This document shows, piece by piece, positions 1-64,000 of a DNA stretch of 64,000 nucleotides. Source of the stretch: Balneicella halophila (GTDB lineage: Bacteria > Bacteroidota > Bacteroidia > Bacteroidales > Balneicellaceae); NCBI RefSeq assembly GCF_003096835.1, contig NZ_QENZ01000004.1:372001-436000 (forward strand), written 5' to 3'. Both the position numbers and the translations under genes were made by a program. The notes beneath the pieces were generated by a model. It ran no database searches and had not been told where the DNA came from. It was given only the letters and a program-made list of their open reading frames with translations. Positions within the stretch are counted from its first letter, which is position 1. Every line of letters starts with the position of its first letter.

Positions 1-185
1 CGGTTTACGAAAAGCACATAGTCAGCAGGTCCAACCTCGGTTTGATATTCACGTACTGCAACACCTTTTCCAGCAGATAAGTCAACTTTGATTTTGGACT
101 GAACTAACCATCCAGCTTCTCGTAGCATTTCGTCTATTTTATCACGAGCTATTTGTTCAGGATTTTGGTTAAGTATTATAGGCAT
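1..185 (-). CDS. hsdR: Type I restriction enzyme R subunit (HsdR), N-terminal fragment cut by the window edge
   Basis: This is the first 61 codons of a minus-strand gene that continues beyond base 1. The peptide opens MPIILNQNPEQIARDKIDEM and contains LREAGW, a QSKIKVDLSAGKGVAVREYQ-like stretch and GPADYVLFVN. That is the signature of the HSDR_N nuclease domain at the start of type I restriction R subunits, where the acidic residue of GPAD and the following lysine-containing strand form the nuclease site. In the complete enzyme this subunit would carry DEAD-like translocase motors and cleave unmethylated foreign DNA together with HsdM and HsdS. Those partner genes are not visible here. The ATG at 185 is the first in frame. 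A weak promoter-like CATCTTTG lies just upstream of it. Confidence 0.8.
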   Translation of the reverse strand, partial: MPIILNQNPEQIARDKIDEMLREAGWLVQSKIKVDLSAGKGVAVREYQTEVGPADYVLFVN

Positions 186-546
186 ACAAAGATGAAAAAG
201 TTATAAGAAGACTAATTTACATTTTTTTGTTCAGTTTTCGGTCAAGCGTAGGCAAAAAATAGCTCTTAAGTCTCATACAAATTTCGTTTTTACTAATGGC
301 TTATTTTTGCATGGCACTCTACTCGTTTATTAAAGCCAAAGTTAATAAATTTCCATATATCGTTATCTTTTTGGTTGTAATATCAACGCTTCCAAGGTCT
401 GTCCTGCACTACGTGATAATTTCAACGGATAATTTTTACTTTTTCATTGTTAATTTTTCATTACATGACAATGGTTGCGTGAGTTTCTTCGCTTTGCTCA
501 GAAGGACAAAAATATTGTAAACTAGATACTGATAAACTAAGCAAAT

Positions 547-626
547 TAGCCCCGATTGTAGTGTATATCCTTTTTGTGGGAGGATTGGTGCGAAAAGGGA
601 AAAAAGATAGGAACGGAAAGCGGGAA
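547..626 (+). ncRNA. Candidate structured RNA or repeat element of a type recurrent in Bacteroidota intergenic regions
   Basis: The element begins AGCCCCGATTGTAGTG and ends GGAAAGCGGGA. CCCG at 551-554 can pair with CGGG at 621-624. TATC (566-569) plus TTTTT (571-575) can pair with AAAAA (601-605) plus GATA (606-609), leaving a variable centre. From memory, very similar GCCCCGATTGAAG...AAAAGATA...AGCGGGA blocks occur repeatedly between genes of flavobacteria, with variable central hairpins. This could be a small RNA family or a dispersed palindromic repeat. Only one copy was noticed in this window, and the strand is assumed. Confidence 0.4.
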
Positions 627-713
627 AGTGTATGCTAATAACGGAAAACGTACCGCTACTAAATCATAAAAATAGTTTCTCAACACAAATGATTCGTTCT
701 GTTTCAAATACCT

Positions 714-721
714 TACTTTTG
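714..721 (+). promoter_or_regulatory. Bacteroidota -7 promoter element TACTTTTG
   Basis: TACTTTTG matches TAnnTTTG and lies 23 bases before the transporter ATG at 745. An AAGGAG ribosome-binding sequence lies between them at 729-734. Confidence 0.55.
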
Positions 722-744
722 TAGTGCTAAGGAGAATTTGCAAC

Positions 745-1701
745 ATGAAGATTATTAATTTTTTAAGAAATTGGACGCTGATTATTGCCATTCTTGCAGG
801 TGTTTTCGGTTATTTTATCTATGTGAATATTCCGTTTTTAGACGGTACTCATGAGTTTGCTTACAATGCCATAAAAATTACACAGCCTATTCTTATTTTT
901 TCGATGCTGTTTCTTACGTTTTGCAAAGTAAATCCTAAAAGGCTTCGCTTTTGTCGTTGGCATTTGTGGTTATTGCTTTTTCAAGCCTTATCATTTTCTC
1001 TACTTGCAGGTCTATTTTTGTTGCTGCCACTGGGCAATCATGGTGTTCTCATAGAAGGTGCTATGATTTGTTTGATATGTCCTACGGCTACAGCAGGGGC
1101 AGTAATTACGAAGAAACTGGGTGGAAACGTTACCCACATTACTACCTACACGATATTGATTAATCTAGTTACTGCGATATTAATTCCAGCCTTCGTACCT
1201 TTGATTCATCCTGAGAGTTCTATGAGCTTATTTACTTCTGCTACGCTTATCTTGGGAAAAGTGTTTCCGTTGCTTCTTTTTCCATTGCTGCTCGCTTTTT
1301 TAGTTCGATATTTGTTCCCCAAATTACATCTTTTATTTTACCGAAATCAAGAAGTCGCTTTTTACTTATGGGCGGTGGCATTGGCTTTAGCTATGGCAAT
1401 AACGACGAGAAGCATTGTACATACTAAGGTGCCGATATCTACTCAATTATGGCTAGTCGTAGTATCGTTGGTTTGTTGTGTTTTGCAATTTTACTTAGGC
1501 AGAAAAGTGGGATTTAATTACCATGATAAGGTTGCGGCAGGTCAATCTTTAGGACAAAAAAATACCGTATTGGCAATTTGGATGGGATATACGTTTTTCA
1601 GTCCTATCACCTCACTGGTTGGTGGTTTTTATAGTATATGGCATAACGTAATCAACACGATGCAGTTGTACGAATACCGCAAGAAAAAGGAAAAAGGATA
1701 G
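745..1701 (+). CDS. BASS-like (bile acid:sodium symporter superfamily) membrane transporter
   Basis: A 318-residue, very hydrophobic protein with about nine to ten predicted membrane segments and no signal peptide. The C-terminal half carries AAGQSLGQKNTVLAIWMGY followed by FFSPITSLVGGFYSIWHN, resembling the conserved GxQN...G core of the bile acid:Na+ symporter (BASS) fold. The substrate is unknown: BASS members carry organic anions such as pyruvate, pantoate or bile acids. A GTG at 724 could extend the frame, but ATG 745 is preferred because AAGGAG (729-734) is correctly placed and the extension runs into the promoter. It stands alone, with lysC following from its own promoter. Confidence 0.65.
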   Translation: MKIINFLRNWTLIIAILAGVFGYFIYVNIPFLDGTHEFAYNAIKITQPILIFSMLFLTFCKVNPKRLRFCRWHLWLLLFQALSFSLLAGLFLLLPLGNHGVLIEGAMICLICPTATAGAVITKKLGGNVTHITTYTILINLVTAILIPAFVPLIHPESSMSLFTSATLILGKVFPLLLFPLLLAFLVRYLFPKLHLLFYRNQEVAFYLWAVALALAMAITTRSIVHTKVPISTQLWLVVVSLVCCVLQFYLGRKVGFNYHDKVAAGQSLGQKNTVLAIWMGYTFFSPITSLVGGFYSIWHNVINTMQLYEYRKKKEKG

Positions 1702-1709
1702 CTTTTTCG

Positions 1710-1717
1710 TATCTTCG
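1710..1717 (+). promoter_or_regulatory. Promoter -7 element TATCTTCG upstream of lysC
   Basis: TATCTTCG, a one-base variant of TAnnTTTG, ends 9 bases before the lysC ATG. The mRNA leader would therefore be only a few bases long. Confidence 0.5.
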
Positions 1718-1726
1718 CAGATTAGT

Positions 1727-2986
1727 ATGAAAGTATTCAAATTTGGAGGCGCTTCCATAAACAGTGCAGCACGTATCATCAATCTTAAGGCTATTCTTGA
1801 AAAAGAAGGGACTGAAGGATTGGTTTTAATTGTTTCTGCAATGGGGAAGACGACCAATAAAATAGAGCATATTTTAAGGTGTTTTCTTCATGATGAAGAT
1901 TATAATTCAGCTCTCGAAAAGTTAAAGTCAGAATTTACTGCTGTAGCTTCTGAGTTGTTTCCTGCAAATTCGATTATCTATGATAAAATAGATAGTTTGT
2001 TTACAGAGATGGAGAGTAAGCTCATTGAATATAAAGACAAGCCGTATAATTTTCTGTACGACCAAGTGGTTTCTTATGGAGAACTCATTACTGCAGAATT
2101 GATTGCAAGTTATTTAGCAGATGAGGGTTTTGATAATACGTTGTTATCAGCTACAGAGTATATTGTAACTGATGGTACCTATCGTGATGCTACGGTAAAT
2201 TGGTCAAAAACTTGTGAAAATATCAAAAAGTTAGCAGGTAGAGAAACGTTTTTTATCACTCAGGGATTTATTGCAGGAAACGAACTCGGTTACACAACTA
2301 CTTTAGGCAGGGAAGGTTCTGACTATACTGCCGGTATTTTTGCCTATTGTTTAGATGCTAATGAATTAACAATATGGAAAGATGTAATCGGTGTGCTAAA
2401 TGCTGACCCTCGGCATTTTCAAGATACTGTTCTGCTAGAGCATGTTTCTTTTAATGAAGCGATAGAGTTAGCCTATTATGGTGCATCAATTATCCATCCT
2501 AAAACCATTCAGCCTTTACATCGGAAAGGAATTCCGCTAAAAGTACGTTCTTTTATATCTCCCACTGAGTCGGGAACAGAAGTCAGTGCGGGAGCAGATT
2601 TGGTGCCTGATGTGCCGTGCTATATTTTGAAACAACATCAGCAGTTGCTAAAAGTAGCTTCTAAAGAGTTTTCTTTTATTGTAGAAAATGATATAAGTGA
2701 TATTTTCAAAATCCTGTGTGAAACCCAAATGAAAGTGAACTTGATGCATAATTCTGCAATATCGTTATCACTATGTATTGACGACAGATTGGGAGATATT
2801 CGGAAATGTATCGATATTTTAGAAGAAAACTATAATGTGAACTTTATTGAAGATGTTACGCTTTATACAGTTCGTAATTTCTGCCAAAAGGATTTTCAAA
2901 AACGTTTTGGAGAGATAAAACCACTACTGCGACAGAGAAAAGATAATGTGGAGCATATTATAATAGAAAAAGACGATGAGAATTGA
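1727..2986 (+). CDS. lysC: Aspartate kinase, monofunctional
   Basis: This enzyme phosphorylates aspartate, the first step toward lysine, threonine, methionine and diaminopimelate. The 419-residue protein starts [11 protein letters not shown], the KFGG nucleotide-binding motif of amino-acid kinases. It carries [20 protein letters not shown] then EGSDYTAG (about 185-210), and [13 protein letters not shown] (about 222-235), typical of aspartokinase substrate and ATP binding. The last roughly 120 residues are an ACT-type regulatory region, so feedback control by an end product is likely. There is no fused homoserine dehydrogenase. The 3' end overlaps trmD by 11 bases, so the two are probably co-transcribed. 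dapA, a later step of the same pathway, is at 19584. Confidence 0.93.
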
Positions 2987-3650
2987 TATACTTTCTGCTG
3001 TCCCTAACTTGTTAGACAGCTTTTTTAATAACTCAATACTAAAGCGTGCACAGGATAAGGGAATTGCTGAGCTTTATGTTCATGATTTGCGTGACTATAC
3101 GTTAAATAAACACCGAAAAGTGGACGATTATCCTTATGGAGGAGAAGGAGGGATGGTAATGAGCGTAGAGCCGATAGATCGTGCGATTACTTATCTGAAG
3201 AGTCAGCGAGACTATGATCACGTTATTTATACAAGTCCTGATGGTAAGGTCTTTAATCAAAAATTGGCAAATACGCTTTCGCTATCAGGGAATATTATCA
3301 TTCTTTGCGGACACTACAAAGGAATAGATCATCGGATACGAGAACATTTGATAACGATGGAAATTTCTATTGGGGATTTTGTGATGACGGGAGGGGAGCT
3401 CGCCGCCGCAGTGATAACAGACAGCATTATCCGTCTGCTTCCTGGAGCCATTTCTGACGAATGTTCGGCATTATCAGATTCCTTTCAAGATGATTTGCTT
3501 TCGCATCCTATTTACACACGACCGGCTGAATACAAAGGATGGAAAGTGCCAGAGGTTTTGCTCGGCGGTGACCATGAGGCAGTAAGTAAATGGCAAGAGC
3601 AACAAGCCTTGGAGCGTACTAAAAAGTTGCGTCCTGATTTGTTGGAGTAG
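2976..3650 (+). CDS. trmD: tRNA (guanine-N1-)-methyltransferase TrmD
   Basis: TrmD methylates G37 next to the anticodon of several tRNAs, which prevents frameshifting. The 224-residue protein has all the SPOUT-fold landmarks: YGGEGGM (54-60), CGHYKGID (111-118) and the trefoil-knot SAM-binding loop [11 protein letters not shown] (131-141). In many bacteria trmD sits in an rpsP-rimM-trmD-rplS cluster. Here it instead overlaps the end of lysC by 11 bases, so it is likely translated by coupling. Its 3' end overlaps the convergent rhomboid gene by 32 bases. Confidence 0.95.
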
Positions 3651-4314
3651 TATCCTCGGGATTTTCTTTTTGAATATTCTCTGCATTCCAAATTTCCTCA
3701 GGTATTGTCTCGTCATCTTCATCATCTTCAGACAAGATGACAGGTGGTTGAGGACCTTTGTTTTTGAAAATAACTGCTAAAACCAACCCGATTAAAGCTC
3801 CGCTAATGTGTCCTTCCCATGAGACTTGCTTTTCGATAGGGAAGAGTCCCCAGAATAAACTCCCGTAAAGAAAGACTACGATAAGTGCCAAGGCAGTCAA
3901 TCGGTAGTTTTTCTTAATGAGTCCGCTTACCATTAAAAATGTTGCCAATGCATAGATAATACCGCTCATCCCAATATGGTAAGATTCTCTGCCAATGCAC
4001 CACAGTAAAAATCCGGAACCAATATACATAATAAGAAATGTCTTGGTAGCAATGGTTCGATAAAAGAAAAACAAGGAGGTAGAAAGTACAAAAAAGGGAA
4101 TAGTATTCGCCCATAAATGAGACCAATCACTATGGATAATTGGTGAAAATAAAATGCCATATAGGTGCTCGACTTTTCTGGGCATAATTCCAAAAGAAAC
4201 CAGAGAATCATCGAACAGCCATTCGTAAACCTTCACAAACCACATAGTTAATGTGAGCAGTAAAGGGATAAAAATACTGAGACGCAGTTTTTTGTTAAAT
4301 TCTATAGCATCCAT
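3619..4314 (-). CDS. Rhomboid family intramembrane serine protease (first of two)
   Basis: A 231-residue polytopic membrane protein. It carries the rhomboid signature HLWANT with Asn70, the catalytic serine in GMSG (Ser117), and the catalytic histidine in EGHISG (His169). It should cleave membrane-anchored substrates within the bilayer; the substrates are unknown. After the last membrane helix comes an unusually acidic cytosolic tail of about 45 residues containing EDDEDDE. The ATG at 4314 lies only 5 bases after a consensus TATTTTTG promoter. The 3' end overlaps convergent trmD by 32 bases. A second, unrelated-looking rhomboid is at 31777. Confidence 0.88.
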
Positions 4315-4319
4315 TTATG

Positions 4320-4327
4320 CAAAAATA
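4320..4327 (-). promoter_or_regulatory. Promoter -7 element TATTTTTG for the rhomboid gene
   Basis: On the minus strand TATTTTTG is followed by CATAA and then the ATG. Expected transcription starts fall at or next to the start codon, so the message is probably leaderless or nearly so. Confidence 0.6.
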
Positions 4328-4334
4328 GTTATAA

Positions 4335-5876
4335 CTAATAATTTACCGTAATTGTGGGTAGCTTTTTAAAATCTTCTAATACATAGATATGAAACTGTGT
4401 AACCGGTTTGCCACGATAATAAGTAATATGTGTATGATAGGTGTAGTTCTTATCAAATGCCTTAGCAATATCTTCAGGGAGAGCTCGCTCCGGTTGTATT
4501 TTAAACTCTTTATTCGATAAATTCTCCTTCGTTACAAAAATCCCTGTGTAGTTTTTATTCTCATACTGCTCAATACCGTCCCAAAGGCTAAACTGCGTCA
4601 TTCGATTGCCTCTGTTCGCATAAAAATATTTTGTTTTTGGATAATTGTAGAATCGTAATTCAGAAGTGATGTGGTAGCTGTCTGTAGCAATAAACACCCT
4701 TTCAGTATCAAGCGTGTTTTCTAAACTGTCGATACTACTAGCCACTTCTTGCCAGCCCACCATTTTTTTAAGAGGGTCTATTTTTACGGGAAATATGTTT
4801 CCTAAGCCTACAGAATCCATAAAACGCATATTCGTAGCTAATAAAAATAAACCTATAGTAATGCAGAATAAAATGCTAGCTGGTTTTATCTTCTTCGCTT
4901 GCACGATATAATGTGCCAACAAAATCGGTAAACCAACATAGGCAAACATTGTCCAGTTTACATTAGCACCTGAACGTTTTGTTAAGGCAGTAATTAAAAA
5001 CATCAAAAATGAGAGGAGTGCCGGTAACCAAAGATACATTGCCTTTTTATCAAGCTTGTTTTTTTTGAAAGCATTGAAATAATAGACTAAAAACAGTGGA
5101 GAAATGATAGCCAATTGCCCACTCACATATTCCAATAATTTTGATAACCTTCGTGAAATTGGATTGGGTTGGTGCTCAACAGCGCCAGATAGGTGTGCTA
5201 AGTGTTTAAACCCGATAAAATCATATTTAATATTCCAAATAACAACAGGCAAGAAAAATACAAAGGAAATCAAAAGTGAAATGTACAGCTTTTTATTGCT
5301 TAATATCTTTCTATCAGTTAAAAATAGATACAGGATAATACTGGGAATGAAAAAAAGCATGGCATATTTCGAAAGATAGCCTAAGCCCATAGCTGTTGCA
5401 AAAAGTATCCAATATTTCCATTTGTCATAAGTAATTGACATCCAGCCTAAATACATTGCCCATATAGCAAAGAATAGCAATGGAGAATCAGTAGAGAAAA
5501 ACAGAGCAGCACCTTGAAAGAAAGGCATGGCATATACTAAAACTGATGCAACAAATGCAGTGAATTTATCCTTAAATAACTCTTTCGTGAAAAGATAGGT
5601 AACGATACTCGTAAGAAAACCGAAAATAATAGCATTGATACGTACGCTGAATTCAGAATGACCAAAAAGGCTTTCAGAAAGATAATTGAGCACAGCAACC
5701 ATCGGAGGTTTGGAGTAATACGACCAATCGAGGTGTTGTGACCAAGTCCAGTATTGTGCCTCTTCTGTATGCAAATCAATATTTCCGTAGAGAACCCAAA
5801 GACAACGAAGTAGTACAACAAACAAATGCACTGCCAGTAAATAAATGAACGTATGTTGCTCTATGCTTTTTTTCAT
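4335..5876 (-). CDS. ArnT/PMT-like membrane glycosyltransferase (GT83 type)
   Basis: A 513-residue protein with about ten or more membrane helices over residues 1-370 and a soluble C-terminal part. The first periplasmic loop has the segment HTEEAQYWTWSQHLDWSYYS followed by KPPM. Its acidic pair, the tyrosine-rich stretch and the KPP are characteristic of the dolichyl-phosphate-mannose mannosyltransferase/ArnT superfamily. These enzymes move a sugar from a polyprenyl-phosphate carrier to lipid A, glycans or proteins at the outer face of the inner membrane. Donor and acceptor cannot be told from sequence. It lies 20 bases upstream of the rhomboid gene on the same strand, but the rhomboid gene has its own promoter. 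Confidence 0.8.
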   Translation of the reverse strand: MKKSIEQHTFIYLLAVHLFVVLLRCLWVLYGNIDLHTEEAQYWTWSQHLDWSYYSKPPMVAVLNYLSESLFGHSEFSVRINAIIFGFLTSIVTYLFTKELFKDKFTAFVASVLVYAMPFFQGAALFFSTDSPLLFFAIWAMYLGWMSITYDKWKYWILFATAMGLGYLSKYAMLFFIPSIILYLFLTDRKILSNKKLYISLLISFVFFLPVVIWNIKYDFIGFKHLAHLSGAVEHQPNPISRRLSKLLEYVSGQLAIISPLFLVYYFNAFKKNKLDKKAMYLWLPALLSFLMFLITALTKRSGANVNWTMFAYVGLPILLAHYIVQAKKIKPASILFCITIGLFLLATNMRFMDSVGLGNIFPVKIDPLKKMVGWQEVASSIDSLENTLDTERVFIATDSYHITSELRFYNYPKTKYFYANRGNRMTQFSLWDGIEQYENKNYTGIFVTKENLSNKEFKIQPERALPEDIAKAFDKNYTYHTHITYYRGKPVTQFHIYVLEDFKKLPTITVNY

Positions 5877-5960
5877 AAATCTTGAAAGTTTTTGTAAAAA
5901 TAGGATTGTTTTTCTTTACTGGCATTTTTTATTTGAAAATACTTGAACTTTGGAAGCATA

Positions 5961-5990
5961 AAAAAAGAGGACTAAGCCTCTTTCTTTTTT
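5961..5990 (-). terminator. Rho-independent terminator after the E1 gene
   Basis: AAAGAGG (5964-5970) pairs with CCTCTTT (5977-5983) around a 6-base loop. On the minus strand the hairpin is followed by a run of seven T. It begins directly at the stop codon of the E1 gene. Confidence 0.8.
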
Positions 5991-8399
5991 CTACTTTTCC
6001 TCATACAATTTGGGGTACAACTCAGGGGCGTAGGTATGCATCACTTCATAGGCAGCATTAAAAACGTGTATCGTATTCGGCTTCGAGAAAAAGTCTCCGT
6101 CACTACCGTAAGCTGGTCGATGTGCTTTAGCTGAAAGCATACGAGCATCCGTTTTTAGATATTTTGCCGCACATTGTTCTTCTAACACTTTTGTCATCAT
6201 ATAGGCAGTGGTTCCATAGGGTACGTCTTCGTCCAAAAACAATACTTTTCCTGTCTTTTTTATGGATTTTTTGATAATGCCATGAGTATCAAAAGGCAGT
6301 AGCGTTTGCACGTCAATCAACTCTGCTGAAATATCAAAGTCATAAAGTTGCTTGACGGCTTCCTGAGCCACTGCGACACAAGCACCGTAGGTAACGATAG
6401 TAATATCTTCTCCTTCTTCTAAAATTTCAGGAATGCCAACAGGTGTCATAAATTCGCCTAAGTTTTCCGGCTCACGCTCGTGTTTACGGTAAGCATTTAA
6501 GGGCTCAATAACTAAAGCAGGATTGTCTCCCTGCAATAAGGTATTGTAAAAACCTGCGGCTTGTGTCATATTTCTTGGTACGCAAACGTAAACCCCTCTG
6601 ATAGAGTTTACCACCATACTCAAAAATGAACCGGAATGCCAAACGCCTTCTAAACGATGTCCTCGGGTGCGAATAATCAGCGGTGCTGCTTGTCCACCGA
6701 CAGTTCTGTAAAATAAGGTAGCCAAATCATCACTGATTGTTTGCAAACCATACATTAAGTAGTCAAAATACTGAATCTCAGCAATGGGTTTTAAACCTCT
6801 TATTGCCAGACCGATGCCTTGTCCAATAATTGTAGCTTCACGAATTCCTGTGTCAGTAACTCTCAAGTCTCCATATTTTTCTTGCAATCCTTGTAAACTC
6901 TGATTCACTCCACCAATAAAACCGGTATCTTCACCAAAAGTTACCAATTCAGGATATTTCTCAAATAATTTATCGAAATTATTTCGTAGAATTTCTCGTC
7001 CGGGTTTTGTTTTTGCACCTTCTGCATATTTTTTTGGAACAGAAGGGAAGTTAAGTGGATTCTTCTTACTCTCGCTATATAAATTTGTGTTGAAATATTG
7101 TTTGCCTTTGTTATTTAGCTCTTTTAAATAGACAATCATTCCTTTCCTTATTTCTTTCTGAGATTCTTCAGAAGGAAGAAAATACCTTATAGTCATGCTC
7201 AATGCAGTTGCCACATCTCCTCTTGAAATTTGTTTCTTTGTCCGAATATATTCCGCCTGTTCTTGAATTATAGGCAGTGGGTTTTTAATGTTATTAAATA
7301 AAGATAGAAATGTTTCTTTGGCTTTTAGGATGGGAGCTTGGCTTTCTTCATAGGCTACTTTTTTTGCTTGTTTTACTTCTTCTTCAACTTCCTTGTCTAA
7401 TTTGTCTGCTTGTTCTTCTGTGAAGATGTTTTTTTCTAACATCCAAGCTTTCATTTTTTCAATTGGGTCAAATTCTTTTTCCCATTCTAAGCGTTCTTTG
7501 TTTTTATACCTTTCGTGTGAACCAGAAGTAGAGTGTCCTTGCGGTTGTGTCATATCCTCAATATGGAAAAGTACAGGGACATGTTCTTCTCGACATTTTT
7601 TGACTCCCTCTGCATAGATTTTACAAAGTGTCGGATAATCCCAGCCTTTTGCTTTATAGATAAGAAATCCGGACTTGTCATTCGTTTTTTCAAAACCTTG
7701 CAGGGTTTCCGAAATACTCCCTTTTATGGTTTGTAATTTTTTAGGAACTGAAATACCATAGCCATCATCCCAAATGGATACTGCAAGCGGTACTTGTAAA
7801 ACACCAGCTGCATTCAGCGTTTCCCAAAAATGACCTTCTGAAGTACTGGAATCACCTATGGTAGTAAAAGTAACTTCATTTCCTTTGTTAGAGTATGTAG
7901 TTTTGTGTTGTATATCTTTATTGTTTCTGTATAATTTTGAAGCATAGCTCAAACCTAATGAGCGAGGCATCTGTCCAGCAGTGGGGGAAATATCTGTTAC
8001 ACTATTACGTTGCGCCATATGGTCAGTTGGATTTCCATCTTTATCTAAATTTCTGGAACCAAAGTGGTTATTCATTAAACGGCCACCATGAGTTGGATTT
8101 TCTTTGAGATTTGTGGTTCCGTAGAGTTGTGCGAAGAATTCTTTTGGAGTTAGCAATCCAACAGCGAGCATCATCGTTTGATCTCTATAATATCCGGAAC
8201 GCCAATCACCTTTTTGGAATGTTTTAGCCAAAGCAATTTGTGCCACTTCCTTACCATCACCCAAGATACCAAATTTGGCGCGTCCGTTAAGCACTTCTCG
8301 TCTGCCGTGCAAACTTAATTTACGGCTCAGTACTGCAAGTCTATAATCTGCAATGACCTCTTTCTTAAAATCTTCAAAGGATAACTCATTATTTGTCAT
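5991..8399 (-). CDS. 2-oxoacid dehydrogenase E1, fused alpha and beta subunits (branched-chain type)
   Basis: An 802-residue fusion. Residues about 15-400 are the E1-alpha part, with the thiamine diphosphate motif IGDSSTSEG (181-189) and IWDDGYGISV. Residues about 480-800 are the E1-beta transketolase-like part, with FGEDTGFIGGVNQSL-like and EIQYFDY elements. Together they form the decarboxylating E1 of the branched-chain 2-oxoacid (2-oxoisovalerate) dehydrogenase complex, feeding branched fatty acid primers and amino-acid breakdown. The E2 and E3 genes are not nearby. The fused form is usual in flavobacteria. Exact substrate preference (branched-chain versus pyruvate) is inferred from overall resemblance only. 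A TAGTTTTG promoter-like element lies 26 bases upstream. Confidence 0.88.
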   Translation of the reverse strand: MTNNELSFEDFKKEVIADYRLAVLSRKLSLHGRREVLNGRAKFGILGDGKEVAQIALAKTFQKGDWRSGYYRDQTMMLAVGLLTPKEFFAQLYGTTNLKENPTHGGRLMNNHFGSRNLDKDGNPTDHMAQRNSVTDISPTAGQMPRSLGLSYASKLYRNNKDIQHKTTYSNKGNEVTFTTIGDSSTSEGHFWETLNAAGVLQVPLAVSIWDDGYGISVPKKLQTIKGSISETLQGFEKTNDKSGFLIYKAKGWDYPTLCKIYAEGVKKCREEHVPVLFHIEDMTQPQGHSTSGSHERYKNKERLEWEKEFDPIEKMKAWMLEKNIFTEEQADKLDKEVEEEVKQAKKVAYEESQAPILKAKETFLSLFNNIKNPLPIIQEQAEYIRTKKQISRGDVATALSMTIRYFLPSEESQKEIRKGMIVYLKELNNKGKQYFNTNLYSESKKNPLNFPSVPKKYAEGAKTKPGREILRNNFDKLFEKYPELVTFGEDTGFIGGVNQSLQGLQEKYGDLRVTDTGIREATIIGQGIGLAIRGLKPIAEIQYFDYLMYGLQTISDDLATLFYRTVGGQAAPLIIRTRGHRLEGVWHSGSFLSMVVNSIRGVYVCVPRNMTQAAGFYNTLLQGDNPALVIEPLNAYRKHEREPENLGEFMTPVGIPEILEEGEDITIVTYGACVAVAQEAVKQLYDFDISAELIDVQTLLPFDTHGIIKKSIKKTGKVLFLDEDVPYGTTAYMMTKVLEEQCAAKYLKTDARMLSAKAHRPAYGSDGDFFSKPNTIHVFNAAYEVMHTYAPELYPKLYEEK

Positions 8400-8425
8400 A
8401 AGTAGGTTTTTTTGCTAAATTCAAA

Positions 8426-8433
8426 CAAAACTA
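8426..8433 (-). promoter_or_regulatory. Promoter -7 element TAGTTTTG for the E1 gene
   Basis: TAGTTTTG on the minus strand matches TAnnTTTG and ends 26 bases before the start codon at 8399. Confidence 0.45.
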
Positions 8434-8526
8434 CGAATATTTAATAAGAAGAGGAAATGATATAAGAGGGTTTTGTCTTTTTCTAGAATAATTGGGACTG
8501 TTCCTTACAATGTGTAACAGGTTAAT

Positions 8527-8534
8527 TATATTTG
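8527..8534 (+). promoter_or_regulatory. Promoter -7 element TATATTTG for the nitroreductase gene
   Basis: TATATTTG ends 6 bases before a first in-frame ATG (8541) and 27 bases before the second ATG (8562). Its position argues that 8562 is the translated start. Confidence 0.6.
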
Positions 8535-8561
8535 CAGTAGATGAATTTGAAAGGAATAGCT

Positions 8562-9080
8562 ATGGATTTTAAAGATTTAATACATAAACGTCATTCTGTA
8601 AGAAATTATAGTCCTAAAAAAGTTAGCAGGGATTTAATTGAAAAGATTGTTGAGGCTGGGCGTTTAGCCCCTTCAGCTTGCAACAAACAGCCTTGGCGGT
8701 TTATGGTAATTGATGAGCCTGAACTACTTGAAAAGGTTGGTACAGCATATAAAAGAGCATGGTTTCATAAAGCTCCGGCAGTGATTATTGCATATGGTAA
8801 TAGAGAAGAAGCTTGGGTACGTGATTATGATGGAAAAAATCATTGTGATGTTGATGTTGCAATTGCTGTGGATCATATGACACTGATGGCAGCTGAACTT
8901 GGATTAGGAACTTGCTGGGTTTGTCATTTTGTTCCTGAGGCTTTGCTTGAAGTTGTTCCGGTAGCGTCAAATTGGGAACCTATTGCTATGATTTCACTTG
9001 GATACAGTGATAAAGATAAGACGTCTGAGAAGAAGCGAAAAGCGACTGAAGAAATCGTTCGCTACAATAGCTGGGAGTAG
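8562..9080 (+). CDS. Nitroreductase family flavoprotein
   Basis: A 172-residue FMN-dependent oxidoreductase of the nitroreductase fold. The N-terminus has the classic IHKRHSVRNY (arginines contacting the FMN phosphate), followed by APSACNKQPWRF and, later, LGTCWVCHF and a C-terminal ISLGYSD region. Members reduce nitroaromatics, quinones or flavins with NAD(P)H; the natural substrate is not predictable. ATG 8562 was chosen over ATG 8541 because an AAAGGA sequence precedes 8562 and the promoter is too close to 8541. Both starts are in frame and differ by seven residues. It stands as a single gene. Confidence 0.85.
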   Translation: MDFKDLIHKRHSVRNYSPKKVSRDLIEKIVEAGRLAPSACNKQPWRFMVIDEPELLEKVGTAYKRAWFHKAPAVIIAYGNREEAWVRDYDGKNHCDVDVAIAVDHMTLMAAELGLGTCWVCHFVPEALLEVVPVASNWEPIAMISLGYSDKDKTSEKKRKATEEIVRYNSWE

Positions 9081-9224
9081 GGAAAATAGTTATTAGTTCT
9101 TAGATATTGATAGAAACATTCATTTACTAAGTTTTAATAATAAGATAATTCACTGCTAAAGCTTTTTTTCGAGAAAAAGAGTAAATAAAAAAAGAAAAAT
9201 AGTGAGTATTTAGAGAAATATAAT

Positions 9225-9232
9225 TATATTTG
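9225..9232 (+). promoter_or_regulatory. Promoter -7 element TATATTTG for tRNA-Leu
   Basis: TATATTTG followed by CACCGC lies 13 bases before the first base of the mature tRNA. Confidence 0.65.
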
Positions 9233-9245
9233 CACCGCTTTTAGA

Positions 9246-9327
9246 GCGGATGTGGTGAAATTGGTAGACACGCTAGACTTAGGATCTAGTGCTTTCGGGC
9301 GTGGGGGTTCGAGTCCCTTCATCCGCA
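9246..9327 (+). tRNA. tRNA-Leu (anticodon UAG)
   Basis: The acceptor stem is GCGGATG (9246-9252) with CATCCGC (9320-9326) and discriminator A. The D-arm contains AAATTGGTAGAC. The anticodon stem CTAGA/TCTAG encloses the loop CTTAGGA, giving anticodon TAG. A long class II variable arm (GCTTTCGGGCGT) and a T-arm with TTCGAGT follow. The 3' CCA is not encoded. The long variable arm and the anticodon both fit leucine. Confidence 0.96.
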
Positions 9328-9337
9328 CACACACACA

Positions 9338-9375
9338 AATACCGTTAACTCGAATGTGAGCAACGGTATTTTTTT
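9338..9375 (+). terminator. Rho-independent terminator after tRNA-Leu
   Basis: AATACCGTT (9338-9346) pairs with AACGGTATT (9362-9370) and is followed by T residues. It separates the tRNA from the trigger factor gene. Confidence 0.85.
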
Positions 9376-9398
9376 ATAATGCTAAAAATAATACAAGC

Positions 9399-10748
9399 AT
9401 GGATATTGTTAGAAATGATAACGACGCGTTGAACGCAACAATTACCGTAAAAGTAACACCGGAAGATTACGAAGCTAACGTTGAGAAAACCTTAAAAGAG
9501 CAACAGAAAAAAGCTGAAATTAAGGGGTTTCGTAAAGGTAAAGTACCAATGGGAATTATGAAAAAACTTTACGGTACTTCTGTTTTAGTTGATGAGGTGA
9601 ACAAAGTTGTGAGCAATAATCTTTATAAGTATATCGTTGACAATAATATTGACATTTTAGGAGAGCCACTTCCAAATGAAACTGAACAAGCTGAAGTTGA
9701 TTGGAAAAAAGATAAAGAATTTTCATTCTCTTACGATATTGGTTTATCTCCAGAAATAAACATTGATGCTACTGAAGATACTAAGGTAAAGCGTTATCCA
9801 ATTATCGTTTCTGATGAAATGATCGATAATGGAATAGAAATGCATGCTCGCAGATTTGGAGAAAATAAAGAGGTTGAAGAGGTAGCTGATAATGATTTGC
9901 TTCGTGGAGACTTTGTGGAGCTGGCGAGAGTAAACCCTAAGAAGGATGGTATTCAAAAAGACAATGTAGCTATAGCATTGGAATACATGAAAGATGAAGA
10001 GATTAAAAAGCAGTTTATAGGAGCAAAAGCGGGAGAAACTATTGATTTTGATTTGAAAAAGGCTTATCCAAATCTTTCTGATTTAGCATCTCTTTTAGAT
10101 GTAAAGAAAGAAGAGATTGAAGAAGCAAATTCAAAGTTCCGTTTTACGATCAAAGAAATTTCAAGATTTGAATCTCATGAGGTAAATCAAGAACTTTTTG
10201 ATAAAGTATATGGTGAGGGAACGGTGAAGTCAGAAGAGGAATTCAGAGCTAAAATCAAAGAAGAGATTGAAAGTCAGGTTGCCGGTGATGTTGATTATAA
10301 ACTAGGATTAGACATTAAAGAATTATTGCAAGAGCAGGCAGATTTTGAATTGCCTGAGGCATTCCTAAAACGATGGTTAGTTCTTGCAAATAAAGATTTC
10401 ACAAAAGAAAGTGTAGAAGAGAATTTTGAAAACTATGCTAAAGAAATCAAATGGCAATTAATCAAGGCAAAAATTGCTAAAGAGAATGAATTAAAGGTAA
10501 ATCCAGAAGATATAAAAGCTTTGGCTAAAACTTTTGCTCTGACTCAATTCAGACAATACGGAATCATGGATGTACCAGAGGAGCATCTTGAACAGTATGC
10601 AAATCAAATGATGCAAAATCAGCAGGAAGTACAAAAGTTACACGAACGTGTAGAAGAACAGAAAGTGTTAGACTTTATAAAATCTAAAGTAACTCTTGAA
10701 GATAAAGAGGTTACTGTAGAGGAATTCAATAAAATGTTTGAAGAGTAA
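9399..10748 (+). CDS. tig: Trigger factor, ribosome-associated chaperone
   Basis: Trigger factor binds ribosomal protein L23 at the exit tunnel and shields nascent chains. The 449-residue protein contains the ribosome-binding signature GFRKGKVP (about 46-53) in the N-terminal domain. A divergent middle region sits where the FKBP-like prolyl isomerase domain lies, with a long helical C-terminal chaperone domain rich in Lys and Glu. The middle domain lacks an obvious set of FKBP aromatic residues, so isomerase activity is doubtful, as in many Bacteroidota homologues. It lies 23 bases after the tRNA terminator and I see no consensus promoter of its own. clpP and clpX are not next to it. Confidence 0.92.
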   Translation: MDIVRNDNDALNATITVKVTPEDYEANVEKTLKEQQKKAEIKGFRKGKVPMGIMKKLYGTSVLVDEVNKVVSNNLYKYIVDNNIDILGEPLPNETEQAEVDWKKDKEFSFSYDIGLSPEINIDATEDTKVKRYPIIVSDEMIDNGIEMHARRFGENKEVEEVADNDLLRGDFVELARVNPKKDGIQKDNVAIALEYMKDEEIKKQFIGAKAGETIDFDLKKAYPNLSDLASLLDVKKEEIEEANSKFRFTIKEISRFESHEVNQELFDKVYGEGTVKSEEEFRAKIKEEIESQVAGDVDYKLGLDIKELLQEQADFELPEAFLKRWLVLANKDFTKESVEENFENYAKEIKWQLIKAKIAKENELKVNPEDIKALAKTFALTQFRQYGIMDVPEEHLEQYANQMMQNQQEVQKLHERVEEQKVLDFIKSKVTLEDKEVTVEEFNKMFEE

Positions 10749-10790
10749 AAAGTTTTCATAACATTGATTTTTAGTGATTAGTAATGGAGA

Positions 10791-10818
10791 GCATCGTCTG
10801 AAAAGACGATGCTTTTTT
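10791..10818 (+). terminator. Rho-independent terminator after tig
   Basis: GCATCGTCT (10791-10799) and AGACGATGC (10804-10812) form a perfect 9-bp stem with a GAAA tetraloop, followed by six T. Confidence 0.93.
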
Positions 10819-10881
10819 GTTTTCAAATAATAAACTTTTATTAGTTGTAATATAACGTAATGGTAAATAGAAAAATCCTTT

Positions 10882-10889
10882 TAACTTTG
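10882..10889 (+). promoter_or_regulatory. Promoter -7 element TAACTTTG for the phosphohexomutase gene
   Basis: TAACTTTG matches TAnnTTTG, 37 bases before the ATG at 10927. Confidence 0.55.
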
Positions 10890-10926
10890 TTAAGAACAAA
10901 ATGATCAATCATAAAATTACAACAAT

Positions 10927-12666
10927 ATGGATAAGCAAATAATTGCAAAAGCAACTGAAAAGGCAAAGACATGGTTAGAAGGAAGTTATGATGAAGAAAC
11001 CAAAGCAAAAGTTCGAGAACTTCTTGAGGCTGAGGATAAAACGGAGTTGGTAGATTCATTCTACAAAGACCTTGAGTTTGGAACGGGTGGTTTACGCGGC
11101 ATCATGGGAGTAGGAACAAACAGGATGAATATTTATACCGTTGGAGGTGCAACACAAGGTTTAGCCAATTATTTGAATAAACAATTTAAAGGAGAAGAAA
11201 TCTCGATGTGTATAGGCTATGATTGTCGTCACAATAATAAATTATTTTCAAATACCGTTGCTAATGTCATGTCAGCCAATGGTATTAAAGCTTATATTTT
11301 TGAAGATCTAAGACCTACTCCAGAGCTTTCGTTTGCTATTCGTGAATTAGGGTGTAAATCTGGTGTTATTATAACAGCGTCTCATAATCCTAAGGAGTAC
11401 AATGGATACAAAGCATACTGGGATGATGGATCACAGTTAGTTCCTCCACATGACAAAGGAGTGATTGATGAAGTTAAAAAGATAAAAGTTGAAGACATAA
11501 AGTTTGATGGAAATCCTGAACTTATTGAAGTATTAGGCAAAAAGATGGATGAAAAATATTTAGCTGCAGTTAAGTCTCTTTCATTAGATCCTGAAGTTAT
11601 CCAGAAGCATAAAGATTTAAAAATTGTATTTACTCCGTTGCATGGCGCTACTCATTATATGACGCCAGCTTCTATCAAGAATTATGGGTTTAGTCATGTT
11701 TATGACGTTCCAGAGCAGTATGTTATTTCAGGAGATTTTCCAACAGTAGAATCAGCAAATCCAGAAGAACCGGTAGCCTTAGAAATGGCAATAGACAGAG
11801 CGAAAGAAGTAGATGCTGATTTGGTGATGGCTTGTGATCCTGACGGTGACCGTATTGGTATTTCAATAAAGAATGATAAAGGAGAATGGATATTAGTCAA
11901 TGGAAACCAAACAGCACTTTTATTTACCTATTACCTCATTACCCAATATAAGAAGAAAGGACTGATGAAGGGGAATGAATATATTGTGAAAACTGTCGTT
12001 ACTAGTGAGTTGCTTCGGAAAATTGCAGAAGAAAATAATGTGAAATGTTACGATACCTACACCGGATTTAAGTGGATTGCAGAAGCCATTCGTAAACATC
12101 CTGAAGGGCATTATATAGGAGGAGGAGAAGAGTCATTTGGATATATGGTGGGTAATATCGTAAGAGACAAAGACGGTGTTTCAGCTTGTTCCATCATGGC
12201 AGAAATTGTTGCTTGGGCAAAAGAACAAGGCAAAACATTATATGAATTGCTGAAGGAAATCTATGTAGAATATGGTTTTTCTCAGGAGAAGATGATTTAT
12301 ATTGTACGTAAAGGAATAAGTGGAGCAGAAGAAATCAATCAGATGATGCATGATTTTCGTCATAATCCACCAAAAACTATCAATGGTTCAGAGGTCATGA
12401 AAATCAACGATTATAAAGTCAGAGAATCAACAGACATAACGACCGGTAAGAGAGAGAAGTTAAATTATGAAACTGCCTCTAATGTTTTGCAATATTACCT
12501 AGAAGATGGTTCTAAGATTTCTGTACGCCCGTCAGGAACTGAGCCTAAAATAAAGTTTTATTTTGAAGTGAAAGATGAGCTTAAATCCGCCGAACAATTT
12601 GATAAAGTATCAGCTAAAGCACTTGATAAGATTGCTAAGATTGCGGAGGATATGGGCGTAAAGTAA
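10927..12666 (+). CDS. Phosphoglucomutase/phosphomannomutase family (alpha-D-phosphohexomutase)
   Basis: A 579-residue phosphohexomutase that interconverts hexose 1- and 6-phosphates for glycan and polysaccharide precursors. All four family loops are visible. TASHNPKEYNGYK carries the phosphoserine Ser152. CDPDGDRIG binds Mg2+ (about residues 300-308). GGGEESFGY is the sugar-specificity loop (about 400). RPSGTEPKIKFY is the phosphate-binding loop (about 535-547). GFKWI precedes the sugar loop. The length fits the larger Pgm/PMM type common in Bacteroidota and Firmicutes. Glucose versus mannose preference cannot be decided. It is transcribed alone from its own promoter. Confidence 0.92.
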   Translation: MDKQIIAKATEKAKTWLEGSYDEETKAKVRELLEAEDKTELVDSFYKDLEFGTGGLRGIMGVGTNRMNIYTVGGATQGLANYLNKQFKGEEISMCIGYDCRHNNKLFSNTVANVMSANGIKAYIFEDLRPTPELSFAIRELGCKSGVIITASHNPKEYNGYKAYWDDGSQLVPPHDKGVIDEVKKIKVEDIKFDGNPELIEVLGKKMDEKYLAAVKSLSLDPEVIQKHKDLKIVFTPLHGATHYMTPASIKNYGFSHVYDVPEQYVISGDFPTVESANPEEPVALEMAIDRAKEVDADLVMACDPDGDRIGISIKNDKGEWILVNGNQTALLFTYYLITQYKKKGLMKGNEYIVKTVVTSELLRKIAEENNVKCYDTYTGFKWIAEAIRKHPEGHYIGGGEESFGYMVGNIVRDKDGVSACSIMAEIVAWAKEQGKTLYELLKEIYVEYGFSQEKMIYIVRKGISGAEEINQMMHDFRHNPPKTINGSEVMKINDYKVRESTDITTGKREKLNYETASNVLQYYLEDGSKISVRPSGTEPKIKFYFEVKDELKSAEQFDKVSAKALDKIAKIAEDMGVK

Positions 12667-12754
12667 GAGTTTCTCTAAGTAGTGTGTGTTAATTTATCAC
12701 ATTAATGGCAGTATGATAAATACATGGTGCTTAGGAATATAGAGAAAGAGAATT

Positions 12755-14896
12755 ATGGAGTGGCGAGAAGAGTTACATAAGATTATTATAGCAAATAGTA
12801 AGGGGAGTACTTCTACAGATGAAAAATTACTGCGAAAGACACTGGCTTTACTGCAAGAACTTACTGATGATGAGCAAGAGGGGAAGGCATTAAAGTTAGC
12901 CGTAAGCGTGACCACAGAGTTGGGGCTTGGAAGTACTTCAGCTATTGTCAGTATTTTGTACGAATTGCTTTATATTGGCAAGTTTAGTAAAGAAGAAATA
13001 AAGAATCATTATCCTGACTCTGTTTATCGATTAATCTTGGGCTTAGGAAAGGTTGAGGAATTATATCAAGTACATAAAGAAAATGCCGAAATATTTCAGA
13101 AATTATTGCTGTCTTTGGCGGAGGATGTACGGGTTATTCTCATCATTTTAGCACGGAGGCTGTATGCACTTCGGCACATTGAAAAACAAGATAAGGAAGA
13201 GCAACAAAACTTAGTTGACGAAATTACCTTTGTTTATCTCCCCTTTGCTCATCGCCTCGGTTTATATCCAGTGAAAATGGATATGGAAGACAGGTTGTTG
13301 CAGTTTAATGAACCAGAGGCATACGCCAAACTGGTCGCAGAACTGGAAGAGTCTGAAGCAGAGCGCTTACAATTTATTGAAAGTTTTATCGCGCCGATTA
13401 AAGAAAGGCTGGACAGAGAAGGCTTAAGATACACGGTAAAGTACAGAACAAAATCGATTGCTTCCATTTTGGGTAAGATAAGAAAGCAACAAGTTTCCCT
13501 CAAGGAAGTCTATGATATTTTTGCCATTCGAATTATTTTAGATACTCCACGTGAAAAAGAGAAAATGCATTGCTGGCAAGTGTATTCTATTGTGAGTGAT
13601 ATCTATCAGCCAAACCCTAAGCGCTTACGTGATTGGATAACCATTCCAAAATCAACAGGCTACGAATCGTTACATACCACTGTAATGACGAAAGACAAGC
13701 GTTGGGTTGAGGTGCAAATTCGTACCGAGCGCATGGATGAAGTGGCAGAAAAAGGATTTGCAGCGCATTGGCGGTACAAAGGGGGCAAGGATAATACTGT
13801 ATTAGACGAATGGTTGCTCAACGTTAGAGAAATTTTGGAAAGTGAAGGAAAGGAAGGAAGTGAAGAAGTCATTGATGATCTTTTGTTGGAATTATCTGAT
13901 AAAGAAGTGTATATTTTCACTCCCAATGGAGATTTGAAACAGCTGCCAAGAGGAGCAACGGTTTTAGACTTTGCTTATAGCATTCACGGTGATATAGGAA
14001 ATACCTGTACCGGTGGAACAATTAATAATAAAAATGTCCCTATTCGCTATGTTTTACAAAGTGGTGATACCGTTAAGATAAACACCGCAAAGAATCAAAA
14101 GCCTAACCAAGATTGGTTGCAATTTGTGGTTACCTCTAAGGCAAAAAGCCACATTCGTCAAGCTATGAAAGAGCAACAAGCTTCAGAGATAGCTTTAGGT
14201 AAGGAAATGCTTATGAGACGGATGAAGAATTGGGATATTCCCTTCAATGACATAGCTGTCCGTGATTTGCAACAGCATTTCAAAATGAAACAGGTACATG
14301 AGTTGTATTACAATATTGGTACGAATAAGATTGAACTCAACACAATAAAAGAATTCTTTACTCAAAAAGAGAAAGAAGCAAAAGAAATATCTGTAGAGGA
14401 AATAAAAGATTTACAAGAGACCAAGAAACCATTGGGTACTCCATCAGATGTACTCGTTATTGGAGATAAGGTGTCTGGCGTAGATTTTACCTTGTCAAGC
14501 TGTTGCTCGCCTGTGTTTGGAGATGATATTTTTGGATTTATATCTATTAGTAAAGGCATTCGAATTCATCGCAAAAATTGTCCTAATGCTGAAAATATGA
14601 TGCAGCGCTATCCATACCGTGTAGTGCCTGCTTGCTGGACGAAACAAGGCGATACATCTTATATGGCACAATTAGAAGTGCATGGAGAAGACAGTGCTGG
14701 TATTGTCAATGGTATAACAGCATTATTCACCGATAAACAGAGTGCTAAACTTAGAGGAATTAGTTTTACTACAGAAGATGGACTTTTTATTGGAAAATTG
14801 AGTGTAGAAGTTCCTAATAAAGGATATTTGGATATGATTAGCTCAAAAATACAAACCTTGAAAGGTGTCCAAAAAGTAATTCGTTTAAAAAAGTAA
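12755..14896 (+). CDS. RelA/SpoT homologue: (p)ppGpp synthetase with a degenerate hydrolase domain
   Basis: A 713-residue long RSH protein. The N-terminal HD domain is present as a fold but has lost its catalytic residues. Where active enzymes have LHDVVED, this one has LYELLYI (68-74), and ADRLHNMR is replaced by ARRLYALR (133-140). The synthetase domain is intact: DIFAIRI (254-260), GYESLHTTV (302-310) and EVQIRT (319-324). Its charged motif is RLRD (290-293), which is closer to the RxKD of bifunctional enzymes than to the acidic motif of E. coli RelA. TGS (about 390-450), a CC-type zinc-finger-like segment (SSCCSP) and a C-terminal ACT domain follow. It is therefore probably synthesis-only; a separate hydrolase should exist elsewhere. 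prmC follows after 3 bases. Confidence 0.92.
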   Translation: MEWREELHKIIIANSKGSTSTDEKLLRKTLALLQELTDDEQEGKALKLAVSVTTELGLGSTSAIVSILYELLYIGKFSKEEIKNHYPDSVYRLILGLGKVEELYQVHKENAEIFQKLLLSLAEDVRVILIILARRLYALRHIEKQDKEEQQNLVDEITFVYLPFAHRLGLYPVKMDMEDRLLQFNEPEAYAKLVAELEESEAERLQFIESFIAPIKERLDREGLRYTVKYRTKSIASILGKIRKQQVSLKEVYDIFAIRIILDTPREKEKMHCWQVYSIVSDIYQPNPKRLRDWITIPKSTGYESLHTTVMTKDKRWVEVQIRTERMDEVAEKGFAAHWRYKGGKDNTVLDEWLLNVREILESEGKEGSEEVIDDLLLELSDKEVYIFTPNGDLKQLPRGATVLDFAYSIHGDIGNTCTGGTINNKNVPIRYVLQSGDTVKINTAKNQKPNQDWLQFVVTSKAKSHIRQAMKEQQASEIALGKEMLMRRMKNWDIPFNDIAVRDLQQHFKMKQVHELYYNIGTNKIELNTIKEFFTQKEKEAKEISVEEIKDLQETKKPLGTPSDVLVIGDKVSGVDFTLSSCCSPVFGDDIFGFISISKGIRIHRKNCPNAENMMQRYPYRVVPACWTKQGDTSYMAQLEVHGEDSAGIVNGITALFTDKQSAKLRGISFTTEDGLFIGKLSVEVPNKGYLDMISSKIQTLKGVQKVIRLKK

Positions 14897-14899
14897 TTA

Positions 14900-15742
14900 A
14901 TGACTTTAAAAGAATTTTATAAACAAGGAGAAGAGAAATTAGCCAAACTTTACAATAGTAATGAAAGTCGTGCAATAACTAAACGCATAGCCTCCTACCT
15001 GCTAAAATACAGCGACTCTGACTTGTTGCTATCACAAAATGAAGCTTTAAAGTCTGAACAATTACAAGCTTTAGAAAAGTCTTTGGAAGAAGTAGCTACA
15101 GGTATGCCAGTCCAATATGTTTTAGGCGAGACCACTTTTTATGGCTATGATGTATATGTTGAGCCGGGAGTGCTTATCCCACGTCAAGAAACAGAGGAGC
15201 TCGTCGATTGGATTATACAAAGAGAATCAGAAATCAACCAAATCTTAGATATAGGTGTCGGAAGCGGTTGCATTACTATAGCCCTAGGCAAGCATTTTAA
15301 ACGAGCACATTGCACGGCTCTAGATATCTCGCTAGATGCTCTTGATCTCGCAAGAGAAAACTGCGATAGGTATAGTCTGCGTCCTACATTCCTTTATGCT
15401 GATGTATTAAAATGGGAAACTTATGGTTTAGGGAAATATGATGTTATTGTCAGTAATCCTCCTTATATCCGCGAATCAGAAAATTCGCAGATGCACCCAA
15501 ATGTATTAGATTATGAGCCTGACACAGCCTTGTTTGTCACAGATGAGAAGCCACTTTTGTACTATGAAGCAATTGCAGATTTAGCTACTGAACATTTGAA
15601 TGATAACGGTGCTCTGTATTTTGAAATAAATGAAGCACTGGGAAAAGAAACTATAGATTTGCTGGATAGTAAGGGCTATAGAAATATAGAACTTCGCAAG
15701 GATATCAACGGTAAGGATCGAATGATAAGAGCGACACGCTAA
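14900..15742 (+). CDS. prmC: Release factor glutamine N5-methyltransferase PrmC (HemK)
   Basis: This enzyme methylates the GGQ glutamine of peptide release factors. The 280-residue protein has a helical N-terminal substrate domain (1-80), the SAM-binding loop ILDIGVGSGCITIALG (115-130) and the diagnostic SNPPYI (185-190). The LIPRQETEELVDW segment (92-104) is also typical of PrmC. Its ATG is 3 bases after the stop of the RSH gene, so the two are one transcription unit. No plus-strand terminator with a T-run follows: the hairpin downstream is oriented for the other strand. Confidence 0.95.
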   Translation: MTLKEFYKQGEEKLAKLYNSNESRAITKRIASYLLKYSDSDLLLSQNEALKSEQLQALEKSLEEVATGMPVQYVLGETTFYGYDVYVEPGVLIPRQETEELVDWIIQRESEINQILDIGVGSGCITIALGKHFKRAHCTALDISLDALDLARENCDRYSLRPTFLYADVLKWETYGLGKYDVIVSNPPYIRESENSQMHPNVLDYEPDTALFVTDEKPLLYYEAIADLATEHLNDNGALYFEINEALGKETIDLLDSKGYRNIELRKDINGKDRMIRATR

Positions 15743-15744
15743 AA

Positions 15745-15784
15745 ATAAAAAAAGGACTGTCAGAGTGAGAGAAAGACAGTCCTT
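15745..15784 (-). terminator. Rho-independent terminator of a minus-strand transcript
   Basis: AAGGACTGTC (15752-15761) pairs perfectly with GACAGTCCTT (15775-15784). Only on the minus strand is the stem followed by a T-run (TTTTTTTATTTTT). It therefore ends a transcript arriving from the riboswitch side, not the prmC message. Confidence 0.85.
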
Positions 15785-16008
15785 GAAATACCCCTTATGA
15801 TGTATGTGAGAGGATAATTTGGTAACATTAGCTTGAAACACACTACACCATCGCATGAAAAGTAACACAAAAAAGGTATTAATTTTCTAATATGTTTTGG
15901 GTAACTGAATGTAATTTTATGTATCAGTAATACCCTATATTTAACTATTCATCATTGTTCTTCTAAGTGGTTGTCTTGTTAAATTTCCGAACGCAACAAC
16001 AGCATAAT

Positions 16009-16163
16009 GTGATAGGTAGGTCTTCTGACTTGTTCCGAACCATCGACCTTCCCAGTTAAACTAGTGGTCAAAGAATTGTGGTTCTTTTTTAGGAACTTAC
16101 AGCAGCGGAATCTGTTTACGACTTTCACGTAATTCCCTGTTAGGCTATTAAGCACCTCATCAC
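16009..16163 (-). promoter_or_regulatory. Cobalamin (vitamin B12) riboswitch aptamer
   Basis: Read on the minus strand it contains, in order, GAGGTGC, CAGGGAATTACGTGAAAGTC, CGCTGCTGTAAG, CCACTAGTTTAACTGGGAAGG (split across the junction) and AAGTCAGAAGACCTACC. These correspond block by block to the conserved core of the cobalamin riboswitch: the AGGGAA...GTGAAA segment, the CTGTAAG box, the CCACT...GGGAAGG stem and the AAGxCxGxAGACCxxCC box. The closing P1 helix is also visible, GTGAT-AGGT with ACCTATCAC (16009-16017). The identification is firm even though no B12 gene follows. Confidence 0.93.
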
Positions 16164-16167
16164 GTTG

Positions 16168-16175
16168 CGAATATA
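16168..16175 (-). promoter_or_regulatory. Promoter -7 element TATATTCG for the riboswitch RNA
   Basis: TATATTCG on the minus strand ends 4 bases before the first base of the aptamer P1 helix, exactly where a transcription start would be expected. This indicates the riboswitch still has a functional-looking promoter. Confidence 0.6.
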
Positions 16176-16176
16176 G

Positions 16177-18237
<2,061 letters not shown>

Positions 18238-18241
18238 TACC

Positions 18242-19528
18242 ATGTCTAAACTACGATACGATATAGATGAAAAGCTTCCAAGCTTACCGATGATACTGTA
18301 TGGACTACAATGGTTTTTAGTAACGATTCCGAGTATTTTAATCGTGGGGGCTATTGTTGCACAGTTTCATTATGAGAGTATAGCCGATCAAATTTTTTAC
18401 ACACAACGTTTGCTTGGAATTGTTGGTTTTGCTTTAGTTGTACAGATTTTATGGGGGCATCGCTTACCGATCGTTATAGGACCTGCATCCGTTTTACTTA
18501 TTGGCATTCTTTCATCACAAGCTGATAAGATTTCGGAGATTTATACTGCGATACTCATAGGAGGAGTTTTGGTTTTCCTTACTTCATATATCAAGCCAAT
18601 ATTAAATCGTATTCCACTAATTTTTACTTCACGCATTGTTATTGTTATCTTGGCGTTGATTGCTTTTACGCTAATGCCTACCATTATTGATTTAGTATTC
18701 TCAGGCGGTTTAGCTCCATTAGGTGCACTTTCTTTTGGTTTAATAGGGTTATTTATTTTAATATTATTGAATAAATTTCTTCAAGGTATTTGGAAATCAA
18801 CTGTTGTTCTTTGGGGCTTGATTTTTGGAGCTTTAGCCTATTATTTTGTTTTAGGAATACCTGTGGATAATACAGTTAACAAAGGTGAGGTTTCTTCCTC
18901 TTGGACTGTGTTTCCTTTGAGATTTGACATAGGAATTATTCTCTCTTTTATATTTTGTTATTTGGCGCTATTTATTAACGAATTAGGCTCTATACAGGGA
19001 GTTGCTAAAGCTATTGATGCGAAGAGTGTAGATGAGTCTACAGAAAGTGGATTACGTGTTACAGGATTAGCAAATGCTTTGTCAGGAATATTTGGAGTGA
19101 TAGGGACGGTTGATTTTTCATTCAGTCCCGGGGTTATTATGTCAACCGGATGTGCCTCAAGATATGCACTGCTTCCTGCAGGAATTGCCTTAATCCTGAT
19201 TGCTTTTTTTCCTCCTTTGATTGAAATTTTTCTCCTAATACCTAATCCGGTGATGGGTTTTGTGTTTTTATTTTTAATGACATCGCAATTAGGAGCAGCC
19301 TTGCAGATGATACCAACAAACAAAGCCGTTAAAAGTTTCGAGCAAAGTTTAATAATAGCTATCCCTTTGCTTATTGCTATTTTTATTGCATTTTTACCTA
19401 AAGAAATACAAAATGCGATACCAACAATACTGAAACCCATTTTAAGTAATGCTTTTGTAATGGGTGTTATTGTTGTTTTATTGTCGGAACATTTTATTTT
19501 TAAGAAGAAGAAGAATAAAGAAGTTTAG
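18242..19528 (+). CDS. Nucleobase:cation symporter, NCS2 family (uracil/xanthine permease-like)
   Basis: A 428-residue inner-membrane protein with about 12-14 hydrophobic segments. The start KLRYDIDEKLPSLPMILYGL then QWFLVTIPS, and the region GVIGTVDFSFSPGVIMSTGC, match the NCS2 family, which imports uracil, xanthine or uric acid with cations. The substrate is not decidable; the protein is somewhat shorter and more divergent than UraA. The ATG at 18242 is 4 bases after the ligA stop, so it is probably co-transcribed. A TTG at 18230 overlapping ligA is less likely. Confidence 0.8.
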   Translation: MSKLRYDIDEKLPSLPMILYGLQWFLVTIPSILIVGAIVAQFHYESIADQIFYTQRLLGIVGFALVVQILWGHRLPIVIGPASVLLIGILSSQADKISEIYTAILIGGVLVFLTSYIKPILNRIPLIFTSRIVIVILALIAFTLMPTIIDLVFSGGLAPLGALSFGLIGLFILILLNKFLQGIWKSTVVLWGLIFGALAYYFVLGIPVDNTVNKGEVSSSWTVFPLRFDIGIILSFIFCYLALFINELGSIQGVAKAIDAKSVDESTESGLRVTGLANALSGIFGVIGTVDFSFSPGVIMSTGCASRYALLPAGIALILIAFFPPLIEIFLLIPNPVMGFVFLFLMTSQLGAALQMIPTNKAVKSFEQSLIIAIPLLIAIFIAFLPKEIQNAIPTILKPILSNAFVMGVIVVLLSEHFIFKKKKNKEV

Positions 19529-19583
19529 GTTTTCTATCGTTGGAAATCTTATACTCGTATAGAAATTAGTTTACGATTGAGAT

Positions 19584-20477
19584 ATGATAAAGGCAAAAGA
19601 TTTAAAAGGAACGGGAGTTGCGGTGGTTACTCCGTTTACTAAGAATAAAGAGGTTGATTTTGACGCATTGAAGCGAATTGTAAACTATTTAATTGACGGC
19701 GGTGTTGATTATTTGGTCGCTTTGGGAACAACGGCCGAGACAGCGACATTAACTACTGAAGAGCAGAAGGCGATTGCTGATTGTGTTTTTAAAGAAACAG
19801 CAGGACGCGTACCTTTAGTGATAGGAGCAGGAGGAAATAATACCCAAGCAGTAATTAATACGATAGAGCAAAACGAATGGATACAACAATATGACTCTTT
19901 ATTGATAGCCACTCCTTTTTATAATAAACCCAATCAAGAAGGACTGTATCAGCATTATAAAGCAATTGTCCAAAGTACTTCTTTACCGATAGTACTTTAT
20001 AACGTTCCGGGGCGTACCGGAGTTAATATGTCTGCAGAAACGAGCTTGAAATTAGCCAATGATTTTCAGAATATTATCGCAATCAAAGAAGCATCCGGAA
20101 ATCTAATTCAAATCAACAGAATTATCAATCAAAAGCCAAACCATTTTGAAGTTATATCAGGTGATGATGGTTTAACACTGCCAATGATAGCCATAGGAGC
20201 TATAGGAGTTATTTCAGTTTTGGCAAATGCACTACCAAAGGAAATGAGCCGATTGGTAAATGCTGCTCTTACTGGAGATTATGTGCAAGCTCAAAAAATG
20301 CAGAAAGTCTTATTTGAAATTTCTCAGAAAATATTTGCAGAAGGAAATCCAACAGGAATAAAAGTGTTAATGGAACAGAAAGGTTTAATTAAAAATGGTT
20401 TACGTTTACCTTTGCTTCCTGCCTCTGCCACATTAGAAAATGAATTATCCAGATGTTTTCTAGATTTAGAATCTTAA
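19584..20477 (+). CDS. dapA: 4-hydroxy-tetrahydrodipicolinate synthase
   Basis: DapA condenses pyruvate with aspartate semialdehyde in the lysine/diaminopimelate pathway. The 297-residue TIM barrel carries GTTAETATL (48-56), the proton-relay tyrosine in LYNVPGRTGVN (Tyr139) and the Schiff-base lysine in AIKEASGN (Lys168). It lies 55 bases after the permease in the ligA-permease-dapA order and complements lysC at 1727. No separate consensus promoter was found in the short gap, so it may belong to the ligA unit. Confidence 0.95.
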   Translation: MIKAKDLKGTGVAVVTPFTKNKEVDFDALKRIVNYLIDGGVDYLVALGTTAETATLTTEEQKAIADCVFKETAGRVPLVIGAGGNNTQAVINTIEQNEWIQQYDSLLIATPFYNKPNQEGLYQHYKAIVQSTSLPIVLYNVPGRTGVNMSAETSLKLANDFQNIIAIKEASGNLIQINRIINQKPNHFEVISGDDGLTLPMIAIGAIGVISVLANALPKEMSRLVNAALTGDYVQAQKMQKVLFEISQKIFAEGNPTGIKVLMEQKGLIKNGLRLPLLPASATLENELSRCFLDLES

Positions 20478-20641
20478 AATAGATTCAGTTTAGATAAGAT
20501 GCTTAATAGTGTTACAACTTATTAATTCAAAGTCAGTTACATGATTAGTGGAGTTTCGTACAATTTAAGTTATATTAATCAGTATATGATTTTATGTTTT
20601 ACAGCATAAGTCTATTGTAGCCTATATATTTTTTCAATAGG

Positions 20642-20649
20642 TAAATTTG
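20642..20649 (+). promoter_or_regulatory. Promoter -7 element TAAATTTG for the nrf operon
   Basis: TAAATTTG lies 40 bases before the nrfH ATG, in a 212-base gap without genes. A TTG at 20615-20617 could be part of the -33 element. I could not assign an oxygen- or nitrite-responsive operator. Confidence 0.5.
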
Positions 20650-20689
20650 ATTTCATACTCATAGATATAATTATTAAGAGCAGAAATTG

Positions 20690-21295
20690 ATGAAGCTTAA
20701 AAAGAAGATAGACAGGATACTTCCCACAAAACGTTCAAAAGTTTTAGGTATTGTATTGGCAGGAGTTGTTTTTGGTTTGGCAGTCTACCTAATGTATGCT
20801 TCAAAATTTACCAGTTATTTATCGGATGACCCGAAGGCATGTGTTAATTGTCATGTGATGGGACCATTTTACGCTACTTGGAATCATAGTTCACACGCTA
20901 GAGTGGCAACTTGTAATGATTGTCATGTTCCTCACAATAATGTTTTTAATAAGTATTTCTTTAAAGCAAAAGACGGCTTACGCCATACAGCAGTTTTTAC
21001 ATTGAGGTTAGAACCACAAGTAATGCAAGCGATACCTGCAAGTTCTGAGGTTATAATGAATAATTGTATCCGTTGTCACACGCAATTAAATCAGGAAGCT
21101 GTAAAGACGGGTCGCGTAACATACTCTGAGGTTACATGTGGCAAAGGAAAAGCATGTTGGGATTGCCATACAGAGGTACCTCATAGAGGAAAAAATAGTT
21201 TATCCTCAACACCACATGCTATAGTGCCTTATCCTGAAGGGATAGTGCCAGAATGGTTGAAGAAGAGGATGAAAAGTAATAAAACAGGAGTTTAA
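20690..21295 (+). CDS. nrfH: Cytochrome c nitrite reductase small subunit NrfH
   Basis: NrfH is a membrane-anchored tetrahaem quinol dehydrogenase of the NapC/NirT family that passes electrons to NrfA. The 201-residue protein has one N-terminal membrane anchor (about 17-37) and four CxxCH haem sites: CVNCH (51-55), CNDCH, CIRCH and CWDCH. VPHRGKNSLSSTPHA near the end is typical of NrfH. ATG 20690 is used; a TTG directly before it gives the same protein plus one residue. nrfA follows after 35 bases. Confidence 0.96.
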   Translation: MKLKKKIDRILPTKRSKVLGIVLAGVVFGLAVYLMYASKFTSYLSDDPKACVNCHVMGPFYATWNHSSHARVATCNDCHVPHNNVFNKYFFKAKDGLRHTAVFTLRLEPQVMQAIPASSEVIMNNCIRCHTQLNQEAVKTGRVTYSEVTCGKGKACWDCHTEVPHRGKNSLSSTPHAIVPYPEGIVPEWLKKRMKSNKTGV

Positions 21296-21330
21296 AGAAT
21301 ATTGAAAATATAAAATAAAAAATAGCATCT

Positions 21331-22815
21331 ATGAAAACGGGATTAAAATCATGGCAAGGTTGGTTATTATTCATTGGAGTAATGGCTTTAGTTTTTGTCT
21401 TATTAATGTTAGCTGCATCTGTTAATGAGCGACATGCTGAGGTTATAAGTATTTATAATAATAAAAAGGTTGACATCGAGAAGGGAGAGGCGCGCAACGA
21501 AATTTTTGAAGACAACTATCCTAGAGAATATGAAACTTGGGCTGCAACAATTGAAACTGATTTTGAATCAGAGTTTAATGGCAACCAGAGAAAAGATGTA
21601 TTAGCAGAGCGTCCAAATATGGTCATCTTGTGGGCTGGTTATGGTTTTTCGAAAGAATATAATACACCTCGCGGACACATGCATGCTATTGAAGATATGA
21701 GAGAAATTCTTCGTGTAGGTGCTCCTATGGGAGATGGTCCTGAACCAATGCCATCTACATGTTGGGCATGTAAAAGTCCTGACGTGCCTAGAATGATGGA
21801 GTCTATTGGCGTAGAGGAGTTTTACGGTCAGAGGTGGTCTGATCTTGGACCAGAAATTGTAAACCCCATTGGTTGTTCAGATTGCCATGATGCTGAAACA
21901 ATGAATTTACAAATCACTCGTCCTGCTTTGATTGAAGCTTTTGCTAGACAAGGTAAGGATATTACCAAAGCAACTTTGCAAGAAATGCGCACTTTGGTAT
22001 GTGCACAATGTCATGTTGAATATTACTTTAAAGGCGAAGGCAATTACCTTACCTTCCCTTGGGATAAAGGATTTAAGATGGAAGACATTGAAGCTTATTA
22101 TGATGAAGCTGAGTTTGCTGACTATACCCATAAATTGAGTAAAGCAAAAATTATCAAAGCTCAACACCCGGGTTATGAGACTTGGCAAATGGGTATTCAC
22201 GGACAGCGTGGCGTTTCTTGTGCAGATTGTCACATGCCGTATAAGAGTGAAGGTGGTATTAAGTTTAGTGATCACCACATACAAAGTCCTTTAGCAATGA
22301 TTGATAGAACTTGTCAAACTTGCCACAGAGAGAGTGAAGAAACACTTCGTAATAATGTGTATGAGCGTCAAAGAAAAGCTAATGAAACCCGTACTGCCCT
22401 TGAAAGAGAGTTGGCAAAAGCTCATTTAGAAGCTGAGTTTGCATGGAAGAAAGGAGCTAGCGAATCACAAATGCAAGAAACTTTAAAGCTGTTGAGACAA
22501 GCACAATGGCGTTGGGATTTTGGTGTGGCATCACATGGAGCATCTTTCCATGCACCGCAAGAAATGCAACGTATTTTAGCTAGTGGATTAGAAAAATCGC
22601 TTCAAGCTAGATTGGCAGTGTCAAAAGTATTAGCGAAACTCGGTTATACTGACGAAGTACCATTGCCAGACGTTTCTACTAAAGACAAAGCGCAGAGATA
22701 TATCGGACTAGATCCTGAAAAAATGAAGAAAAATAAAGAGAAGTTTTTAAATACAGTTGTCCCAGAGTGGATAAAAGAAGCTAAGGAAAATGGTCGCTTA
22801 GTTTCTGCAAAATAA
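21331..22815 (+). CDS. nrfA: Ammonia-forming cytochrome c nitrite reductase NrfA
   Basis: NrfA reduces nitrite to ammonium by six electrons in the periplasm, allowing nitrite respiration or detoxification. The 494-residue protein has an N-terminal membrane/signal segment (11-30) and five haem sites. The catalytic one has lysine in place of histidine, CWACK (144-148). The others are CSDCH (182-186), CAQCH (224-228), CADCH and CQTCH. HGASFHAPQE near the C-terminus supplies further haem ligation. With NrfH it forms the quinol-linked nitrite reductase. Confidence 0.97.
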   Translation: MKTGLKSWQGWLLFIGVMALVFVLLMLAASVNERHAEVISIYNNKKVDIEKGEARNEIFEDNYPREYETWAATIETDFESEFNGNQRKDVLAERPNMVILWAGYGFSKEYNTPRGHMHAIEDMREILRVGAPMGDGPEPMPSTCWACKSPDVPRMMESIGVEEFYGQRWSDLGPEIVNPIGCSDCHDAETMNLQITRPALIEAFARQGKDITKATLQEMRTLVCAQCHVEYYFKGEGNYLTFPWDKGFKMEDIEAYYDEAEFADYTHKLSKAKIIKAQHPGYETWQMGIHGQRGVSCADCHMPYKSEGGIKFSDHHIQSPLAMIDRTCQTCHRESEETLRNNVYERQRKANETRTALERELAKAHLEAEFAWKKGASESQMQETLKLLRQAQWRWDFGVASHGASFHAPQEMQRILASGLEKSLQARLAVSKVLAKLGYTDEVPLPDVSTKDKAQRYIGLDPEKMKKNKEKFLNTVVPEWIKEAKENGRLVSAK

Positions 22816-22830
22816 TATACCATCTCGTAT

Positions 22831-24075
22831 ATGTGGAAATATCCCTGGAAATATGCTGAAGGTATTGTAATCTGCATCGGTTTATTTGTAACCGGTGCAG
22901 TTTTACAATTTACCATAGGTCCGATTGTCTTAGAATATCTTAAATACCCTTTAAATTTAATTTTTGGGATTATTTATTGCGTTATCTTAGTTGCATTCTA
23001 TTTTCTAAGTAAACATAATAAATACATTTTTTGGTTTTCAAAATCAGAAGCTGCGATTACAAGCATTGTTTCTTTACTAATACTTGTAATTATTATGGGG
23101 TTTACCCGACAGGAAGTCATAATGCCTATCGATGGTCATCCTCATAAAAATATAGGTGATTGGAATTTGGGTTTTCACCAGATGACACGTTCATGGATTT
23201 TCGCCTTATTATTCTTGTACTTCCTAAATATTCTTGGGTTAGCAACTATTAGAAGATTAGCTTCTTTCAAATGGAAAGATTTTACCTTCGCAATGAACCA
23301 TTTAGGACTATTTATCGCATTGTTAGCTGGAGTGCTAGGAAGTGCGGATATGCAACGTCTTCGTATGCAAACTCAATTGGGACAACCGGAATGGAGAGCA
23401 ACCACAGATGATGGACAAATGGTGGAACTTCCTATAGCCATAGAATTACAATCATTTACAATAGAACAATATCCTCCTAAACTTCTTGTCATTTCAAATG
23501 AAACAGGAGAAGCATTACCCAAAAAACAACCTCATAATTTATTAGTAGAAGAGACACCAATCAAAGGAAAGCTGTTAGATTGGGAGATTGAAGTTACAGA
23601 GTTTCTTCCAATGGCTGCCTCAGTGATAACTCAAGATACAGTAAAGTATGTAAACTTTGAGACACATGGTGCTACCTCTGCAGTATATGTAAAAGCTAAA
23701 AAAGATGAACAGGTAAAGGAAGGATGGGTGAGTGCAGGAAATCATATGTTTCCCCACAGAGCACTTACATTGAATGATGAATTCAGCGTAGTGATGCCCG
23801 AGCGAGAGCCTAAAAAATATGCTTCGGGAGTGAATGTTTATGTAAAAGATGGTGAAGACATCCAAACCACGATTGAAGTAAATAAGCCTTTAGAGGTTGA
23901 AGGTTGGAAAATTTACCAATTAAGCTATGATGAGGTGATGGGACGGTGGAGTAATATCAGTATTTTTGAATTGGTAAGAGACCCTTGGTTACCTTATGTA
24001 TATCTTGGGATAATCATGATGCTTATTGGGTCAGTAGGACTATTTTTAGTAGCTAAAAGAAAGGACAATAAATAA
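22831..24075 (+). CDS. resB: Cytochrome c biogenesis protein ResB (Ccs1/CcsB)
   Basis: A 414-residue membrane protein with about four to five helices and a large extracytoplasmic domain (about 190-385) before the last helix. This is the ResB architecture of system II cytochrome c maturation. The NHLGLFIALLAGVLGSADMQ region and the KIYQLSYDEVMGRWS stretch near the final helix are typical. ResB works with CcsA to carry haem and attach it to CxxCH sites such as those of NrfH and NrfA just upstream. The stop codon overlaps the start of ccsA by one base (TAATG). Confidence 0.85.
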   Translation: MWKYPWKYAEGIVICIGLFVTGAVLQFTIGPIVLEYLKYPLNLIFGIIYCVILVAFYFLSKHNKYIFWFSKSEAAITSIVSLLILVIIMGFTRQEVIMPIDGHPHKNIGDWNLGFHQMTRSWIFALLFLYFLNILGLATIRRLASFKWKDFTFAMNHLGLFIALLAGVLGSADMQRLRMQTQLGQPEWRATTDDGQMVELPIAIELQSFTIEQYPPKLLVISNETGEALPKKQPHNLLVEETPIKGKLLDWEIEVTEFLPMAASVITQDTVKYVNFETHGATSAVYVKAKKDEQVKEGWVSAGNHMFPHRALTLNDEFSVVMPEREPKKYASGVNVYVKDGEDIQTTIEVNKPLEVEGWKIYQLSYDEVMGRWSNISIFELVRDPWLPYVYLGIIMMLIGSVGLFLVAKRKDNK

Positions 24076-24875
24076 TGACGATTACTTGGGAACATTTCAT
24101 ATATTTTGCGATTCCTTCCATTATCTTATGGGCTTTGGGAGCATTTTTTGCCTATAAAAAATCAGGAAGAGTACCGTCTATACTTTTGACTATATTAGGC
24201 TTGCTAGTTTTCTTTGCTTTTATAGCTGCATTTTGGCAGTCTTTGGAGCGACCTCCACTTAGAACAATGGGAGAAACACGCTTATGGTATTCTTTCTTTC
24301 TGCCTATTGCAGGTTTGATAACATATATTCGTTGGCGTTATCCATGGATATTAACATTTAGTACCATATTAGCCACAGTATTTATATTTGTAAATATCTT
24401 AAAACCTGAGATTCACAATAAAACTTTAATGCCGGCCTTACAAAGTCCATGGTTCGCACCACATGTAATTGTGTATATGTTCTCTTATGCAATGTTAGGA
24501 GCAGGAGCTTTGGTGAGTTTGTATTTTTTGCTTTTTGGCAGAAAGCAGAAAATAGAGACTAAAATCATGGATTTGATTGATAATTTTATTTACGTTGGGC
24601 TAGCCTTCCTCACAATAGGAATGTTATTCGGAGCTCTCTGGGCTAAGGAAGCTTGGGGACACTATTGGAGTTGGGATCCTAAGGAGACTTGGGCAGCTGC
24701 CACTTGGATGGGGTATTTAGTTTATGTTCATTATCGGAATCATAAACCTTTAAGATATAAAAATGCTCTTTGTGTAGTTGTTTTCGGATTTTTGTTGTTA
24801 CAAATAACTTGGTTTGGCGTAAATTATTTACCTTCAGCCCAAGGTTTAAGTATTCATACCTATAGCGCAGAATAA
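24075..24875 (+). CDS. ccsA: Cytochrome c biogenesis protein CcsA (haem-handling WWD domain)
   Basis: A 266-residue membrane protein with about eight helices. It contains the tryptophan-rich WWD motif WGHYWSWDPKETWA (about 199-212) that presents haem at the outer face of the membrane. Histidines in APHVIVYMFSYA and in the C-terminal SIHTYS are probable haem ligands. With ResB it forms the system II cytochrome c synthetase. Translational coupling is expected because its ATG overlaps the resB stop. Co-location with nrfHA suggests this pair is dedicated, at least in part, to the nitrite reductase, including its CWACK haem. Confidence 0.9.
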   Translation: MTITWEHFIYFAIPSIILWALGAFFAYKKSGRVPSILLTILGLLVFFAFIAAFWQSLERPPLRTMGETRLWYSFFLPIAGLITYIRWRYPWILTFSTILATVFIFVNILKPEIHNKTLMPALQSPWFAPHVIVYMFSYAMLGAGALVSLYFLLFGRKQKIETKIMDLIDNFIYVGLAFLTIGMLFGALWAKEAWGHYWSWDPKETWAAATWMGYLVYVHYRNHKPLRYKNALCVVVFGFLLLQITWFGVNYLPSAQGLSIHTYSAE

Positions 24876-24903
24876 TTATTAAGAAAATCTAATTCAGATT
24901 ATT

Positions 24904-26193
24904 ATGAAAAAAAATTATGTAATGATACTTGTGATGATATTCTCAAGTATGAGTCTTTGGGCACAAAATGATGGAAGTAAGCTAACACTGGATTTGCAAT
25001 TGCGCTCACGTGGTGAGCTAAGAGAAGGAGCTTTAGTTCCTAAGACAGAAGATGAGTTGCCTGGTGCATTTATTAATAATAGAACTCGATTGAATCTGGG
25101 CTATGTTAAGGATTTTTTAGAGGTAGGCTTGTCTGTTCAGCACGTAGGTGTTTGGGGAGATGATAAACAGGTTCATAAAGATGCTGACTTTGGAGTTCAT
25201 GAAGCTTGGGCAAAGATGACTTTTGGCGAGGGTTTTTTCGTAAAGTTGGGGCGTCAAGTAATTAGTTATGATGATCAACGTATTTTAGGTGCTCTAGACT
25301 GGCACGTTGCAGGACGTCATCATGATGCGGTAAAACTTGGCTATGAAAATGCGAAGCATAAATTGCATTTTATTGCAGCATTTAATCAAAACAAAGAAAA
25401 TGTTCATGGCAACTACTATGATTCATCTATAGGACAACCCTATAAATCTATGCAAACATTATGGTACAATGTTAGCATCAATCCATCGGTAAATATGTCC
25501 TTTTTATTTATGAACCTCGGAGCACAAAAAATTGATTACGGATTAGGTCTCCCAAAGAAGGTACAATATATGCAAACAGCGGGTAGTCATATGAAATTTG
25601 GTGTACTTCCACAGTTACAAGCCACAGTTTCTGGATACTATCAGTTCGGAAAGACCGCATCAGAACAAGATGTATCCGCGTATATGCTCTCGGGAATACT
25701 TAACTATAAGTTTTCAAATAATATTAGTGCAAAATTAGGTACAGATTACCTAAGTGGACAGGATGAGAGTGAGGAATTGACAGCTTTCAATCCTTTATAC
25801 GGTACACATCATAAATTTTATGGATTTATGGATTATTTTTTTGTAAGTCCTTTTGCAGACGGCTACAAACCCGGTTTATGGGATACCTACATTGGGGTCA
25901 ATACAATGTTAGTTCCAAAAGTCAGCTTGGGTTTAACATATCACTATTTCCAAATGGCTACAGATACTTATAATAGAAATGATAACAATATGAGTTATCT
26001 TGATAAAGATTTAGGTTCTGAGATTGACTTAAATGCTAAATGGAATATTCATAAAGACATAACACTAACTGGAGGATTCTCTTTTGCACTATTATCAGAC
26101 TCTATGGATGTTGTAAAAGGAGGAGATTCTGACGAATTTCAATATTGGACGTGGTTGTCTCTAAATATTTCACCAAGGTTATTTACACGATAA
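24904..26193 (+). CDS. Outer-membrane beta-barrel protein, alginate-export/porin-like, of the nrf operon
   Basis: A 429-residue secreted barrel. The signal peptide ends near SLWAQ (about residue 20). The body has alternating amphipathic strands with LRSRGELREGA, NRTRLNLGYV and FVKLGRQVISYDDQRILG, as in the alginate-export (AlgE-like) domain family, and ends in an aromatic-rich strand. It lies 28 bases after ccsA and is followed by a strong terminator, so it is the last gene of nrfHA-resB-ccsA. A role in letting nitrite or ammonium across the outer membrane is inference from position only. Confidence 0.7.
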   Translation: MKKNYVMILVMIFSSMSLWAQNDGSKLTLDLQLRSRGELREGALVPKTEDELPGAFINNRTRLNLGYVKDFLEVGLSVQHVGVWGDDKQVHKDADFGVHEAWAKMTFGEGFFVKLGRQVISYDDQRILGALDWHVAGRHHDAVKLGYENAKHKLHFIAAFNQNKENVHGNYYDSSIGQPYKSMQTLWYNVSINPSVNMSFLFMNLGAQKIDYGLGLPKKVQYMQTAGSHMKFGVLPQLQATVSGYYQFGKTASEQDVSAYMLSGILNYKFSNNISAKLGTDYLSGQDESEELTAFNPLYGTHHKFYGFMDYFFVSPFADGYKPGLWDTYIGVNTMLVPKVSLGLTYHYFQMATDTYNRNDNNMSYLDKDLGSEIDLNAKWNIHKDITLTGGFSFALLSDSMDVVKGGDSDEFQYWTWLSLNISPRLFTR

Positions 26194-26216
26194 TTTAATG
26201 ATATTCCTATGATATT

Positions 26217-26254
26217 AAGAATCCTCTTTTCATTCTAGAAAAGAGGATTCTTTT
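26217..26254. terminator. Bidirectional terminator between the nrf and sugar operons
   Basis: AAGAATCCTCTTTT (26217-26230) pairs with AAAAGAGGATTCTT (26239-26252), a 14-bp stem with A and T tracts at its ends. It serves both convergent operons. Confidence 0.88.
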
Positions 26255-26272
26255 AGTTTTTCCTATATCAAA

Positions 26273-27691
26273 CTACCACCATAATTCAAATTGCAACCCA
26301 AACATTAAACCTGAAGTTCTCGATGCTAAATATTCAGAGGATGATGCTATACTACCTTTCAATTCATTAGACCAGTGTGCGTAGGCAATGTAAGGTCGGA
26401 CTACCGGCATTGAGTAAAAACCTTTTTTTAGTGAAAACTCAGGAGTGAAAGCGAGCTTAGTCATATTTCCTTGAACACCTGCAGATTTGTTATTTATATA
26501 TTCATAAGACAACTCTCCGGTAAGTCTGAAATATTTATTAATGTAAACCATTGGTCTTGCCCCGATACCTATCCAATCCATTGTATGACCAGCATCAGTT
26601 TTTTGGAAATTTTGCAATTGCTGATTATAGACCTTCGGAGCGGTTCCAAAATCTTTATGAATAGCAACGAGTGTAGCATTGAAAGCAAAGTTTTCCTTAT
26701 CATCATAAAGAAAACTATGGTTAAGTTCTAATGTATAGGCATCATCTAAGTCATATATAACTATTTTGTCATTATTAGGATTTTCTATAATCGATTCTCC
26801 TGTAGCATGATCTTTAAAAATATTAGCACCTTTTTTATAAAGTAATGCTGTAGTATGTGAAATATTGTTTTTCGTATAATCTAACCATGAAATGGCACCG
26901 TAACCGTGTTTGGTGTCATAACCTAAGTCTTCGTTCTCAGTTCGTACAGAGTAGTTTAGTGCGAAGTTGACAAAATAGTTTTGTGCTATAGGAATCTTGA
27001 CCCATCTTATGTCTGCTAAATAGTTTATAAGTTCATCTTCTTTTTCATTTTTAAAAGATTTTACATCATCACGCTCGAGTCTCCAAACTCCCCATTTTAT
27101 ATCTTGTCCTCCCTTCTCTGATCCAGATAATAATTGCTCCATGCCAAATCCAATACCTGTTTGTCCTTGGTTAAGCCAGTGTCTGTCAATCATATAAAGA
27201 GTGTGTCGGTCATAAAAACGCTTCCCAATCCAGATGATTTCATTTCTGTTTAGGAGATTGTGAAATCTAATATTCAATTTTTCCCACTCATTAAGATTAC
27301 TGCTACTTTCATCATTAAAAGATTCATAATACGAAGTCATCCACCGAACCTCAATTGATTTATCTTTTTCGTCGTTGAGAAAATGTTTGTAGCGAAATTC
27401 TAATTCTCCATAAGTATCGGGTTGATTGCCAAGACTAAATTTACTTGGAGCATCCGGCATTTGCAACGAAACTTGAGTATTACCTTCTTTATCTTTAGCA
27501 AAACCACTGCGTATATATCCCGTAATTTTTAACTCACCGTCATTGGATTTTACGATGGTTTGAGAAAAAACGTATTGAGAAGTAAGAGTTAAAAATAATA
27601 ATGTTAGTGTGATTGGTAGTTTTGCTAATGAAGACTTAGAAAATTTGTGAGAGTCTGTATCTCTGAGAAATTTGGATATATTCTTTTTCAT
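26273..27691 (-). CDS. LamB-type maltoporin family outer-membrane sugar porin
   Basis: A 472-residue outer-membrane protein. The N-terminus has a long basic region and then a hydrophobic signal segment ending near FSQ (about residue 44). Recognisable LamB blocks are ITGYIRSGF, KFSLGNQPDTYGELE, IWIGKRFYDRH with MIDRHW, and a final strand ending FGLQFELWW, compared with FGAQMEIWW in E. coli LamB. It should form a trimeric channel for sugars. It is the last gene of the regulator-galK-symporter operon, after a 101-base gap with a small inverted repeat. A LamB porin is unusual for this phylum, which mostly uses SusCD for sugar uptake. Confidence 0.85.
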   Translation of the reverse strand: MKKNISKFLRDTDSHKFSKSSLAKLPITLTLLFLTLTSQYVFSQTIVKSNDGELKITGYIRSGFAKDKEGNTQVSLQMPDAPSKFSLGNQPDTYGELEFRYKHFLNDEKDKSIEVRWMTSYYESFNDESSSNLNEWEKLNIRFHNLLNRNEIIWIGKRFYDRHTLYMIDRHWLNQGQTGIGFGMEQLLSGSEKGGQDIKWGVWRLERDDVKSFKNEKEDELINYLADIRWVKIPIAQNYFVNFALNYSVRTENEDLGYDTKHGYGAISWLDYTKNNISHTTALLYKKGANIFKDHATGESIIENPNNDKIVIYDLDDAYTLELNHSFLYDDKENFAFNATLVAIHKDFGTAPKVYNQQLQNFQKTDAGHTMDWIGIGARPMVYINKYFRLTGELSYEYINNKSAGVQGNMTKLAFTPEFSLKKGFYSMPVVRPYIAYAHWSNELKGSIASSSEYLASRTSGLMFGLQFELWW

Positions 27692-27716
27692 TTTTTATTA
27701 ATAACTTTTATTCCCA

Positions 27717-27740
27717 TCAGACAGTTAAAAGACCGTCTGA
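27717..27740. repeat. Inverted repeat between the symporter and porin genes
   Basis: TCAGAC (27717-27722) and GTCTGA (27735-27740) form a short hairpin in the 101-base gap. No T-run follows on the minus strand, so it is not a clear terminator. It could affect mRNA processing or relative porin expression. Confidence 0.35.
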
Positions 27741-27792
27741 CAGGAATTAATAATTGATCTGTTTTTTATTATTGATGATTGTAAATTTCTTA

Positions 27793-29460
27793 TTACCAAA
27801 ACATTGCATAAAGGAATGCTAATAGTATGATGATTATAAATGATGCAATATTGAAGTTCTTTCCTGTTTCAAAAGTTTTATTGTTGATGATTATTGCTTT
27901 AGGACTTGCTTTTCCTTTTCCATCATAATTACTGATAATAGCAATGATTATCATAGAAAGTATCCATGTTATCATCATCTGGTGCATCCATGGTAGCGTA
28001 GGGAATAACCACGCCATATCACCTATAACCCAATTATTAGGACCGATTTTGAAATAAAAAGCAATGAATGCAGAAAGGATAATTCCCCATATAGCACCTT
28101 TGTTGGTCGCTTTTTTATAAAATAATCCCATAATAAATACTGCTAAAATACCAGGACTTACTAGGCCTGTGTACTCTTGAATGTATTGGAACATTTGATC
28201 AATATTTCCAAGCATGGGAGCTATCAAAACAGCAATGATTAGTGAAATGGTTGCAGATATTCGGCCAACTTTCACTAATGAACTTTGCGAAGCACTCTTA
28301 TTAAAATTTTGCTTGTAAATATCCATTGTGAATATTGTTGCTGTAGAATTTAACATAGATGCAAGTGATGAAACAATAGCTGCTGCTAAGGCTGCTACCA
28401 CTAATCCTTTCAAGCCTGTAGGGACAAAAGTGCTAATCAACCAAGGGTATGCATTATCATTATTCAATCCACCACCTGCTTTGGAAAAAGCAGTTTGTAC
28501 GCCGTCTATTATTGCAGTTCCTTCTCCACCTTGGTACAAGACATAGGCAACAATACCTGGAACTACAACGATTAGCGGGATTATCATCTTTAAAAAAGCA
28601 GCAAACACAATTCCTCTTTGTGATTCCTTTAAAGATTTAGCAGCCAAAGTTCTTTGAATAATGTATTGGTTAAATCCCCAATAATATAAGTTGGCTACCC
28701 ATAAACCACCAACTAATACTGCAATACCCGGCAAGTTCATATATTCCGGATTAGACTTGTCCAGAATCATGTGAAAATGGTCTGGAGCTTGTTCATAAAT
28801 GTGCTGAAGTCCTGCAAAGAAACCTCCTTCTGGTGTTACACTACTTAATGCAATAAAAGTTGTAATTAATCCTCCGACAACCAGTAATGCCACTTGTATA
28901 ACATCAGTCCAGGCGACTGCCGAGAGTCCTCCCCATAGAGAGTAGGCGGCGGCAAATAGTGCCAAGCAGATAATGGCTGTCATAGTATCTACGCCAAGTA
29001 CTACGTTTAGAGCTTTACCTCCAAGAAATAAAACGCTGGTAAGGTTTACGAAGATGAATAAAGCCACCCAGAATATTGCTAGTATAGATTTCAGATGAGT
29101 ACTGTATCTTTTCTCAATAAATTCTGGAATTGTATAAAGACCTTTTTCTATAAAAACAGGCAGGAAATATTTACCCACTATAATTAAAGTCAGTGCGGCC
29201 ATCCATTCGTATGAAGCTATTGCTAACCCCATAGCAAAGCCTGAGCCCGACATTCCTATAAACTGTTCCGCGGAAATGTTTGCAGCTATTAAAGACGCTC
29301 CAATAGCCCACCATGGTAGCGATTTACTTGCCAGAAAATAATCATTAGCATCTTTTTTATGACCTTTTTTATCACGTGACACCCAAAGTCCGACACCTAC
29401 GATAATCAGAGCATATACTCCAAAAATGATGTAATCTAAAGTTTCAAAAGAATTTCCCAT
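27793..29460 (-). CDS. Sodium/sugar symporter of the SSS family, vSGLT-like (galactose uptake)
   Basis: A 555-residue LeuT-fold transporter with about 14 helices. It is strikingly similar, as I recall that sequence, to the structurally characterised Na+/galactose transporter vSGLT of Vibrio. Shared blocks include VGVGLWVSRDKKG, SLIAANISAEQFIGMSGSG, VANLYYWGFNQYIIQRTLAA, AAAIVSSLASMLNSTATIF and IQEYTGLVSPGILAVF. It should import galactose or a related hexose with Na+ across the inner membrane. The neighbouring galactokinase gene (3-base gap) supports galactose as the substrate. A mid-protein insertion relative to vSGLT is minor. Confidence 0.93.
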   Translation of the reverse strand: MGNSFETLDYIIFGVYALIIVGVGLWVSRDKKGHKKDANDYFLASKSLPWWAIGASLIAANISAEQFIGMSGSGFAMGLAIASYEWMAALTLIIVGKYFLPVFIEKGLYTIPEFIEKRYSTHLKSILAIFWVALFIFVNLTSVLFLGGKALNVVLGVDTMTAIICLALFAAAYSLWGGLSAVAWTDVIQVALLVVGGLITTFIALSSVTPEGGFFAGLQHIYEQAPDHFHMILDKSNPEYMNLPGIAVLVGGLWVANLYYWGFNQYIIQRTLAAKSLKESQRGIVFAAFLKMIIPLIVVVPGIVAYVLYQGGEGTAIIDGVQTAFSKAGGGLNNDNAYPWLISTFVPTGLKGLVVAALAAAIVSSLASMLNSTATIFTMDIYKQNFNKSASQSSLVKVGRISATISLIIAVLIAPMLGNIDQMFQYIQEYTGLVSPGILAVFIMGLFYKKATNKGAIWGIILSAFIAFYFKIGPNNWVIGDMAWLFPTLPWMHQMMITWILSMIIIAIISNYDGKGKASPKAIIINNKTFETGKNFNIASFIIIILLAFLYAMFW

Positions 29461-29463
29461 ATC

Positions 29464-30630
29464 TTAAATTGTTTGGTTTTTTAGTTTCATAACTCCACTG
29501 CCTATGCCTACAGCGTAAAATTCAGGGAAAATACCCATCTCATTTTCGTAGGCTTTACTTACTTTTTCTTTATATTCTTCGATACTGTTTTTATGTAATA
29601 AAGTAACTGTACAGCCTCCAAAGCCTGCACCTGTCATTCTACTTCCGATAACGCCATTTGTCTTTCTGCCTTCATAGACTAATGTATCTAAAGCTTTTCC
29701 GGTAACTTCATAATCATCTCTCAATGAATCATGAGAAGCGTTCATTAATTCTCCAAATCCTTTCAAATCATTTGCTTTTAAAAGCTCTATGGCTTTTTCT
29801 ACTCGTGCTTGTTCCGTAACAACATGTCTGGCTTTTTTATAGATAGTAATATCCTCAAATTTATCTTTTATGCTTTCTAAGTCTTTGATGTTTAGGTCGC
29901 ATAAGTTTTTCACATCAAAATGTTGTTTTACTATTTTTAGTGCTTTATTACATTCAGCTAAACGCTCGTTGTATTTTGAGTCAGAGAGTTTACGTTTCGA
30001 GTTTGTGTTGCTTATGAGTAATGAATATTCATTAAGGACAACGGGAACATACTCATAAGATAAAGAGTTACAATCTAGTGCTATAGCATGTTCTTCTTTA
30101 CCCATTCCTACAGCAAACTGATCCATTATGCCACAATTTACACCGATGTATTTGTTTTCCACTTGCTGGGATAATTTAACCAAATCAACAGTATCTAAAT
30201 TCATATTTGCGATGTCATTTAGAGCATAGGCAGTAACCAATTCAATTGATGCTGATGATGATAATCCGGAGCTGTTAGGAATTGTCCCATAATATAGAAT
30301 TTCCATACCTGAAAATTTACCACCTTTTTCCTGTAGCGATTTTAAAATTCCAATAGGATAGTCAAACCATTCGTTGGTCTTTTCTAAATCGTTTAAAGCA
30401 GTTTCGAGTTTATCTTCAAAATTTAAGCTTTGCAACAATATCTTATCATCATTTCGTTTACGAAGTGCTAAATAAGTACCTACTGTCAATGCACAAGGGA
30501 ATACCAAGCCCCCATTATAGTCAATGTGTTCTCCGATTAAATTGACACGTCCGGGAGCGAAATAGATTTCATCTGCTATAGTATTATAGCGTTTCTCAAA
30601 TTCGTCATTAAGTTTTTTGAAAATTTCCAT
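29464..30630 (-). CDS. galK: Galactokinase
   Basis: GalK phosphorylates galactose to galactose 1-phosphate. The 388-residue GHMP kinase has the galactokinase signature GRVNLIGEHIDYNGG (about 27-41), the ATP loop NSSGLSSSASIE (about 125-136), the catalytic region CGIMDQFAVGMG, and SRMTGAGFGGCTV (about 343-355). It is 6 bases downstream of the GntR-type regulator and 3 bases upstream of the symporter, so it is tightly operonic. No galT or galM accompanies it in this window. Confidence 0.95.
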   Translation of the reverse strand: MEIFKKLNDEFEKRYNTIADEIYFAPGRVNLIGEHIDYNGGLVFPCALTVGTYLALRKRNDDKILLQSLNFEDKLETALNDLEKTNEWFDYPIGILKSLQEKGGKFSGMEILYYGTIPNSSGLSSSASIELVTAYALNDIANMNLDTVDLVKLSQQVENKYIGVNCGIMDQFAVGMGKEEHAIALDCNSLSYEYVPVVLNEYSLLISNTNSKRKLSDSKYNERLAECNKALKIVKQHFDVKNLCDLNIKDLESIKDKFEDITIYKKARHVVTEQARVEKAIELLKANDLKGFGELMNASHDSLRDDYEVTGKALDTLVYEGRKTNGVIGSRMTGAGFGGCTVTLLHKNSIEEYKEKVSKAYENEMGIFPEFYAVGIGSGVMKLKNQTI

Positions 30631-30636
30631 AACAGT

Positions 30637-31623
30637 TTATATAGATTTTCTAATTATTAGTGATGAGGGGTTATGTATATTTGTTTTTATGTTCTCTTTT
30701 ATTATCTTAGTAATATTATGTCCCATTTCTATAAAATCCGTTGATATAGTTGTGATTCCATCTGCCACGACTTCTTTCAACAGAGTATCATTGTAGGAGA
30801 TAATGCCCATATCTTTACCTAATTCCCATTGATGTTTTTTTGCAAACTTTACCAGCTCAATTAAATACCTGTCATTAGGAGTGATATATAAATTGCCTTT
30901 ATTCATTATTGTATCGTTGAAGGATGAAAAGATGACGTAGGGGAAATCGTAATCCGTACAGAATTTTATAAAACCATTTAATTGCCCTTTAGGTTCTTTA
31001 CCTCCAGGGTAAATCATACAAAGTTTTTGGTATTTGTTTAGTAATGATTTTGCAGACGTTAAACCATTATATATATCTTCTTCAAAATTTTGATAAACTG
31101 ATGAATATATGCTGTTAAGTATTGTATTAGACTGGTCGAGTATATAGGTTCGCTGTGTTGGTAATACTGATAAAATTTTGTGTACAGACTCAAATTGACA
31201 AGGCATAATAATGTAGTGGCTGTAATTACCGACACTGTTGTTTATCAACTGGGAAAATGTTGTAATGTTGAAGTGGTGAAAATAAATATCTGTAGTAGCA
31301 TTTTCTCCTAAATTATCAATAATAGAAGAGTATAAATCCTCTTTAAATGAATTGAATTCATCGAATAATATAAAAACATTTAAATTTTGATTAAAATCTA
31401 ATGAAGATAAAAAATAACCTTTGCCAGGGACAGATTTAATTATTCCCTTTGATTTCATGATTTTATAAGCAGCTAATGCAGTATCTCTTGAAATTTGAAA
31501 AGTTTTTGCGATGCTATTTAAAGAAGGAAGTTTTTCTCCAACACTTAAATTTCCTTCATGTGCTGAGTTTATTATAAAATCTATAACTTTTTGATAATGC
31601 GGAATGGAAGAATCGTTATGCAT
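30637..31623 (-). CDS. GntR-family transcriptional regulator with a sugar-binding-type effector domain
   Basis: A 328-residue protein. Residues about 8-75 are a GntR winged helix-turn-helix: VGEKLPSLNSIAKTFQISRD and then a wing with PGKGYFL. Residues about 80-325 resemble the periplasmic-binding/LacI-type effector domain used by AraR-like GntR proteins (YPGGKEPKGQLNGF, GIISYNDT). It heads the galK-symporter-porin operon, so it very likely controls its own operon in response to galactose or a derivative. Two tandem copies of a 10-bp sequence lie 43-62 bases upstream of its start. Confidence 0.87.
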   Translation of the reverse strand: MHNDSSIPHYQKVIDFIINSAHEGNLSVGEKLPSLNSIAKTFQISRDTALAAYKIMKSKGIIKSVPGKGYFLSSLDFNQNLNVFILFDEFNSFKEDLYSSIIDNLGENATTDIYFHHFNITTFSQLINNSVGNYSHYIIMPCQFESVHKILSVLPTQRTYILDQSNTILNSIYSSVYQNFEEDIYNGLTSAKSLLNKYQKLCMIYPGGKEPKGQLNGFIKFCTDYDFPYVIFSSFNDTIMNKGNLYITPNDRYLIELVKFAKKHQWELGKDMGIISYNDTLLKEVVADGITTISTDFIEMGHNITKIIKENIKTNIHNPSSLIIRKSI

Positions 31624-31665
31624 AACACCAAAAATTAATTGTTAGGGTATAAAAATACATAAATT

Positions 31666-31685
31666 CAACCAGTTGCAACCAGTTG
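31666..31685 (-). promoter_or_regulatory. Tandem 10-bp operator upstream of the sugar operon
   Basis: CAACCAGTTG occurs twice in exact tandem (31666-31675 and 31676-31685). Each copy has palindromic arms CAAC/GTTG, and the two centres are exactly 10 bp, one helical turn, apart. On the minus strand a TATTTTTA -7-like element follows 8 bases downstream, so the repeats overlap the expected -33 region, a position suited to repression. The likely ligand is the GntR-type regulator encoded next to it. Confidence 0.65.
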
Positions 31686-31776
31686 GATTGTTAAAAATTT
31701 AACTAAATGTTGGAAAACATATTCCGTTAAGTAAAAGTTTTATCAATAAAAGTATTATTGAGATAAAAGAAAAAAA

Positions 31777-32388
31777 CTAGAAGATTGATATAAGTTCATG
31801 AATAAAATGCTGTAATAAACCGGGTTTTAAAATCATGGGTAAAACAAAACCGAAAACTGCGCCTAACAAGTGTGCATCGTGTGCCACTTGATCAGTATTT
31901 TGTTTCGTCATTTTGTAAGAATAATATAAATATCCGATGCCAAATAAAATGCCTGGTATAGGGATGATGCCAAAGAAATAAAGCAATTCCCAAGGAGCAA
32001 AAAATATGAAGGCAAAGAGAACAGCTGAAACAGCACCTGATGCACCTACTGCGTTGTAATTATAGTTGTTTTTATGTTTCTCGAGACTCCAAAAATTAGA
32101 AACAACTATTCCTCCAAAATAGAGCAATATATAGAATAGTGTAGACATTTGCCCGAAATAAAATGAAAAATAATACTCCACTGCTCTACCAAAAAAGTAC
32201 AGAACAAACATATTTACTAATAAATGCGTCCAATCTACATGAACGAAAGCATGGGTTATCATGCGATAATACTGCTTGTCTTTCCTTACCATTACTGGAT
32301 TGAACTTTAGTTTTTGAAACAGTTCGTGGTTCTGAAAGCATAAAAATGAAACTAAAACTGTTAGTGCTATAATGATATATGTAATCAT
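31777..32388 (-). CDS. Rhomboid family intramembrane serine protease (second)
   Basis: A 203-residue membrane protein of about six helices with the rhomboid landmarks HLLVNM (the oxyanion Asn), GASGAVSAVL (catalytic Ser) and DAHLLGAVFG (catalytic His). It is a compact GlpG-like six-helix form without the acidic tail seen in the rhomboid at 3619. It begins 10 bases after the DAHP synthase/chorismate mutase stop and is probably co-transcribed, though a functional link is not evident. Confidence 0.88.
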   Translation of the reverse strand: MITYIIIALTVLVSFLCFQNHELFQKLKFNPVMVRKDKQYYRMITHAFVHVDWTHLLVNMFVLYFFGRAVEYYFSFYFGQMSTLFYILLYFGGIVVSNFWSLEKHKNNYNYNAVGASGAVSAVLFAFIFFAPWELLYFFGIIPIPGILFGIGYLYYSYKMTKQNTDQVAHDAHLLGAVFGFVLPMILKPGLLQHFIHELISIF

Positions 32389-32398
32389 AATTTATGTG

Positions 32399-33469
32399 TT
32401 ATTTATTCATGGTTTTATTTTGATGACGGATAGATTCCTCGTGTACGTTCGTAAAGATGGTTTTTACAAACTTTTCAGTCAAACCAAGGTCAATTGCTTG
32501 ACGTATTCTTTTGGTTAATATTTCATCAAAGCGGTCAGCTTGAAAAATGGTAACATTATGTTCTTTTTTATACTGACCAATTTGCGAGGCTATTTGCATG
32601 CGCTCAGATAAAATTTCTAAGATTGTATCATCTAATTCATCTATTTGTTTGCGTAAGTCTGCTAGATCTTCTGTAGTTACTTTTTCATCTCTTAAAATTA
32701 AGTCTGACAGGATAGAGCCTAGAGTTTCCGGTGTTATCTGCTGTGACGCATCACTTAGCGCATTGTCAGGATCAATATGCGATTCTATCATTAAGCCATC
32801 AAAATTCAGATCCAACGCTTGTTGAGATATGGGGCTAATGAGTTCACGCTTGCCTCCGATATGACTGGGGTCACAAAATAAGGGAATGTCACGTATTTGC
32901 AGACGAAGCTCTATGGGGATATGCCATTTGGGATTATTTCGATATAGCGATTTGTTGTAAACATTGAATCCGCGGTGAATAGCAACTATACGCTTGATTC
33001 CTGTTTGGTTAATACGTTCTATGGCTCCAATCCAAAGATTAATATCCGGATTTATTGGATTTTTTATCATTATAGGTATATCAACTCCCTTCAGTGCGTC
33101 AGCAATTTCTTGTACGGCAAATGGGTTAACTGTAGTACGTGCTCCTATCCAAAGAATATCAATATCATGCTTTAGTGCATCTTCAACATGTTGGCTATTA
33201 GCAACTTCAGTGCTAGTATACATGCCTAATTCTTTTTTTACAGTTTGCAACCAAGCTAATCCTTTTTTCCCAACACCTTCAAATGAATTTGGACGGGTAC
33301 GGGGTTTCCATATACCTGCACGGAATATCTGGACATCTTGCTTTTGCAGTTTTTTTGCAGTTTTAAGTACTTGTTCTTCACTTTCTGCGCTACAAGGTCC
33401 TGCTATCACTATGGGGCGTTCGGTATCCAGTCCTGACAATGTGAATGGCATCAAATCTAATTCAATCAT
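32399..33469 (-). CDS. Bifunctional DAHP synthase / type II chorismate mutase
   Basis: Residues about 1-250 are a KDPG-aldolase-like (class I beta) 3-deoxy-7-phosphoheptulonate synthase: IAGPCSAES, FRAGIWKPRTRPNSFEG, IMIKNP and CDPSHIGGKRELI. Residues about 265-350 are an AroQ-type chorismate mutase (LRKQIDELDDTILEILSERM, IGQYKKE). The fusion makes the first shikimate-pathway step sensitive to prephenate or chorismate and directs flux to phenylalanine and tyrosine. A leader with a small open frame and a terminator-like hairpin precedes it (33532-33648), suggesting attenuation. Rhomboid follows after 10 bases. Confidence 0.94.
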   Translation of the reverse strand: MIELDLMPFTLSGLDTERPIVIAGPCSAESEEQVLKTAKKLQKQDVQIFRAGIWKPRTRPNSFEGVGKKGLAWLQTVKKELGMYTSTEVANSQHVEDALKHDIDILWIGARTTVNPFAVQEIADALKGVDIPIMIKNPINPDINLWIGAIERINQTGIKRIVAIHRGFNVYNKSLYRNNPKWHIPIELRLQIRDIPLFCDPSHIGGKRELISPISQQALDLNFDGLMIESHIDPDNALSDASQQITPETLGSILSDLILRDEKVTTEDLADLRKQIDELDDTILEILSERMQIASQIGQYKKEHNVTIFQADRFDEILTKRIRQAIDLGLTEKFVKTIFTNVHEESIRHQNKTMNK

Positions 33470-33531
33470 AGGTTAATTAGCGTTTATTGCTTTTAATTTT
33501 ATGGTAGTATATTGTAATTTCAGATAGCATC

Positions 33532-33648
33532 TTATTTTTTTATAGAATTCAATAGTATACAAAAATCTCGCCCAATACAGAACGAGATAGTAGGTGTAAA
33601 TTGAATTGTCGCATTTGTAAAAATAAAACTTTTATTTTTAAATTCCAT
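33532..33648 (-). CDS. Possible leader peptide of the DAHP synthase gene (38 codons)
   Basis: An ATG-started 38-codon frame with six phenylalanines (residues 3, 8, 10, 17, 23 and 29), ending 62 bases upstream of the DAHP synthase ATG. Phenylalanine is an end product of that pathway. The terminator-like hairpin lies inside the frame. In AT-rich DNA, TTT codons are common, so the enrichment is only suggestive, and no consensus promoter or strong ribosome-binding site is visible before it. Confidence 0.3.
   Translation of the reverse strand: MEFKNKSFIFTNATIQFTPTISFCIGRDFCILLNSIKK
33560..33588 (-). promoter_or_regulatory. Terminator-like hairpin (attenuator) in the DAHP synthase leader
   Basis: On the minus strand ATCTCGTTC (33588-33580) pairs with GGGCGAGAT (33573-33565), nine pairs including two G-U, with a 6-base loop. 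Five T follow, including the last stem base. No minus-strand gene lies upstream (mscS is divergent), so the hairpin can only act on the DAHP synthase message, about 90 bases ahead of its start. Confidence 0.5.
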
Positions 33649-33734
33649 ATTGCTTCTATTTATGCTTTATTTTCACTCTCAATAAAAAGCCAGATAAGCT
33701 GTTTGATATTGTTATGTTTTGGAATGGCTTTTGT

Positions 33735-33742
33735 TATCTTTG
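33735..33742 (+). promoter_or_regulatory. Promoter -7 element TATCTTTG for the mechanosensitive channel gene
   Basis: A perfect TATCTTTG ends 30 bases before ATG 33773. It rules out the longer reading frame beginning at 33719. Confidence 0.7.
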
Positions 33743-33772
33743 CAACACATTATTAAGCTAAAAAAACATCAG

Positions 33773-35047
33773 ATGGAAGAGTATTTGATACAAATAAAAG
33801 ACTACACCATTGAGTTAATTAAGGAGTTTGGGCTAGGACAAGGATGGGCAGTTTTCTTACAATCAACTATTGCAGTAGTTTGTATCTTAATTTTTGCTTG
33901 GTTTATAGATAAGATGGCGACATTGCTAATGAGACGCCTTCTGCCAAAAGTCGTTGGCAAAACCAAAAACAAATGGGATGATATCTTCTTAGAAAACAAG
34001 GTGTTTGCAAAGTTTGCCCACTATCTTCCAGGTATTGCAATGGTTTATTTAAACCCGTTGGTTAGTTCTCAAGGATTTCAAGGGGTAATAATGAATTTGA
34101 TTAAAGTTTATTTTGTCATAGTAACTTTAATTTTCATCAATTCTCTCATAGATGCAGTAGGAGATATTTATGCAAAAATTAAACGACAAAAGGTTGCAGG
34201 CATTAAAATCTATCTACAGCTTCTGAAAGTGTTGCTTTTGTCGTTAGGTGCCATTTGGGTGATTTCCATATTCGCAAGCAAAAATTTCATGGAAATTCTA
34301 AAAGGATTAGGGGCAATGGCAACGATTCTTTTAATTGTTTACAAGGATACAATTATGGGATTTGTCGCGGGAATTCAGTTATCTGCCAATAAAATGGTGA
34401 AAGTCGGAGACTGGGTTTCTATTCCGCAAGATAATGCTGATGGTACTGTTATAGACATCACTCTGAATACTGTGAAGGTTCAAAACTGGGACCAAACCAT
34501 TACGACAGTTCCAACCTACTCATTGATGTCAGAGTCTTTTACAAACTGGAAAGGAATGGAACAGTCTGGCGGACGACGTATAAAACGCTCTGTGAATATA
34601 GATATGGATTCCATTCGTTTTCTTTCAAAAGAAGAGATTGAATATTATAAAAGGTTTGAATTGCTAGTAGATTACATTAGTGAAAAAGAAGAGGAAATAA
34701 ATAAGATAAATGAAGGGGTGACAGAATATGTAAATCAAAAAAGGCTGACGAATATAGGGACGTTCAGGAAATATATTGAAAATTATTTAAAACAGACGAA
34801 CTACCCAAATTTAAACATGACTTTTATTGTTCGCCAACTGCAATCAACTGAAAAGGGTGTGCCGATTGAAATCTACTTTTTCAGCAAGGAGAAAGCATGG
34901 GAAAAATATGAGGGGGTACAGTCAGATATTTTTGACCATATTTTTGCGATGGTTCCAGAGTTTGATCTTCGTATCTTCCAAACACCTACAAGTAATAGTA
35001 TTTTAAAATTAGTAAGAACACAAGAATCTTTACAAAATAAGATATAA
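33773..35047 (+). CDS. MscS-family mechanosensitive ion channel
   Basis: A 424-residue protein with three to five N-terminal membrane helices (about 20-200). The pore-lining/beta-domain signature follows: GLGAMATILLIVYKDTIMGF then VKVGDWVSIPQDNADGTVID and TTVPTYSLM. The C-terminal cytosolic part (about 300-424) is longer than in E. coli MscS, with a Glu/Lys-rich segment (SEKEEEINKINEG), as in the YbdG/MscM-like branch. It probably releases solutes on osmotic downshock. ATG 33773 follows its promoter at a normal distance. Confidence 0.88.
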   Translation: MEEYLIQIKDYTIELIKEFGLGQGWAVFLQSTIAVVCILIFAWFIDKMATLLMRRLLPKVVGKTKNKWDDIFLENKVFAKFAHYLPGIAMVYLNPLVSSQGFQGVIMNLIKVYFVIVTLIFINSLIDAVGDIYAKIKRQKVAGIKIYLQLLKVLLLSLGAIWVISIFASKNFMEILKGLGAMATILLIVYKDTIMGFVAGIQLSANKMVKVGDWVSIPQDNADGTVIDITLNTVKVQNWDQTITTVPTYSLMSESFTNWKGMEQSGGRRIKRSVNIDMDSIRFLSKEEIEYYKRFELLVDYISEKEEEINKINEGVTEYVNQKRLTNIGTFRKYIENYLKQTNYPNLNMTFIVRQLQSTEKGVPIEIYFFSKEKAWEKYEGVQSDIFDHIFAMVPEFDLRIFQTPTSNSILKLVRTQESLQNKI

Positions 35048-35070
35048 TTATCAACAGAAGGTTTTCCAAC

Positions 35071-35105
35071 AAAAAAGAGGATTAACCCAGTTAATCCTCT
35101 TTTTT
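35071..35105. terminator. Bidirectional terminator between the channel and transhydrogenase-like genes
   Basis: AAAAAAGAGGATTAAC (35071-35086) and GTTAATCCTCTTTTTT (35090-35105) form a 16-bp stem with a 3-base loop, T-tracts on both strands. Confidence 0.92.
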
Positions 35106-35125
35106 GTTTCTATATTGATATGAGT

Positions 35126-36610
35126 TTAATTGTTCATTTCAGCTTGTAACTTTTTATGCATAGAAGCAGCGGCGTCTCTACCGTCACCCATAGCAAGAAT
35201 CACTGTAGCACCTCCTCTTACAATATCTCCTCCTGCATAGATATCTTCAACTGAACTTTGTCGAGTCTCTTCAGATACTTCAATAGTTCCCCATTTACTA
35301 ATATCTAATCCTTTTACAGAATTTGGAATAATAGGGTTGGGTGATACCCCAATAGCCATAATAGCTACATCAATTGGTATGATTTCAGTTTTACCTTCTA
35401 TAGGTATAGGACGTCGTCTACCAGAAGCATCTGGCTCTCCTAACTCCATATGTTGAACTTTTACCGCATTAAGTTTTCCGCTCTCATGTAAAAATTCAAT
35501 AGGATTTTTAAGCGTGTTGAAGAAAACGCCTTCCTGCTTAGCGTGATGTACTTCCTCAGCACGTGCTGGTAATTGTTCTAATGAACGTCTATATATAATC
35601 ATCGCATTCTCTGCCCCCATACGGATTGCTGTACGTACGGCATCCATAGCTGTGTTACCTCCACCTATGACAGCCACATTTTTACCTTTGATGACTGGTG
35701 TGTCAGCTTCTGCACTACCGGCAAACATTAGATTTACACGGGTTAAGTATTCATTTGCTGATAAAACACCATTCACGTTTTCTCCTGGTATATTCATGAA
35801 TCTAGGTAAACCGGCACCACTAGCTACATAGAATGATTTAAACCCTTGTTCGCGTAACTGCTCGATAGTTTGAGTCTGTCCAACTATGAAGTTTGTTTCG
35901 AATTTCACACCCATACGTTTCAAACTTTCAATTTCAACATCAACCAAGCTATTTGGAAGTCGGAATTCTGGAATACCATATTTTAAAACTCCACCGATTT
36001 CGTGTAAAGCTTCAAATACAGTAACGTCATAGCCAAACTTGACCATATCACCGGCAAATGCCAAACCCGAAGGTCCAGAACCGACAACACCTACTTTAAT
36101 TCCATTGCTTGGCGCAACTTCTTGTACAACTTTTTCATCAGAATTGTTTTCATAATCAGCAGCATAACGCTCTAGATGTCCTATGGCTACAGCTGGCTTA
36201 TTCAATTTTAGAGTATAAAAACAATTAGCTTCACACTGCTTTTCTTGAGGACAAACACGCCCACATGCAGCTGGTAAAGCACTTGACTCTTTAAGTGTAG
36301 CAATTGCCTTTAAAGGTTCTTCATTTTCAATGTGTTTAATAAACTTTGGAATGTTAATTCCAACCGGGCATCCATCTATACAAGTCGGATTTGCACAATC
36401 CATACAGCGTTTAGCTTCTTCCACTGCCATTTCTTTAGTCAATCCTTTGTTTACTTCTGTAGTTTGACTTTTGCTTCGTACCATTGGTGGTACTTCAGGC
36501 ATTTCTACACGCTCTTTTGCAATACGTTCTTTAGCTTTTATATTCTTTCTCAAGGCAACTCGCCACTCTTCATTACGTAGTTCTTTATAGTAATCTAAAG
36601 ATTGTTTCAT
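35126..36610 (-). CDS. nfnB: NfnB/GltD-like FAD-dependent NADPH oxidoreductase, large subunit of an NfnAB-type transhydrogenase
   Basis: A 494-residue protein of the glutamate synthase small-subunit family. Two [4Fe-4S] sites are near the N-terminus: C69, C72, C77 and C81; C116, C120, C126 and C130. The FAD Rossmann motif VGVVGSGPSGLAFAG is at about 173-187, and the NADPH motif VAVIGGGNTAMDA at about 320. Alone it could be read as GltD. No glutamate synthase large subunit is adjacent, whereas the SudB/NfnA-type partner lies immediately upstream. The pair therefore fits the electron-bifurcating NADH-dependent ferredoxin:NADP+ oxidoreductase or sulfide dehydrogenase SudAB. Bifurcation itself is inferred. 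Confidence 0.8.
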   Translation of the reverse strand: MKQSLDYYKELRNEEWRVALRKNIKAKERIAKERVEMPEVPPMVRSKSQTTEVNKGLTKEMAVEEAKRCMDCANPTCIDGCPVGINIPKFIKHIENEEPLKAIATLKESSALPAACGRVCPQEKQCEANCFYTLKLNKPAVAIGHLERYAADYENNSDEKVVQEVAPSNGIKVGVVGSGPSGLAFAGDMVKFGYDVTVFEALHEIGGVLKYGIPEFRLPNSLVDVEIESLKRMGVKFETNFIVGQTQTIEQLREQGFKSFYVASGAGLPRFMNIPGENVNGVLSANEYLTRVNLMFAGSAEADTPVIKGKNVAVIGGGNTAMDAVRTAIRMGAENAMIIYRRSLEQLPARAEEVHHAKQEGVFFNTLKNPIEFLHESGKLNAVKVQHMELGEPDASGRRRPIPIEGKTEIIPIDVAIMAIGVSPNPIIPNSVKGLDISKWGTIEVSEETRQSSVEDIYAGGDIVRGGATVILAMGDGRDAAASMHKKLQAEMNN

Positions 36611-36646
36611 TTTTCTTACAATATAATTAGTAGGGTAATAAGGCTT

Positions 36647-37480
36647 TTATTTAAGTTTACAACTTTTCTCAAAATTTTCAAGGAGTACATTTTCTTGATC
36701 TTTGTACCCTCCCAAGCGTAGAAGAAATTCGTCAAAGTCAATCTTATGTGCATCAAATTCAGGACCGTCTACGCAAGTAAACTTAGTCTCATCACCTACA
36801 GTAACCCTGCAAGCACCACACATACCTGTACCGTCTACCATAATAGCATTTAAGCTTACCATAGTTGGGATGTTATGTTTTTTAGTTGTCAAAGCACAGA
36901 ATTTCATCATAACTCCTGGTCCAACAGCGATGCACTCATCTATTTTTTCGCGTGCAATAACCTCTTCCATTCCAACAGTTATTAAACCTTTCTTACCTTC
37001 TGTTCCGTCATCAGTCATAATGATGAATTCATCAGAATTTGCTGCTAACTCTTCTTTGAGAATAAGCAAATCTTTACTTCTTGCAGCAAGGATTGTTATT
37101 ACTCGGTTTCCAGCTTCCTTGAAAGCTTTGATTATTGGGAGCATTGGAGCAGCTCCGAGTCCTCCAGCACAAGCCAATATTGTACCAACTTTTTTGATGT
37201 CTGTAGGTCTGCCAAGTGGACCTACCAGGTCAGTAATATATTCACCCTCATTCAAAGCACATATCTTCTTTGATGACACGCCCATTTCCTGAACTACTAA
37301 AGTAATAGTTCCTTTGTCTAAATCAGAATCAACAACCGTTAATGGTATGCGTTCACCTAGCTTTCCAGTACGAGCAATAATAAAATTTCCTGCTTTTCTC
37401 GATGCCGCTATCAGAGGTGCCTCTACCTCAAGACGATAAATTCGTTCGGCTAATTTCTCTTTTTTTACAATTTTGTTCAT
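36647..37480 (-). CDS. nfnA: NfnA/SudB-like FAD/NAD-binding [2Fe-2S] subunit
   Basis: A 277-residue ferredoxin-NADP reductase-fold protein related to dihydroorotate dehydrogenase electron-transfer subunits. It has an FAD-binding barrel (1-95), the NAD motif CAGGLGAAPMLP (104-115) and a C-terminal [2Fe-2S] site with C221, C224 and C236 preceded by Asp216. Three cysteines plus an aspartate match the cluster ligation known for NfnA. The companion large subunit follows after 36 bases. Together they would shuttle electrons between NADH, NADPH and ferredoxin. A consensus promoter lies 24 bases upstream. Confidence 0.82.
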   Translation of the reverse strand: MNKIVKKEKLAERIYRLEVEAPLIAASRKAGNFIIARTGKLGERIPLTVVDSDLDKGTITLVVQEMGVSSKKICALNEGEYITDLVGPLGRPTDIKKVGTILACAGGLGAAPMLPIIKAFKEAGNRVITILAARSKDLLILKEELAANSDEFIIMTDDGTEGKKGLITVGMEEVIAREKIDECIAVGPGVMMKFCALTTKKHNIPTMVSLNAIMVDGTGMCGACRVTVGDETKFTCVDGPEFDAHKIDFDEFLLRLGGYKDQENVLLENFEKSCKLK

Positions 37481-37504
37481 GAATATACAGAGTTAATATT
37501 GGGT

Positions 37505-37512
37505 CAAATGTA
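37505..37512 (-). promoter_or_regulatory. Promoter -7 element TACATTTG for the nfnAB-like operon
   Basis: TACATTTG on the minus strand ends 24 bases before the ATG at 37480. Confidence 0.65.
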
Positions 37513-37534
37513 GAAATTTACCTTTTATTACAAA

Positions 37535-37564
37535 TAAAAAAGCACCTGTTGTACAGATGCCTTT
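37535..37564 (-). terminator. Rho-independent terminator after the DUF4136 lipoprotein gene
   Basis: On the minus strand GCATCTG (37560-37554) pairs with CAGGTGC (37548-37542), with one U-G pair and a 5-base loop, followed by six T. Confidence 0.8.
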
Positions 37565-37591
37565 TCAATTTAGAATAGGTTTAAATAAATA

Positions 37592-38110
37592 TTATTTTCT
37601 TCCGTAAGGATATTGTTCTAATATTCTAGTAACCGTTTCTTTCACTCGCGTATCTCTATCTTTCTCTGAGGCATTAAATTCATCAGTTCCTTTTCCTTGC
37701 CATACTAATTGATTTGAATCTTTATCTATAAGGTCTATGTAGATTGTACTTTCAGTATATTGGCGCATTGTAAGTGTTGGTGATGGATACCACCATCCGT
37801 AACTAAAAGGATAATCATCAGTAACGCTCACTTTGTCTTTACCCGTAACAACGACATTGACCAGCAAATCAGGATCAGCGACATTGCTTTCAAAACCTTT
37901 ACTTTGCAGGTCAGCCGTGATAGCCTCTACAAATCGTTTCTTATCGATATCGTTGAGTTTTAATTGATCCATACCTTCCTTGTAGAAGGCAAATGTCTGA
38001 TATTTTGTAAAATCAACATCTTTATCGTAATCATAGGCTGTACGTAATGATGAACAAGAACTTAATATTGCTATAAGCAATAGACCGTAAAGAATATGCA
38101 ATTTTTTCAT
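37592..38110 (-). CDS. DUF4136 family lipoprotein
   Basis: A 172-residue lipoprotein: signal peptide MKKLHILYGLLLIAILSSC with lipobox Leu-Ser-Ser-Cys, Cys19 being acylated. The body has DYDKDVDFTKYQTFAFYK at the start, the glycine-aspartate turn YPFSYGWWYP, TIYIDLIDKDSNQLVWQGKG, and a final helix with RVKETVTRILEQYP. This is the domain organisation of the DUF4136 family, small alpha/beta periplasmic lipoproteins of unknown function. It is monocistronic, flanked by a divergent phosphatase gene and its own terminator. Confidence 0.85.
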   Translation of the reverse strand: MKKLHILYGLLLIAILSSCSSLRTAYDYDKDVDFTKYQTFAFYKEGMDQLKLNDIDKKRFVEAITADLQSKGFESNVADPDLLVNVVVTGKDKVSVTDDYPFSYGWWYPSPTLTMRQYTESTIYIDLIDKDSNQLVWQGKGTDEFNASEKDRDTRVKETVTRILEQYPYGRK

Positions 38111-38259
38111 GATAAAATGTTTTATTGATTGGTTTTAAAATTAAACTACAATTATAATACCAAATATTGCATTTAAAAACTATAACAAGGCTTTGTGAAA
38201 ATCTAAGAGCTATCTTCAAAACGAAAGAGATGGATTTTAGTATATCAACATAAAAATGA

Positions 38260-38267
38260 TATTTTTG
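38260..38267 (+). promoter_or_regulatory. Promoter -7 element TATTTTTG for the phosphatase gene
   Basis: TATTTTTG followed by CAATAAGGG lies 31 bases before the ATG at 38299. Confidence 0.6.
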
Positions 38268-38298
38268 CAATAAGGGAAATAATATAGATAATGAGACT

Positions 38299-38766
38299 AT
38301 GAAGATACTTTTTGTTTGTTTAGGGAATATATGTCGCTCACCCATGGCTGAAACGATATTTAAAAAGATGATTGCTGAAGAAGGTCTGGAGGAGAACGTT
38401 GAGATAGAGTCTGCGGGGACTGGAGATTGGCATATTGGAGAAAAAGCAGATCCACGTATGCGTGGTCATGCTGAAAAAAGAGGATATTTAATAACAAGTC
38501 TGGGAAGGACCGTAGCTATAGACGATTTCAAATATTATGATAAAATAATTGCAATGGATGATAGCAATGTTCAGAACTTACAGAAAATATGTCCTCCAGA
38601 ATTTCTTCATAAAATTGAAAAAATGACTAATTATTCACAAGAATATTCACACACCGAAGTCCCTGATCCTTACTATGGGGGTGATAAAGGATTTCAATTA
38701 GTGATTGATTTGCTTGAAGATGCCTGTAAGGGACTCTCAGCGGAGGTTAAAACGAAAATCTCGTAA
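38299..38766 (+). CDS. Low-molecular-weight protein tyrosine phosphatase
   Basis: A 155-residue cytosolic phosphatase with the CX5R phosphate loop VCLGNICRSPMAE (Cys7, Arg13) at the N-terminus and the general-acid aspartate in VPDPYYGG (Asp123). It removes phosphate from protein tyrosines, in bacteria often from BY-kinases that control polysaccharide export. No such kinase is adjacent. The DEAD-box helicase gene follows after 62 bases from a separate promoter. Confidence 0.93.
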   Translation: MKILFVCLGNICRSPMAETIFKKMIAEEGLEENVEIESAGTGDWHIGEKADPRMRGHAEKRGYLITSLGRTVAIDDFKYYDKIIAMDDSNVQNLQKICPPEFLHKIEKMTNYSQEYSHTEVPDPYYGGDKGFQLVIDLLEDACKGLSAEVKTKIS

Positions 38767-38774
38767 TTATTGTG

Positions 38775-38782
38775 TACATTTG
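38775..38782 (+). promoter_or_regulatory. Promoter -7 element TACATTTG for the helicase gene
   Basis: TACATTTG lies 46 bases before the GTG start at 38829. Confidence 0.5.
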
Positions 38783-38828
38783 AAACTAAATTTGGAAAAA
38801 GTTTGCCTCTAAAATCAAAAACGAATAC

Positions 38829-40025
38829 GTGAAATTTACAGATTTACCATTTAACGATGTCTTGCAGGATGCCCTCAGTTGCATGGGATTTGAAACGGCT
38901 ACACCCGTACAAGAAGAAGCGATTCCTCTTATTATCGATGGTCATGATATAATTGCTTCTGCTCAAACAGGAACAGGGAAAACCGCTGCGTTTATTTTGC
39001 CTGTATTGCATAAATTAACTCAAGAAAAGTCAAAAGGGGGAGTCAATACATTGGTGCTTTGCCCCACACGTGAATTAGCCATACAGATAGAGCAAGAAAT
39101 ACAAGCATTTGCCTACTTTGCAGGGATTAGCTCTATAGCTATTTATGGAGGTGACAGTGGCAATAACTGGGAACAGGAGAAAAAGTCACTTACAGTTGGT
39201 GCTGATATCGTAGTTGCCACACCGGGCAGACTTATTGCCCACCTCAATATGGGATATGTTGAGTTTTCTAATGTTAAGCATCTCATCTTGGATGAAGCGG
39301 ATAGGATGTTGGATATTGGATTCTTTGACGATATTATTGGTATTATTAAACAATTACCTGATGAGAGACAATCTATGCTTTTCAGTGCGACTATGCCTCC
39401 CAAAATTGAGCAATTATCCAAAAAAATACTGAAAAATCCTAAAAGAATTAAAATAGCAGTATCAAAGGTTGCTGAGGGAGTCTTACAAGCAGCGTATTTG
39501 GTACATAATAATCAAAAAGTAGCGTTGGTTCGTGAATTGTTGAAAGACAAACAAGATGAATATGAAAGCGTGATTATTTTTTGTGCTACCAAACAACAGG
39601 TGAGCGAAGTCGTTCGAGAACTTCGGCAAATGAAAATGAGCGTACAAGGTATTTCATCGAATTTAGAGCAACGAGAGAGGGAAGAGGTCTTATTAAAATT
39701 TAAAGCCAAAAATATTCGTATTCTCGTGGCAACTGATGTCATTAGTCGTGGAATAGATATTAAAGACATACAGCTAATCGTGAATTTTAATGTACCTGCT
39801 GATGCTGAAGATTATGTTCATCGAGTTGGGCGCACAGCAAGAGCAAAGACCACAGGGGTGGCATTGACATTCATCAACCCTGATGATATGTATCGTTTCC
39901 AAAAGATTGAAAAACTTATTGACAAAGAGATAATCAAATTACAACCACCTGGAGAAATAGGTGACGGACCCGAATGGAATCCTAATGCCAAACCCGAAAA
40001 GAAAAGGTGGAAAAAGAAGAAGTAA
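38829..40025 (+). CDS. DEAD-box ATP-dependent RNA helicase
   Basis: A 398-residue RNA helicase with the full motif set: Q motif (ATPVQEEAIP), motif I AQTGTGKT, TPGR, DEAD (in LDEADRMLD), SAT, and the C-terminal HRVGRTAR. The tail after the helicase core is short and basic (EKKRWKKKK), a probable RNA-binding extension. It unwinds RNA in ribosome assembly or mRNA decay. GTG is the only plausible start, because no ATG exists between the promoter and the first conserved residues. fabG follows after 21 bases. Confidence 0.92.
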   Translation: MKFTDLPFNDVLQDALSCMGFETATPVQEEAIPLIIDGHDIIASAQTGTGKTAAFILPVLHKLTQEKSKGGVNTLVLCPTRELAIQIEQEIQAFAYFAGISSIAIYGGDSGNNWEQEKKSLTVGADIVVATPGRLIAHLNMGYVEFSNVKHLILDEADRMLDIGFFDDIIGIIKQLPDERQSMLFSATMPPKIEQLSKKILKNPKRIKIAVSKVAEGVLQAAYLVHNNQKVALVRELLKDKQDEYESVIIFCATKQQVSEVVRELRQMKMSVQGISSNLEQREREEVLLKFKAKNIRILVATDVISRGIDIKDIQLIVNFNVPADAEDYVHRVGRTARAKTTGVALTFINPDDMYRFQKIEKLIDKEIIKLQPPGEIGDGPEWNPNAKPEKKRWKKKK

Positions 40026-40046
40026 AAATTTAAATAATTAGATACT

Positions 40047-40790
40047 ATGAATTTATTGGATGGAAAAGTTGCTTTAATCACAGGTGGATCTAGAGGAATT
40101 GGGAAGGGGATCGCCATAGCAATGGCTCAGCAGGGAGCTGCTATTGCCTTTACAGCAACCTCACTAAGCGAGAAGACACTTGAAACGGAAAAAGAATTGC
40201 TTTCTATTGGGTGTAAAGTCAAAGCTTATGCTTCGAATGCGGCTGATTTAAAAGCTACAGAGAATACTGTAAGTGAAGTGCTTAAAGATTTTGGACAGAT
40301 AGATATTTTAGTTAATAATGCAGGTATCACTAAAGATACATTAATGTTGCGTATGTCTGAAGAGCAGTGGGATGATGTTATTGCTACAAATTTGAAGTCA
40401 GTATTTAATTATACTAAAGCTGTTCAAAAAACGATGTTAAAACAACGTGCCGGAAGCATTATCAACATGAGCTCTGTGGTAGGAATCAATGGAAACGCGG
40501 GACAAGCCAACTATGCTGCTTCCAAGGCAGGTATCATAGGCTTTACAAAATCTATTGCAAAAGAGTTTGGTGCAAGAGGCATTCGTGCCAATGTTATTGC
40601 CCCAGGATTTATTCAAACCGAGATGACTGAGAAACTTCCTGATTCTGTGAAAAGCCAATGGATTGATATGGTGCCATTGAAACGATTTGGAGACGTGAAA
40701 GACGTCGCGAATACTGTCATATTCTTAGCTTCAGACATGTCTGCATATATCACTGGGCAGACTATCAGTGTTTGCGGAGGTATGATCTAA
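40047..40790 (+). CDS. fabG: 3-oxoacyl-[acyl-carrier-protein] reductase
   Basis: FabG performs the first reduction of each fatty-acid elongation cycle with NADPH. The 247-residue short-chain dehydrogenase has TGGSRGIGKGIA (nucleotide loop), NNAG (about 90-93), the catalytic serine in NMSSVVG, and YAASK with Tyr and Lys. The C-terminal ITGQTISVCGGMI matches FabG rather than generic SDRs. It follows the helicase closely and precedes a POT-like transporter. Confidence 0.92.
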   Translation: MNLLDGKVALITGGSRGIGKGIAIAMAQQGAAIAFTATSLSEKTLETEKELLSIGCKVKAYASNAADLKATENTVSEVLKDFGQIDILVNNAGITKDTLMLRMSEEQWDDVIATNLKSVFNYTKAVQKTMLKQRAGSIINMSSVVGINGNAGQANYAASKAGIIGFTKSIAKEFGARGIRANVIAPGFIQTEMTEKLPDSVKSQWIDMVPLKRFGDVKDVANTVIFLASDMSAYITGQTISVCGGMI

Positions 40791-40825
40791 AAGAAAATAA
40801 ACGAACTATCTTAAACTATAAAATT

Positions 40826-42259
40826 ATGGGAGTAGCAAAAGTATTTAAAAAATTTCCTAAGACATTTTGGGTTGCCAATATCATTGAGCTTTTTGAGCGT
40901 TGGGCCTGGTATGGCTTCTTTATGTTGTTCGCAAACTATTTGACAGGCTCAGTGGATACAGGAGCCTTAGGGTTAACACAAACCGAGAAAGGCTATATCA
41001 TGGGTTTTGGAACAGCCTTCCTTTATTTTCTTCCTGTATTAACCGGTTCTATTGCAGATAAATATGGCTATAAAAAAGTGCTTTTTGTCGCATTCGTTAT
41101 TTATACCACTGCATTTATCTTCTTACCCATGGTTAGTTCTTTTTGGGGAGTCTTTGGCATCTTTATCTATTTAGCTATAGGTGCAGCACTCTTTAAACCC
41201 GTTATTTCTGCTACTGTTGCCAAAACCACTACTGATGAAACATCGTCAATAGGCTTCGGTATTTTCTATATGATGGTGAATATTGGAGCATTTATAGGTC
41301 CAATGGTAACTTTGCTGTTTAAAAACTCTTCGTATGATTTAGTATTCTATATTTCAGCAGGTATTATTGCTTTGAATTTTATCTTATTACTTTTTTATAA
41401 GGAACCCGACCGTGTGGTTACAAAAGAGAGTCTTGGCGAATCATTGAAGACTGTTTTTGTAAATATTGGGAAAGTTTTGGCAGATTTTAAGTTCGTAGTA
41501 TTTTTAGCTATTGTAGCAGGTTTCTGGACAATGTATAATCAGTTGTTCTTTACACTTCCGGTATTTATTGCACAGTGGGTTGATACCTCTGCAGTATATG
41601 ATTTCTTTAGTGTAAATATCCCTTTCTTTAGTGAAAACTATGGTAAAGCTGACGGACAGATGGAGGCAGAGTTTATCACAAATTTTGATGCGATGTTCAT
41701 CATTATTTTTCAAATAGTCGTATCTAGTATAGTTATGCGTATCAAGCCATTAAAAACGATGACTGTTGGGTTTCTAGTTTGTTCTATTGGTATGGCTTTA
41801 ACTTTAGCTACCCAGAATGTCATGTACACCATTGGGGCAATTTTAATATTCTCTTTAGGAGAAATGGCAGGCTCACCAAAAATTACAGAATATATTGGTC
41901 GTATAGCTCCGCTTGATAAGAAAGCGCTTTATATGGGTTACTCTTTTATCCCAGTATTTGTTGGAAATGCTCTAGCAGGCTTAATTTCTGGAGGTGTTTA
42001 TCAAAATCTTTCAGATAAAACTGAGTTTGTGCAACAGGAAGTAGCCAAAAGAGGTTTAGATATATCTGATAGTTTATCACAGAATGATTATTTTGAAACT
42101 GCTGCTACTCAAATGGGTATGAGTTCTCGTGAATTAACCAACTATCTTTGGGATGCCTATCATCCTTATGATATGTGGTATGTTATTTTAGGAATAGGAC
42201 TAGTGTCTGTTATTGCTCTTTACTTGTATGATAGATTTATGATGAGAGAGAAAAAATAA
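40826..42259 (+). CDS. MFS transporter of the POT/PTR2-like type
   Basis: A 477-residue transporter with about 12-14 helices. The first helix region carries NIIELFERWAWYGFF, resembling the ExxER...YYG motif of proton-dependent oligopeptide transporters. A DKYGYKKVL loop is typical of MFS. A large extracytoplasmic loop lies around residues 245-290. Peptide uptake is possible but the proton-coupling residues of the motif are only partly conserved (ERW), so the substrate stays open. ATG 40826 is preferred; the upstream in-frame TTG at 40772 overlaps fabG. Confidence 0.75.
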   Translation: MGVAKVFKKFPKTFWVANIIELFERWAWYGFFMLFANYLTGSVDTGALGLTQTEKGYIMGFGTAFLYFLPVLTGSIADKYGYKKVLFVAFVIYTTAFIFLPMVSSFWGVFGIFIYLAIGAALFKPVISATVAKTTTDETSSIGFGIFYMMVNIGAFIGPMVTLLFKNSSYDLVFYISAGIIALNFILLLFYKEPDRVVTKESLGESLKTVFVNIGKVLADFKFVVFLAIVAGFWTMYNQLFFTLPVFIAQWVDTSAVYDFFSVNIPFFSENYGKADGQMEAEFITNFDAMFIIIFQIVVSSIVMRIKPLKTMTVGFLVCSIGMALTLATQNVMYTIGAILIFSLGEMAGSPKITEYIGRIAPLDKKALYMGYSFIPVFVGNALAGLISGGVYQNLSDKTEFVQQEVAKRGLDISDSLSQNDYFETAATQMGMSSRELTNYLWDAYHPYDMWYVILGIGLVSVIALYLYDRFMMREKK

Positions 42260-42281
42260 TTCAACAACTACAGTAAAAAAA

Positions 42282-42318
42282 AACGGTTGTCATTTTTTAT
42301 GGCAACCGTTACTTTTTT
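42282..42318. terminator. Bidirectional terminator between the MFS gene and upp
   Basis: AACGGTTG (42282-42289) pairs with CAACCGTT (42303-42310). A and T tracts flank it on both sides. Confidence 0.82.
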
Positions 42319-42331
42319 AGAAATGAATTTT

Positions 42332-42988
42332 TTACCCTAGTTTTTCACCAAAAGCTAAGTCACCTGCATCACCTAATCCTGGTGAAATGTATGATTTTCC
42401 AGTGAGTTTTTCATCGACTGCTCCAACCCATAGAGTTGTATTTTTAGCATTGAATTTTTCAATTATATATTCTACACCTTGTCGGCTGGCAATCACCGAA
42501 ACGATATGCGTATGCTTAGGAGTGCCTTGTTTTAGCATAGCGTTGTAAGAAACCTCCATAGAATAACCTGTTGCCAACATAGGGTCTGCCAAAATCAAAA
42601 CTTTATCTTCAATCGAAGGAGATGACAGGTATTCAAAATTTATCTTAAAATCCCCATTATCCAAATATTTTCTGTAAGATGAAATGAACGCATTTTCTGC
42701 TCTATCAAAATAATTTAGCAGACCGGTGTGCAATGGAATACCTGCTCTAAGAATAGAACCCACAACTATGTTGTCCTTATGCAAAGGGACCTCTATGTGG
42801 TCCAAGGGGGTTGTTATATCTTCAGGTTGATAAGTTAAGCTTTTACTGATTTCATATGCGAAGATTTCTCCAATACGTTCTAAGTTTTTTCGAAATCGCA
42901 TGGGATCCGATTGGGTTTTTGAACAACGAAGTTCCGAAATAAAATAGTTGAAAATAGAATTCTTGAGTCCTAAGTTAATTACTTCCAT
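42332..42988 (-). CDS. upp: Uracil phosphoribosyltransferase
   Basis: Upp salvages uracil to UMP with PRPP. The 218-residue protein carries the PRPP-binding loop ILADPMLATGYSM and the C-terminal uracil-binding segment YISPGLGDAGDLAFG. SILRAGIPLHTG lies in the core. ATG 42988 is the start; an in-frame TTG at 43003 lies inside the TATCTTTG promoter. The DUF6427 membrane protein gene ends 45 bases upstream of the start on the same strand, an arrangement I recall from other flavobacteria. Confidence 0.95.
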   Translation of the reverse strand: MEVINLGLKNSIFNYFISELRCSKTQSDPMRFRKNLERIGEIFAYEISKSLTYQPEDITTPLDHIEVPLHKDNIVVGSILRAGIPLHTGLLNYFDRAENAFISSYRKYLDNGDFKINFEYLSSPSIEDKVLILADPMLATGYSMEVSYNAMLKQGTPKHTHIVSVIASRQGVEYIIEKFNAKNTTLWVGAVDEKLTGKSYISPGLGDAGDLAFGEKLG

Positions 42989-43000
42989 AAGATTTTTGCC

Positions 43001-43008
43001 CAAAGATA
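43001..43008 (-). promoter_or_regulatory. Promoter -7 element TATCTTTG for upp
   Basis: A perfect TATCTTTG on the minus strand ends 12 bases before the upp ATG. Confidence 0.7.
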
Positions 43009-43048
43009 CTATTTTCTGTAAAAAGTGAAAACCAAAGTAGCTATATTT

Positions 43049-44167
43049 TTAAAAGAAAGAAGGGTATGTTTTTGCTAGGTCAAAGAGTAAATAGCCTATA
43101 ACCAAAAAAACAATAATGCTTGGGAATAGATGGTTTTCATGTTTTGAAAGACTGTAAAGAATAGTGAGTGGGGGGACTATAAATATAATGTATCCGCCGG
43201 TGATAGGATAAAGAGTAAGACCTAAAAGTAGAGATAAAATGAAATAGATAACTAAAAAGAAAATCAATATATGTTCCACAGGTTTTTGTAAACTAGAATA
43301 CAGCCTTATCGCTTGCAGCACAATGAGAGCAAACAATAATCCAATTAATAAATAATCAGCTAGAGTAAGCACAGGTATTTGAGTGCAATGTTGGGGGATT
43401 TCTATAAAATATCGTTCCCAATTAGGCAATAAATCTAGAAAATAGAGTAACGGGAAAACAAAAAGAATAGGAATAAATACTCCAGCCCAATACTGCAGAA
43501 ATTCACGTAAGGAGAATCTGAAAAGAAATAAGGACAGTGATAAAACAATTGCCAGAACAATTAAGTAGGGTTCTATTATGAGTGCTAGACCAATAAAAAA
43601 ACCAGTATTAAATACTAGAAATATACCTTTTTTATTTTCCTCTGAAGTCAATAACCGCAGGATTCCATTCATGAACAGGAGTAGGGCAAAGAGCGAAGAG
43701 GTCAGTTCAGGCGTGTATGCAAGTAAACTGAGTATGCCAAAAAACAACGCAATGGCATAGGTTGTTTGCACTTTGATATACGCATTGATAAAAGCAAATG
43801 AGAAGTAAGTTGCTGTAAGAATAAATATAATCCCAATGTAAACATTAGCAGGAAATTCATTGTCTAACCAAGAAATAGGAGTGGGCTTTATAATTAAACC
43901 CTCAGCATTAGGTGTATACAATTCCCAAACCAGTTTAATAACGGCAAAGATTGGTAGTAAAATCAGCCAAGTAAATGTAGCAAATCGTATCCGTTTCACG
44001 CAATCTGTATTTTTATTCAAAGTAATGAAAAAAATCAATAATGTTGTCATAATTACGGTATAAATGTTAAAAAATGCTATTGAATCTCTATAGTTTGGTG
44101 ATTTGCTAAAAATAACTTTACCTTTGTTGGCATTATTCAGAAAATATGTTTTAAGTATGAAGAACAT
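43049..44167 (-). CDS. DUF6427 family integral membrane protein
   Basis: A very hydrophobic protein of up to 372 residues with about ten to eleven helices and no catalytic motif I recognise. The overall pattern and its place beside upp match the DUF6427 family of flavobacteria, of unknown function. The start is uncertain. The ATG at 44167 is the only standard upstream start, yet it overlaps the divergent L,D-transpeptidase start by 11 bases. Family members, as I recall them, begin close to the FSKSPNY segment (about residue 20), where no ATG, GTG or TTG exists. A start further in (MTTLLIFF, about residue 40) would lose part of the first helix. Confidence 0.7.
   Translation of the reverse strand: MFFILKTYFLNNANKGKVIFSKSPNYRDSIAFFNIYTVIMTTLLIFFITLNKNTDCVKRIRFATFTWLILLPIFAVIKLVWELYTPNAEGLIIKPTPISWLDNEFPANVYIGIIFILTATYFSFAFINAYIKVQTTYAIALFFGILSLLAYTPELTSSLFALLLFMNGILRLLTSEENKKGIFLVFNTGFFIGLALIIEPYLIVLAIVLSLSLFLFRFSLREFLQYWAGVFIPILFVFPLLYFLDLLPNWERYFIEIPQHCTQIPVLTLADYLLIGLLFALIVLQAIRLYSSLQKPVEHILIFFLVIYFILSLLLGLTLYPITGGYIIFIVPPLTILYSLSKHENHLFPSIIVFLVIGYLLFDLAKTYPSFF
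44119..44126 (+). promoter_or_regulatory. Promoter -7 element TACCTTTG for the YkuD_2-type gene
   Basis: TACCTTTG lies 30 bases before ATG 44157 and excludes the longer frame beginning at 44103. Confidence 0.6.
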
Positions 44168-44921
44168 TCGATACTATATTCTTATCAGTTTCCTCACCAT
44201 CCTTTTATTATTAGAAGCCAAATCATCAAGTATTCAATCCCTAGAATCAGAAATAATAGCTAAGTCAGGTTCAGCAAATACAACTACGACCGAATCTATT
44301 TTTAAGGAGCTGTACAAGGATATAGATGCAGCATCTTATGATTTGAGTTATGAAGCTTTTCATTATGCTATGTTGGGCTATATAGCTATGGTAGAGAATA
44401 AAGCTTTGGATAATGATGAAGTTATTACTATTATTGATTTCACCAAAGATAGTTGCAAAAAACGCTTTTATACTATTGATTTATCGGAGAAAAAAATTGT
44501 TTTCAATACTTTAGTGAGCCATGGCAAGAAAAGCGGTAGCAATGTTTGCACTAAATTTTCCGACATTCCGGAATCACACCAAAGCAGTATAGGATTTTAT
44601 ACTACAGGCAATACTTATATCGGTAAACATGGAAAAAGTCTGCGACTACACGGCAATGAGCGAGGCTATAATGCGAATGCTTATAAAAGAGCGGTGGTCA
44701 TCCATGGAGCAGATTATGTGAGCGATAATTTTATAAAAAGCTATGGACGATTAGGACGTAGCTTTGGTTGTCCAGCATTACCAATGGGAGAGCACAAAGA
44801 GATTATTCGCAAAATTAAGGGTGGATCTTTAATATTCGCATATTACAACGATACTGAATATTTGCAAAATTCACAACTATTAAAAGAAAAGGATAGCAAA
44901 AATTTAATAGCTACCCTTTAA
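44157..44921 (+). CDS. Murein L,D-transpeptidase catalytic domain family protein (YkuD_2 type)
   Basis: A 254-residue exported protein. An N-terminal hydrophobic segment (6-20) serves as signal or anchor. The catalytic part has SHGKKSGSN, YIGKHGKSLRLHGNERGYN, VVIHGADY and RSFGCPALPMGEH, where the cysteine of SFGCPA is the nucleophile. It probably forms or edits L,D-linkages in peptidoglycan or anchors proteins to it. It is convergent with a second, unrelated L,D-transpeptidase gene that ends 7 bases away. Confidence 0.88.
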   Translation: MKNIRYYILISFLTILLLLEAKSSSIQSLESEIIAKSGSANTTTTESIFKELYKDIDAASYDLSYEAFHYAMLGYIAMVENKALDNDEVITIIDFTKDSCKKRFYTIDLSEKKIVFNTLVSHGKKSGSNVCTKFSDIPESHQSSIGFYTTGNTYIGKHGKSLRLHGNERGYNANAYKRAVVIHGADYVSDNFIKSYGRLGRSFGCPALPMGEHKEIIRKIKGGSLIFAYYNDTEYLQNSQLLKEKDSKNLIATL

Positions 44922-44928
44922 TCTTATC

Positions 44929-46632
44929 CTATCTGATAAACATTTGTAATTCCTGCAACTGGCTCTCATCGTATCCATATACGTCGTTAGCTACTCTAAA
45001 AATGTTATTTTCATCGACCCAAGCTGTAAGGTACACTAATTCCACTTCGTATTTACGCTCTAAGTTCACCCTGTTTTGCGATTTCCCAGAGTTCATCGCA
45101 TTCTGTACCTTTTCCAAATTCCAATCTCCTTGTCCTTCGAGCAATGTAGCTGCTAACTCTGCAGGATATTCTACACGTACACAACCATGACTAAGAGCTC
45201 TATCTTTTCTTTCAAACAAATAGTCTGTAGGTGTATCATGAAGGTAGATGCTAAGATTGTTAGGCATCATGAACTTAACCAGACCTAAAGCATTAGAGGC
45301 TGATGGTTGTTGTACAAAATAAAATACGCGTCCTTTTGTATTATTCCAATTTACATTGTTAGGATTGATTACTTTGCCGTTTTCGTAAATCTTAAAATCT
45401 CTTCGTGTATAATAATTGGGGTCTCGGCGTAATTTAGGAATCATCTCACCACGAATTATACTTTGAGGAACAGTCCACGTTGGTCTAAACTCTATGTATT
45501 CTAAAAGTTCAGAGAAGACTGGTGTAGAATTATATTCAGAACCTACAATTACATTCATTTCTTTCACCAATGAGTTGTCTCTGAAAACAAACAATTTGAA
45601 TTGCGGAATGTTTACAATGATGTGATCTTTACTAATCTCTTTATTAAACCATCGAATACGTTCCATGCTTAGAATAGCTAAGTTTTTCTTTTGCTCCTTT
45701 GTCATATTCAAATAATACAGAGTTCTTCGTCCTGGGATACTATCTACTTCTAGGTTCATTGATTGTTGGAACTGCCCAATCGTTTCTACAAGCTTATCAT
45801 CAACACTATCCACAGCTACATCCCCATTTCTTGTTTCAAAGCCTTTAAGAGCTAGATTTTCACGTAAGTAAGCCACCTTTTCATCTTTATATCCAGGTTT
45901 TACATCTTTGGGTTTATCGAATACAAACTGCTTTATAGTATCTGGTAAAGCATCACTATTAAGCTGGCGAAGCAGATTATGCAATCTGCCATAATAAACG
46001 TGGTCTGGATGTAGGATACTCATGGTACGCAGGAGGTCTTCGTCATCAGCCACTTTAAGCAAGAGGTCTGTCCCATTTTTATCGCTGATCGTATTTCTCC
46101 AAATTTTATCTCCTGAAGCAAACTTGTCAATTCTCCCTACGATGATGTGCTGAGATAAGAGTAGAAAAGAGGCGGTAATTTTCTTGTCTAAAGCAATTAC
46201 CTCGTCATTATCATGGTCTCGACTGTAAAGTTCTTCGGCTTCTTTTTTTAGCTTCTCATAATGATAAGTCTCAGGATTCATTCCATAATTTTCGATATTC
46301 GCTAAGACATCTAAGTAGCTATCAAACAAATCTGTATGTTCATCAGTATATAACCAACGGGTTTTAAAACCATTCAACTTATAAAAATTGTAGGTTTTTT
46401 CTTCAACTTCTTCTTTCAGATGTGTGTTGTAGTTTGCTAAAGCTTTAAAAGATTGTTTAGTCGTGTCGCTAAATTCGATAGCCTCAGGACTTTTAAATTC
46501 TTCTCGCGTCTTCAAATCCTCTTCTAATTCTCTCTTCTCTTCAGAGGTTAATACTACTTCATTTTTATTCTTACTACATGAAAACATAAGTAATAAAAGA
46601 AGAAAATAGACTGTATATTTTACTATATTCAT
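44929..46632 (-). CDS. YcbB/LdtD-like L,D-transpeptidase lipoprotein
   Basis: A 567-residue lipoprotein: hydrophobic leader ending LLLMFSC, with Cys19 as the lipidation site. It has the YcbB layout: a scaffold domain (about 60-260), a peptidoglycan-binding-like helical unit (about 270-330, with GQFQQSMNLEVDSIPGRRTL) and the YkuD catalytic domain (about 355-520). The nucleophile is in SHGCVRVEYP, with its histidine partner in IYLHDTP. It makes 3-3 crosslinks in peptidoglycan. A lipidated form suggests anchoring in the outer or inner membrane facing the wall. Confidence 0.9.
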   Translation of the reverse strand: MNIVKYTVYFLLLLLMFSCSKNKNEVVLTSEEKRELEEDLKTREEFKSPEAIEFSDTTKQSFKALANYNTHLKEEVEEKTYNFYKLNGFKTRWLYTDEHTDLFDSYLDVLANIENYGMNPETYHYEKLKKEAEELYSRDHDNDEVIALDKKITASFLLLSQHIIVGRIDKFASGDKIWRNTISDKNGTDLLLKVADDEDLLRTMSILHPDHVYYGRLHNLLRQLNSDALPDTIKQFVFDKPKDVKPGYKDEKVAYLRENLALKGFETRNGDVAVDSVDDKLVETIGQFQQSMNLEVDSIPGRRTLYYLNMTKEQKKNLAILSMERIRWFNKEISKDHIIVNIPQFKLFVFRDNSLVKEMNVIVGSEYNSTPVFSELLEYIEFRPTWTVPQSIIRGEMIPKLRRDPNYYTRRDFKIYENGKVINPNNVNWNNTKGRVFYFVQQPSASNALGLVKFMMPNNLSIYLHDTPTDYLFERKDRALSHGCVRVEYPAELAATLLEGQGDWNLEKVQNAMNSGKSQNRVNLERKYEVELVYLTAWVDENNIFRVANDVYGYDESQLQELQMFIR

Positions 46633-46726
46633 ACCATTAAATTTTTATCTGGGGATTGTATAACAAAAAGGATTCCACTTTGAATGAAAGCTGGAAAAAA
46701 TGTATCTTTAACCTAAAATTAAGGAG

Positions 46727-46897
46727 ATGAAAAGAAAAACCGTTTTTGCTATCATAGCAGCAACTTTTATTTTTTTTGGATTTGGAATGCTTCATGGCGG
46801 ACCACCTCTTGTGGGGAATATTGGCAGTGTAATGATAGGTTTAGGATGTATCTATCTTATTTATTTGATTTTCGAATCTATGAAAAATGCTGACTAG
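46727..46897 (+). CDS. Small two-helix membrane protein (56 residues)
   Basis: ATG 46727 is directly preceded by AAGGAG (46721-46726), and a TATCTTTA promoter-like element lies at 46703-46710. The product begins MKRKTVFAIIAATFIFFGFG, then has a short loop with HGGPPLVGN, and a second hydrophobic helix ending IYLIYLIFESMKNAD. Two membrane helices with positive N-terminus and no known domain. It sits divergently from the YcbB-like gene and convergently with the peroxidase gene, whose stop is 3 bases away. The composition, start signals and stop placement make it a credible gene; function unknown. Confidence 0.6.
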   Translation: MKRKTVFAIIAATFIFFGFGMLHGGPPLVGNIGSVMIGLGCIYLIYLIFESMKNAD

Positions 46898-46900
46898 TCC

Positions 46901-47479
46901 TTAGCCTTCTATCCAATTAATTATCTCTTCGTCATCAGGTTCAGTTGTTGGAGGAATAACAAATTGAATAAATCCGTTTTCGTCAATAAGATATTTTTGA
47001 AAATTCCAAGCTACTTCGCTATCTGAAACTCCATTTTTTTCTTTCTGGGTTAAAAATTGATAGAGTGGATGCATATCATCTCCTTTTACAGAAATTTTAC
47101 TCATCATGGGGAAAGTAACACCATAGTTTTGTTTACAAAATGTAGCGATTTCCTCATTTGTTCCTGGCTCTTGTGACATGAAGTTATTGGCAGGAAATCC
47201 AATAATGACCAGACCTTTAGCATTATATTTTTGATAAAGTGCTTCAAGCTTTTCATATTGTGGAGTCAATCCACACTTTGATGCTGTATTTACAATCATT
47301 ACCTTTTTTCCCTTCAGGCTTTTCAAATCAAAACTTTCGCCAGATAGCGTTTTTATATTGAAATCCGTATGGTAAATAGACACTCCATCACCATCTTTAA
47401 TGGCTTCAGTATTATTCATTTTTTTACCACATGCTAGTGCGAGCAAACCCAAAATAGTGTAAATAATAATCTTTTTCAT
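46901..47479 (-). CDS. Glutathione peroxidase-family thiol peroxidase, lipoprotein
   Basis: A 192-residue protein. The leader ends LGLLALAC, with Cys17 as the lipobox cysteine, so it is membrane-anchored outside the cytoplasm. The GPx catalytic set is present: Cys69 in NTASKCGLT, Gln103 in FMSQEPG, and Trp158-Asn159 in VAWNF. Cys-type GPx enzymes use thioredoxin-like reductants to remove hydroperoxides. ATG 47479 was chosen because it opens a perfect lipoprotein signal; the in-frame ATG at 47518 would overlap the upstream hexosaminidase. Probably co-transcribed with that gene. Confidence 0.9.
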   Translation of the reverse strand: MKKIIIYTILGLLALACGKKMNNTEAIKDGDGVSIYHTDFNIKTLSGESFDLKSLKGKKVMIVNTASKCGLTPQYEKLEALYQKYNAKGLVIIGFPANNFMSQEPGTNEEIATFCKQNYGVTFPMMSKISVKGDDMHPLYQFLTQKEKNGVSDSEVAWNFQKYLIDENGFIQFVIPPTTEPDDEEIINWIEG

Positions 47480-47504
47480 ATTTTTTAGATTTAGTGTTTT
47501 TATT

Positions 47505-49076
47505 TTATTTCCAATCAATAAGTTTTGTCGGATAATAGTTAATATTCATAGATTTCAAATAGGCTGTTTGGTTGGCCAGTCTTACTCTATAATCTTTCCA
47601 ATTTCTATTTTCCTGTTTTGTCCAAGCCAATTCAGCGATACCTATAACTCTGGGGAATGCCAAATATTCTAATTCTCCTATATTCGTAATTGTTTCTGGC
47701 CATAGCGGAGCTTCAATGCCTAATATGTTATCTATAGGAATCTCAGCGTAGTTCTCTGGAGACCATCTATAGGCAGTGTTTACTGGCACATAGCCTGCCC
47801 AAGTGAGACCGTACTTTGAGTTTTCATCATATTTCATGTCTAAATAGGCTTTTTGTGCAGGTGATAATATCACTTTCATTCCTTTTTCTGCAGCTGTTTG
47901 TGCATTGTTTTTATTTCTCCAAAAATGAACAATAGTATTTTCCCCAATAGTTGCATTGGCTATTTCATCCCAGCCAATCATTATTTTTCCGTGTTTCTGT
48001 ACTATCTTTTCTACCCTGCTAATGAAATAATTATAGTCTTTTTTCTTTGTTACTAAGCTTTCATCACCACCGATATGAATATACGGTCCTGGAGTTAGGC
48101 TAGCCATTTCTCCAATAACGTCATCAATAAATGCATAAACTGTATCTTTTCCACAATCAAAAGTGCTAAACCCTACTTTAGTGCCTGTGTAGGGCTTTAA
48201 TTCTTTCCCGTTTCCATTTAAGAAAGGATAGGAAAGAGATGCTGCATTAGTATGACCCGGCATGTCTATTTCGGGAACAATGGTTATATGTCTTTCCAAT
48301 GCATGGTTTACAATGTCACGATACTGTTCTTGTGTATAAAAACCTCCTGTACCGCCACCAACTTGAGTTTTGCCTCCTATTTCAGTTAATTTTGGCCATG
48401 ATTTTATTTCTATTCTCCAGCCTTGATCATCAGTGAGGTGCAGGTGTAAGGTGTTGAATTTATAATAACTCAATACATCAATGTACTTTTTTACATCCTC
48501 AACACTAAAGAAATGACGAACTACGTCTAACATAGCAGAACGATATTCAAACTGCGGATAATCTGTTATTTCTCCCGTAGGAAGTACCCAAATGCTATAA
48601 TCTGCAATGGTGTCATTACTTTGTTGAGGGATTAACTGGCGAAGTGTTTGAATGCCACGAAAAGCACCAGAAGGTGTTTTTGAAGTGAGTATGATAGAAT
48701 CTTGCAGAATCTTTAATTTATAGGCTTCCTCATTCTCGATAGTAAAATCATTATCTAACTGAATAAGAATCCTTGATTCAAAGTTTTTAGCACTTTCAGG
48801 ATTTACTTTTAGTCTTAGTCCGGTTTTAAAAGTGATTTTTTCTGCAAGAAAATTACCAATATCTTCCATCTCTTTTGTGCCCGCTGTGTATATAGCAGTA
48901 AATTTATCTAGTGGGAAACTGGCATTGGTTGATTTTATTTCTACAGGGTGTGGAATTAACCCCGCCGCTGTTAAAGGAGTAGGTGGCAAGTTCAGATTAC
49001 GTTTTTTAGCACATGAAATAAATGATAGTAATGTGAACAACGTAAGGAAAGCTATTAGTCTTATGTAGGATCTCAT
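47505..49076 (-). CDS. Beta-N-acetylhexosaminidase (GH20), lipoprotein
   Basis: A 523-residue exported glycosidase with a lipobox at FISC (Cys22). It has a GH20b-like N-terminal domain (about 40-170) and a TIM barrel with LHLHLTDDQGWRIE (210-223), EIDMPGH (269-275) and the catalytic pair Asp338-Glu339 in HIGGDES. It releases terminal GlcNAc or GalNAc from chitin oligomers, host glycans or peptidoglycan fragments by substrate-assisted catalysis. A perfect promoter lies 28 bases upstream. Confidence 0.94.
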   Translation of the reverse strand: MRSYIRLIAFLTLFTLLSFISCAKKRNLNLPPTPLTAAGLIPHPVEIKSTNASFPLDKFTAIYTAGTKEMEDIGNFLAEKITFKTGLRLKVNPESAKNFESRILIQLDNDFTIENEEAYKLKILQDSIILTSKTPSGAFRGIQTLRQLIPQQSNDTIADYSIWVLPTGEITDYPQFEYRSAMLDVVRHFFSVEDVKKYIDVLSYYKFNTLHLHLTDDQGWRIEIKSWPKLTEIGGKTQVGGGTGGFYTQEQYRDIVNHALERHITIVPEIDMPGHTNAASLSYPFLNGNGKELKPYTGTKVGFSTFDCGKDTVYAFIDDVIGEMASLTPGPYIHIGGDESLVTKKKDYNYFISRVEKIVQKHGKIMIGWDEIANATIGENTIVHFWRNKNNAQTAAEKGMKVILSPAQKAYLDMKYDENSKYGLTWAGYVPVNTAYRWSPENYAEIPIDNILGIEAPLWPETITNIGELEYLAFPRVIGIAELAWTKQENRNWKDYRVRLANQTAYLKSMNINYYPTKLIDWK

Positions 49077-49104
49077 TTATTCAGTAATTAGTTATATGAA
49101 TTAT

Positions 49105-49112
49105 CAAAGATA
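49105..49112 (-). promoter_or_regulatory. Promoter -7 element TATCTTTG for the hexosaminidase gene
   Basis: A perfect TATCTTTG on the minus strand, 28 bases ahead of the ATG at 49076. Confidence 0.65.
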
Positions 49113-49188
49113 CATAATATTCTAAAAGCACGATGTGTCGATAGTATCAAGCGACACCATTGTAGATGAATGTTGAGGATTTATGAAA

Positions 49189-49218
49189 AGCAAAAGAGCC
49201 TGCCGAAGCAAGCTCTTT
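49189..49218 (-). terminator. Rho-independent terminator of the serine operon, UUCG tetraloop
   Basis: On the minus strand AAAGAGCTTGC and GCAGGCTCTTT form an 11-bp stem closed by a TTCG loop and followed by TTTTGCTTTT. It lies 24 bases after the DUF1015 gene stop. Confidence 0.88.
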
Positions 49219-49241
49219 AGTATAGTATGAAATCTTAGTTC

Positions 49242-50489
49242 TTAGAGTTTGTGAATTACCAGTCCAGAGCGAAGTTTTGGTTCAAACCAAGTAGTTTTTG
49301 GAGGCATTATGTTGCCAGTGTCCGCGATATCAATCAATTGTTGCATTGATACTGGGTGCAAAGCAAATGCTACTTCCATCTCACCGCTATCAACACGACG
49401 TTTTAACTCCTCAAGACCACGAATACCACCTACAAAGTCGATACGAGTACTTGTACGTAAATCTTTAATTCCTAGAATTTCGTCCAATACGTAGTTAGAA
49501 AGTACAGTTACGTCAAGCGCTTTTATTGGGTCATTATCATCGTAAGTACCTTCTTTCGCTTGCATACTGTACCATTCGCCATCTATATACATACTGAATT
49601 CATGAAGTTTGCTTGGTTTGTAAACTTCTTTTCCTTCATTTTTTACTTCAAAGTGTTCTTCAACTCTCTCTAGGAATTCTTCTTTGGTCAATCCATTCAA
49701 ATCTTTTACTACACGGTTGTAATCAATGATTTGCAGTTGATTATCTGGGAAATGTACAGCCATAAAATAGTTGTAATCCTCGTCTCCTGTATGGTTTGGA
49801 TTTTTTGCTGCATATTCTTTTCCAATACGTGCCGCGGCTGCTGTACGGTGATGACCATCAGCAACGTAAGTGTAAGGAACTTTAGTAGCAAACAATTCCT
49901 CTAGACGTTTGTTCATAGTTTTGTCATGAACAGGCCAAAAATGATGTCCGAATCCGTCCTCTGCAGTAAAATCATATTCAGGCTCTTCAGTATCTACGAT
50001 GCTTTGAACGATTTCATCAATTTCAGGAACAGCTTTGTATGAGAAGAAAACAGGCTCTATATTCGCATTTACATAGCGAGTTAAAACCATGCGGTCTTCT
50101 TCTTTGTCAGGGCGAGTAAGCTCATGCTTTTTGATGATTCCGTCTTCGTAATCTTGACAAGCAGCACATCCCACAATACCATATTGTGTTACGCCATTCA
50201 TTGTTTGTGCATAGATGTAAAAACGAGCTTCCTCATCTTGTTTTAGAAATCCTTTATTTTGAAATTCTTTGAAATTTTCAACAGCTTTTTCATAGACCTC
50301 TTCAGAGTGAATGTCTGTTCCTTTAGGAAGATCAATCTCAGCACGTGTTACGTGTAGTAGAGATTCCTCTTTACCTTTAGCCATTTCAGCTGCTTCTTCA
50401 CTATTCATTACGTCATAAGGCAGACATGCCAAAGTCTCTGCGATCTCTTTTGGTGGGCGTAGGCCCTTGAAAGGTTTTACTATTGCCAT
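49242..50489 (-). CDS. DUF1015 family protein, third gene of the serine operon
   Basis: A 415-residue cytosolic protein of the DUF1015 family. The start IVKPFKGLRPPKEIAETLAC then PYDVM and the central YVADGHHRTAAA (about 211-222) are its hallmark; the ADGHHR motif resembles that of ParB/sulfiredoxin-fold proteins. The function is not established to my knowledge. It lies 26 bases downstream of serA and shares a terminator, so the cell co-expresses it with phosphoserine synthesis. A nucleotide-dependent step on serine or phosphoserine is a reasonable hypothesis only. Confidence 0.85.
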   Translation of the reverse strand: MAIVKPFKGLRPPKEIAETLACLPYDVMNSEEAAEMAKGKEESLLHVTRAEIDLPKGTDIHSEEVYEKAVENFKEFQNKGFLKQDEEARFYIYAQTMNGVTQYGIVGCAACQDYEDGIIKKHELTRPDKEEDRMVLTRYVNANIEPVFFSYKAVPEIDEIVQSIVDTEEPEYDFTAEDGFGHHFWPVHDKTMNKRLEELFATKVPYTYVADGHHRTAAAARIGKEYAAKNPNHTGDEDYNYFMAVHFPDNQLQIIDYNRVVKDLNGLTKEEFLERVEEHFEVKNEGKEVYKPSKLHEFSMYIDGEWYSMQAKEGTYDDNDPIKALDVTVLSNYVLDEILGIKDLRTSTRIDFVGGIRGLEELKRRVDSGEMEVAFALHPVSMQQLIDIADTGNIMPPKTTWFEPKLRSGLVIHKL

Positions 50490-50515
50490 CGTGTTATAAT
50501 TAATTTATCAATATT

Positions 50516-51439
50516 TTATTTATTTACTCTAAATGTTTCGTCTCCATCTTTCAAATAACCGATGATTTGTTTAGCTGCTGCCAAACCTGCATTTACATTT
50601 GCTTCACCTGTTTGAGCACCCATTTTCTTAGGAGTGAAAAATACGCGTCCTTCAAATTCCTTTTTCAATTCTTCTGCATTATCTGGTGCGATGTCTGAAA
50701 TATAAGAGAAGTCAGGACGGTTACGTAAAATCTTCTCTAAATCCTCTTCATGTATTACTTCTTTACGCGCAGTGTTTATTAATGTTCCTCCTTTAGGCAT
50801 TAGGCTGGTAAGCGTGTAGTTAATAGAGTTTATAGTTGCTGGTAGAGCAGGTATATGTAAAGAAACATACTCACAGTTGCTATATAAATCTTCGACTTTT
50901 TCAACAGCTTTTACACCATCAGCTTCGATATCTTTTGCATCTACAAATGGGTCAAATGCACAAACTTCCATACCAAAACCTTTTGCAATACGTGCTACGT
51001 TTTTACCTACGTTGCCATAAGCTTGAATACCTAAACGTTTGCCTTTAAGCTCAGTTCCCGGTTTTCCATTAAATTGGTTGCGTGCACCGTAAACCATCAT
51101 TCCTAAAACCAATTCTGCTACTGCATTCGCATTTTGTCCTGGGGTATTCATCACTACGATACCTCTTTCTTTTGTGGTTTCAAGGTCAACATTATCAAAA
51201 CCAGCACCTGCACGAACTACAATCTTTAACTCAGGAGCTGCATTTACTACCTCTAGAGTGATTTTATCAGAGCGTACAATTAATGCTGTGGCATCTTTTA
51301 CTGCGTCTAAAAGTTCAGATTTATCTGTGTATTTTTCTAAAAGAGCAAATTCATATCCTGCTTCTTCTGTCAATTTTTTGATACCTTCGATTGCTGCTGG
51401 AGCAAAAGGTTTTTCTGTTGCTACTAATATTTTTGCCAT
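50516..51439 (-). CDS. serA: D-3-phosphoglycerate dehydrogenase, short type III
   Basis: SerA oxidises 3-phosphoglycerate, the first step to serine. This 307-residue form has only the substrate and NAD domains and no ACT or ASB regulatory domain. The nucleotide loop is GIQAYGNVGKNVA (137-149), and NTPGQNANAVAEL (98-110) and INTARKE (221-227) are present. The usual catalytic histidine of TPHxGA is absent: the sequence reads TPKKMGAQT with Lys271-Lys272. Lysine catalysis is known for type III enzymes such as that of Entamoeba. It lies between serC and the DUF1015 gene. Confidence 0.92.
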   Translation of the reverse strand: MAKILVATEKPFAPAAIEGIKKLTEEAGYEFALLEKYTDKSELLDAVKDATALIVRSDKITLEVVNAAPELKIVVRAGAGFDNVDLETTKERGIVVMNTPGQNANAVAELVLGMMVYGARNQFNGKPGTELKGKRLGIQAYGNVGKNVARIAKGFGMEVCAFDPFVDAKDIEADGVKAVEKVEDLYSNCEYVSLHIPALPATINSINYTLTSLMPKGGTLINTARKEVIHEEDLEKILRNRPDFSYISDIAPDNAEELKKEFEGRVFFTPKKMGAQTGEANVNAGLAAAKQIIGYLKDGDETFRVNK

Positions 51440-51507
51440 GATATTTTTATTTATAAGTTTATAAGTGTGTTAATTCATTTGCTACTGATGGAGAGTTCCA
51501 ACTAATG

Positions 51508-51551
51508 AAAATCTCACAACCGATAATCTTTGATTATAAATTGTGAGATTT
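51508..51551. repeat. Inverted repeat between serC and serA
   Basis: AATCTCACAA (51510-51519) pairs with TTGTGAGATT (51541-51550) around a 21-base loop. T content on the minus strand after the stem is low, so it is a weak terminator or processing site between the two serine genes. Confidence 0.4.
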
Positions 51552-51592
51552 CTATATTTAGCAAAATTGATTACTCATATTTTAATGACGTA

Positions 51593-52663
51593 TTAATGCT
51601 TTGCTTCAAATTCTTTCATGCAGTCAACTAAAGCTATTACACTTGCTTTTGGTAAAGCATTGTAAGTAGATGCACGGAAACCACCAACCGAACGGTGTCC
51701 TTTAAGGCCTGACATACCGTGTAAAGTTGCAAAATCGAAGAAGTCTTTTTCAAGCTCTTTGTATTCATCATTCATTATGAAACAGATATTCATTAATGAA
51801 CGATCTTCTTTTAACTCAACTGTAGGACGGAATAATTTATTGCGTTCAATCTCATCATACAAGATTGCTGCTTTTTCTTCGTTTATCTTTTGCATTTCAC
51901 CAACACCACCCATAGCTTTAATCCACTTTAAAGTCATCAAAGCAGCATAAACTGGTACTACTGGCGGTGTATTGAACATTGAGTCCTTAGCGATGTGTGT
52001 ACGGTAATCAACCATAGTAGGCAACTCACGAGAAACTTTGCCTAAAGCATCTTCTTTTACAATCACGAAAGTTACACCAGCAGGAGCTAGGTTCTTTTGA
52101 GCGCCACCATAAATTAAATCATATTTAGAAACGTCAACAGGACGAGAGAAAATATCAGAAGACATATCAGCTACCAATGGTACACCATAGTCTTTATCTT
52201 CTTTAATTTCTGTACCGTAAATAGTATTGTTTGTAGTTATGTGGAAATAATCAACATCTTGAGGTACTTCGAAGTTCTTAGGGATGTAGTTGTACATTTT
52301 ATCTTTTGATGAAGCAACTTCAACCACTTCTCCGAACAATTTTGCTTCTTTCATGGCTTTGTTTGCCCAAGCTCCGGTATTTAAGTATGCTGATTTTTTC
52401 TCCATTAAATTATATGGGATGTGGAAGAATTGTGTACTCGCACCTCCACCTAAAAATAACACTTGGTAACCATCAGGAATATCCAATAATATCTTGAACA
52501 TTTCTCTAGCTTCATTCATCACAGCAACGAACTCCTTACTACGGTGTGATACTTCCATCAAAGATAAACCAGTATCAGCAAAATTAATTAACGCAGCTGC
52601 AGTGTTTTTTACTGTGTCCTGTGGCAAGATAGATGGTCCCGCCGAATAGTTATGTGTTTTCAT
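51593..52663 (-). CDS. serC: Phosphoserine aminotransferase
   Basis: SerC transaminates 3-phosphohydroxypyruvate with glutamate and also serves pyridoxal phosphate synthesis. The 356-residue fold-type I enzyme begins [10 protein letters not shown], has [10 protein letters not shown] (cofactor phosphate site, about 70-79), [11 protein letters not shown], and the PLP lysine in [11 protein letters not shown] (Lys190). It leads the serC-serA-DUF1015 cluster; no serB is adjacent. Confidence 0.96.
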
Positions 52664-53060
52664 AATTACAAAAAATATTATTTAATAATGATAAAATTTC
52701 AGAACAAAGTTGCAAAGAAAAGATGACATATCCATACAATAATTACGGTGTTTTACAACAACTTTAATGTTTTATAGTTATTTTGTTGAAAATAAGTAGG
52801 TTACAGAGATGTTTCTCACTCTTTTTCACTATTAATATTCACTATTTTTTAAGAATAATATAAACACTAATTTACGCAAAGGTTTTCGTAAAAAACGTTG
52901 CTATCGCTTGTCTATCTAAAATACGCCCTATTGCTATAATTTCGAATATTTTTATAGGTTTTGATGAATTTTTTGAACATTGCATAACAATAACCGTATC
53001 TTTGCGACTAGTAATAATGATGATAGAGATTATTTAGCTAAATATTTAATAAAAAAAATA
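52664..53060. other. Divergent intergenic region between serC and the M13 peptidase
   Basis: About 400 AT-rich bases without a gene. The right end holds the M13 promoter (52972-53004). The serC promoter is not clear; a TTTTCTTTG stretch on the minus strand near 52729-52737 is the nearest candidate. No other structure was seen. Confidence 0.6.
52972..53004 (+). promoter_or_regulatory. Full promoter (TTTG -33, TATCTTTG -7) for the M13 peptidase
   Basis: TTTG at 52972-52975 and TATCTTTG at 52997-53004 are separated by 21 bases, the spacing of Bacteroidota housekeeping promoters. It lies 56 bases before ATG 53061 and excludes the longer frame from 52980. Confidence 0.7.
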
Positions 53061-55109
53061 ATGAAAAAATTTATGGTATTTGCAGGAGTCATAGCCTTAT
53101 TGGGGTTATCGTCCTGTAAGCAAGAAAAACAAGAAGACATGGAAACACACGGTATTCAATTAGCCTATATGGATACAACAGTGAGTCCAAAAGAGGACTT
53201 TTTTAAGTTTGTAAATGGAAATTGGTTAGCAAACAATAAGATTCCTGATGATAGGGGAACTTGGGGTAGTTTTGATGAGTTGCGTAAAATGAATGACAGT
53301 GCTACATTAAAAGTACTAAGAGACGCTATAGAAAGCGGTGAGTATAAAGAAGGCAGTGATGAATATAAAGCAATGGTGTTTTTCAATACTGCAATGGACA
53401 CTACCGCCATCAATGAAAAAGGGACAATACCTCTAAAGCCTTATCTTGAAAAGGTAGAGGAAATTCAAAATACTACTGACCTCCAAGAGTTTCTTGCTGA
53501 AATGTCTCCCTATGGCATGGAGCAATTATTCGGTTATGCAGTATTTTCTGGGTTAAGCAAAAGTGACACAAATGTAGCTTACATTGCTGAGGCACGTTTA
53601 GGATTACCAGATAGAAGCTACTACGTAGATGAAGATGCAGATACTAAAGAAAAGCGTGATGCCTATGTGAAACATATTGAGCGTATGCTTACTATAGTAG
53701 GTATAGAAGATGCTGAAGCGAAAGCTGACCGTATTATGAAATTAGAAACTCAGTTGGCAACAGCAATGCTTACTAAGGAAGAGTCTCGTAATATGAACAA
53801 CTTCAACAATCCTATGACAGTAGCTGAGCTGCAAAAACTTACTCCGGCTATTGATTGGAAGAAATACCTTGCAGATTTAAATACAGGAGAGATTGACACT
53901 ATAACAGTCATGCAACCTGAGTACATGAAAGAAGTGCAGAAAGTATTGACTAAAGTGCCTATGAGTACTATTAAGGAGCTTCTTACTTGGAATATTATCA
54001 ATAGTGGTGCAGGAATGTTAGGAGAGGAGCTGGAAAAAGCTAATTTTGACTTTTATACAACTACTCTTACCGGTGTAAAGAAAATGCGTCCACGTGAGGA
54101 GCGTATGCTCTCTATGACAAACCGTGTGCTTGGCGAGGCTGTTGGTAAGCTCTATGTGGCAGAGGTATTCCCTCCAGAAGCCAAAGAAAAAGCTAAGGAG
54201 TTGGTTGATAATATCATGAAAGCTTACAGCAATCGTATCAAAAATCTATCTTGGATGTCTGATGATACCAAAAAGATGGCGCAAAAGAAACTGGATAAAA
54301 TGATGGTGCAAATCGGTTATCCTGATAAATGGAAAGATTATTCTTCACTTGTGATCAACAACTTCAAAAATGGCGGATCTTTCTTTCAGAATGTGTTGAA
54401 TGCTCGTCAATGGAATTTTGAAGATGCTAAGTCAAAATTAGGAGAACCTGTTGACCGTGAGGAGTGGGGTATGGCACCACAAACAGTAAATGCATATTTC
54501 CACCCATTGTATAATAAGATTGTATTCCCTGCAGCTATTTTACAGCCTCCATTTCATGATTATAAAGCTGATGCTGCTGTAAACTATGGTGGTATTGGTG
54601 CTGTAATAGGTCACGAGATTTCACACTGTTTTGATGATTCAGGAGCACGTTTTGATGAAAATGGAAACTTGAATAACTGGTGGACAGATGAGGACAATGA
54701 GAAATTTGGAAAATTAGGAGATAAATTAGTCGCTCAGTTTGATGCCGTGAAACCTTATGAAGACGTAAACTTGAATGGTCGCTTTACTTTAGGTGAAAAT
54801 ATTGGTGACTTAGGTGGTGTAAATGCTGCTTTCGAAGGTTTACAGATGCACTTAGAGGATAATGGTCGTCCAGAGAAAATCGATGGCTACACTCCAGAGC
54901 AACGTTTCTTTATCTCATGGGCTACTGTATGGCGTACTATGATGCGTGAAGATGCAATGCGCAACAAGATTAAGACTGACCCCCACTCTCCAGGAATGTA
55001 CCGTGCAACCATGCCTATCCAAAACATGGATGAGTTCCACGAAGCATTCAATATCGAAGAAGGAAATGCGATGTATATAAAGCCAGAAAACCGAGTGAAA
55101 ATTTGGTAA
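53061..55109 (+). CDS. M13 (neprilysin/PepO) family zinc metallopeptidase, lipoprotein
   Basis: A 682-residue peptidase. The lipoprotein signal ends LLGLSSC (Cys18). The family start KEDFFKFVNGNWL follows shortly after. The zinc site is GHEISH (His518, Glu519, His522) with the third ligand Glu579 in GENIGDLGG. The C-terminus has the usual AFNIEEGNAMY then KPENRVKIW. It degrades peptides outside the cytoplasm. ATG 53061 opens a proper signal peptide. Monocistronic, with its own promoter and terminator. Confidence 0.95.
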   Translation: MKKFMVFAGVIALLGLSSCKQEKQEDMETHGIQLAYMDTTVSPKEDFFKFVNGNWLANNKIPDDRGTWGSFDELRKMNDSATLKVLRDAIESGEYKEGSDEYKAMVFFNTAMDTTAINEKGTIPLKPYLEKVEEIQNTTDLQEFLAEMSPYGMEQLFGYAVFSGLSKSDTNVAYIAEARLGLPDRSYYVDEDADTKEKRDAYVKHIERMLTIVGIEDAEAKADRIMKLETQLATAMLTKEESRNMNNFNNPMTVAELQKLTPAIDWKKYLADLNTGEIDTITVMQPEYMKEVQKVLTKVPMSTIKELLTWNIINSGAGMLGEELEKANFDFYTTTLTGVKKMRPREERMLSMTNRVLGEAVGKLYVAEVFPPEAKEKAKELVDNIMKAYSNRIKNLSWMSDDTKKMAQKKLDKMMVQIGYPDKWKDYSSLVINNFKNGGSFFQNVLNARQWNFEDAKSKLGEPVDREEWGMAPQTVNAYFHPLYNKIVFPAAILQPPFHDYKADAAVNYGGIGAVIGHEISHCFDDSGARFDENGNLNNWWTDEDNEKFGKLGDKLVAQFDAVKPYEDVNLNGRFTLGENIGDLGGVNAAFEGLQMHLEDNGRPEKIDGYTPEQRFFISWATVWRTMMREDAMRNKIKTDPHSPGMYRATMPIQNMDEFHEAFNIEEGNAMYIKPENRVKIW

Positions 55110-55131
55110 GCTGATTTGTTAAAACATTATA

Positions 55132-55163
55132 AAAGCCCTGCTCGGTTAGAGTGGGGCTTTTTT
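55132..55163 (+). terminator. Rho-independent terminator after the M13 gene
   Basis: AAAGCCCTGCTC (55132-55143) pairs with GAGTGGGGCTTT (55149-55160), including two G-U pairs, around GGTTA, then continues into T. Confidence 0.85.
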
Positions 55164-55196
55164 ATTGTCTGCAAGTTGTATTAGAAAAATATTGAC

Positions 55197-55463
55197 CTAT
55201 AAAGTCATAACACCTTTTATGCTGTTTACTTCGTTTGTGATATCTACAATTTGTTTAGCAGAGGTCATAAAAGCGATACAAGTGATGGCAATATATTTGC
55301 CGTTCTTGCTCAATTTCGCTGTTGTTTTCTCGCTTTTAGGCAATATTTCCTTAATCTTTGCGACGATAGCATCATCATTAGGAGCTACAAATTTAAACAT
55401 ATAGCGTAATGGCCATTCTTTATTTTCTTCTAACAATTTGAGAAGTTTATTTTCAGTGTTCAT
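55197..55463 (-). CDS. DUF493 (YbeD-like) family protein
   Basis: An 88-residue cytosolic ACT-like protein, with PLRYMFKFVAPND near the start and the conserved core TTAKLSKNGKYIAITCIA, followed by the I/V-rich C-terminal strand. YbeD-type proteins are small and conserved, sometimes placed near lipoyl transfer genes, with no defined activity. ATG 55463 was chosen because a perfect promoter (55485-55492) lies between it and the next in-frame ATG at 55487. Confidence 0.8.
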   Translation of the reverse strand: MNTENKLLKLLEENKEWPLRYMFKFVAPNDDAIVAKIKEILPKSEKTTAKLSKNGKYIAITCIAFMTSAKQIVDITNEVNSIKGVMTL

Positions 55464-55484
55464 ATATTTATGACTTCTTTTTTG

Positions 55485-55492
55485 CAAAGATA
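55485..55492 (-). promoter_or_regulatory. Promoter -7 element TATCTTTG for the DUF493 gene
   Basis: A perfect TATCTTTG on the minus strand, 21 bases ahead of ATG 55463. Confidence 0.65.
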
Positions 55493-55543
55493 CAAAGATT
55501 AGAATAGAATGATTTTTTACTTCATCTGTTACATTTCTTTTCT

Positions 55544-55551
55544 TACATTTG
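55544..55551 (+). promoter_or_regulatory. Promoter -7 element TACATTTG for the tandem kinase genes
   Basis: TACATTTG ends 22 bases before ATG 55574 and would drive both kinase genes. Confidence 0.6.
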
Positions 55552-55573
55552 TGGATAGATAATAAAACTACTT

Positions 55574-56200
55574 ATGCACATAGCCGTAGCAGGAAATATT
55601 GGAGCAGGAAAAACAACTCTTACCGAGCTGTTAGCCAAGCATTATGGCTGGCGTGCCGAGTATGAAGATACTGTTCATAATCCCTATCTTTCAGACTTTT
55701 ATGATGATATGGAGCGTTGGTCTTTTGCTTTGCAAATTTATTTTTTGAGCAGCAGATTAGAGCAGGTTCTTGAACTTAGAGAAAAAAAAGAAAATGTGAT
55801 TCAAGACAGAACCATCTACGAAGATGCTTATATTTTTGCGCCAAGTATTGCTTCGTTAAATATGATGGAGCGTCGTGACTTTGAGAATTATTTATCATTG
55901 TTCGAAGTAATGTCTGGTTTGGTTCAAGCTCCTGATTTATTGATTTATCTGCGAGCTGATGTTTCTAGTTTGGTGAAAAATATTGAAAGAAGAGGGCGAG
56001 ATTATGAAAAGACTATTCGCCTGGATTATTTGAAGGAATTGAACGACCGGTACGAGGAGTGGATTCACAATTATAAATTGGGAAAATTGCTAATAGTAGA
56101 TGTAAATCAGATAAACATTCGTGATCCCAAAAATTTGAATCAAGTCATTTCAAAAATTGATGCCGAACTTTACGGCTTGTTCAATGAAAAAAATAGTTAG
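55574..56200 (+). CDS. Deoxynucleoside kinase (first of a tandem pair)
   Basis: A 208-residue dNK-family enzyme that phosphorylates deoxynucleosides for salvage. Motifs: P-loop GNIGAGKTT (7-15), YEDTVHNPYLSDFYDDMERW, and DRTIYEDAYIFAP with the substrate-binding Glu-Asp. A lid RRGRDYE carries the arginines. The neighbour starting 3 bases downstream is a clear paralogue, roughly half identical by eye. This copy has extra charged residues in the C-terminal helix. Substrate could be deoxyadenosine, deoxyguanosine or thymidine. Confidence 0.9.
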   Translation: MHIAVAGNIGAGKTTLTELLAKHYGWRAEYEDTVHNPYLSDFYDDMERWSFALQIYFLSSRLEQVLELREKKENVIQDRTIYEDAYIFAPSIASLNMMERRDFENYLSLFEVMSGLVQAPDLLIYLRADVSSLVKNIERRGRDYEKTIRLDYLKELNDRYEEWIHNYKLGKLLIVDVNQINIRDPKNLNQVISKIDAELYGLFNEKNS

Positions 56201-56203
56201 GAT

Positions 56204-56818
56204 ATGCATATAGCAGTAGCAGGAAATATTGGCTCTGGTAAGACCACACTTACCCGATTATTGGCTAAACATTATAATTGGGAACCGTACTATGAAGATG
56301 CGTCAAGCAATCCTTACTTGGCTGATTTTTATGATGATATGAAAAGGTGGTCTTTCAATCTGCAAGTCTGTTTTCTCAAGAGTCGTTTTCAGCAGTTGGT
56401 AGAAATTCATCAAAAAGATCAAGCCGTTATCCAAGACCGTACTATTTATGAAGATGCTATGATATTTGCTCCCAATCTTCATGATATGGGACTGATGACA
56501 TCTAGAGACTTTGCAAATTATCAGAAACTTTTTAAACTAATGACTTCCCTCATTGATGAACCTGACTTATTGATATATTTAAAATCGTCTGTTCCAACTT
56601 TGGTCGGTAACATTCAAAAGCGTGGCAGAGCTTACGAGGAGAGTATCCGATTGGATTATCTGAAAAATCTAAATAACCGTTACAATAGCTGGATATTTTC
56701 TAACTATAAAGGCAATGTCTTACTCGTAGATGCAGATTCTATAGATTTCTTAGAGAATAAAGAAGATTTGAATGGTATTATTGATGCGGTAGAGAGCAAA
56801 CTTCATGGTTTGTTTTAA
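56204..56818 (+). CDS. Deoxynucleoside kinase (second of a tandem pair)
   Basis: A 204-residue paralogue of the preceding kinase with the same landmarks: GNIGSGKTT (7-15), YEDASSNPYLADFYDDMKRW, DRTIYEDAMIFAP and the lid KRGRAYE. Differences cluster around the substrate pocket (for example FALQIYF versus FNLQVCF), which suggests split specificities. The two may form a heterodimer, as the dAK/dGK pair of lactobacilli does; that is inference. The 3' end overlaps the convergent small gene by 4 bases. Confidence 0.9.
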   Translation: MHIAVAGNIGSGKTTLTRLLAKHYNWEPYYEDASSNPYLADFYDDMKRWSFNLQVCFLKSRFQQLVEIHQKDQAVIQDRTIYEDAMIFAPNLHDMGLMTSRDFANYQKLFKLMTSLIDEPDLLIYLKSSVPTLVGNIQKRGRAYEESIRLDYLKNLNNRYNSWIFSNYKGNVLLVDADSIDFLENKEDLNGIIDAVESKLHGLF

Positions 56819-57186
56819 CCTGCTAGCAACATTCGCACTTCTGGCTTTAGAATATCTGGAATTTCTATTTTCCGCAACTCCAAACTGTGTAACCAATCAC
56901 TTATTTCTTTGGGTTTCAGAGTATAGAGGACTTCCCTAAATTGTTCTATCGCTTCATCAGAATAGCTATCGTCTGGAGTACCTTTGAATGCATCCAACTC
57001 TTCATCTTCGAAATAAATAATTTCTTCAGATAATTTTTTTAAATCAACCTCACAGATTTCGTGTGCACCACAGCATTCTTCATCAGGGATGATAATAGCC
57101 TCATCTTCTCCTGAGTTAGGAGAGAAGTAGGAATAAATAGCAATGATAATTCCTAGGATAATTAATGCCGATATAATGATGAGCAT
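56815..57186 (-). CDS. Small conserved membrane-anchored protein with CCGxHxxC motif
   Basis: A 123-residue protein: one N-terminal helix (2-20), then a mainly acidic cytosolic or periplasmic part beginning PDEECCGAHEIC (35-46). A run with YFEDEELDAFKG, EQFREVLYTLKP and a helix WLHSLELRKIEIP follows. I recall widely distributed Bacteroidota homologues with the same CCGxHxxC and DDEELD blocks, sometimes labelled phospholipase without visible basis. The cysteine-histidine cluster could bind a metal. It may share the promoter of the upstream coiled-coil lipoprotein gene. Confidence 0.7.
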   Translation of the reverse strand: MLIIISALIILGIIIAIYSYFSPNSGEDEAIIIPDEECCGAHEICEVDLKKLSEEIIYFEDEELDAFKGTPDDSYSDEAIEQFREVLYTLKPKEISDWLHSLELRKIEIPDILKPEVRMLLAG

Positions 57187-57221
57187 AGCAGACTAAACTC
57201 TATAATTATGATGTTACACTT

Positions 57222-57854
57222 TTAAATTTCAGGAATTGCTTCTTCAGCGGGTTGGTTGCTCAACTCTTTTTGCAATTTTGCATTAGTTGCTTGTTCTCGC
57301 TTTATCAATTCTTCTAGTGCATTTACTTTACTTTCTAAATTCTCTATTTTCTTATCTTTTTCGCTAAGCGAACTACTTGCAAGTTCTTTAGTTGATTCCA
57401 AGTTGCTTATTTTAGTCTCCAAATCTTTAATAGTCGCTTCCATTTTCGAAATCTCCTCTGCTTGTCTTTGCTTCTCTTTACGCAACCAATTCAAATCATT
57501 CTCTAATTCGGTTGATTTCTCTTTGATGGTTTCTTTATCTTTTATCGTGCTACCTAGTTTTTTAGACAGCTTGTCTATCTCAGAACTTTTTTTAGCATTA
57601 CTCGCAGACATATCATACTTTAAGTTGTTAAACTCTTCTTTTAAAGAACTCAGCTTAGCGCTCAATGAATTTACAGTTGCGGTTTTTTCAGCAACGGTTT
57701 GTTCTAATTGTCCTTTTTCTTTTAATAAACTTCTTACCTTTCTATCACTGGCAAGTTTCGCCATATTCAGTGCTTCGTATTTTTTCTTTGATACTACGCA
57801 TGAACTTAGTACTGTTGCTAAAATAAGTGTAGTTACTATATGTTTCAGTTTCAT
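57222..57854 (-). CDS. Coiled-coil lipoprotein of unknown function
   Basis: A 210-residue protein. The lipoprotein signal is MKLKHIVTTLILATVLSSC with Cys19. Almost the whole remainder is a Lys/Glu/Leu/Ser-rich heptad-type coiled coil (about 30-200), without the OmpA-like C-terminal domain that often follows such regions in Bacteroidota. It may form a rod between membrane and wall. The longer in-frame start at 57935 is rejected because a TACTTTTG promoter lies at 57923-57930, inside that extension. Confidence 0.75.
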   Translation of the reverse strand: MKLKHIVTTLILATVLSSCVVSKKKYEALNMAKLASDRKVRSLLKEKGQLEQTVAEKTATVNSLSAKLSSLKEEFNNLKYDMSASNAKKSSEIDKLSKKLGSTIKDKETIKEKSTELENDLNWLRKEKQRQAEEISKMEATIKDLETKISNLESTKELASSSLSEKDKKIENLESKVNALEELIKREQATNAKLQKELSNQPAEEAIPEI

Positions 57855-57922
57855 CCTCTTTGAATTTATAGTTATTTCTCCAGCCAACATAGCTAGGTTT
57901 CGCTGTTTTTTCTTATCATTTA

Positions 57923-57930
57923 CAAAAGTA
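57923..57930 (-). promoter_or_regulatory. Promoter -7 element TACTTTTG for the coiled-coil lipoprotein
   Basis: TACTTTTG on the minus strand, 68 bases ahead of ATG 57854, leaving a longer leader than most genes here. Confidence 0.5.
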
Positions 57931-58043
57931 TTCAAATAGAAGCAAATCTTATACCTTTTTATTACTTAAATAGTTAAAAAAGTGGAAATTGCGGGCAAAT
58001 AGTGTGTTTGCATCTCAAATATTAACAATGAGATAGGAATACG

Positions 58044-60026
58044 CTAATTTACCAATTTATAAAATTGATCAATTTGTGGAAGATTTCCGAAAATATATAC
58101 TATGTCACCTTGCTTTATTACTTCATCTGGTTGCACACTATCAAGCACATTATCATCTCTTTTTATGGTTAAGATATTAATGCCATAATTTGCACGTAAA
58201 TCCAATTCCTTTAAAGACTTTCCTACAACCTTTGTACTATCAGTATTCACACGCAAGCAAGTTATATTAAAATCAGCAATTTCAGTGGGTTTAAAGGTTC
58301 TAGGATTTTGAAATTTGCTATGTAATAATTGATAATGATGTGACCTAAACCTATCGATAAGTTGCTCGATATCGTGCTCAGGGATAAGGAAATTGTGAAG
58401 TATATGTGAAAATATTTGTATGGAGGTTTCAAAACCTTCTGGAATAACTTCGTCGGCACCCAATGCCAGCAGGTGTGAAATTTCACCTGTATGACGAGTT
58501 CTTGCAATTAAATATAAGGAGTCTGATTGTGAACGAATACTCTTAACTATCGGCTGGACAGCACGATTTTCTGAAATAGCTATAACTGCTGCTCTGGCTT
58601 CAGAAATATGAACGGTTTCTAATATATGACTGCGGATAGCATCACCGAAAATGATATTTACTCCATTTTCCCGTGCACGCTTTACTTTGTCTGCATCCAA
58701 TTCAATAACGATATATGGAACATTTGTTGCCATTGCAGCCTTAGCTAAATTACGCCCATTAATGCCGTAGCCGATAATTACCAAATGATTGCTCAAATTC
58801 GTCGTTCCTGGTATCGCATCATTTGAATTAGATGTCATGATCTTATTAAAGCCTGTTTTTAGAGAAATTTGTAAGATGATATGTGATATTTGTCTAGAGA
58901 AAATAATAATAAAGGGAGTCAAAATCATAGAAACGATAGAGATTGATAAGAAATACTGATTTGTTTCTACCGTAAGAAGATTATAATCAATACCAATTTT
59001 TGATAATACGAAAGCGAATTCACCAACTTGGCATAGAGCCAAACCCGTGAGTAGTGCACTTTGTGTAGGATATTTTAATACAGCTACAGCCACAGCAGCT
59101 ATGGCAGACTTTACTAAAATAACTACGAATACCAGCAACAGAATGATGGGTATATGATTCATGAAAAAGTTCAAATCAAGAAGCATTCCTACTGAAACGA
59201 AAAAGAAACTCGTGAAAAGCTCTCTAAAGGGGAGTATAATGCTTGTTGCTTGGTGACTGTACTCAGATTCTGAGATGATAAGACCTGCAATAAATGCACC
59301 CAAAGCCAGTGAAAGCCCTATTTCTGCAGTTAAAAATGCAATAGCAAAACATAAGGTAATAGTCACTAATAGGAAAAGTTCTTTGTTTTTGGTTCTTGCT
59401 ATTGCGTACATAAATTTAGGAATAACATACCGAGCACTTACATAGGTAAGAACAACCACAATTACAGACTTAAAGAGTAATGATAAAATGCTCATCGTGA
59501 TATCTGTGGATTCTCCTGCTAACATCGGTGTCACCAGCATCATAGGCACTACAATAATGTCTTGGAAAATTAAAATTGCCAATGCATTTCTTGCATGTGG
59601 GGCAGAGATTTCTTGTCTGTCTTGAAGCGTCTTTAAAACTATCGCGGTGCTTGACAATGAAAAGAGAAAACCTACAAATACTGCTTCACTCCACGTATTT
59701 CCTAAAAAATGATACACTAAGGCGGCCACGCCCACAGTAACACCAACTTGGAGTAAGCCACCAATAAAGACGGTACGTTTTATTGAAACTAATTGTTTGA
59801 TTGATAACTCCATCCCGATAACGAAGAGGAGAAGAATAACCCCTACTTCAGAAAGTATTTCTACTTGCTCAATAGCAGTAATAAGACTTAAACCGTAGGG
59901 ACCAATAATTATACCTGTAAGTAGGAAACCAATGATAGATGGTAACTTAATCTTCTGGAGTACAAAAACAATTAAAACCGAAGATCCTAATAAAACGAGT
60001 ATATCTTGTAGCAATGGAAAATGCAT
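58044..60026 (-). CDS. KefB/KefC-like cation:proton antiporter (CPA2) with RCK domains
   Basis: A 660-residue protein: about 12-13 helices (1-385) of the Na+/H+ exchanger fold with LPSIIGFLLTGIIIGP and FVGFLFSLSSTAIVLKTLQD. Then comes a TrkA_N/RCK Rossmann domain (HLVIIGYGINGRNLAKA, about 408-424) and a TrkA_C domain at the end (about 575-657, with GKSLKELDLRANYGI). It likely exports K+ in exchange for H+ and is gated by nucleotide binding. No KefF or KefG partner is adjacent. The gene appears monocistronic. Confidence 0.9.
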   Translation of the reverse strand: MHFPLLQDILVLLGSSVLIVFVLQKIKLPSIIGFLLTGIIIGPYGLSLITAIEQVEILSEVGVILLLFVIGMELSIKQLVSIKRTVFIGGLLQVGVTVGVAALVYHFLGNTWSEAVFVGFLFSLSSTAIVLKTLQDRQEISAPHARNALAILIFQDIIVVPMMLVTPMLAGESTDITMSILSLLFKSVIVVVLTYVSARYVIPKFMYAIARTKNKELFLLVTITLCFAIAFLTAEIGLSLALGAFIAGLIISESEYSHQATSIILPFRELFTSFFFVSVGMLLDLNFFMNHIPIILLLVFVVILVKSAIAAVAVAVLKYPTQSALLTGLALCQVGEFAFVLSKIGIDYNLLTVETNQYFLSISIVSMILTPFIIIFSRQISHIILQISLKTGFNKIMTSNSNDAIPGTTNLSNHLVIIGYGINGRNLAKAAMATNVPYIVIELDADKVKRARENGVNIIFGDAIRSHILETVHISEARAAVIAISENRAVQPIVKSIRSQSDSLYLIARTRHTGEISHLLALGADEVIPEGFETSIQIFSHILHNFLIPEHDIEQLIDRFRSHHYQLLHSKFQNPRTFKPTEIADFNITCLRVNTDSTKVVGKSLKELDLRANYGINILTIKRDDNVLDSVQPDEVIKQGDIVYIFGNLPQIDQFYKLVN

Positions 60027-60245
60027 AGAATATTATGTTTTTGTTTGTAGCTTTCGTTCAGTCAATATCTTGTCGGTATATTCATAAGTTTCAAAATCGT
60101 CCTTCTTTAATATCTAACCGGAAAAATTGAGTTTTGGAGCTCTTTATATTATAAACAAAAATAGTAAAAAATGTGCAGATAGTAATTATCCTCAATCGCC
60201 TTAAGTTTTCATGCTATCATGTTCTACTGAAGAAAATGAATCGAA

Positions 60246-60890
60246 TCAACATATTAAAAAAATGGTCCCCAGATACTTTAACCCTTCATAGAAAAATAAT
60301 AGTGCAAAAATAAGTAATGTAATTCCTAGTAGACGCATGATAGTCACATAAAGATTTTGGTTGATAAAGGCTTTTGACTTTGAAATTAATATTGCAATAG
60401 TGATTTTTGAGCCAACTAAACAGCTGTAAAATACCACTAAAAATAAGACGGAAGAAATAAAACTGATAGCGAAAATTTTAAACAGTAAGGGAATACCGAC
60501 TGTAGCCCAGAAGATATATGGGTTTGGATTTGCGAAATTCGCTACTATTCCTTTCTTTAAAGAGCCCGGTTTGGTATTAGTTATGTCTATATCTAAAGCC
60601 TTGGTTTTTAATGATTCAATCCCCAAATAGGAAAGGAATACTGCTCCGGCAAAAGATATGATAGCAAATACCGATTCGAAATCAGATAGGCGTTCAAAAA
60701 CTACTACAGCTACTAATATAATAGGTAAATCAGAGATGAGAGGCGATAAGGCAACTTTAATTCCTTCAGCTCTATCATGTCTTATTGTTTGTGTAATTAC
60801 TAAAGTCAGCATAGGGCCGGGAGATATGCCCGAAGTAAAACCCAGCAAAGCAGCAGCTAGAAGGTATTGGATTGATTCTTCGGTTATCAT
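60246..60890 (-). CDS. LysE/RhtB family exporter
   Basis: A 214-residue membrane protein with six helices. The LysE signature is at the N-terminus, GFTSGISPGPMLTLVITQTI (17-36), followed by NFANPNPYIFWATVG at about residues 117-131. Members export amino acids such as lysine, arginine, homoserine or threonine. Substrate is unknown here. The gene stands alone between the antiporter and the M16 operon. Confidence 0.85.
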   Translation of the reverse strand: MITEESIQYLLAAALLGFTSGISPGPMLTLVITQTIRHDRAEGIKVALSPLISDLPIILVAVVVFERLSDFESVFAIISFAGAVFLSYLGIESLKTKALDIDITNTKPGSLKKGIVANFANPNPYIFWATVGIPLLFKIFAISFISSVLFLVVFYSCLVGSKITIAILISKSKAFINQNLYVTIMRLLGITLLIFALLFFYEGLKYLGTIFLIC

Positions 60891-61047
60891 TTACTAGATA
60901 AATTTTTCGAGGGGTATGTTTTGCTTTTTCTTCAATTTCTGTAAAAATAAAGAAAGTCCTTTATAGTTTTGAAGAGTTAGTGTTGATTTTATGTTTTTTG
61001 AATGAATGTATTAATCTGAATCATATTATTCTGCTTAAAATAAGCAT

Positions 61048-61084
61048 AAAAAAGAATCCCGCATTTAAATTTAATGCGGGATTC
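61048..61084 (-). terminator. Rho-independent terminator of the M16 peptidase operon
   Basis: GAATCCCGCATT (61054-61065) pairs with AATGCGGGATTC (61073-61084). On the minus strand six T follow the stem. It lies 28 bases after the M16 gene. Confidence 0.9.
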
Positions 61085-61112
61085 ACAATGTTAAGTACTA
61101 AAAAACAACATT

Positions 61113-63167
61113 TTATTTAAAATCTTCATCTTTAGCTGTATTAAAATCATAAGATTGTACGTCAAACACAATTTCTTGACCCATCATGTCTTGAGTTAAT
61201 TTAAATGGCATTTTTACTCCTTCTACTTCTTTATAGTCAGAATAATAAGTTGGTGAAGCTACTTCCTGCCCGTTAGGAGCTTTTTTGGTAGTAATTTCGG
61301 CAACTTTAAGACCAGTAGCTACACTATAGTATGTAACGGTATTACCGTTTTTCAATGCATAGGCTTCTTCGTCTTTGATAGTTTCAATGCCAGTTAACTC
61401 AAGCTCGCTGTTGTTCGCATACATAAGCTCAGGAATTACAACTTTAGATTTTAGCATTTCGGCTTTTGCATCTTCAGGTAATGGCATTTTTTGTCCTTGT
61501 GCCATTATATAACCTTCAGTCCCATCAAAAACGATTTTTTGGACAGTATTTCCCATCATAGAAATGTCAACCATCATTTTTGGACCGTTAGCAGCAAGTG
61601 TTACAGATTGCAATTCCATACCTTGTACTTTGGCTACAGAGGTCATTTTGATAGAAGTAATCTTTTCTGCAACTTCCTTACCACCAATAGCTTGAATATA
61701 CTTTTCAGCAACAGTAGCAGGTGTAACGTCATTAGCTACTTCCTTCTTTTCAGGTTTTGCTGTTGGCATAGCATCTTTATCATAGAAATGAATCGGGTAG
61801 CCTAACTTCTCTAATTCTGGAAGGAAATCTAATGCTTTACCAACTATAAATATGCGAGTCTTATTAGGTTTAATATATTTTTGTACTGCATTTTTAACAT
61901 CTTCTTTTGTAACTGCATCTAAGGATTTTAAATAATTTTGATAGTAAGAATCTGGCAGGTCATAAATCGCTTTATTTAGAGCAAAATTAGCAATAGTAGA
62001 GGGTTGCTCTAAGGACATGATGAATTGTCCTTTTAATTTTGCCTTAGCATCTTTTAAATCATCATCAGAAATAGTTGTAATACCTTCTAACTCTTTCATG
62101 ATTTCTTTTACTGCAGCTGCAGTAACCTCGTTTCTTACGTTGGTAGAAGCACTAAACTCTTTGTGATATTTTCCTGTAGAGAAATTAGCATATGCACCAT
62201 AGGTAAATGCGTTCTTTTCACGTAAGTTCATATTCAAACGAGAATCTAAAGCACCACCACCTAGTATATAGTTTGCAATTCTAGCAGCGAAGTAGTCTTT
62301 GTCATTTTTACCTAGCTCATGAAGATTACCTACCTTGATAACTGACTGTACAGCAGAAGGAACATTGACAATGTTTATTTCAGCAGTTTCTAAATTCTGT
62401 GCTGGTTTTAATGGTAGTCTAGCATTATCTGTAGATTTTTCCCATTTGGCTAATCCGTCAGCTATAACCGCTTTTACTTTATCAACAGTCACATCACCTA
62501 CCACTACTAAATAGTAGTTTTCTGGAGAGTAGTATTTTTTGTAATACTTTTCTACGTCAGCAGTAGTTATTTGCTTGATATTTTCCTCTGTTGTGAATTC
62601 ACCTAAAGCTGTGTTCTTACCATAAGTAAGGGCAGGATATACGTTGCCCGCTATTGCTTCAGCACTTTTTTCTTCAACTTTTAGCCCCTCGATCATTTGT
62701 TCTTTTGTTTTCTCTACTTCTTCAGCTGCAAACAAAGGGTTTAGTACTGCATCAGACATCATTCCCATGACCTCGTCAAAATACTTAGAAAGCATGTTGG
62801 CATAGCCACCAGATGAACCAAATGTTAAATAGGCACCTAGAAAATCAATACGAGAATTGAAATCATCTTTACTCATATTTGTAGTTCCGTTTCCTAATTG
62901 ATCTCCTAAAACCTGACCTACGCCTACAATGTTTCCTTCGTATAATGGTGGTTGGTCTGCACTTAGAGTTACATTTACTCTTGGAAGTTTGTGGTTTTCT
63001 ACCACCATTACAGTAAGTCCGTTATCTAAAACGAAAGTTTCTGGTTGTGTAATATTGATGCTGGGTGTTGGTCCCGCTTTGGGCATTGCATCTCTATCAA
63101 AATCTTGTGCATTTAGTATTCCTAAGCTAAGGATTGATGCGATTATATATATAATGTATTTCTTCAT
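61113..63167 (-). CDS. M16 peptidase-family protein, inactive-type subunit with a C-terminal lipoprotein-sorting-like domain
   Basis: A 684-residue exported protein; the signal peptide ends near LNAQ (about residue 21). Residues about 40-460 form two M16 domains, but the zinc motif HxxEH is missing: the equivalent stretch reads GQVLGDQLGNGTT. This fits the non-catalytic partner of two-subunit M16 proteases. Residues about 485-684 form an extra domain (YIQAIGGKEVAEKITSIKM, then SDYKEVEGVKMPFKLTQDMM) that resembles LolA-like outer-membrane lipoprotein-sorting folds. Its start lies 3 bases after the upstream M16 gene. Confidence 0.88.
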   Translation of the reverse strand: MKKYIIYIIASILSLGILNAQDFDRDAMPKAGPTPSINITQPETFVLDNGLTVMVVENHKLPRVNVTLSADQPPLYEGNIVGVGQVLGDQLGNGTTNMSKDDFNSRIDFLGAYLTFGSSGGYANMLSKYFDEVMGMMSDAVLNPLFAAEEVEKTKEQMIEGLKVEEKSAEAIAGNVYPALTYGKNTALGEFTTEENIKQITTADVEKYYKKYYSPENYYLVVVGDVTVDKVKAVIADGLAKWEKSTDNARLPLKPAQNLETAEINIVNVPSAVQSVIKVGNLHELGKNDKDYFAARIANYILGGGALDSRLNMNLREKNAFTYGAYANFSTGKYHKEFSASTNVRNEVTAAAVKEIMKELEGITTISDDDLKDAKAKLKGQFIMSLEQPSTIANFALNKAIYDLPDSYYQNYLKSLDAVTKEDVKNAVQKYIKPNKTRIFIVGKALDFLPELEKLGYPIHFYDKDAMPTAKPEKKEVANDVTPATVAEKYIQAIGGKEVAEKITSIKMTSVAKVQGMELQSVTLAANGPKMMVDISMMGNTVQKIVFDGTEGYIMAQGQKMPLPEDAKAEMLKSKVVIPELMYANNSELELTGIETIKDEEAYALKNGNTVTYYSVATGLKVAEITTKKAPNGQEVASPTYYSDYKEVEGVKMPFKLTQDMMGQEIVFDVQSYDFNTAKDEDFK

Positions 63168-63170
63168 TGT

Positions 63171-64000
63171 TTATTTCTTTTGCTCTGGTAAATAATTGAT
63201 TACAACACGTTGGCTAGGCTTCAAGTATTGATTTGCTACACGTTTAATGTCTTCACGAGTAATGTTTCTATAAATATCAATCTCATTATTGATGAGGTTA
63301 GTGTCACCATACAATACATTATAGGTAACAAGTGAAGCTGCAATGCCTTGAATAGAAGAGTTAGACTGGACAAAGTTAGATTCCGCGATATTTTGTAATT
63401 TTTGGAAATCTTTCTCAGATATCAATTCTTCTTGTACTTTCTTTATCTCAGCATCAATGTCATTGATGAGTGTTTCTTTAGAGGTGTCACCCATAGGTAG
63501 CGCCAAGATTGCAAAAATGCTTTGATCTTCCATTCCCATATTAAATGCACCAACTTGCAAAGCTTTTTTGTCTTGATCTACCAATTTTTTATATAAAACA
63601 GAAGATTTACCATCGCTTAAATAAGTTGAGAGCATATTTAGTACATAAGCATCTTTCACTTTGTTTGATGGAGTTCTATATGTTAATAAATAAGCAGGGA
63701 TTTGAATGTTAGCATCGTTCCAAGTCACTTCAGTCTCTTCTGTGATTGGATCTTCTTGAGGGAAATCACGAACGATAGGCTCACCTGCAGGTATGTCTGC
63801 AAAGTATTGCTGTATCCATTCTTTAGTCTCAGCAGGATCAATGTCTCCAGCCACAACTAAACTTGCATTATTTGGAATATAATATTTTTTGAAGAAGTCT
63901 TGAAACTCTGATAGTTGTGCAGCGTCAAGATGTTCCATTGATCCAATAACAGTCCCTTTATAAGGATGTTTTTTGAACATACTTTGTAAAAGTGCTGTAG
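63171..64000 (-). CDS. M16 family zinc peptidase, C-terminal part (gene continues past the right edge)
   Basis: About 276 codons of a minus-strand gene whose 5' part, including the expected HxxEH zinc motif, lies beyond base 64000. The frame remains open to the edge (it reads TALLQSMFKKHPYKGTV inward). Visible features are FFKKYYIPNNASLVVAGDID, the end of the first domain, and the second M16 domain with PAYLLTYRTPS and LNMLSTYLSDGKSSVLYKKL, typical of pitrilysin-family proteases. It should be the catalytic subunit paired with the inactive partner directly downstream. Confidence 0.88.
   Translation of the reverse strand, partial: TALLQSMFKKHPYKGTVIGSMEHLDAAQLSEFQDFFKKYYIPNNASLVVAGDIDPAETKEWIQQYFADIPAGEPIVRDFPQEDPITEETEVTWNDANIQIPAYLLTYRTPSNKVKDAYVLNMLSTYLSDGKSSVLYKKLVDQDKKALQVGAFNMGMEDQSIFAILALPMGDTSKETLINDIDAEIKKVQEELISEKDFQKLQNIAESNFVQSNSSIQGIAASLVTYNVLYGDTNLINNEIDIYRNITREDIKRVANQYLKPSQRVVINYLPEQKK

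Follow-up and report, generated by a model that had tools for sequence, protein, structure and literature searches.

The closest described relatives of the locus reported here are B12 riboswitches that either precede uptake genes or lie within RNAs with no coding gene behind the switch. In Bacteroides thetaiotaomicron, BtuB-BtuG pairs under B12 riboswitches make up the uptake system (excerpt of PMC10404256), and the L5-L13 kissing loop of the cobalamin riboswitch is described as sensing the bound state (excerpt of PMC9600662). The Listeria RNAs Rli55, about 450 nt at full length, and AspocR act via an ANTAR element or as antisense, and B12-dependent termination yields a shorter form of each (PMC8079631). 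Among the papers listed in literature searches, none concerned an orphan B12 riboswitch beside ligA.

We analyzed a 64,000-nt stretch of the Balneicella halophila genome (here, the window; contig NZ_QENZ01000004.1, positions 372,001 to 436,000). An initial annotation had described a B12 aptamer in it with a promoter in front, a terminator behind, and no gene in between, and had offered two explanations, a B12-regulated small RNA or the remnant of a lost gene. Sequence alone is unable to choose between them; relatives help, and they favor the remnant, and the annotation's argument for continued use is weak. We conclude that the window probably retains, in full, the leader of a BtuB-BtuG uptake operon that once stood divergent from ligA and whose coding genes were deleted.

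Anatomy of the leader

The leader can be read directly in the window, between prmC and ligA, which are convergent and divergent neighbors, respectively, as first annotated. Its features, with the flanking genes, are given below.

14900 to 15742, plus strand: prmC, the convergent neighbor, which ends directly behind the terminator
15740 to 15784, minus strand: intrinsic terminator, minus-oriented only (stem 15784-15775/15761-15752, U tract 15751-15740)
15786 to 15940, minus strand: anonymous AT-rich stretch of ∼155 nt with no coding signal, excess structure, remnant, or convincing homologue
15941 to 15955, minus strand: first frame after P13 in the sequence, four codons (ATG ATG AAT AGT TAA)
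15970 to 16000, minus strand: P13 hairpin, the expression platform, from folding and sequence; its loop holds L13 CGGAA (15989-15985)
15998 to 16175, minus strand: full-length cobalamin riboswitch aptamer (RF00174, 80.9 bits versus a gathering score of 31.5)
16106 to 16110, minus strand: L5 kissing-loop bases TTCCG, complementary to L13 CGGAA
16168 to 16175, minus strand: -7 promoter box TATATTCG at the 5' end of the transcription unit, with one mismatch to TAnnTTTG
16231 to 18237, plus strand: ligA, the divergent neighbor and syntenic anchor, which starts 56 nt from the riboswitch

The Rfam cobalamin model matched end to end at 16175-15998 on the minus strand (model positions 1 to 189 of 189; E = 2.4e-18); the aptamer originally placed at 16009-16163 is therefore real and full length, but that span was slightly too short. 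Aligned with riboswitches of the same order (128 in all), it deviates at 5 of 58 conserved columns, and 12 of the 128 deviate more, including the gene-bearing switch L004 of the same genome. A count by eye of nonstandard pair marks in the Rfam alignments gave ∼16 for the window versus ∼12 to 28 for six gene-bearing switches. The window riboswitch is an ordinary member of the RF00174 family. It is predicted to bind a corrinoid, and there is no gene in cis for it to control.

The consensus of the -7 promoter box is TAnnTTTG, a promoter type outside the coverage of the sigma-70 scan of the window. Among the riboswitches of the order, the box is perfect at this place in 104 of 128 and has at most one mismatch in 117 of 128. 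The annotated promoter directly before the aptamer is borne out by the near-consensus TATATTCG, although the word "intact" slightly overstated a box with one mismatch. On the plus strand, only three bases separate the end of a perfect box (TACATTTG, window 16220-16227) from the ligA start codon (ATG, 16231), so that the ligA message would be nearly leaderless.

An interval without a gene

The minus-oriented terminator, reported ∼225 nt behind the aptamer, was found at 15784-15740. Its stem has 10 pairs and a 13-nt loop (15784-15752; −15.1 kcal/mol; z = −5.2; equaled by none of 200 shuffles), and the U tract at 15751-15740 is present on the minus strand only. A simple terminator scanner found none here because it allowed loops of 3 to 8 only. 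The complete predicted transcript, aptamer included, has a more stable fold than 99 of 100 shuffled versions, and within the full-length fold the terminator stands as a hairpin of its own.

Across the ∼180 nt between the P13 platform and the terminator, we detected no coding signal, protein remnant, excess structure, or convincing homologue. Based on the frame list and hexamer scores, there is no credible gene between aptamer and terminator, only short frames; the three frames of this gap score −0.91, −0.66, and −0.60, far below the window's genes (5th percentile, 0.37), which upholds the annotation on this point. The spacing from L13 to the first start codon is 29 nt in the window versus 14 to 15 nt in three other genomes (G021, G042, and G048), so the four-codon frame need not hold the old start codon. 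A search for degraded remnants of a transporter gene detected none: with an HMM built from eight BtuB C-termini, 199 of 1,000 shuffles scored as well. On that basis, a frame reading NYPL...RGIS before the terminator was dropped as a BtuB C-terminus. Matches of the gap in tblastn (best E = 0.001) fell on both strands with unrelated queries and were taken as chance.

Nor did the gap appear conserved or structured as an RNA; conservation of the segment 15785-16008 as RNA had been proposed in the initial annotation as support for a small RNA. Its fold does not exceed that of shuffles (z = 0.16), and Rfam matches in it are sub-threshold only, none reaching the gathering level. We found no convincing homologue in 393 genomes, among which the window's family is represented by its own genome only. 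In a DNA search that scored up to two top candidates from each genome, 20 of the 393 genomes matched, own included; the matches in the other 19 span 20 to 53 nt with E values of 4.5e-4 or worse and were read as chance. Searching with the whole leader gave matches in 24 of 60 genomes, again own included. Those in the others are parts of the aptamer, and one genome, G010, matches 42 nt of the gap.

Riboswitches beside ligA in relatives

We sought ligA in 149 genomes of the order, found it in 141 (E ≤ 1e-100), and scanned all 141 for RF00174, with filters strict enough that weak matches may be lost and with contig ends that may hide pairs. In 6 of the 141, the window (56 nt) included, RF00174 lies 56 to 147 nt upstream of ligA and divergent from it. 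The five others, from four families, are G021 and G135 (one family), G014, G042, and G037. No RF00174 match lies within 1 kb of ligA in another orientation in these 141 genomes; one in G071 is 1.0 kb away, with a gene between. About 0.006 such arrangements would be expected by chance (a rough estimate that assumes one genome size), which means that it was inherited or repeatedly selected.

In G021, G135, G042, and G037, the ligA-linked switch is directly observed to precede three consecutive genes, for a TonB receptor (BtuB), a beta-propeller (BtuG), and a third protein that, as judged by eye, is a sorted surface protein. The receptor of G021 matches a solved BtuB (E = 2.6e-46), and its best NCBIfam model is TonB-B12, but below the curated cutoff. 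Among solved structures, the G021 propeller hits chains labeled as YncE family or surface layer protein (E = 1e-40), several of which share structure entries with BtuB; we take these chains to be BtuG. DUF5074 is present in all four propellers. The four BtuB proteins are 29 to 50% identical over 86 to 98% of their length, and the four BtuG proteins are 40 to 61% identical. In G014 (L278, G014:C154), P13 of the switch is immediately followed by an 11-codon frame, and a DUF4465 gene comes next; this may be a half-eroded BtuBG operon. A transporter gene at the place of the window's empty interval, which the initial annotation had named as a sign of gene loss, is thus found in three other families, behind riboswitches that point away from ligA, but the prmC side has no counterpart.

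This last point reflects the neighborhood of prmC, which lies within 12 kb of ligA in none of the 132 other genomes of the order in which both genes were found, many of them fragmented. Among the matches listed, we examined 80 prmC loci (42 to 52% match; the closest records may be missing), of which 10 have ligA within 6 kb; by their titles, these are mostly Flavobacteriaceae. The proximity of prmC and ligA in some Flavobacteriaceae counts against a lost operon and bears on the order of events. In the 9 of these 10 loci that were scanned (all but L044), no Rfam riboswitch match reached the gathering level. A B12-box pattern beside ligA in Aquimarina (L112) was rejected on the same ground.

The window shares its L5-L13 pair (TTCCG/CGGAA, five pairs) with the ligA-linked, gene-bearing btuB leaders of G021 and G135, which counts in favor of a lost operon, and also with G004, unlinked to ligA, which counts against it. 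In the commonest form, L5 ends in CCCG (104 of the 119 riboswitches whose L5 could be read). For 71 of the 104, CGGG follows the B12 box at a distance of no more than 50 nt; many others differ, with, e.g., CGAGGA. Four of four L5 loops of the TCCG type face CGGA, and three of four of the CGCG type face CGCG. Because gene-bearing btuB leaders share it, the window's pair is no proof of use or selection after gene loss and may be older than that loss, which takes much of the force from the initial argument that intact conserved blocks speak for continued use.

The P13 hairpin of the window, folded alone, was not above shuffles in stability (145 of 200 as good). Its form, GTTCGG...AAC, is found in 7 of 125 other riboswitches, namely, in 3 of 4 that are ligA linked versus 4 of 121 that are not (Fisher P = 4e-4, for a pattern chosen after viewing the window). 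All seven precede a BtuB-type gene, three of these genes being the queries themselves. Without the query genes, comparing the remaining 4 with the remaining 118 switches, the link between this P13 form and btuB gave Fisher P values of 0.004 (blastp) and 0.019 (phmmer). Since the pattern was picked after the window had been viewed, we regard this association as support and not proof. By overall identity to the window aptamer, four ligA-linked switches rank 16, 37, 90, and 100 of 127, and that of G071 ranks 69; the window does not group with the ligA-linked switches, which counts against a lost operon, although identity is a weak signal at such distance.

Other B12 riboswitches of the genome and the order

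The genome that holds the window has six RF00174 matches, five above the cutoff, and only the switch in the window has no gene behind it. What follows the others is a TonB receptor, a tetrapyrrole-methylase operon, a Peripla_BP_2/FecCD uptake cluster, and an Asp-Al_Ex permease. Siderophore and heme models outscore B12 models for the uptake genes of this genome, and the sole model above its own cutoff is the siderophore one for a single receptor. In the assembly, which is 98% complete, we found no close copy of the ligA-linked BtuB, the best match being 29% identical over 192 residues. Two of the switches (L003/L006; G000:C5:252395-252752) stand in tandem, are alike over their readable part, and are separated by a run of N; the gene behind them is a Peripla_BP_2 gene whose best NCBIfam model, heme IsdE, falls below its cutoff. 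A Flavo-1 RNA (RF01705) lies at 544-631 (plus strand) of the window and another at 1339-1428 of L002, immediately ahead of the switch that precedes the tetrapyrrole-methylase operon.

We surveyed the order for orphans, starting from 130 RF00174 matches in 80 genomes; 129 were used (that of G069 was left out), contig ends truncate two loci (L154 and L223), and 127 were readable. Any same-strand frame of at least 80 codons was called a gene, with no homology check. Once the flagged loci had been read, three of the 127 switches counted as orphans: the window, L148, and L131. In L131 (G028:C22:17487-17680, minus strand), the switch is followed by ∼340 nt with only short frames and then a strong terminator. 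L140 and L147 were rejected as orphans, with ribonucleotide-reductase-like and TonB genes behind them (named by eye), and L208 was rejected for a frame at 225 nt. Among the riboswitch loci, the distance from aptamer end to first start codon forms a near group at ∼16 to 60 nt and a larger group around 100 to 120 nt, and a terminator-like hairpin precedes the gene in 27 of 120 loci versus 7.1 expected from mononucleotide shuffles.

One of the three orphans has a counterpart in a sister genome, with conservation of the 3' part. In two genomes of one genus, orphan B12 switches have different neighbors (L271:3542-3919 in G024 and L266:1519-1903, minus strand, in G425). In both, conservation continues behind the switch in a 3' block (CATAGTCT...) and in the CTAAGTGATTAG tip of the terminator hairpin that comes next, making this element a candidate B12-governed small RNA. 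A model of the element gave 3 matches in 119 genomes of that family and was true in 2 of the 119; the third, in G426, has no riboswitch and looks like a terminator match.

Origin of the orphan leader

Based on the BtuB, BtuG, and third genes carried behind the switch by ligA-linked relatives, we infer a past BtuBG operon at this locus, its deletion, and an RNA that is now inert. A BtuB-BtuG vitamin B12 uptake operon would once have stood divergent from ligA, and its coding genes would have been lost in the window's lineage, leaving the promoter, aptamer, kissing-loop platform, four-codon frame, ∼155 nt of anonymous sequence, and terminator. With no degraded coding remnant, a clean deletion is implied. 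If transcribed, what is left would be a B12-binding RNA of ∼420 nt, a switch with no coding sequence to control. The partly eroded look of the G014 locus and the lack of a close copy of the ligA-linked BtuB in the window's own genome also count for this history, and the 29-nt start spacing and the undetectable protein remnant count against it, as do an aptamer and terminator as intact as a working RNA would have.

The main rival to this history, which we consider unlikely, is that the leader was kept after gene loss as a ∼420-nt B12-responsive small RNA that pairs with targets or sequesters a protein, like Rli55. It would account for the joint presence of a near-consensus promoter box, aptamer, L5-L13 pair, and terminator, for a pair-mark count inside the range of gene-bearing switches, and for the stable fold of the whole transcript, to which the aptamer contributes. 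Recurrence of orphan switches (3 of 127 readable, the window included) points the same way, as do the G024/G425 orphans, which keep a conserved 3' part and terminator amid different neighbors. The stretch behind the window's switch, however, shows neither excess structure nor an Rfam match at the gathering level nor a convincing homologue, and the sole terminator found lies far behind the aptamer and not nearby, where B12 could switch it. Function of the window transcript as an RNA is thus possible but unsupported.

B12-controlled antisense, with terminator read-through covering prmC as AspocR covers pocR in Listeria, is suggested by the convergent prmC gene ending directly behind the terminator. 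Since the terminator stands before prmC, this would need leakage, and the hairpin forms separately in the full-length fold; the arrangement with prmC is also not conserved in the order, so we judge this role very improbable. A start codon placed 29 nt behind L13, together with a 22-codon frame that overlaps the terminator, could be taken to mean that the switch controls a very small protein, an idea hard to credit when the first frame has four codons and all three score strongly negative by hexamers. It is likewise barely plausible that the gap is an assembly error and that the operon is present in the real chromosome: the assembly does have a stretch of N elsewhere, beside the riboswitch L003, but none in the prmC-ligA interval, and at 98% completeness it contains no BtuB close to the ligA-linked type.

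Returning to the loss of a BtuBG operon, an apparent regulatory small RNA can here be explained through synteny as the leader of that operon, which cautions against hastily naming orphan riboswitches small RNAs. The B12-uptake operon beside ligA is a recurrent arrangement in the order, and loss of genes under a retained leader is a likely route by which riboswitch-governed RNAs could arise. The interest of the locus lies in its history and in the recurrence of orphans and not in the riboswitch itself. A broader and distinctly speculative extension, which we think doubtful, is that loss of B12-uptake genes in Bacteroidales repeatedly leaves freestanding riboswitch transcripts that are still regulated, some of which are now B12-responsive regulatory RNAs, the window representing an early stage and the G024/G425 RNAs, whose 3' part is conserved, a later one.

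Comparison with known systems

With the Listeria RNAs, the window shares a B12 riboswitch that no coding gene follows, and termination of the transcript. It differs from Rli55 and AspocR in that no Rfam match was found in its 3' part and no early terminator was found, and in that its transcript would overlap no neighboring gene before the terminator. The likeness to RF00174 btuB leaders of Bacteroidota extends to the aptamer, complementary L5 and L13, P13, and a promoter box at the aptamer 5' end, but those leaders precede a coding gene and transcription from the window would end ∼225 nt behind the aptamer. As in the BtuB-BtuG loci of B. thetaiotaomicron, the same gene pair stands behind the switch in four of the five ligA-linked relatives, whereas the window has neither gene at that place.
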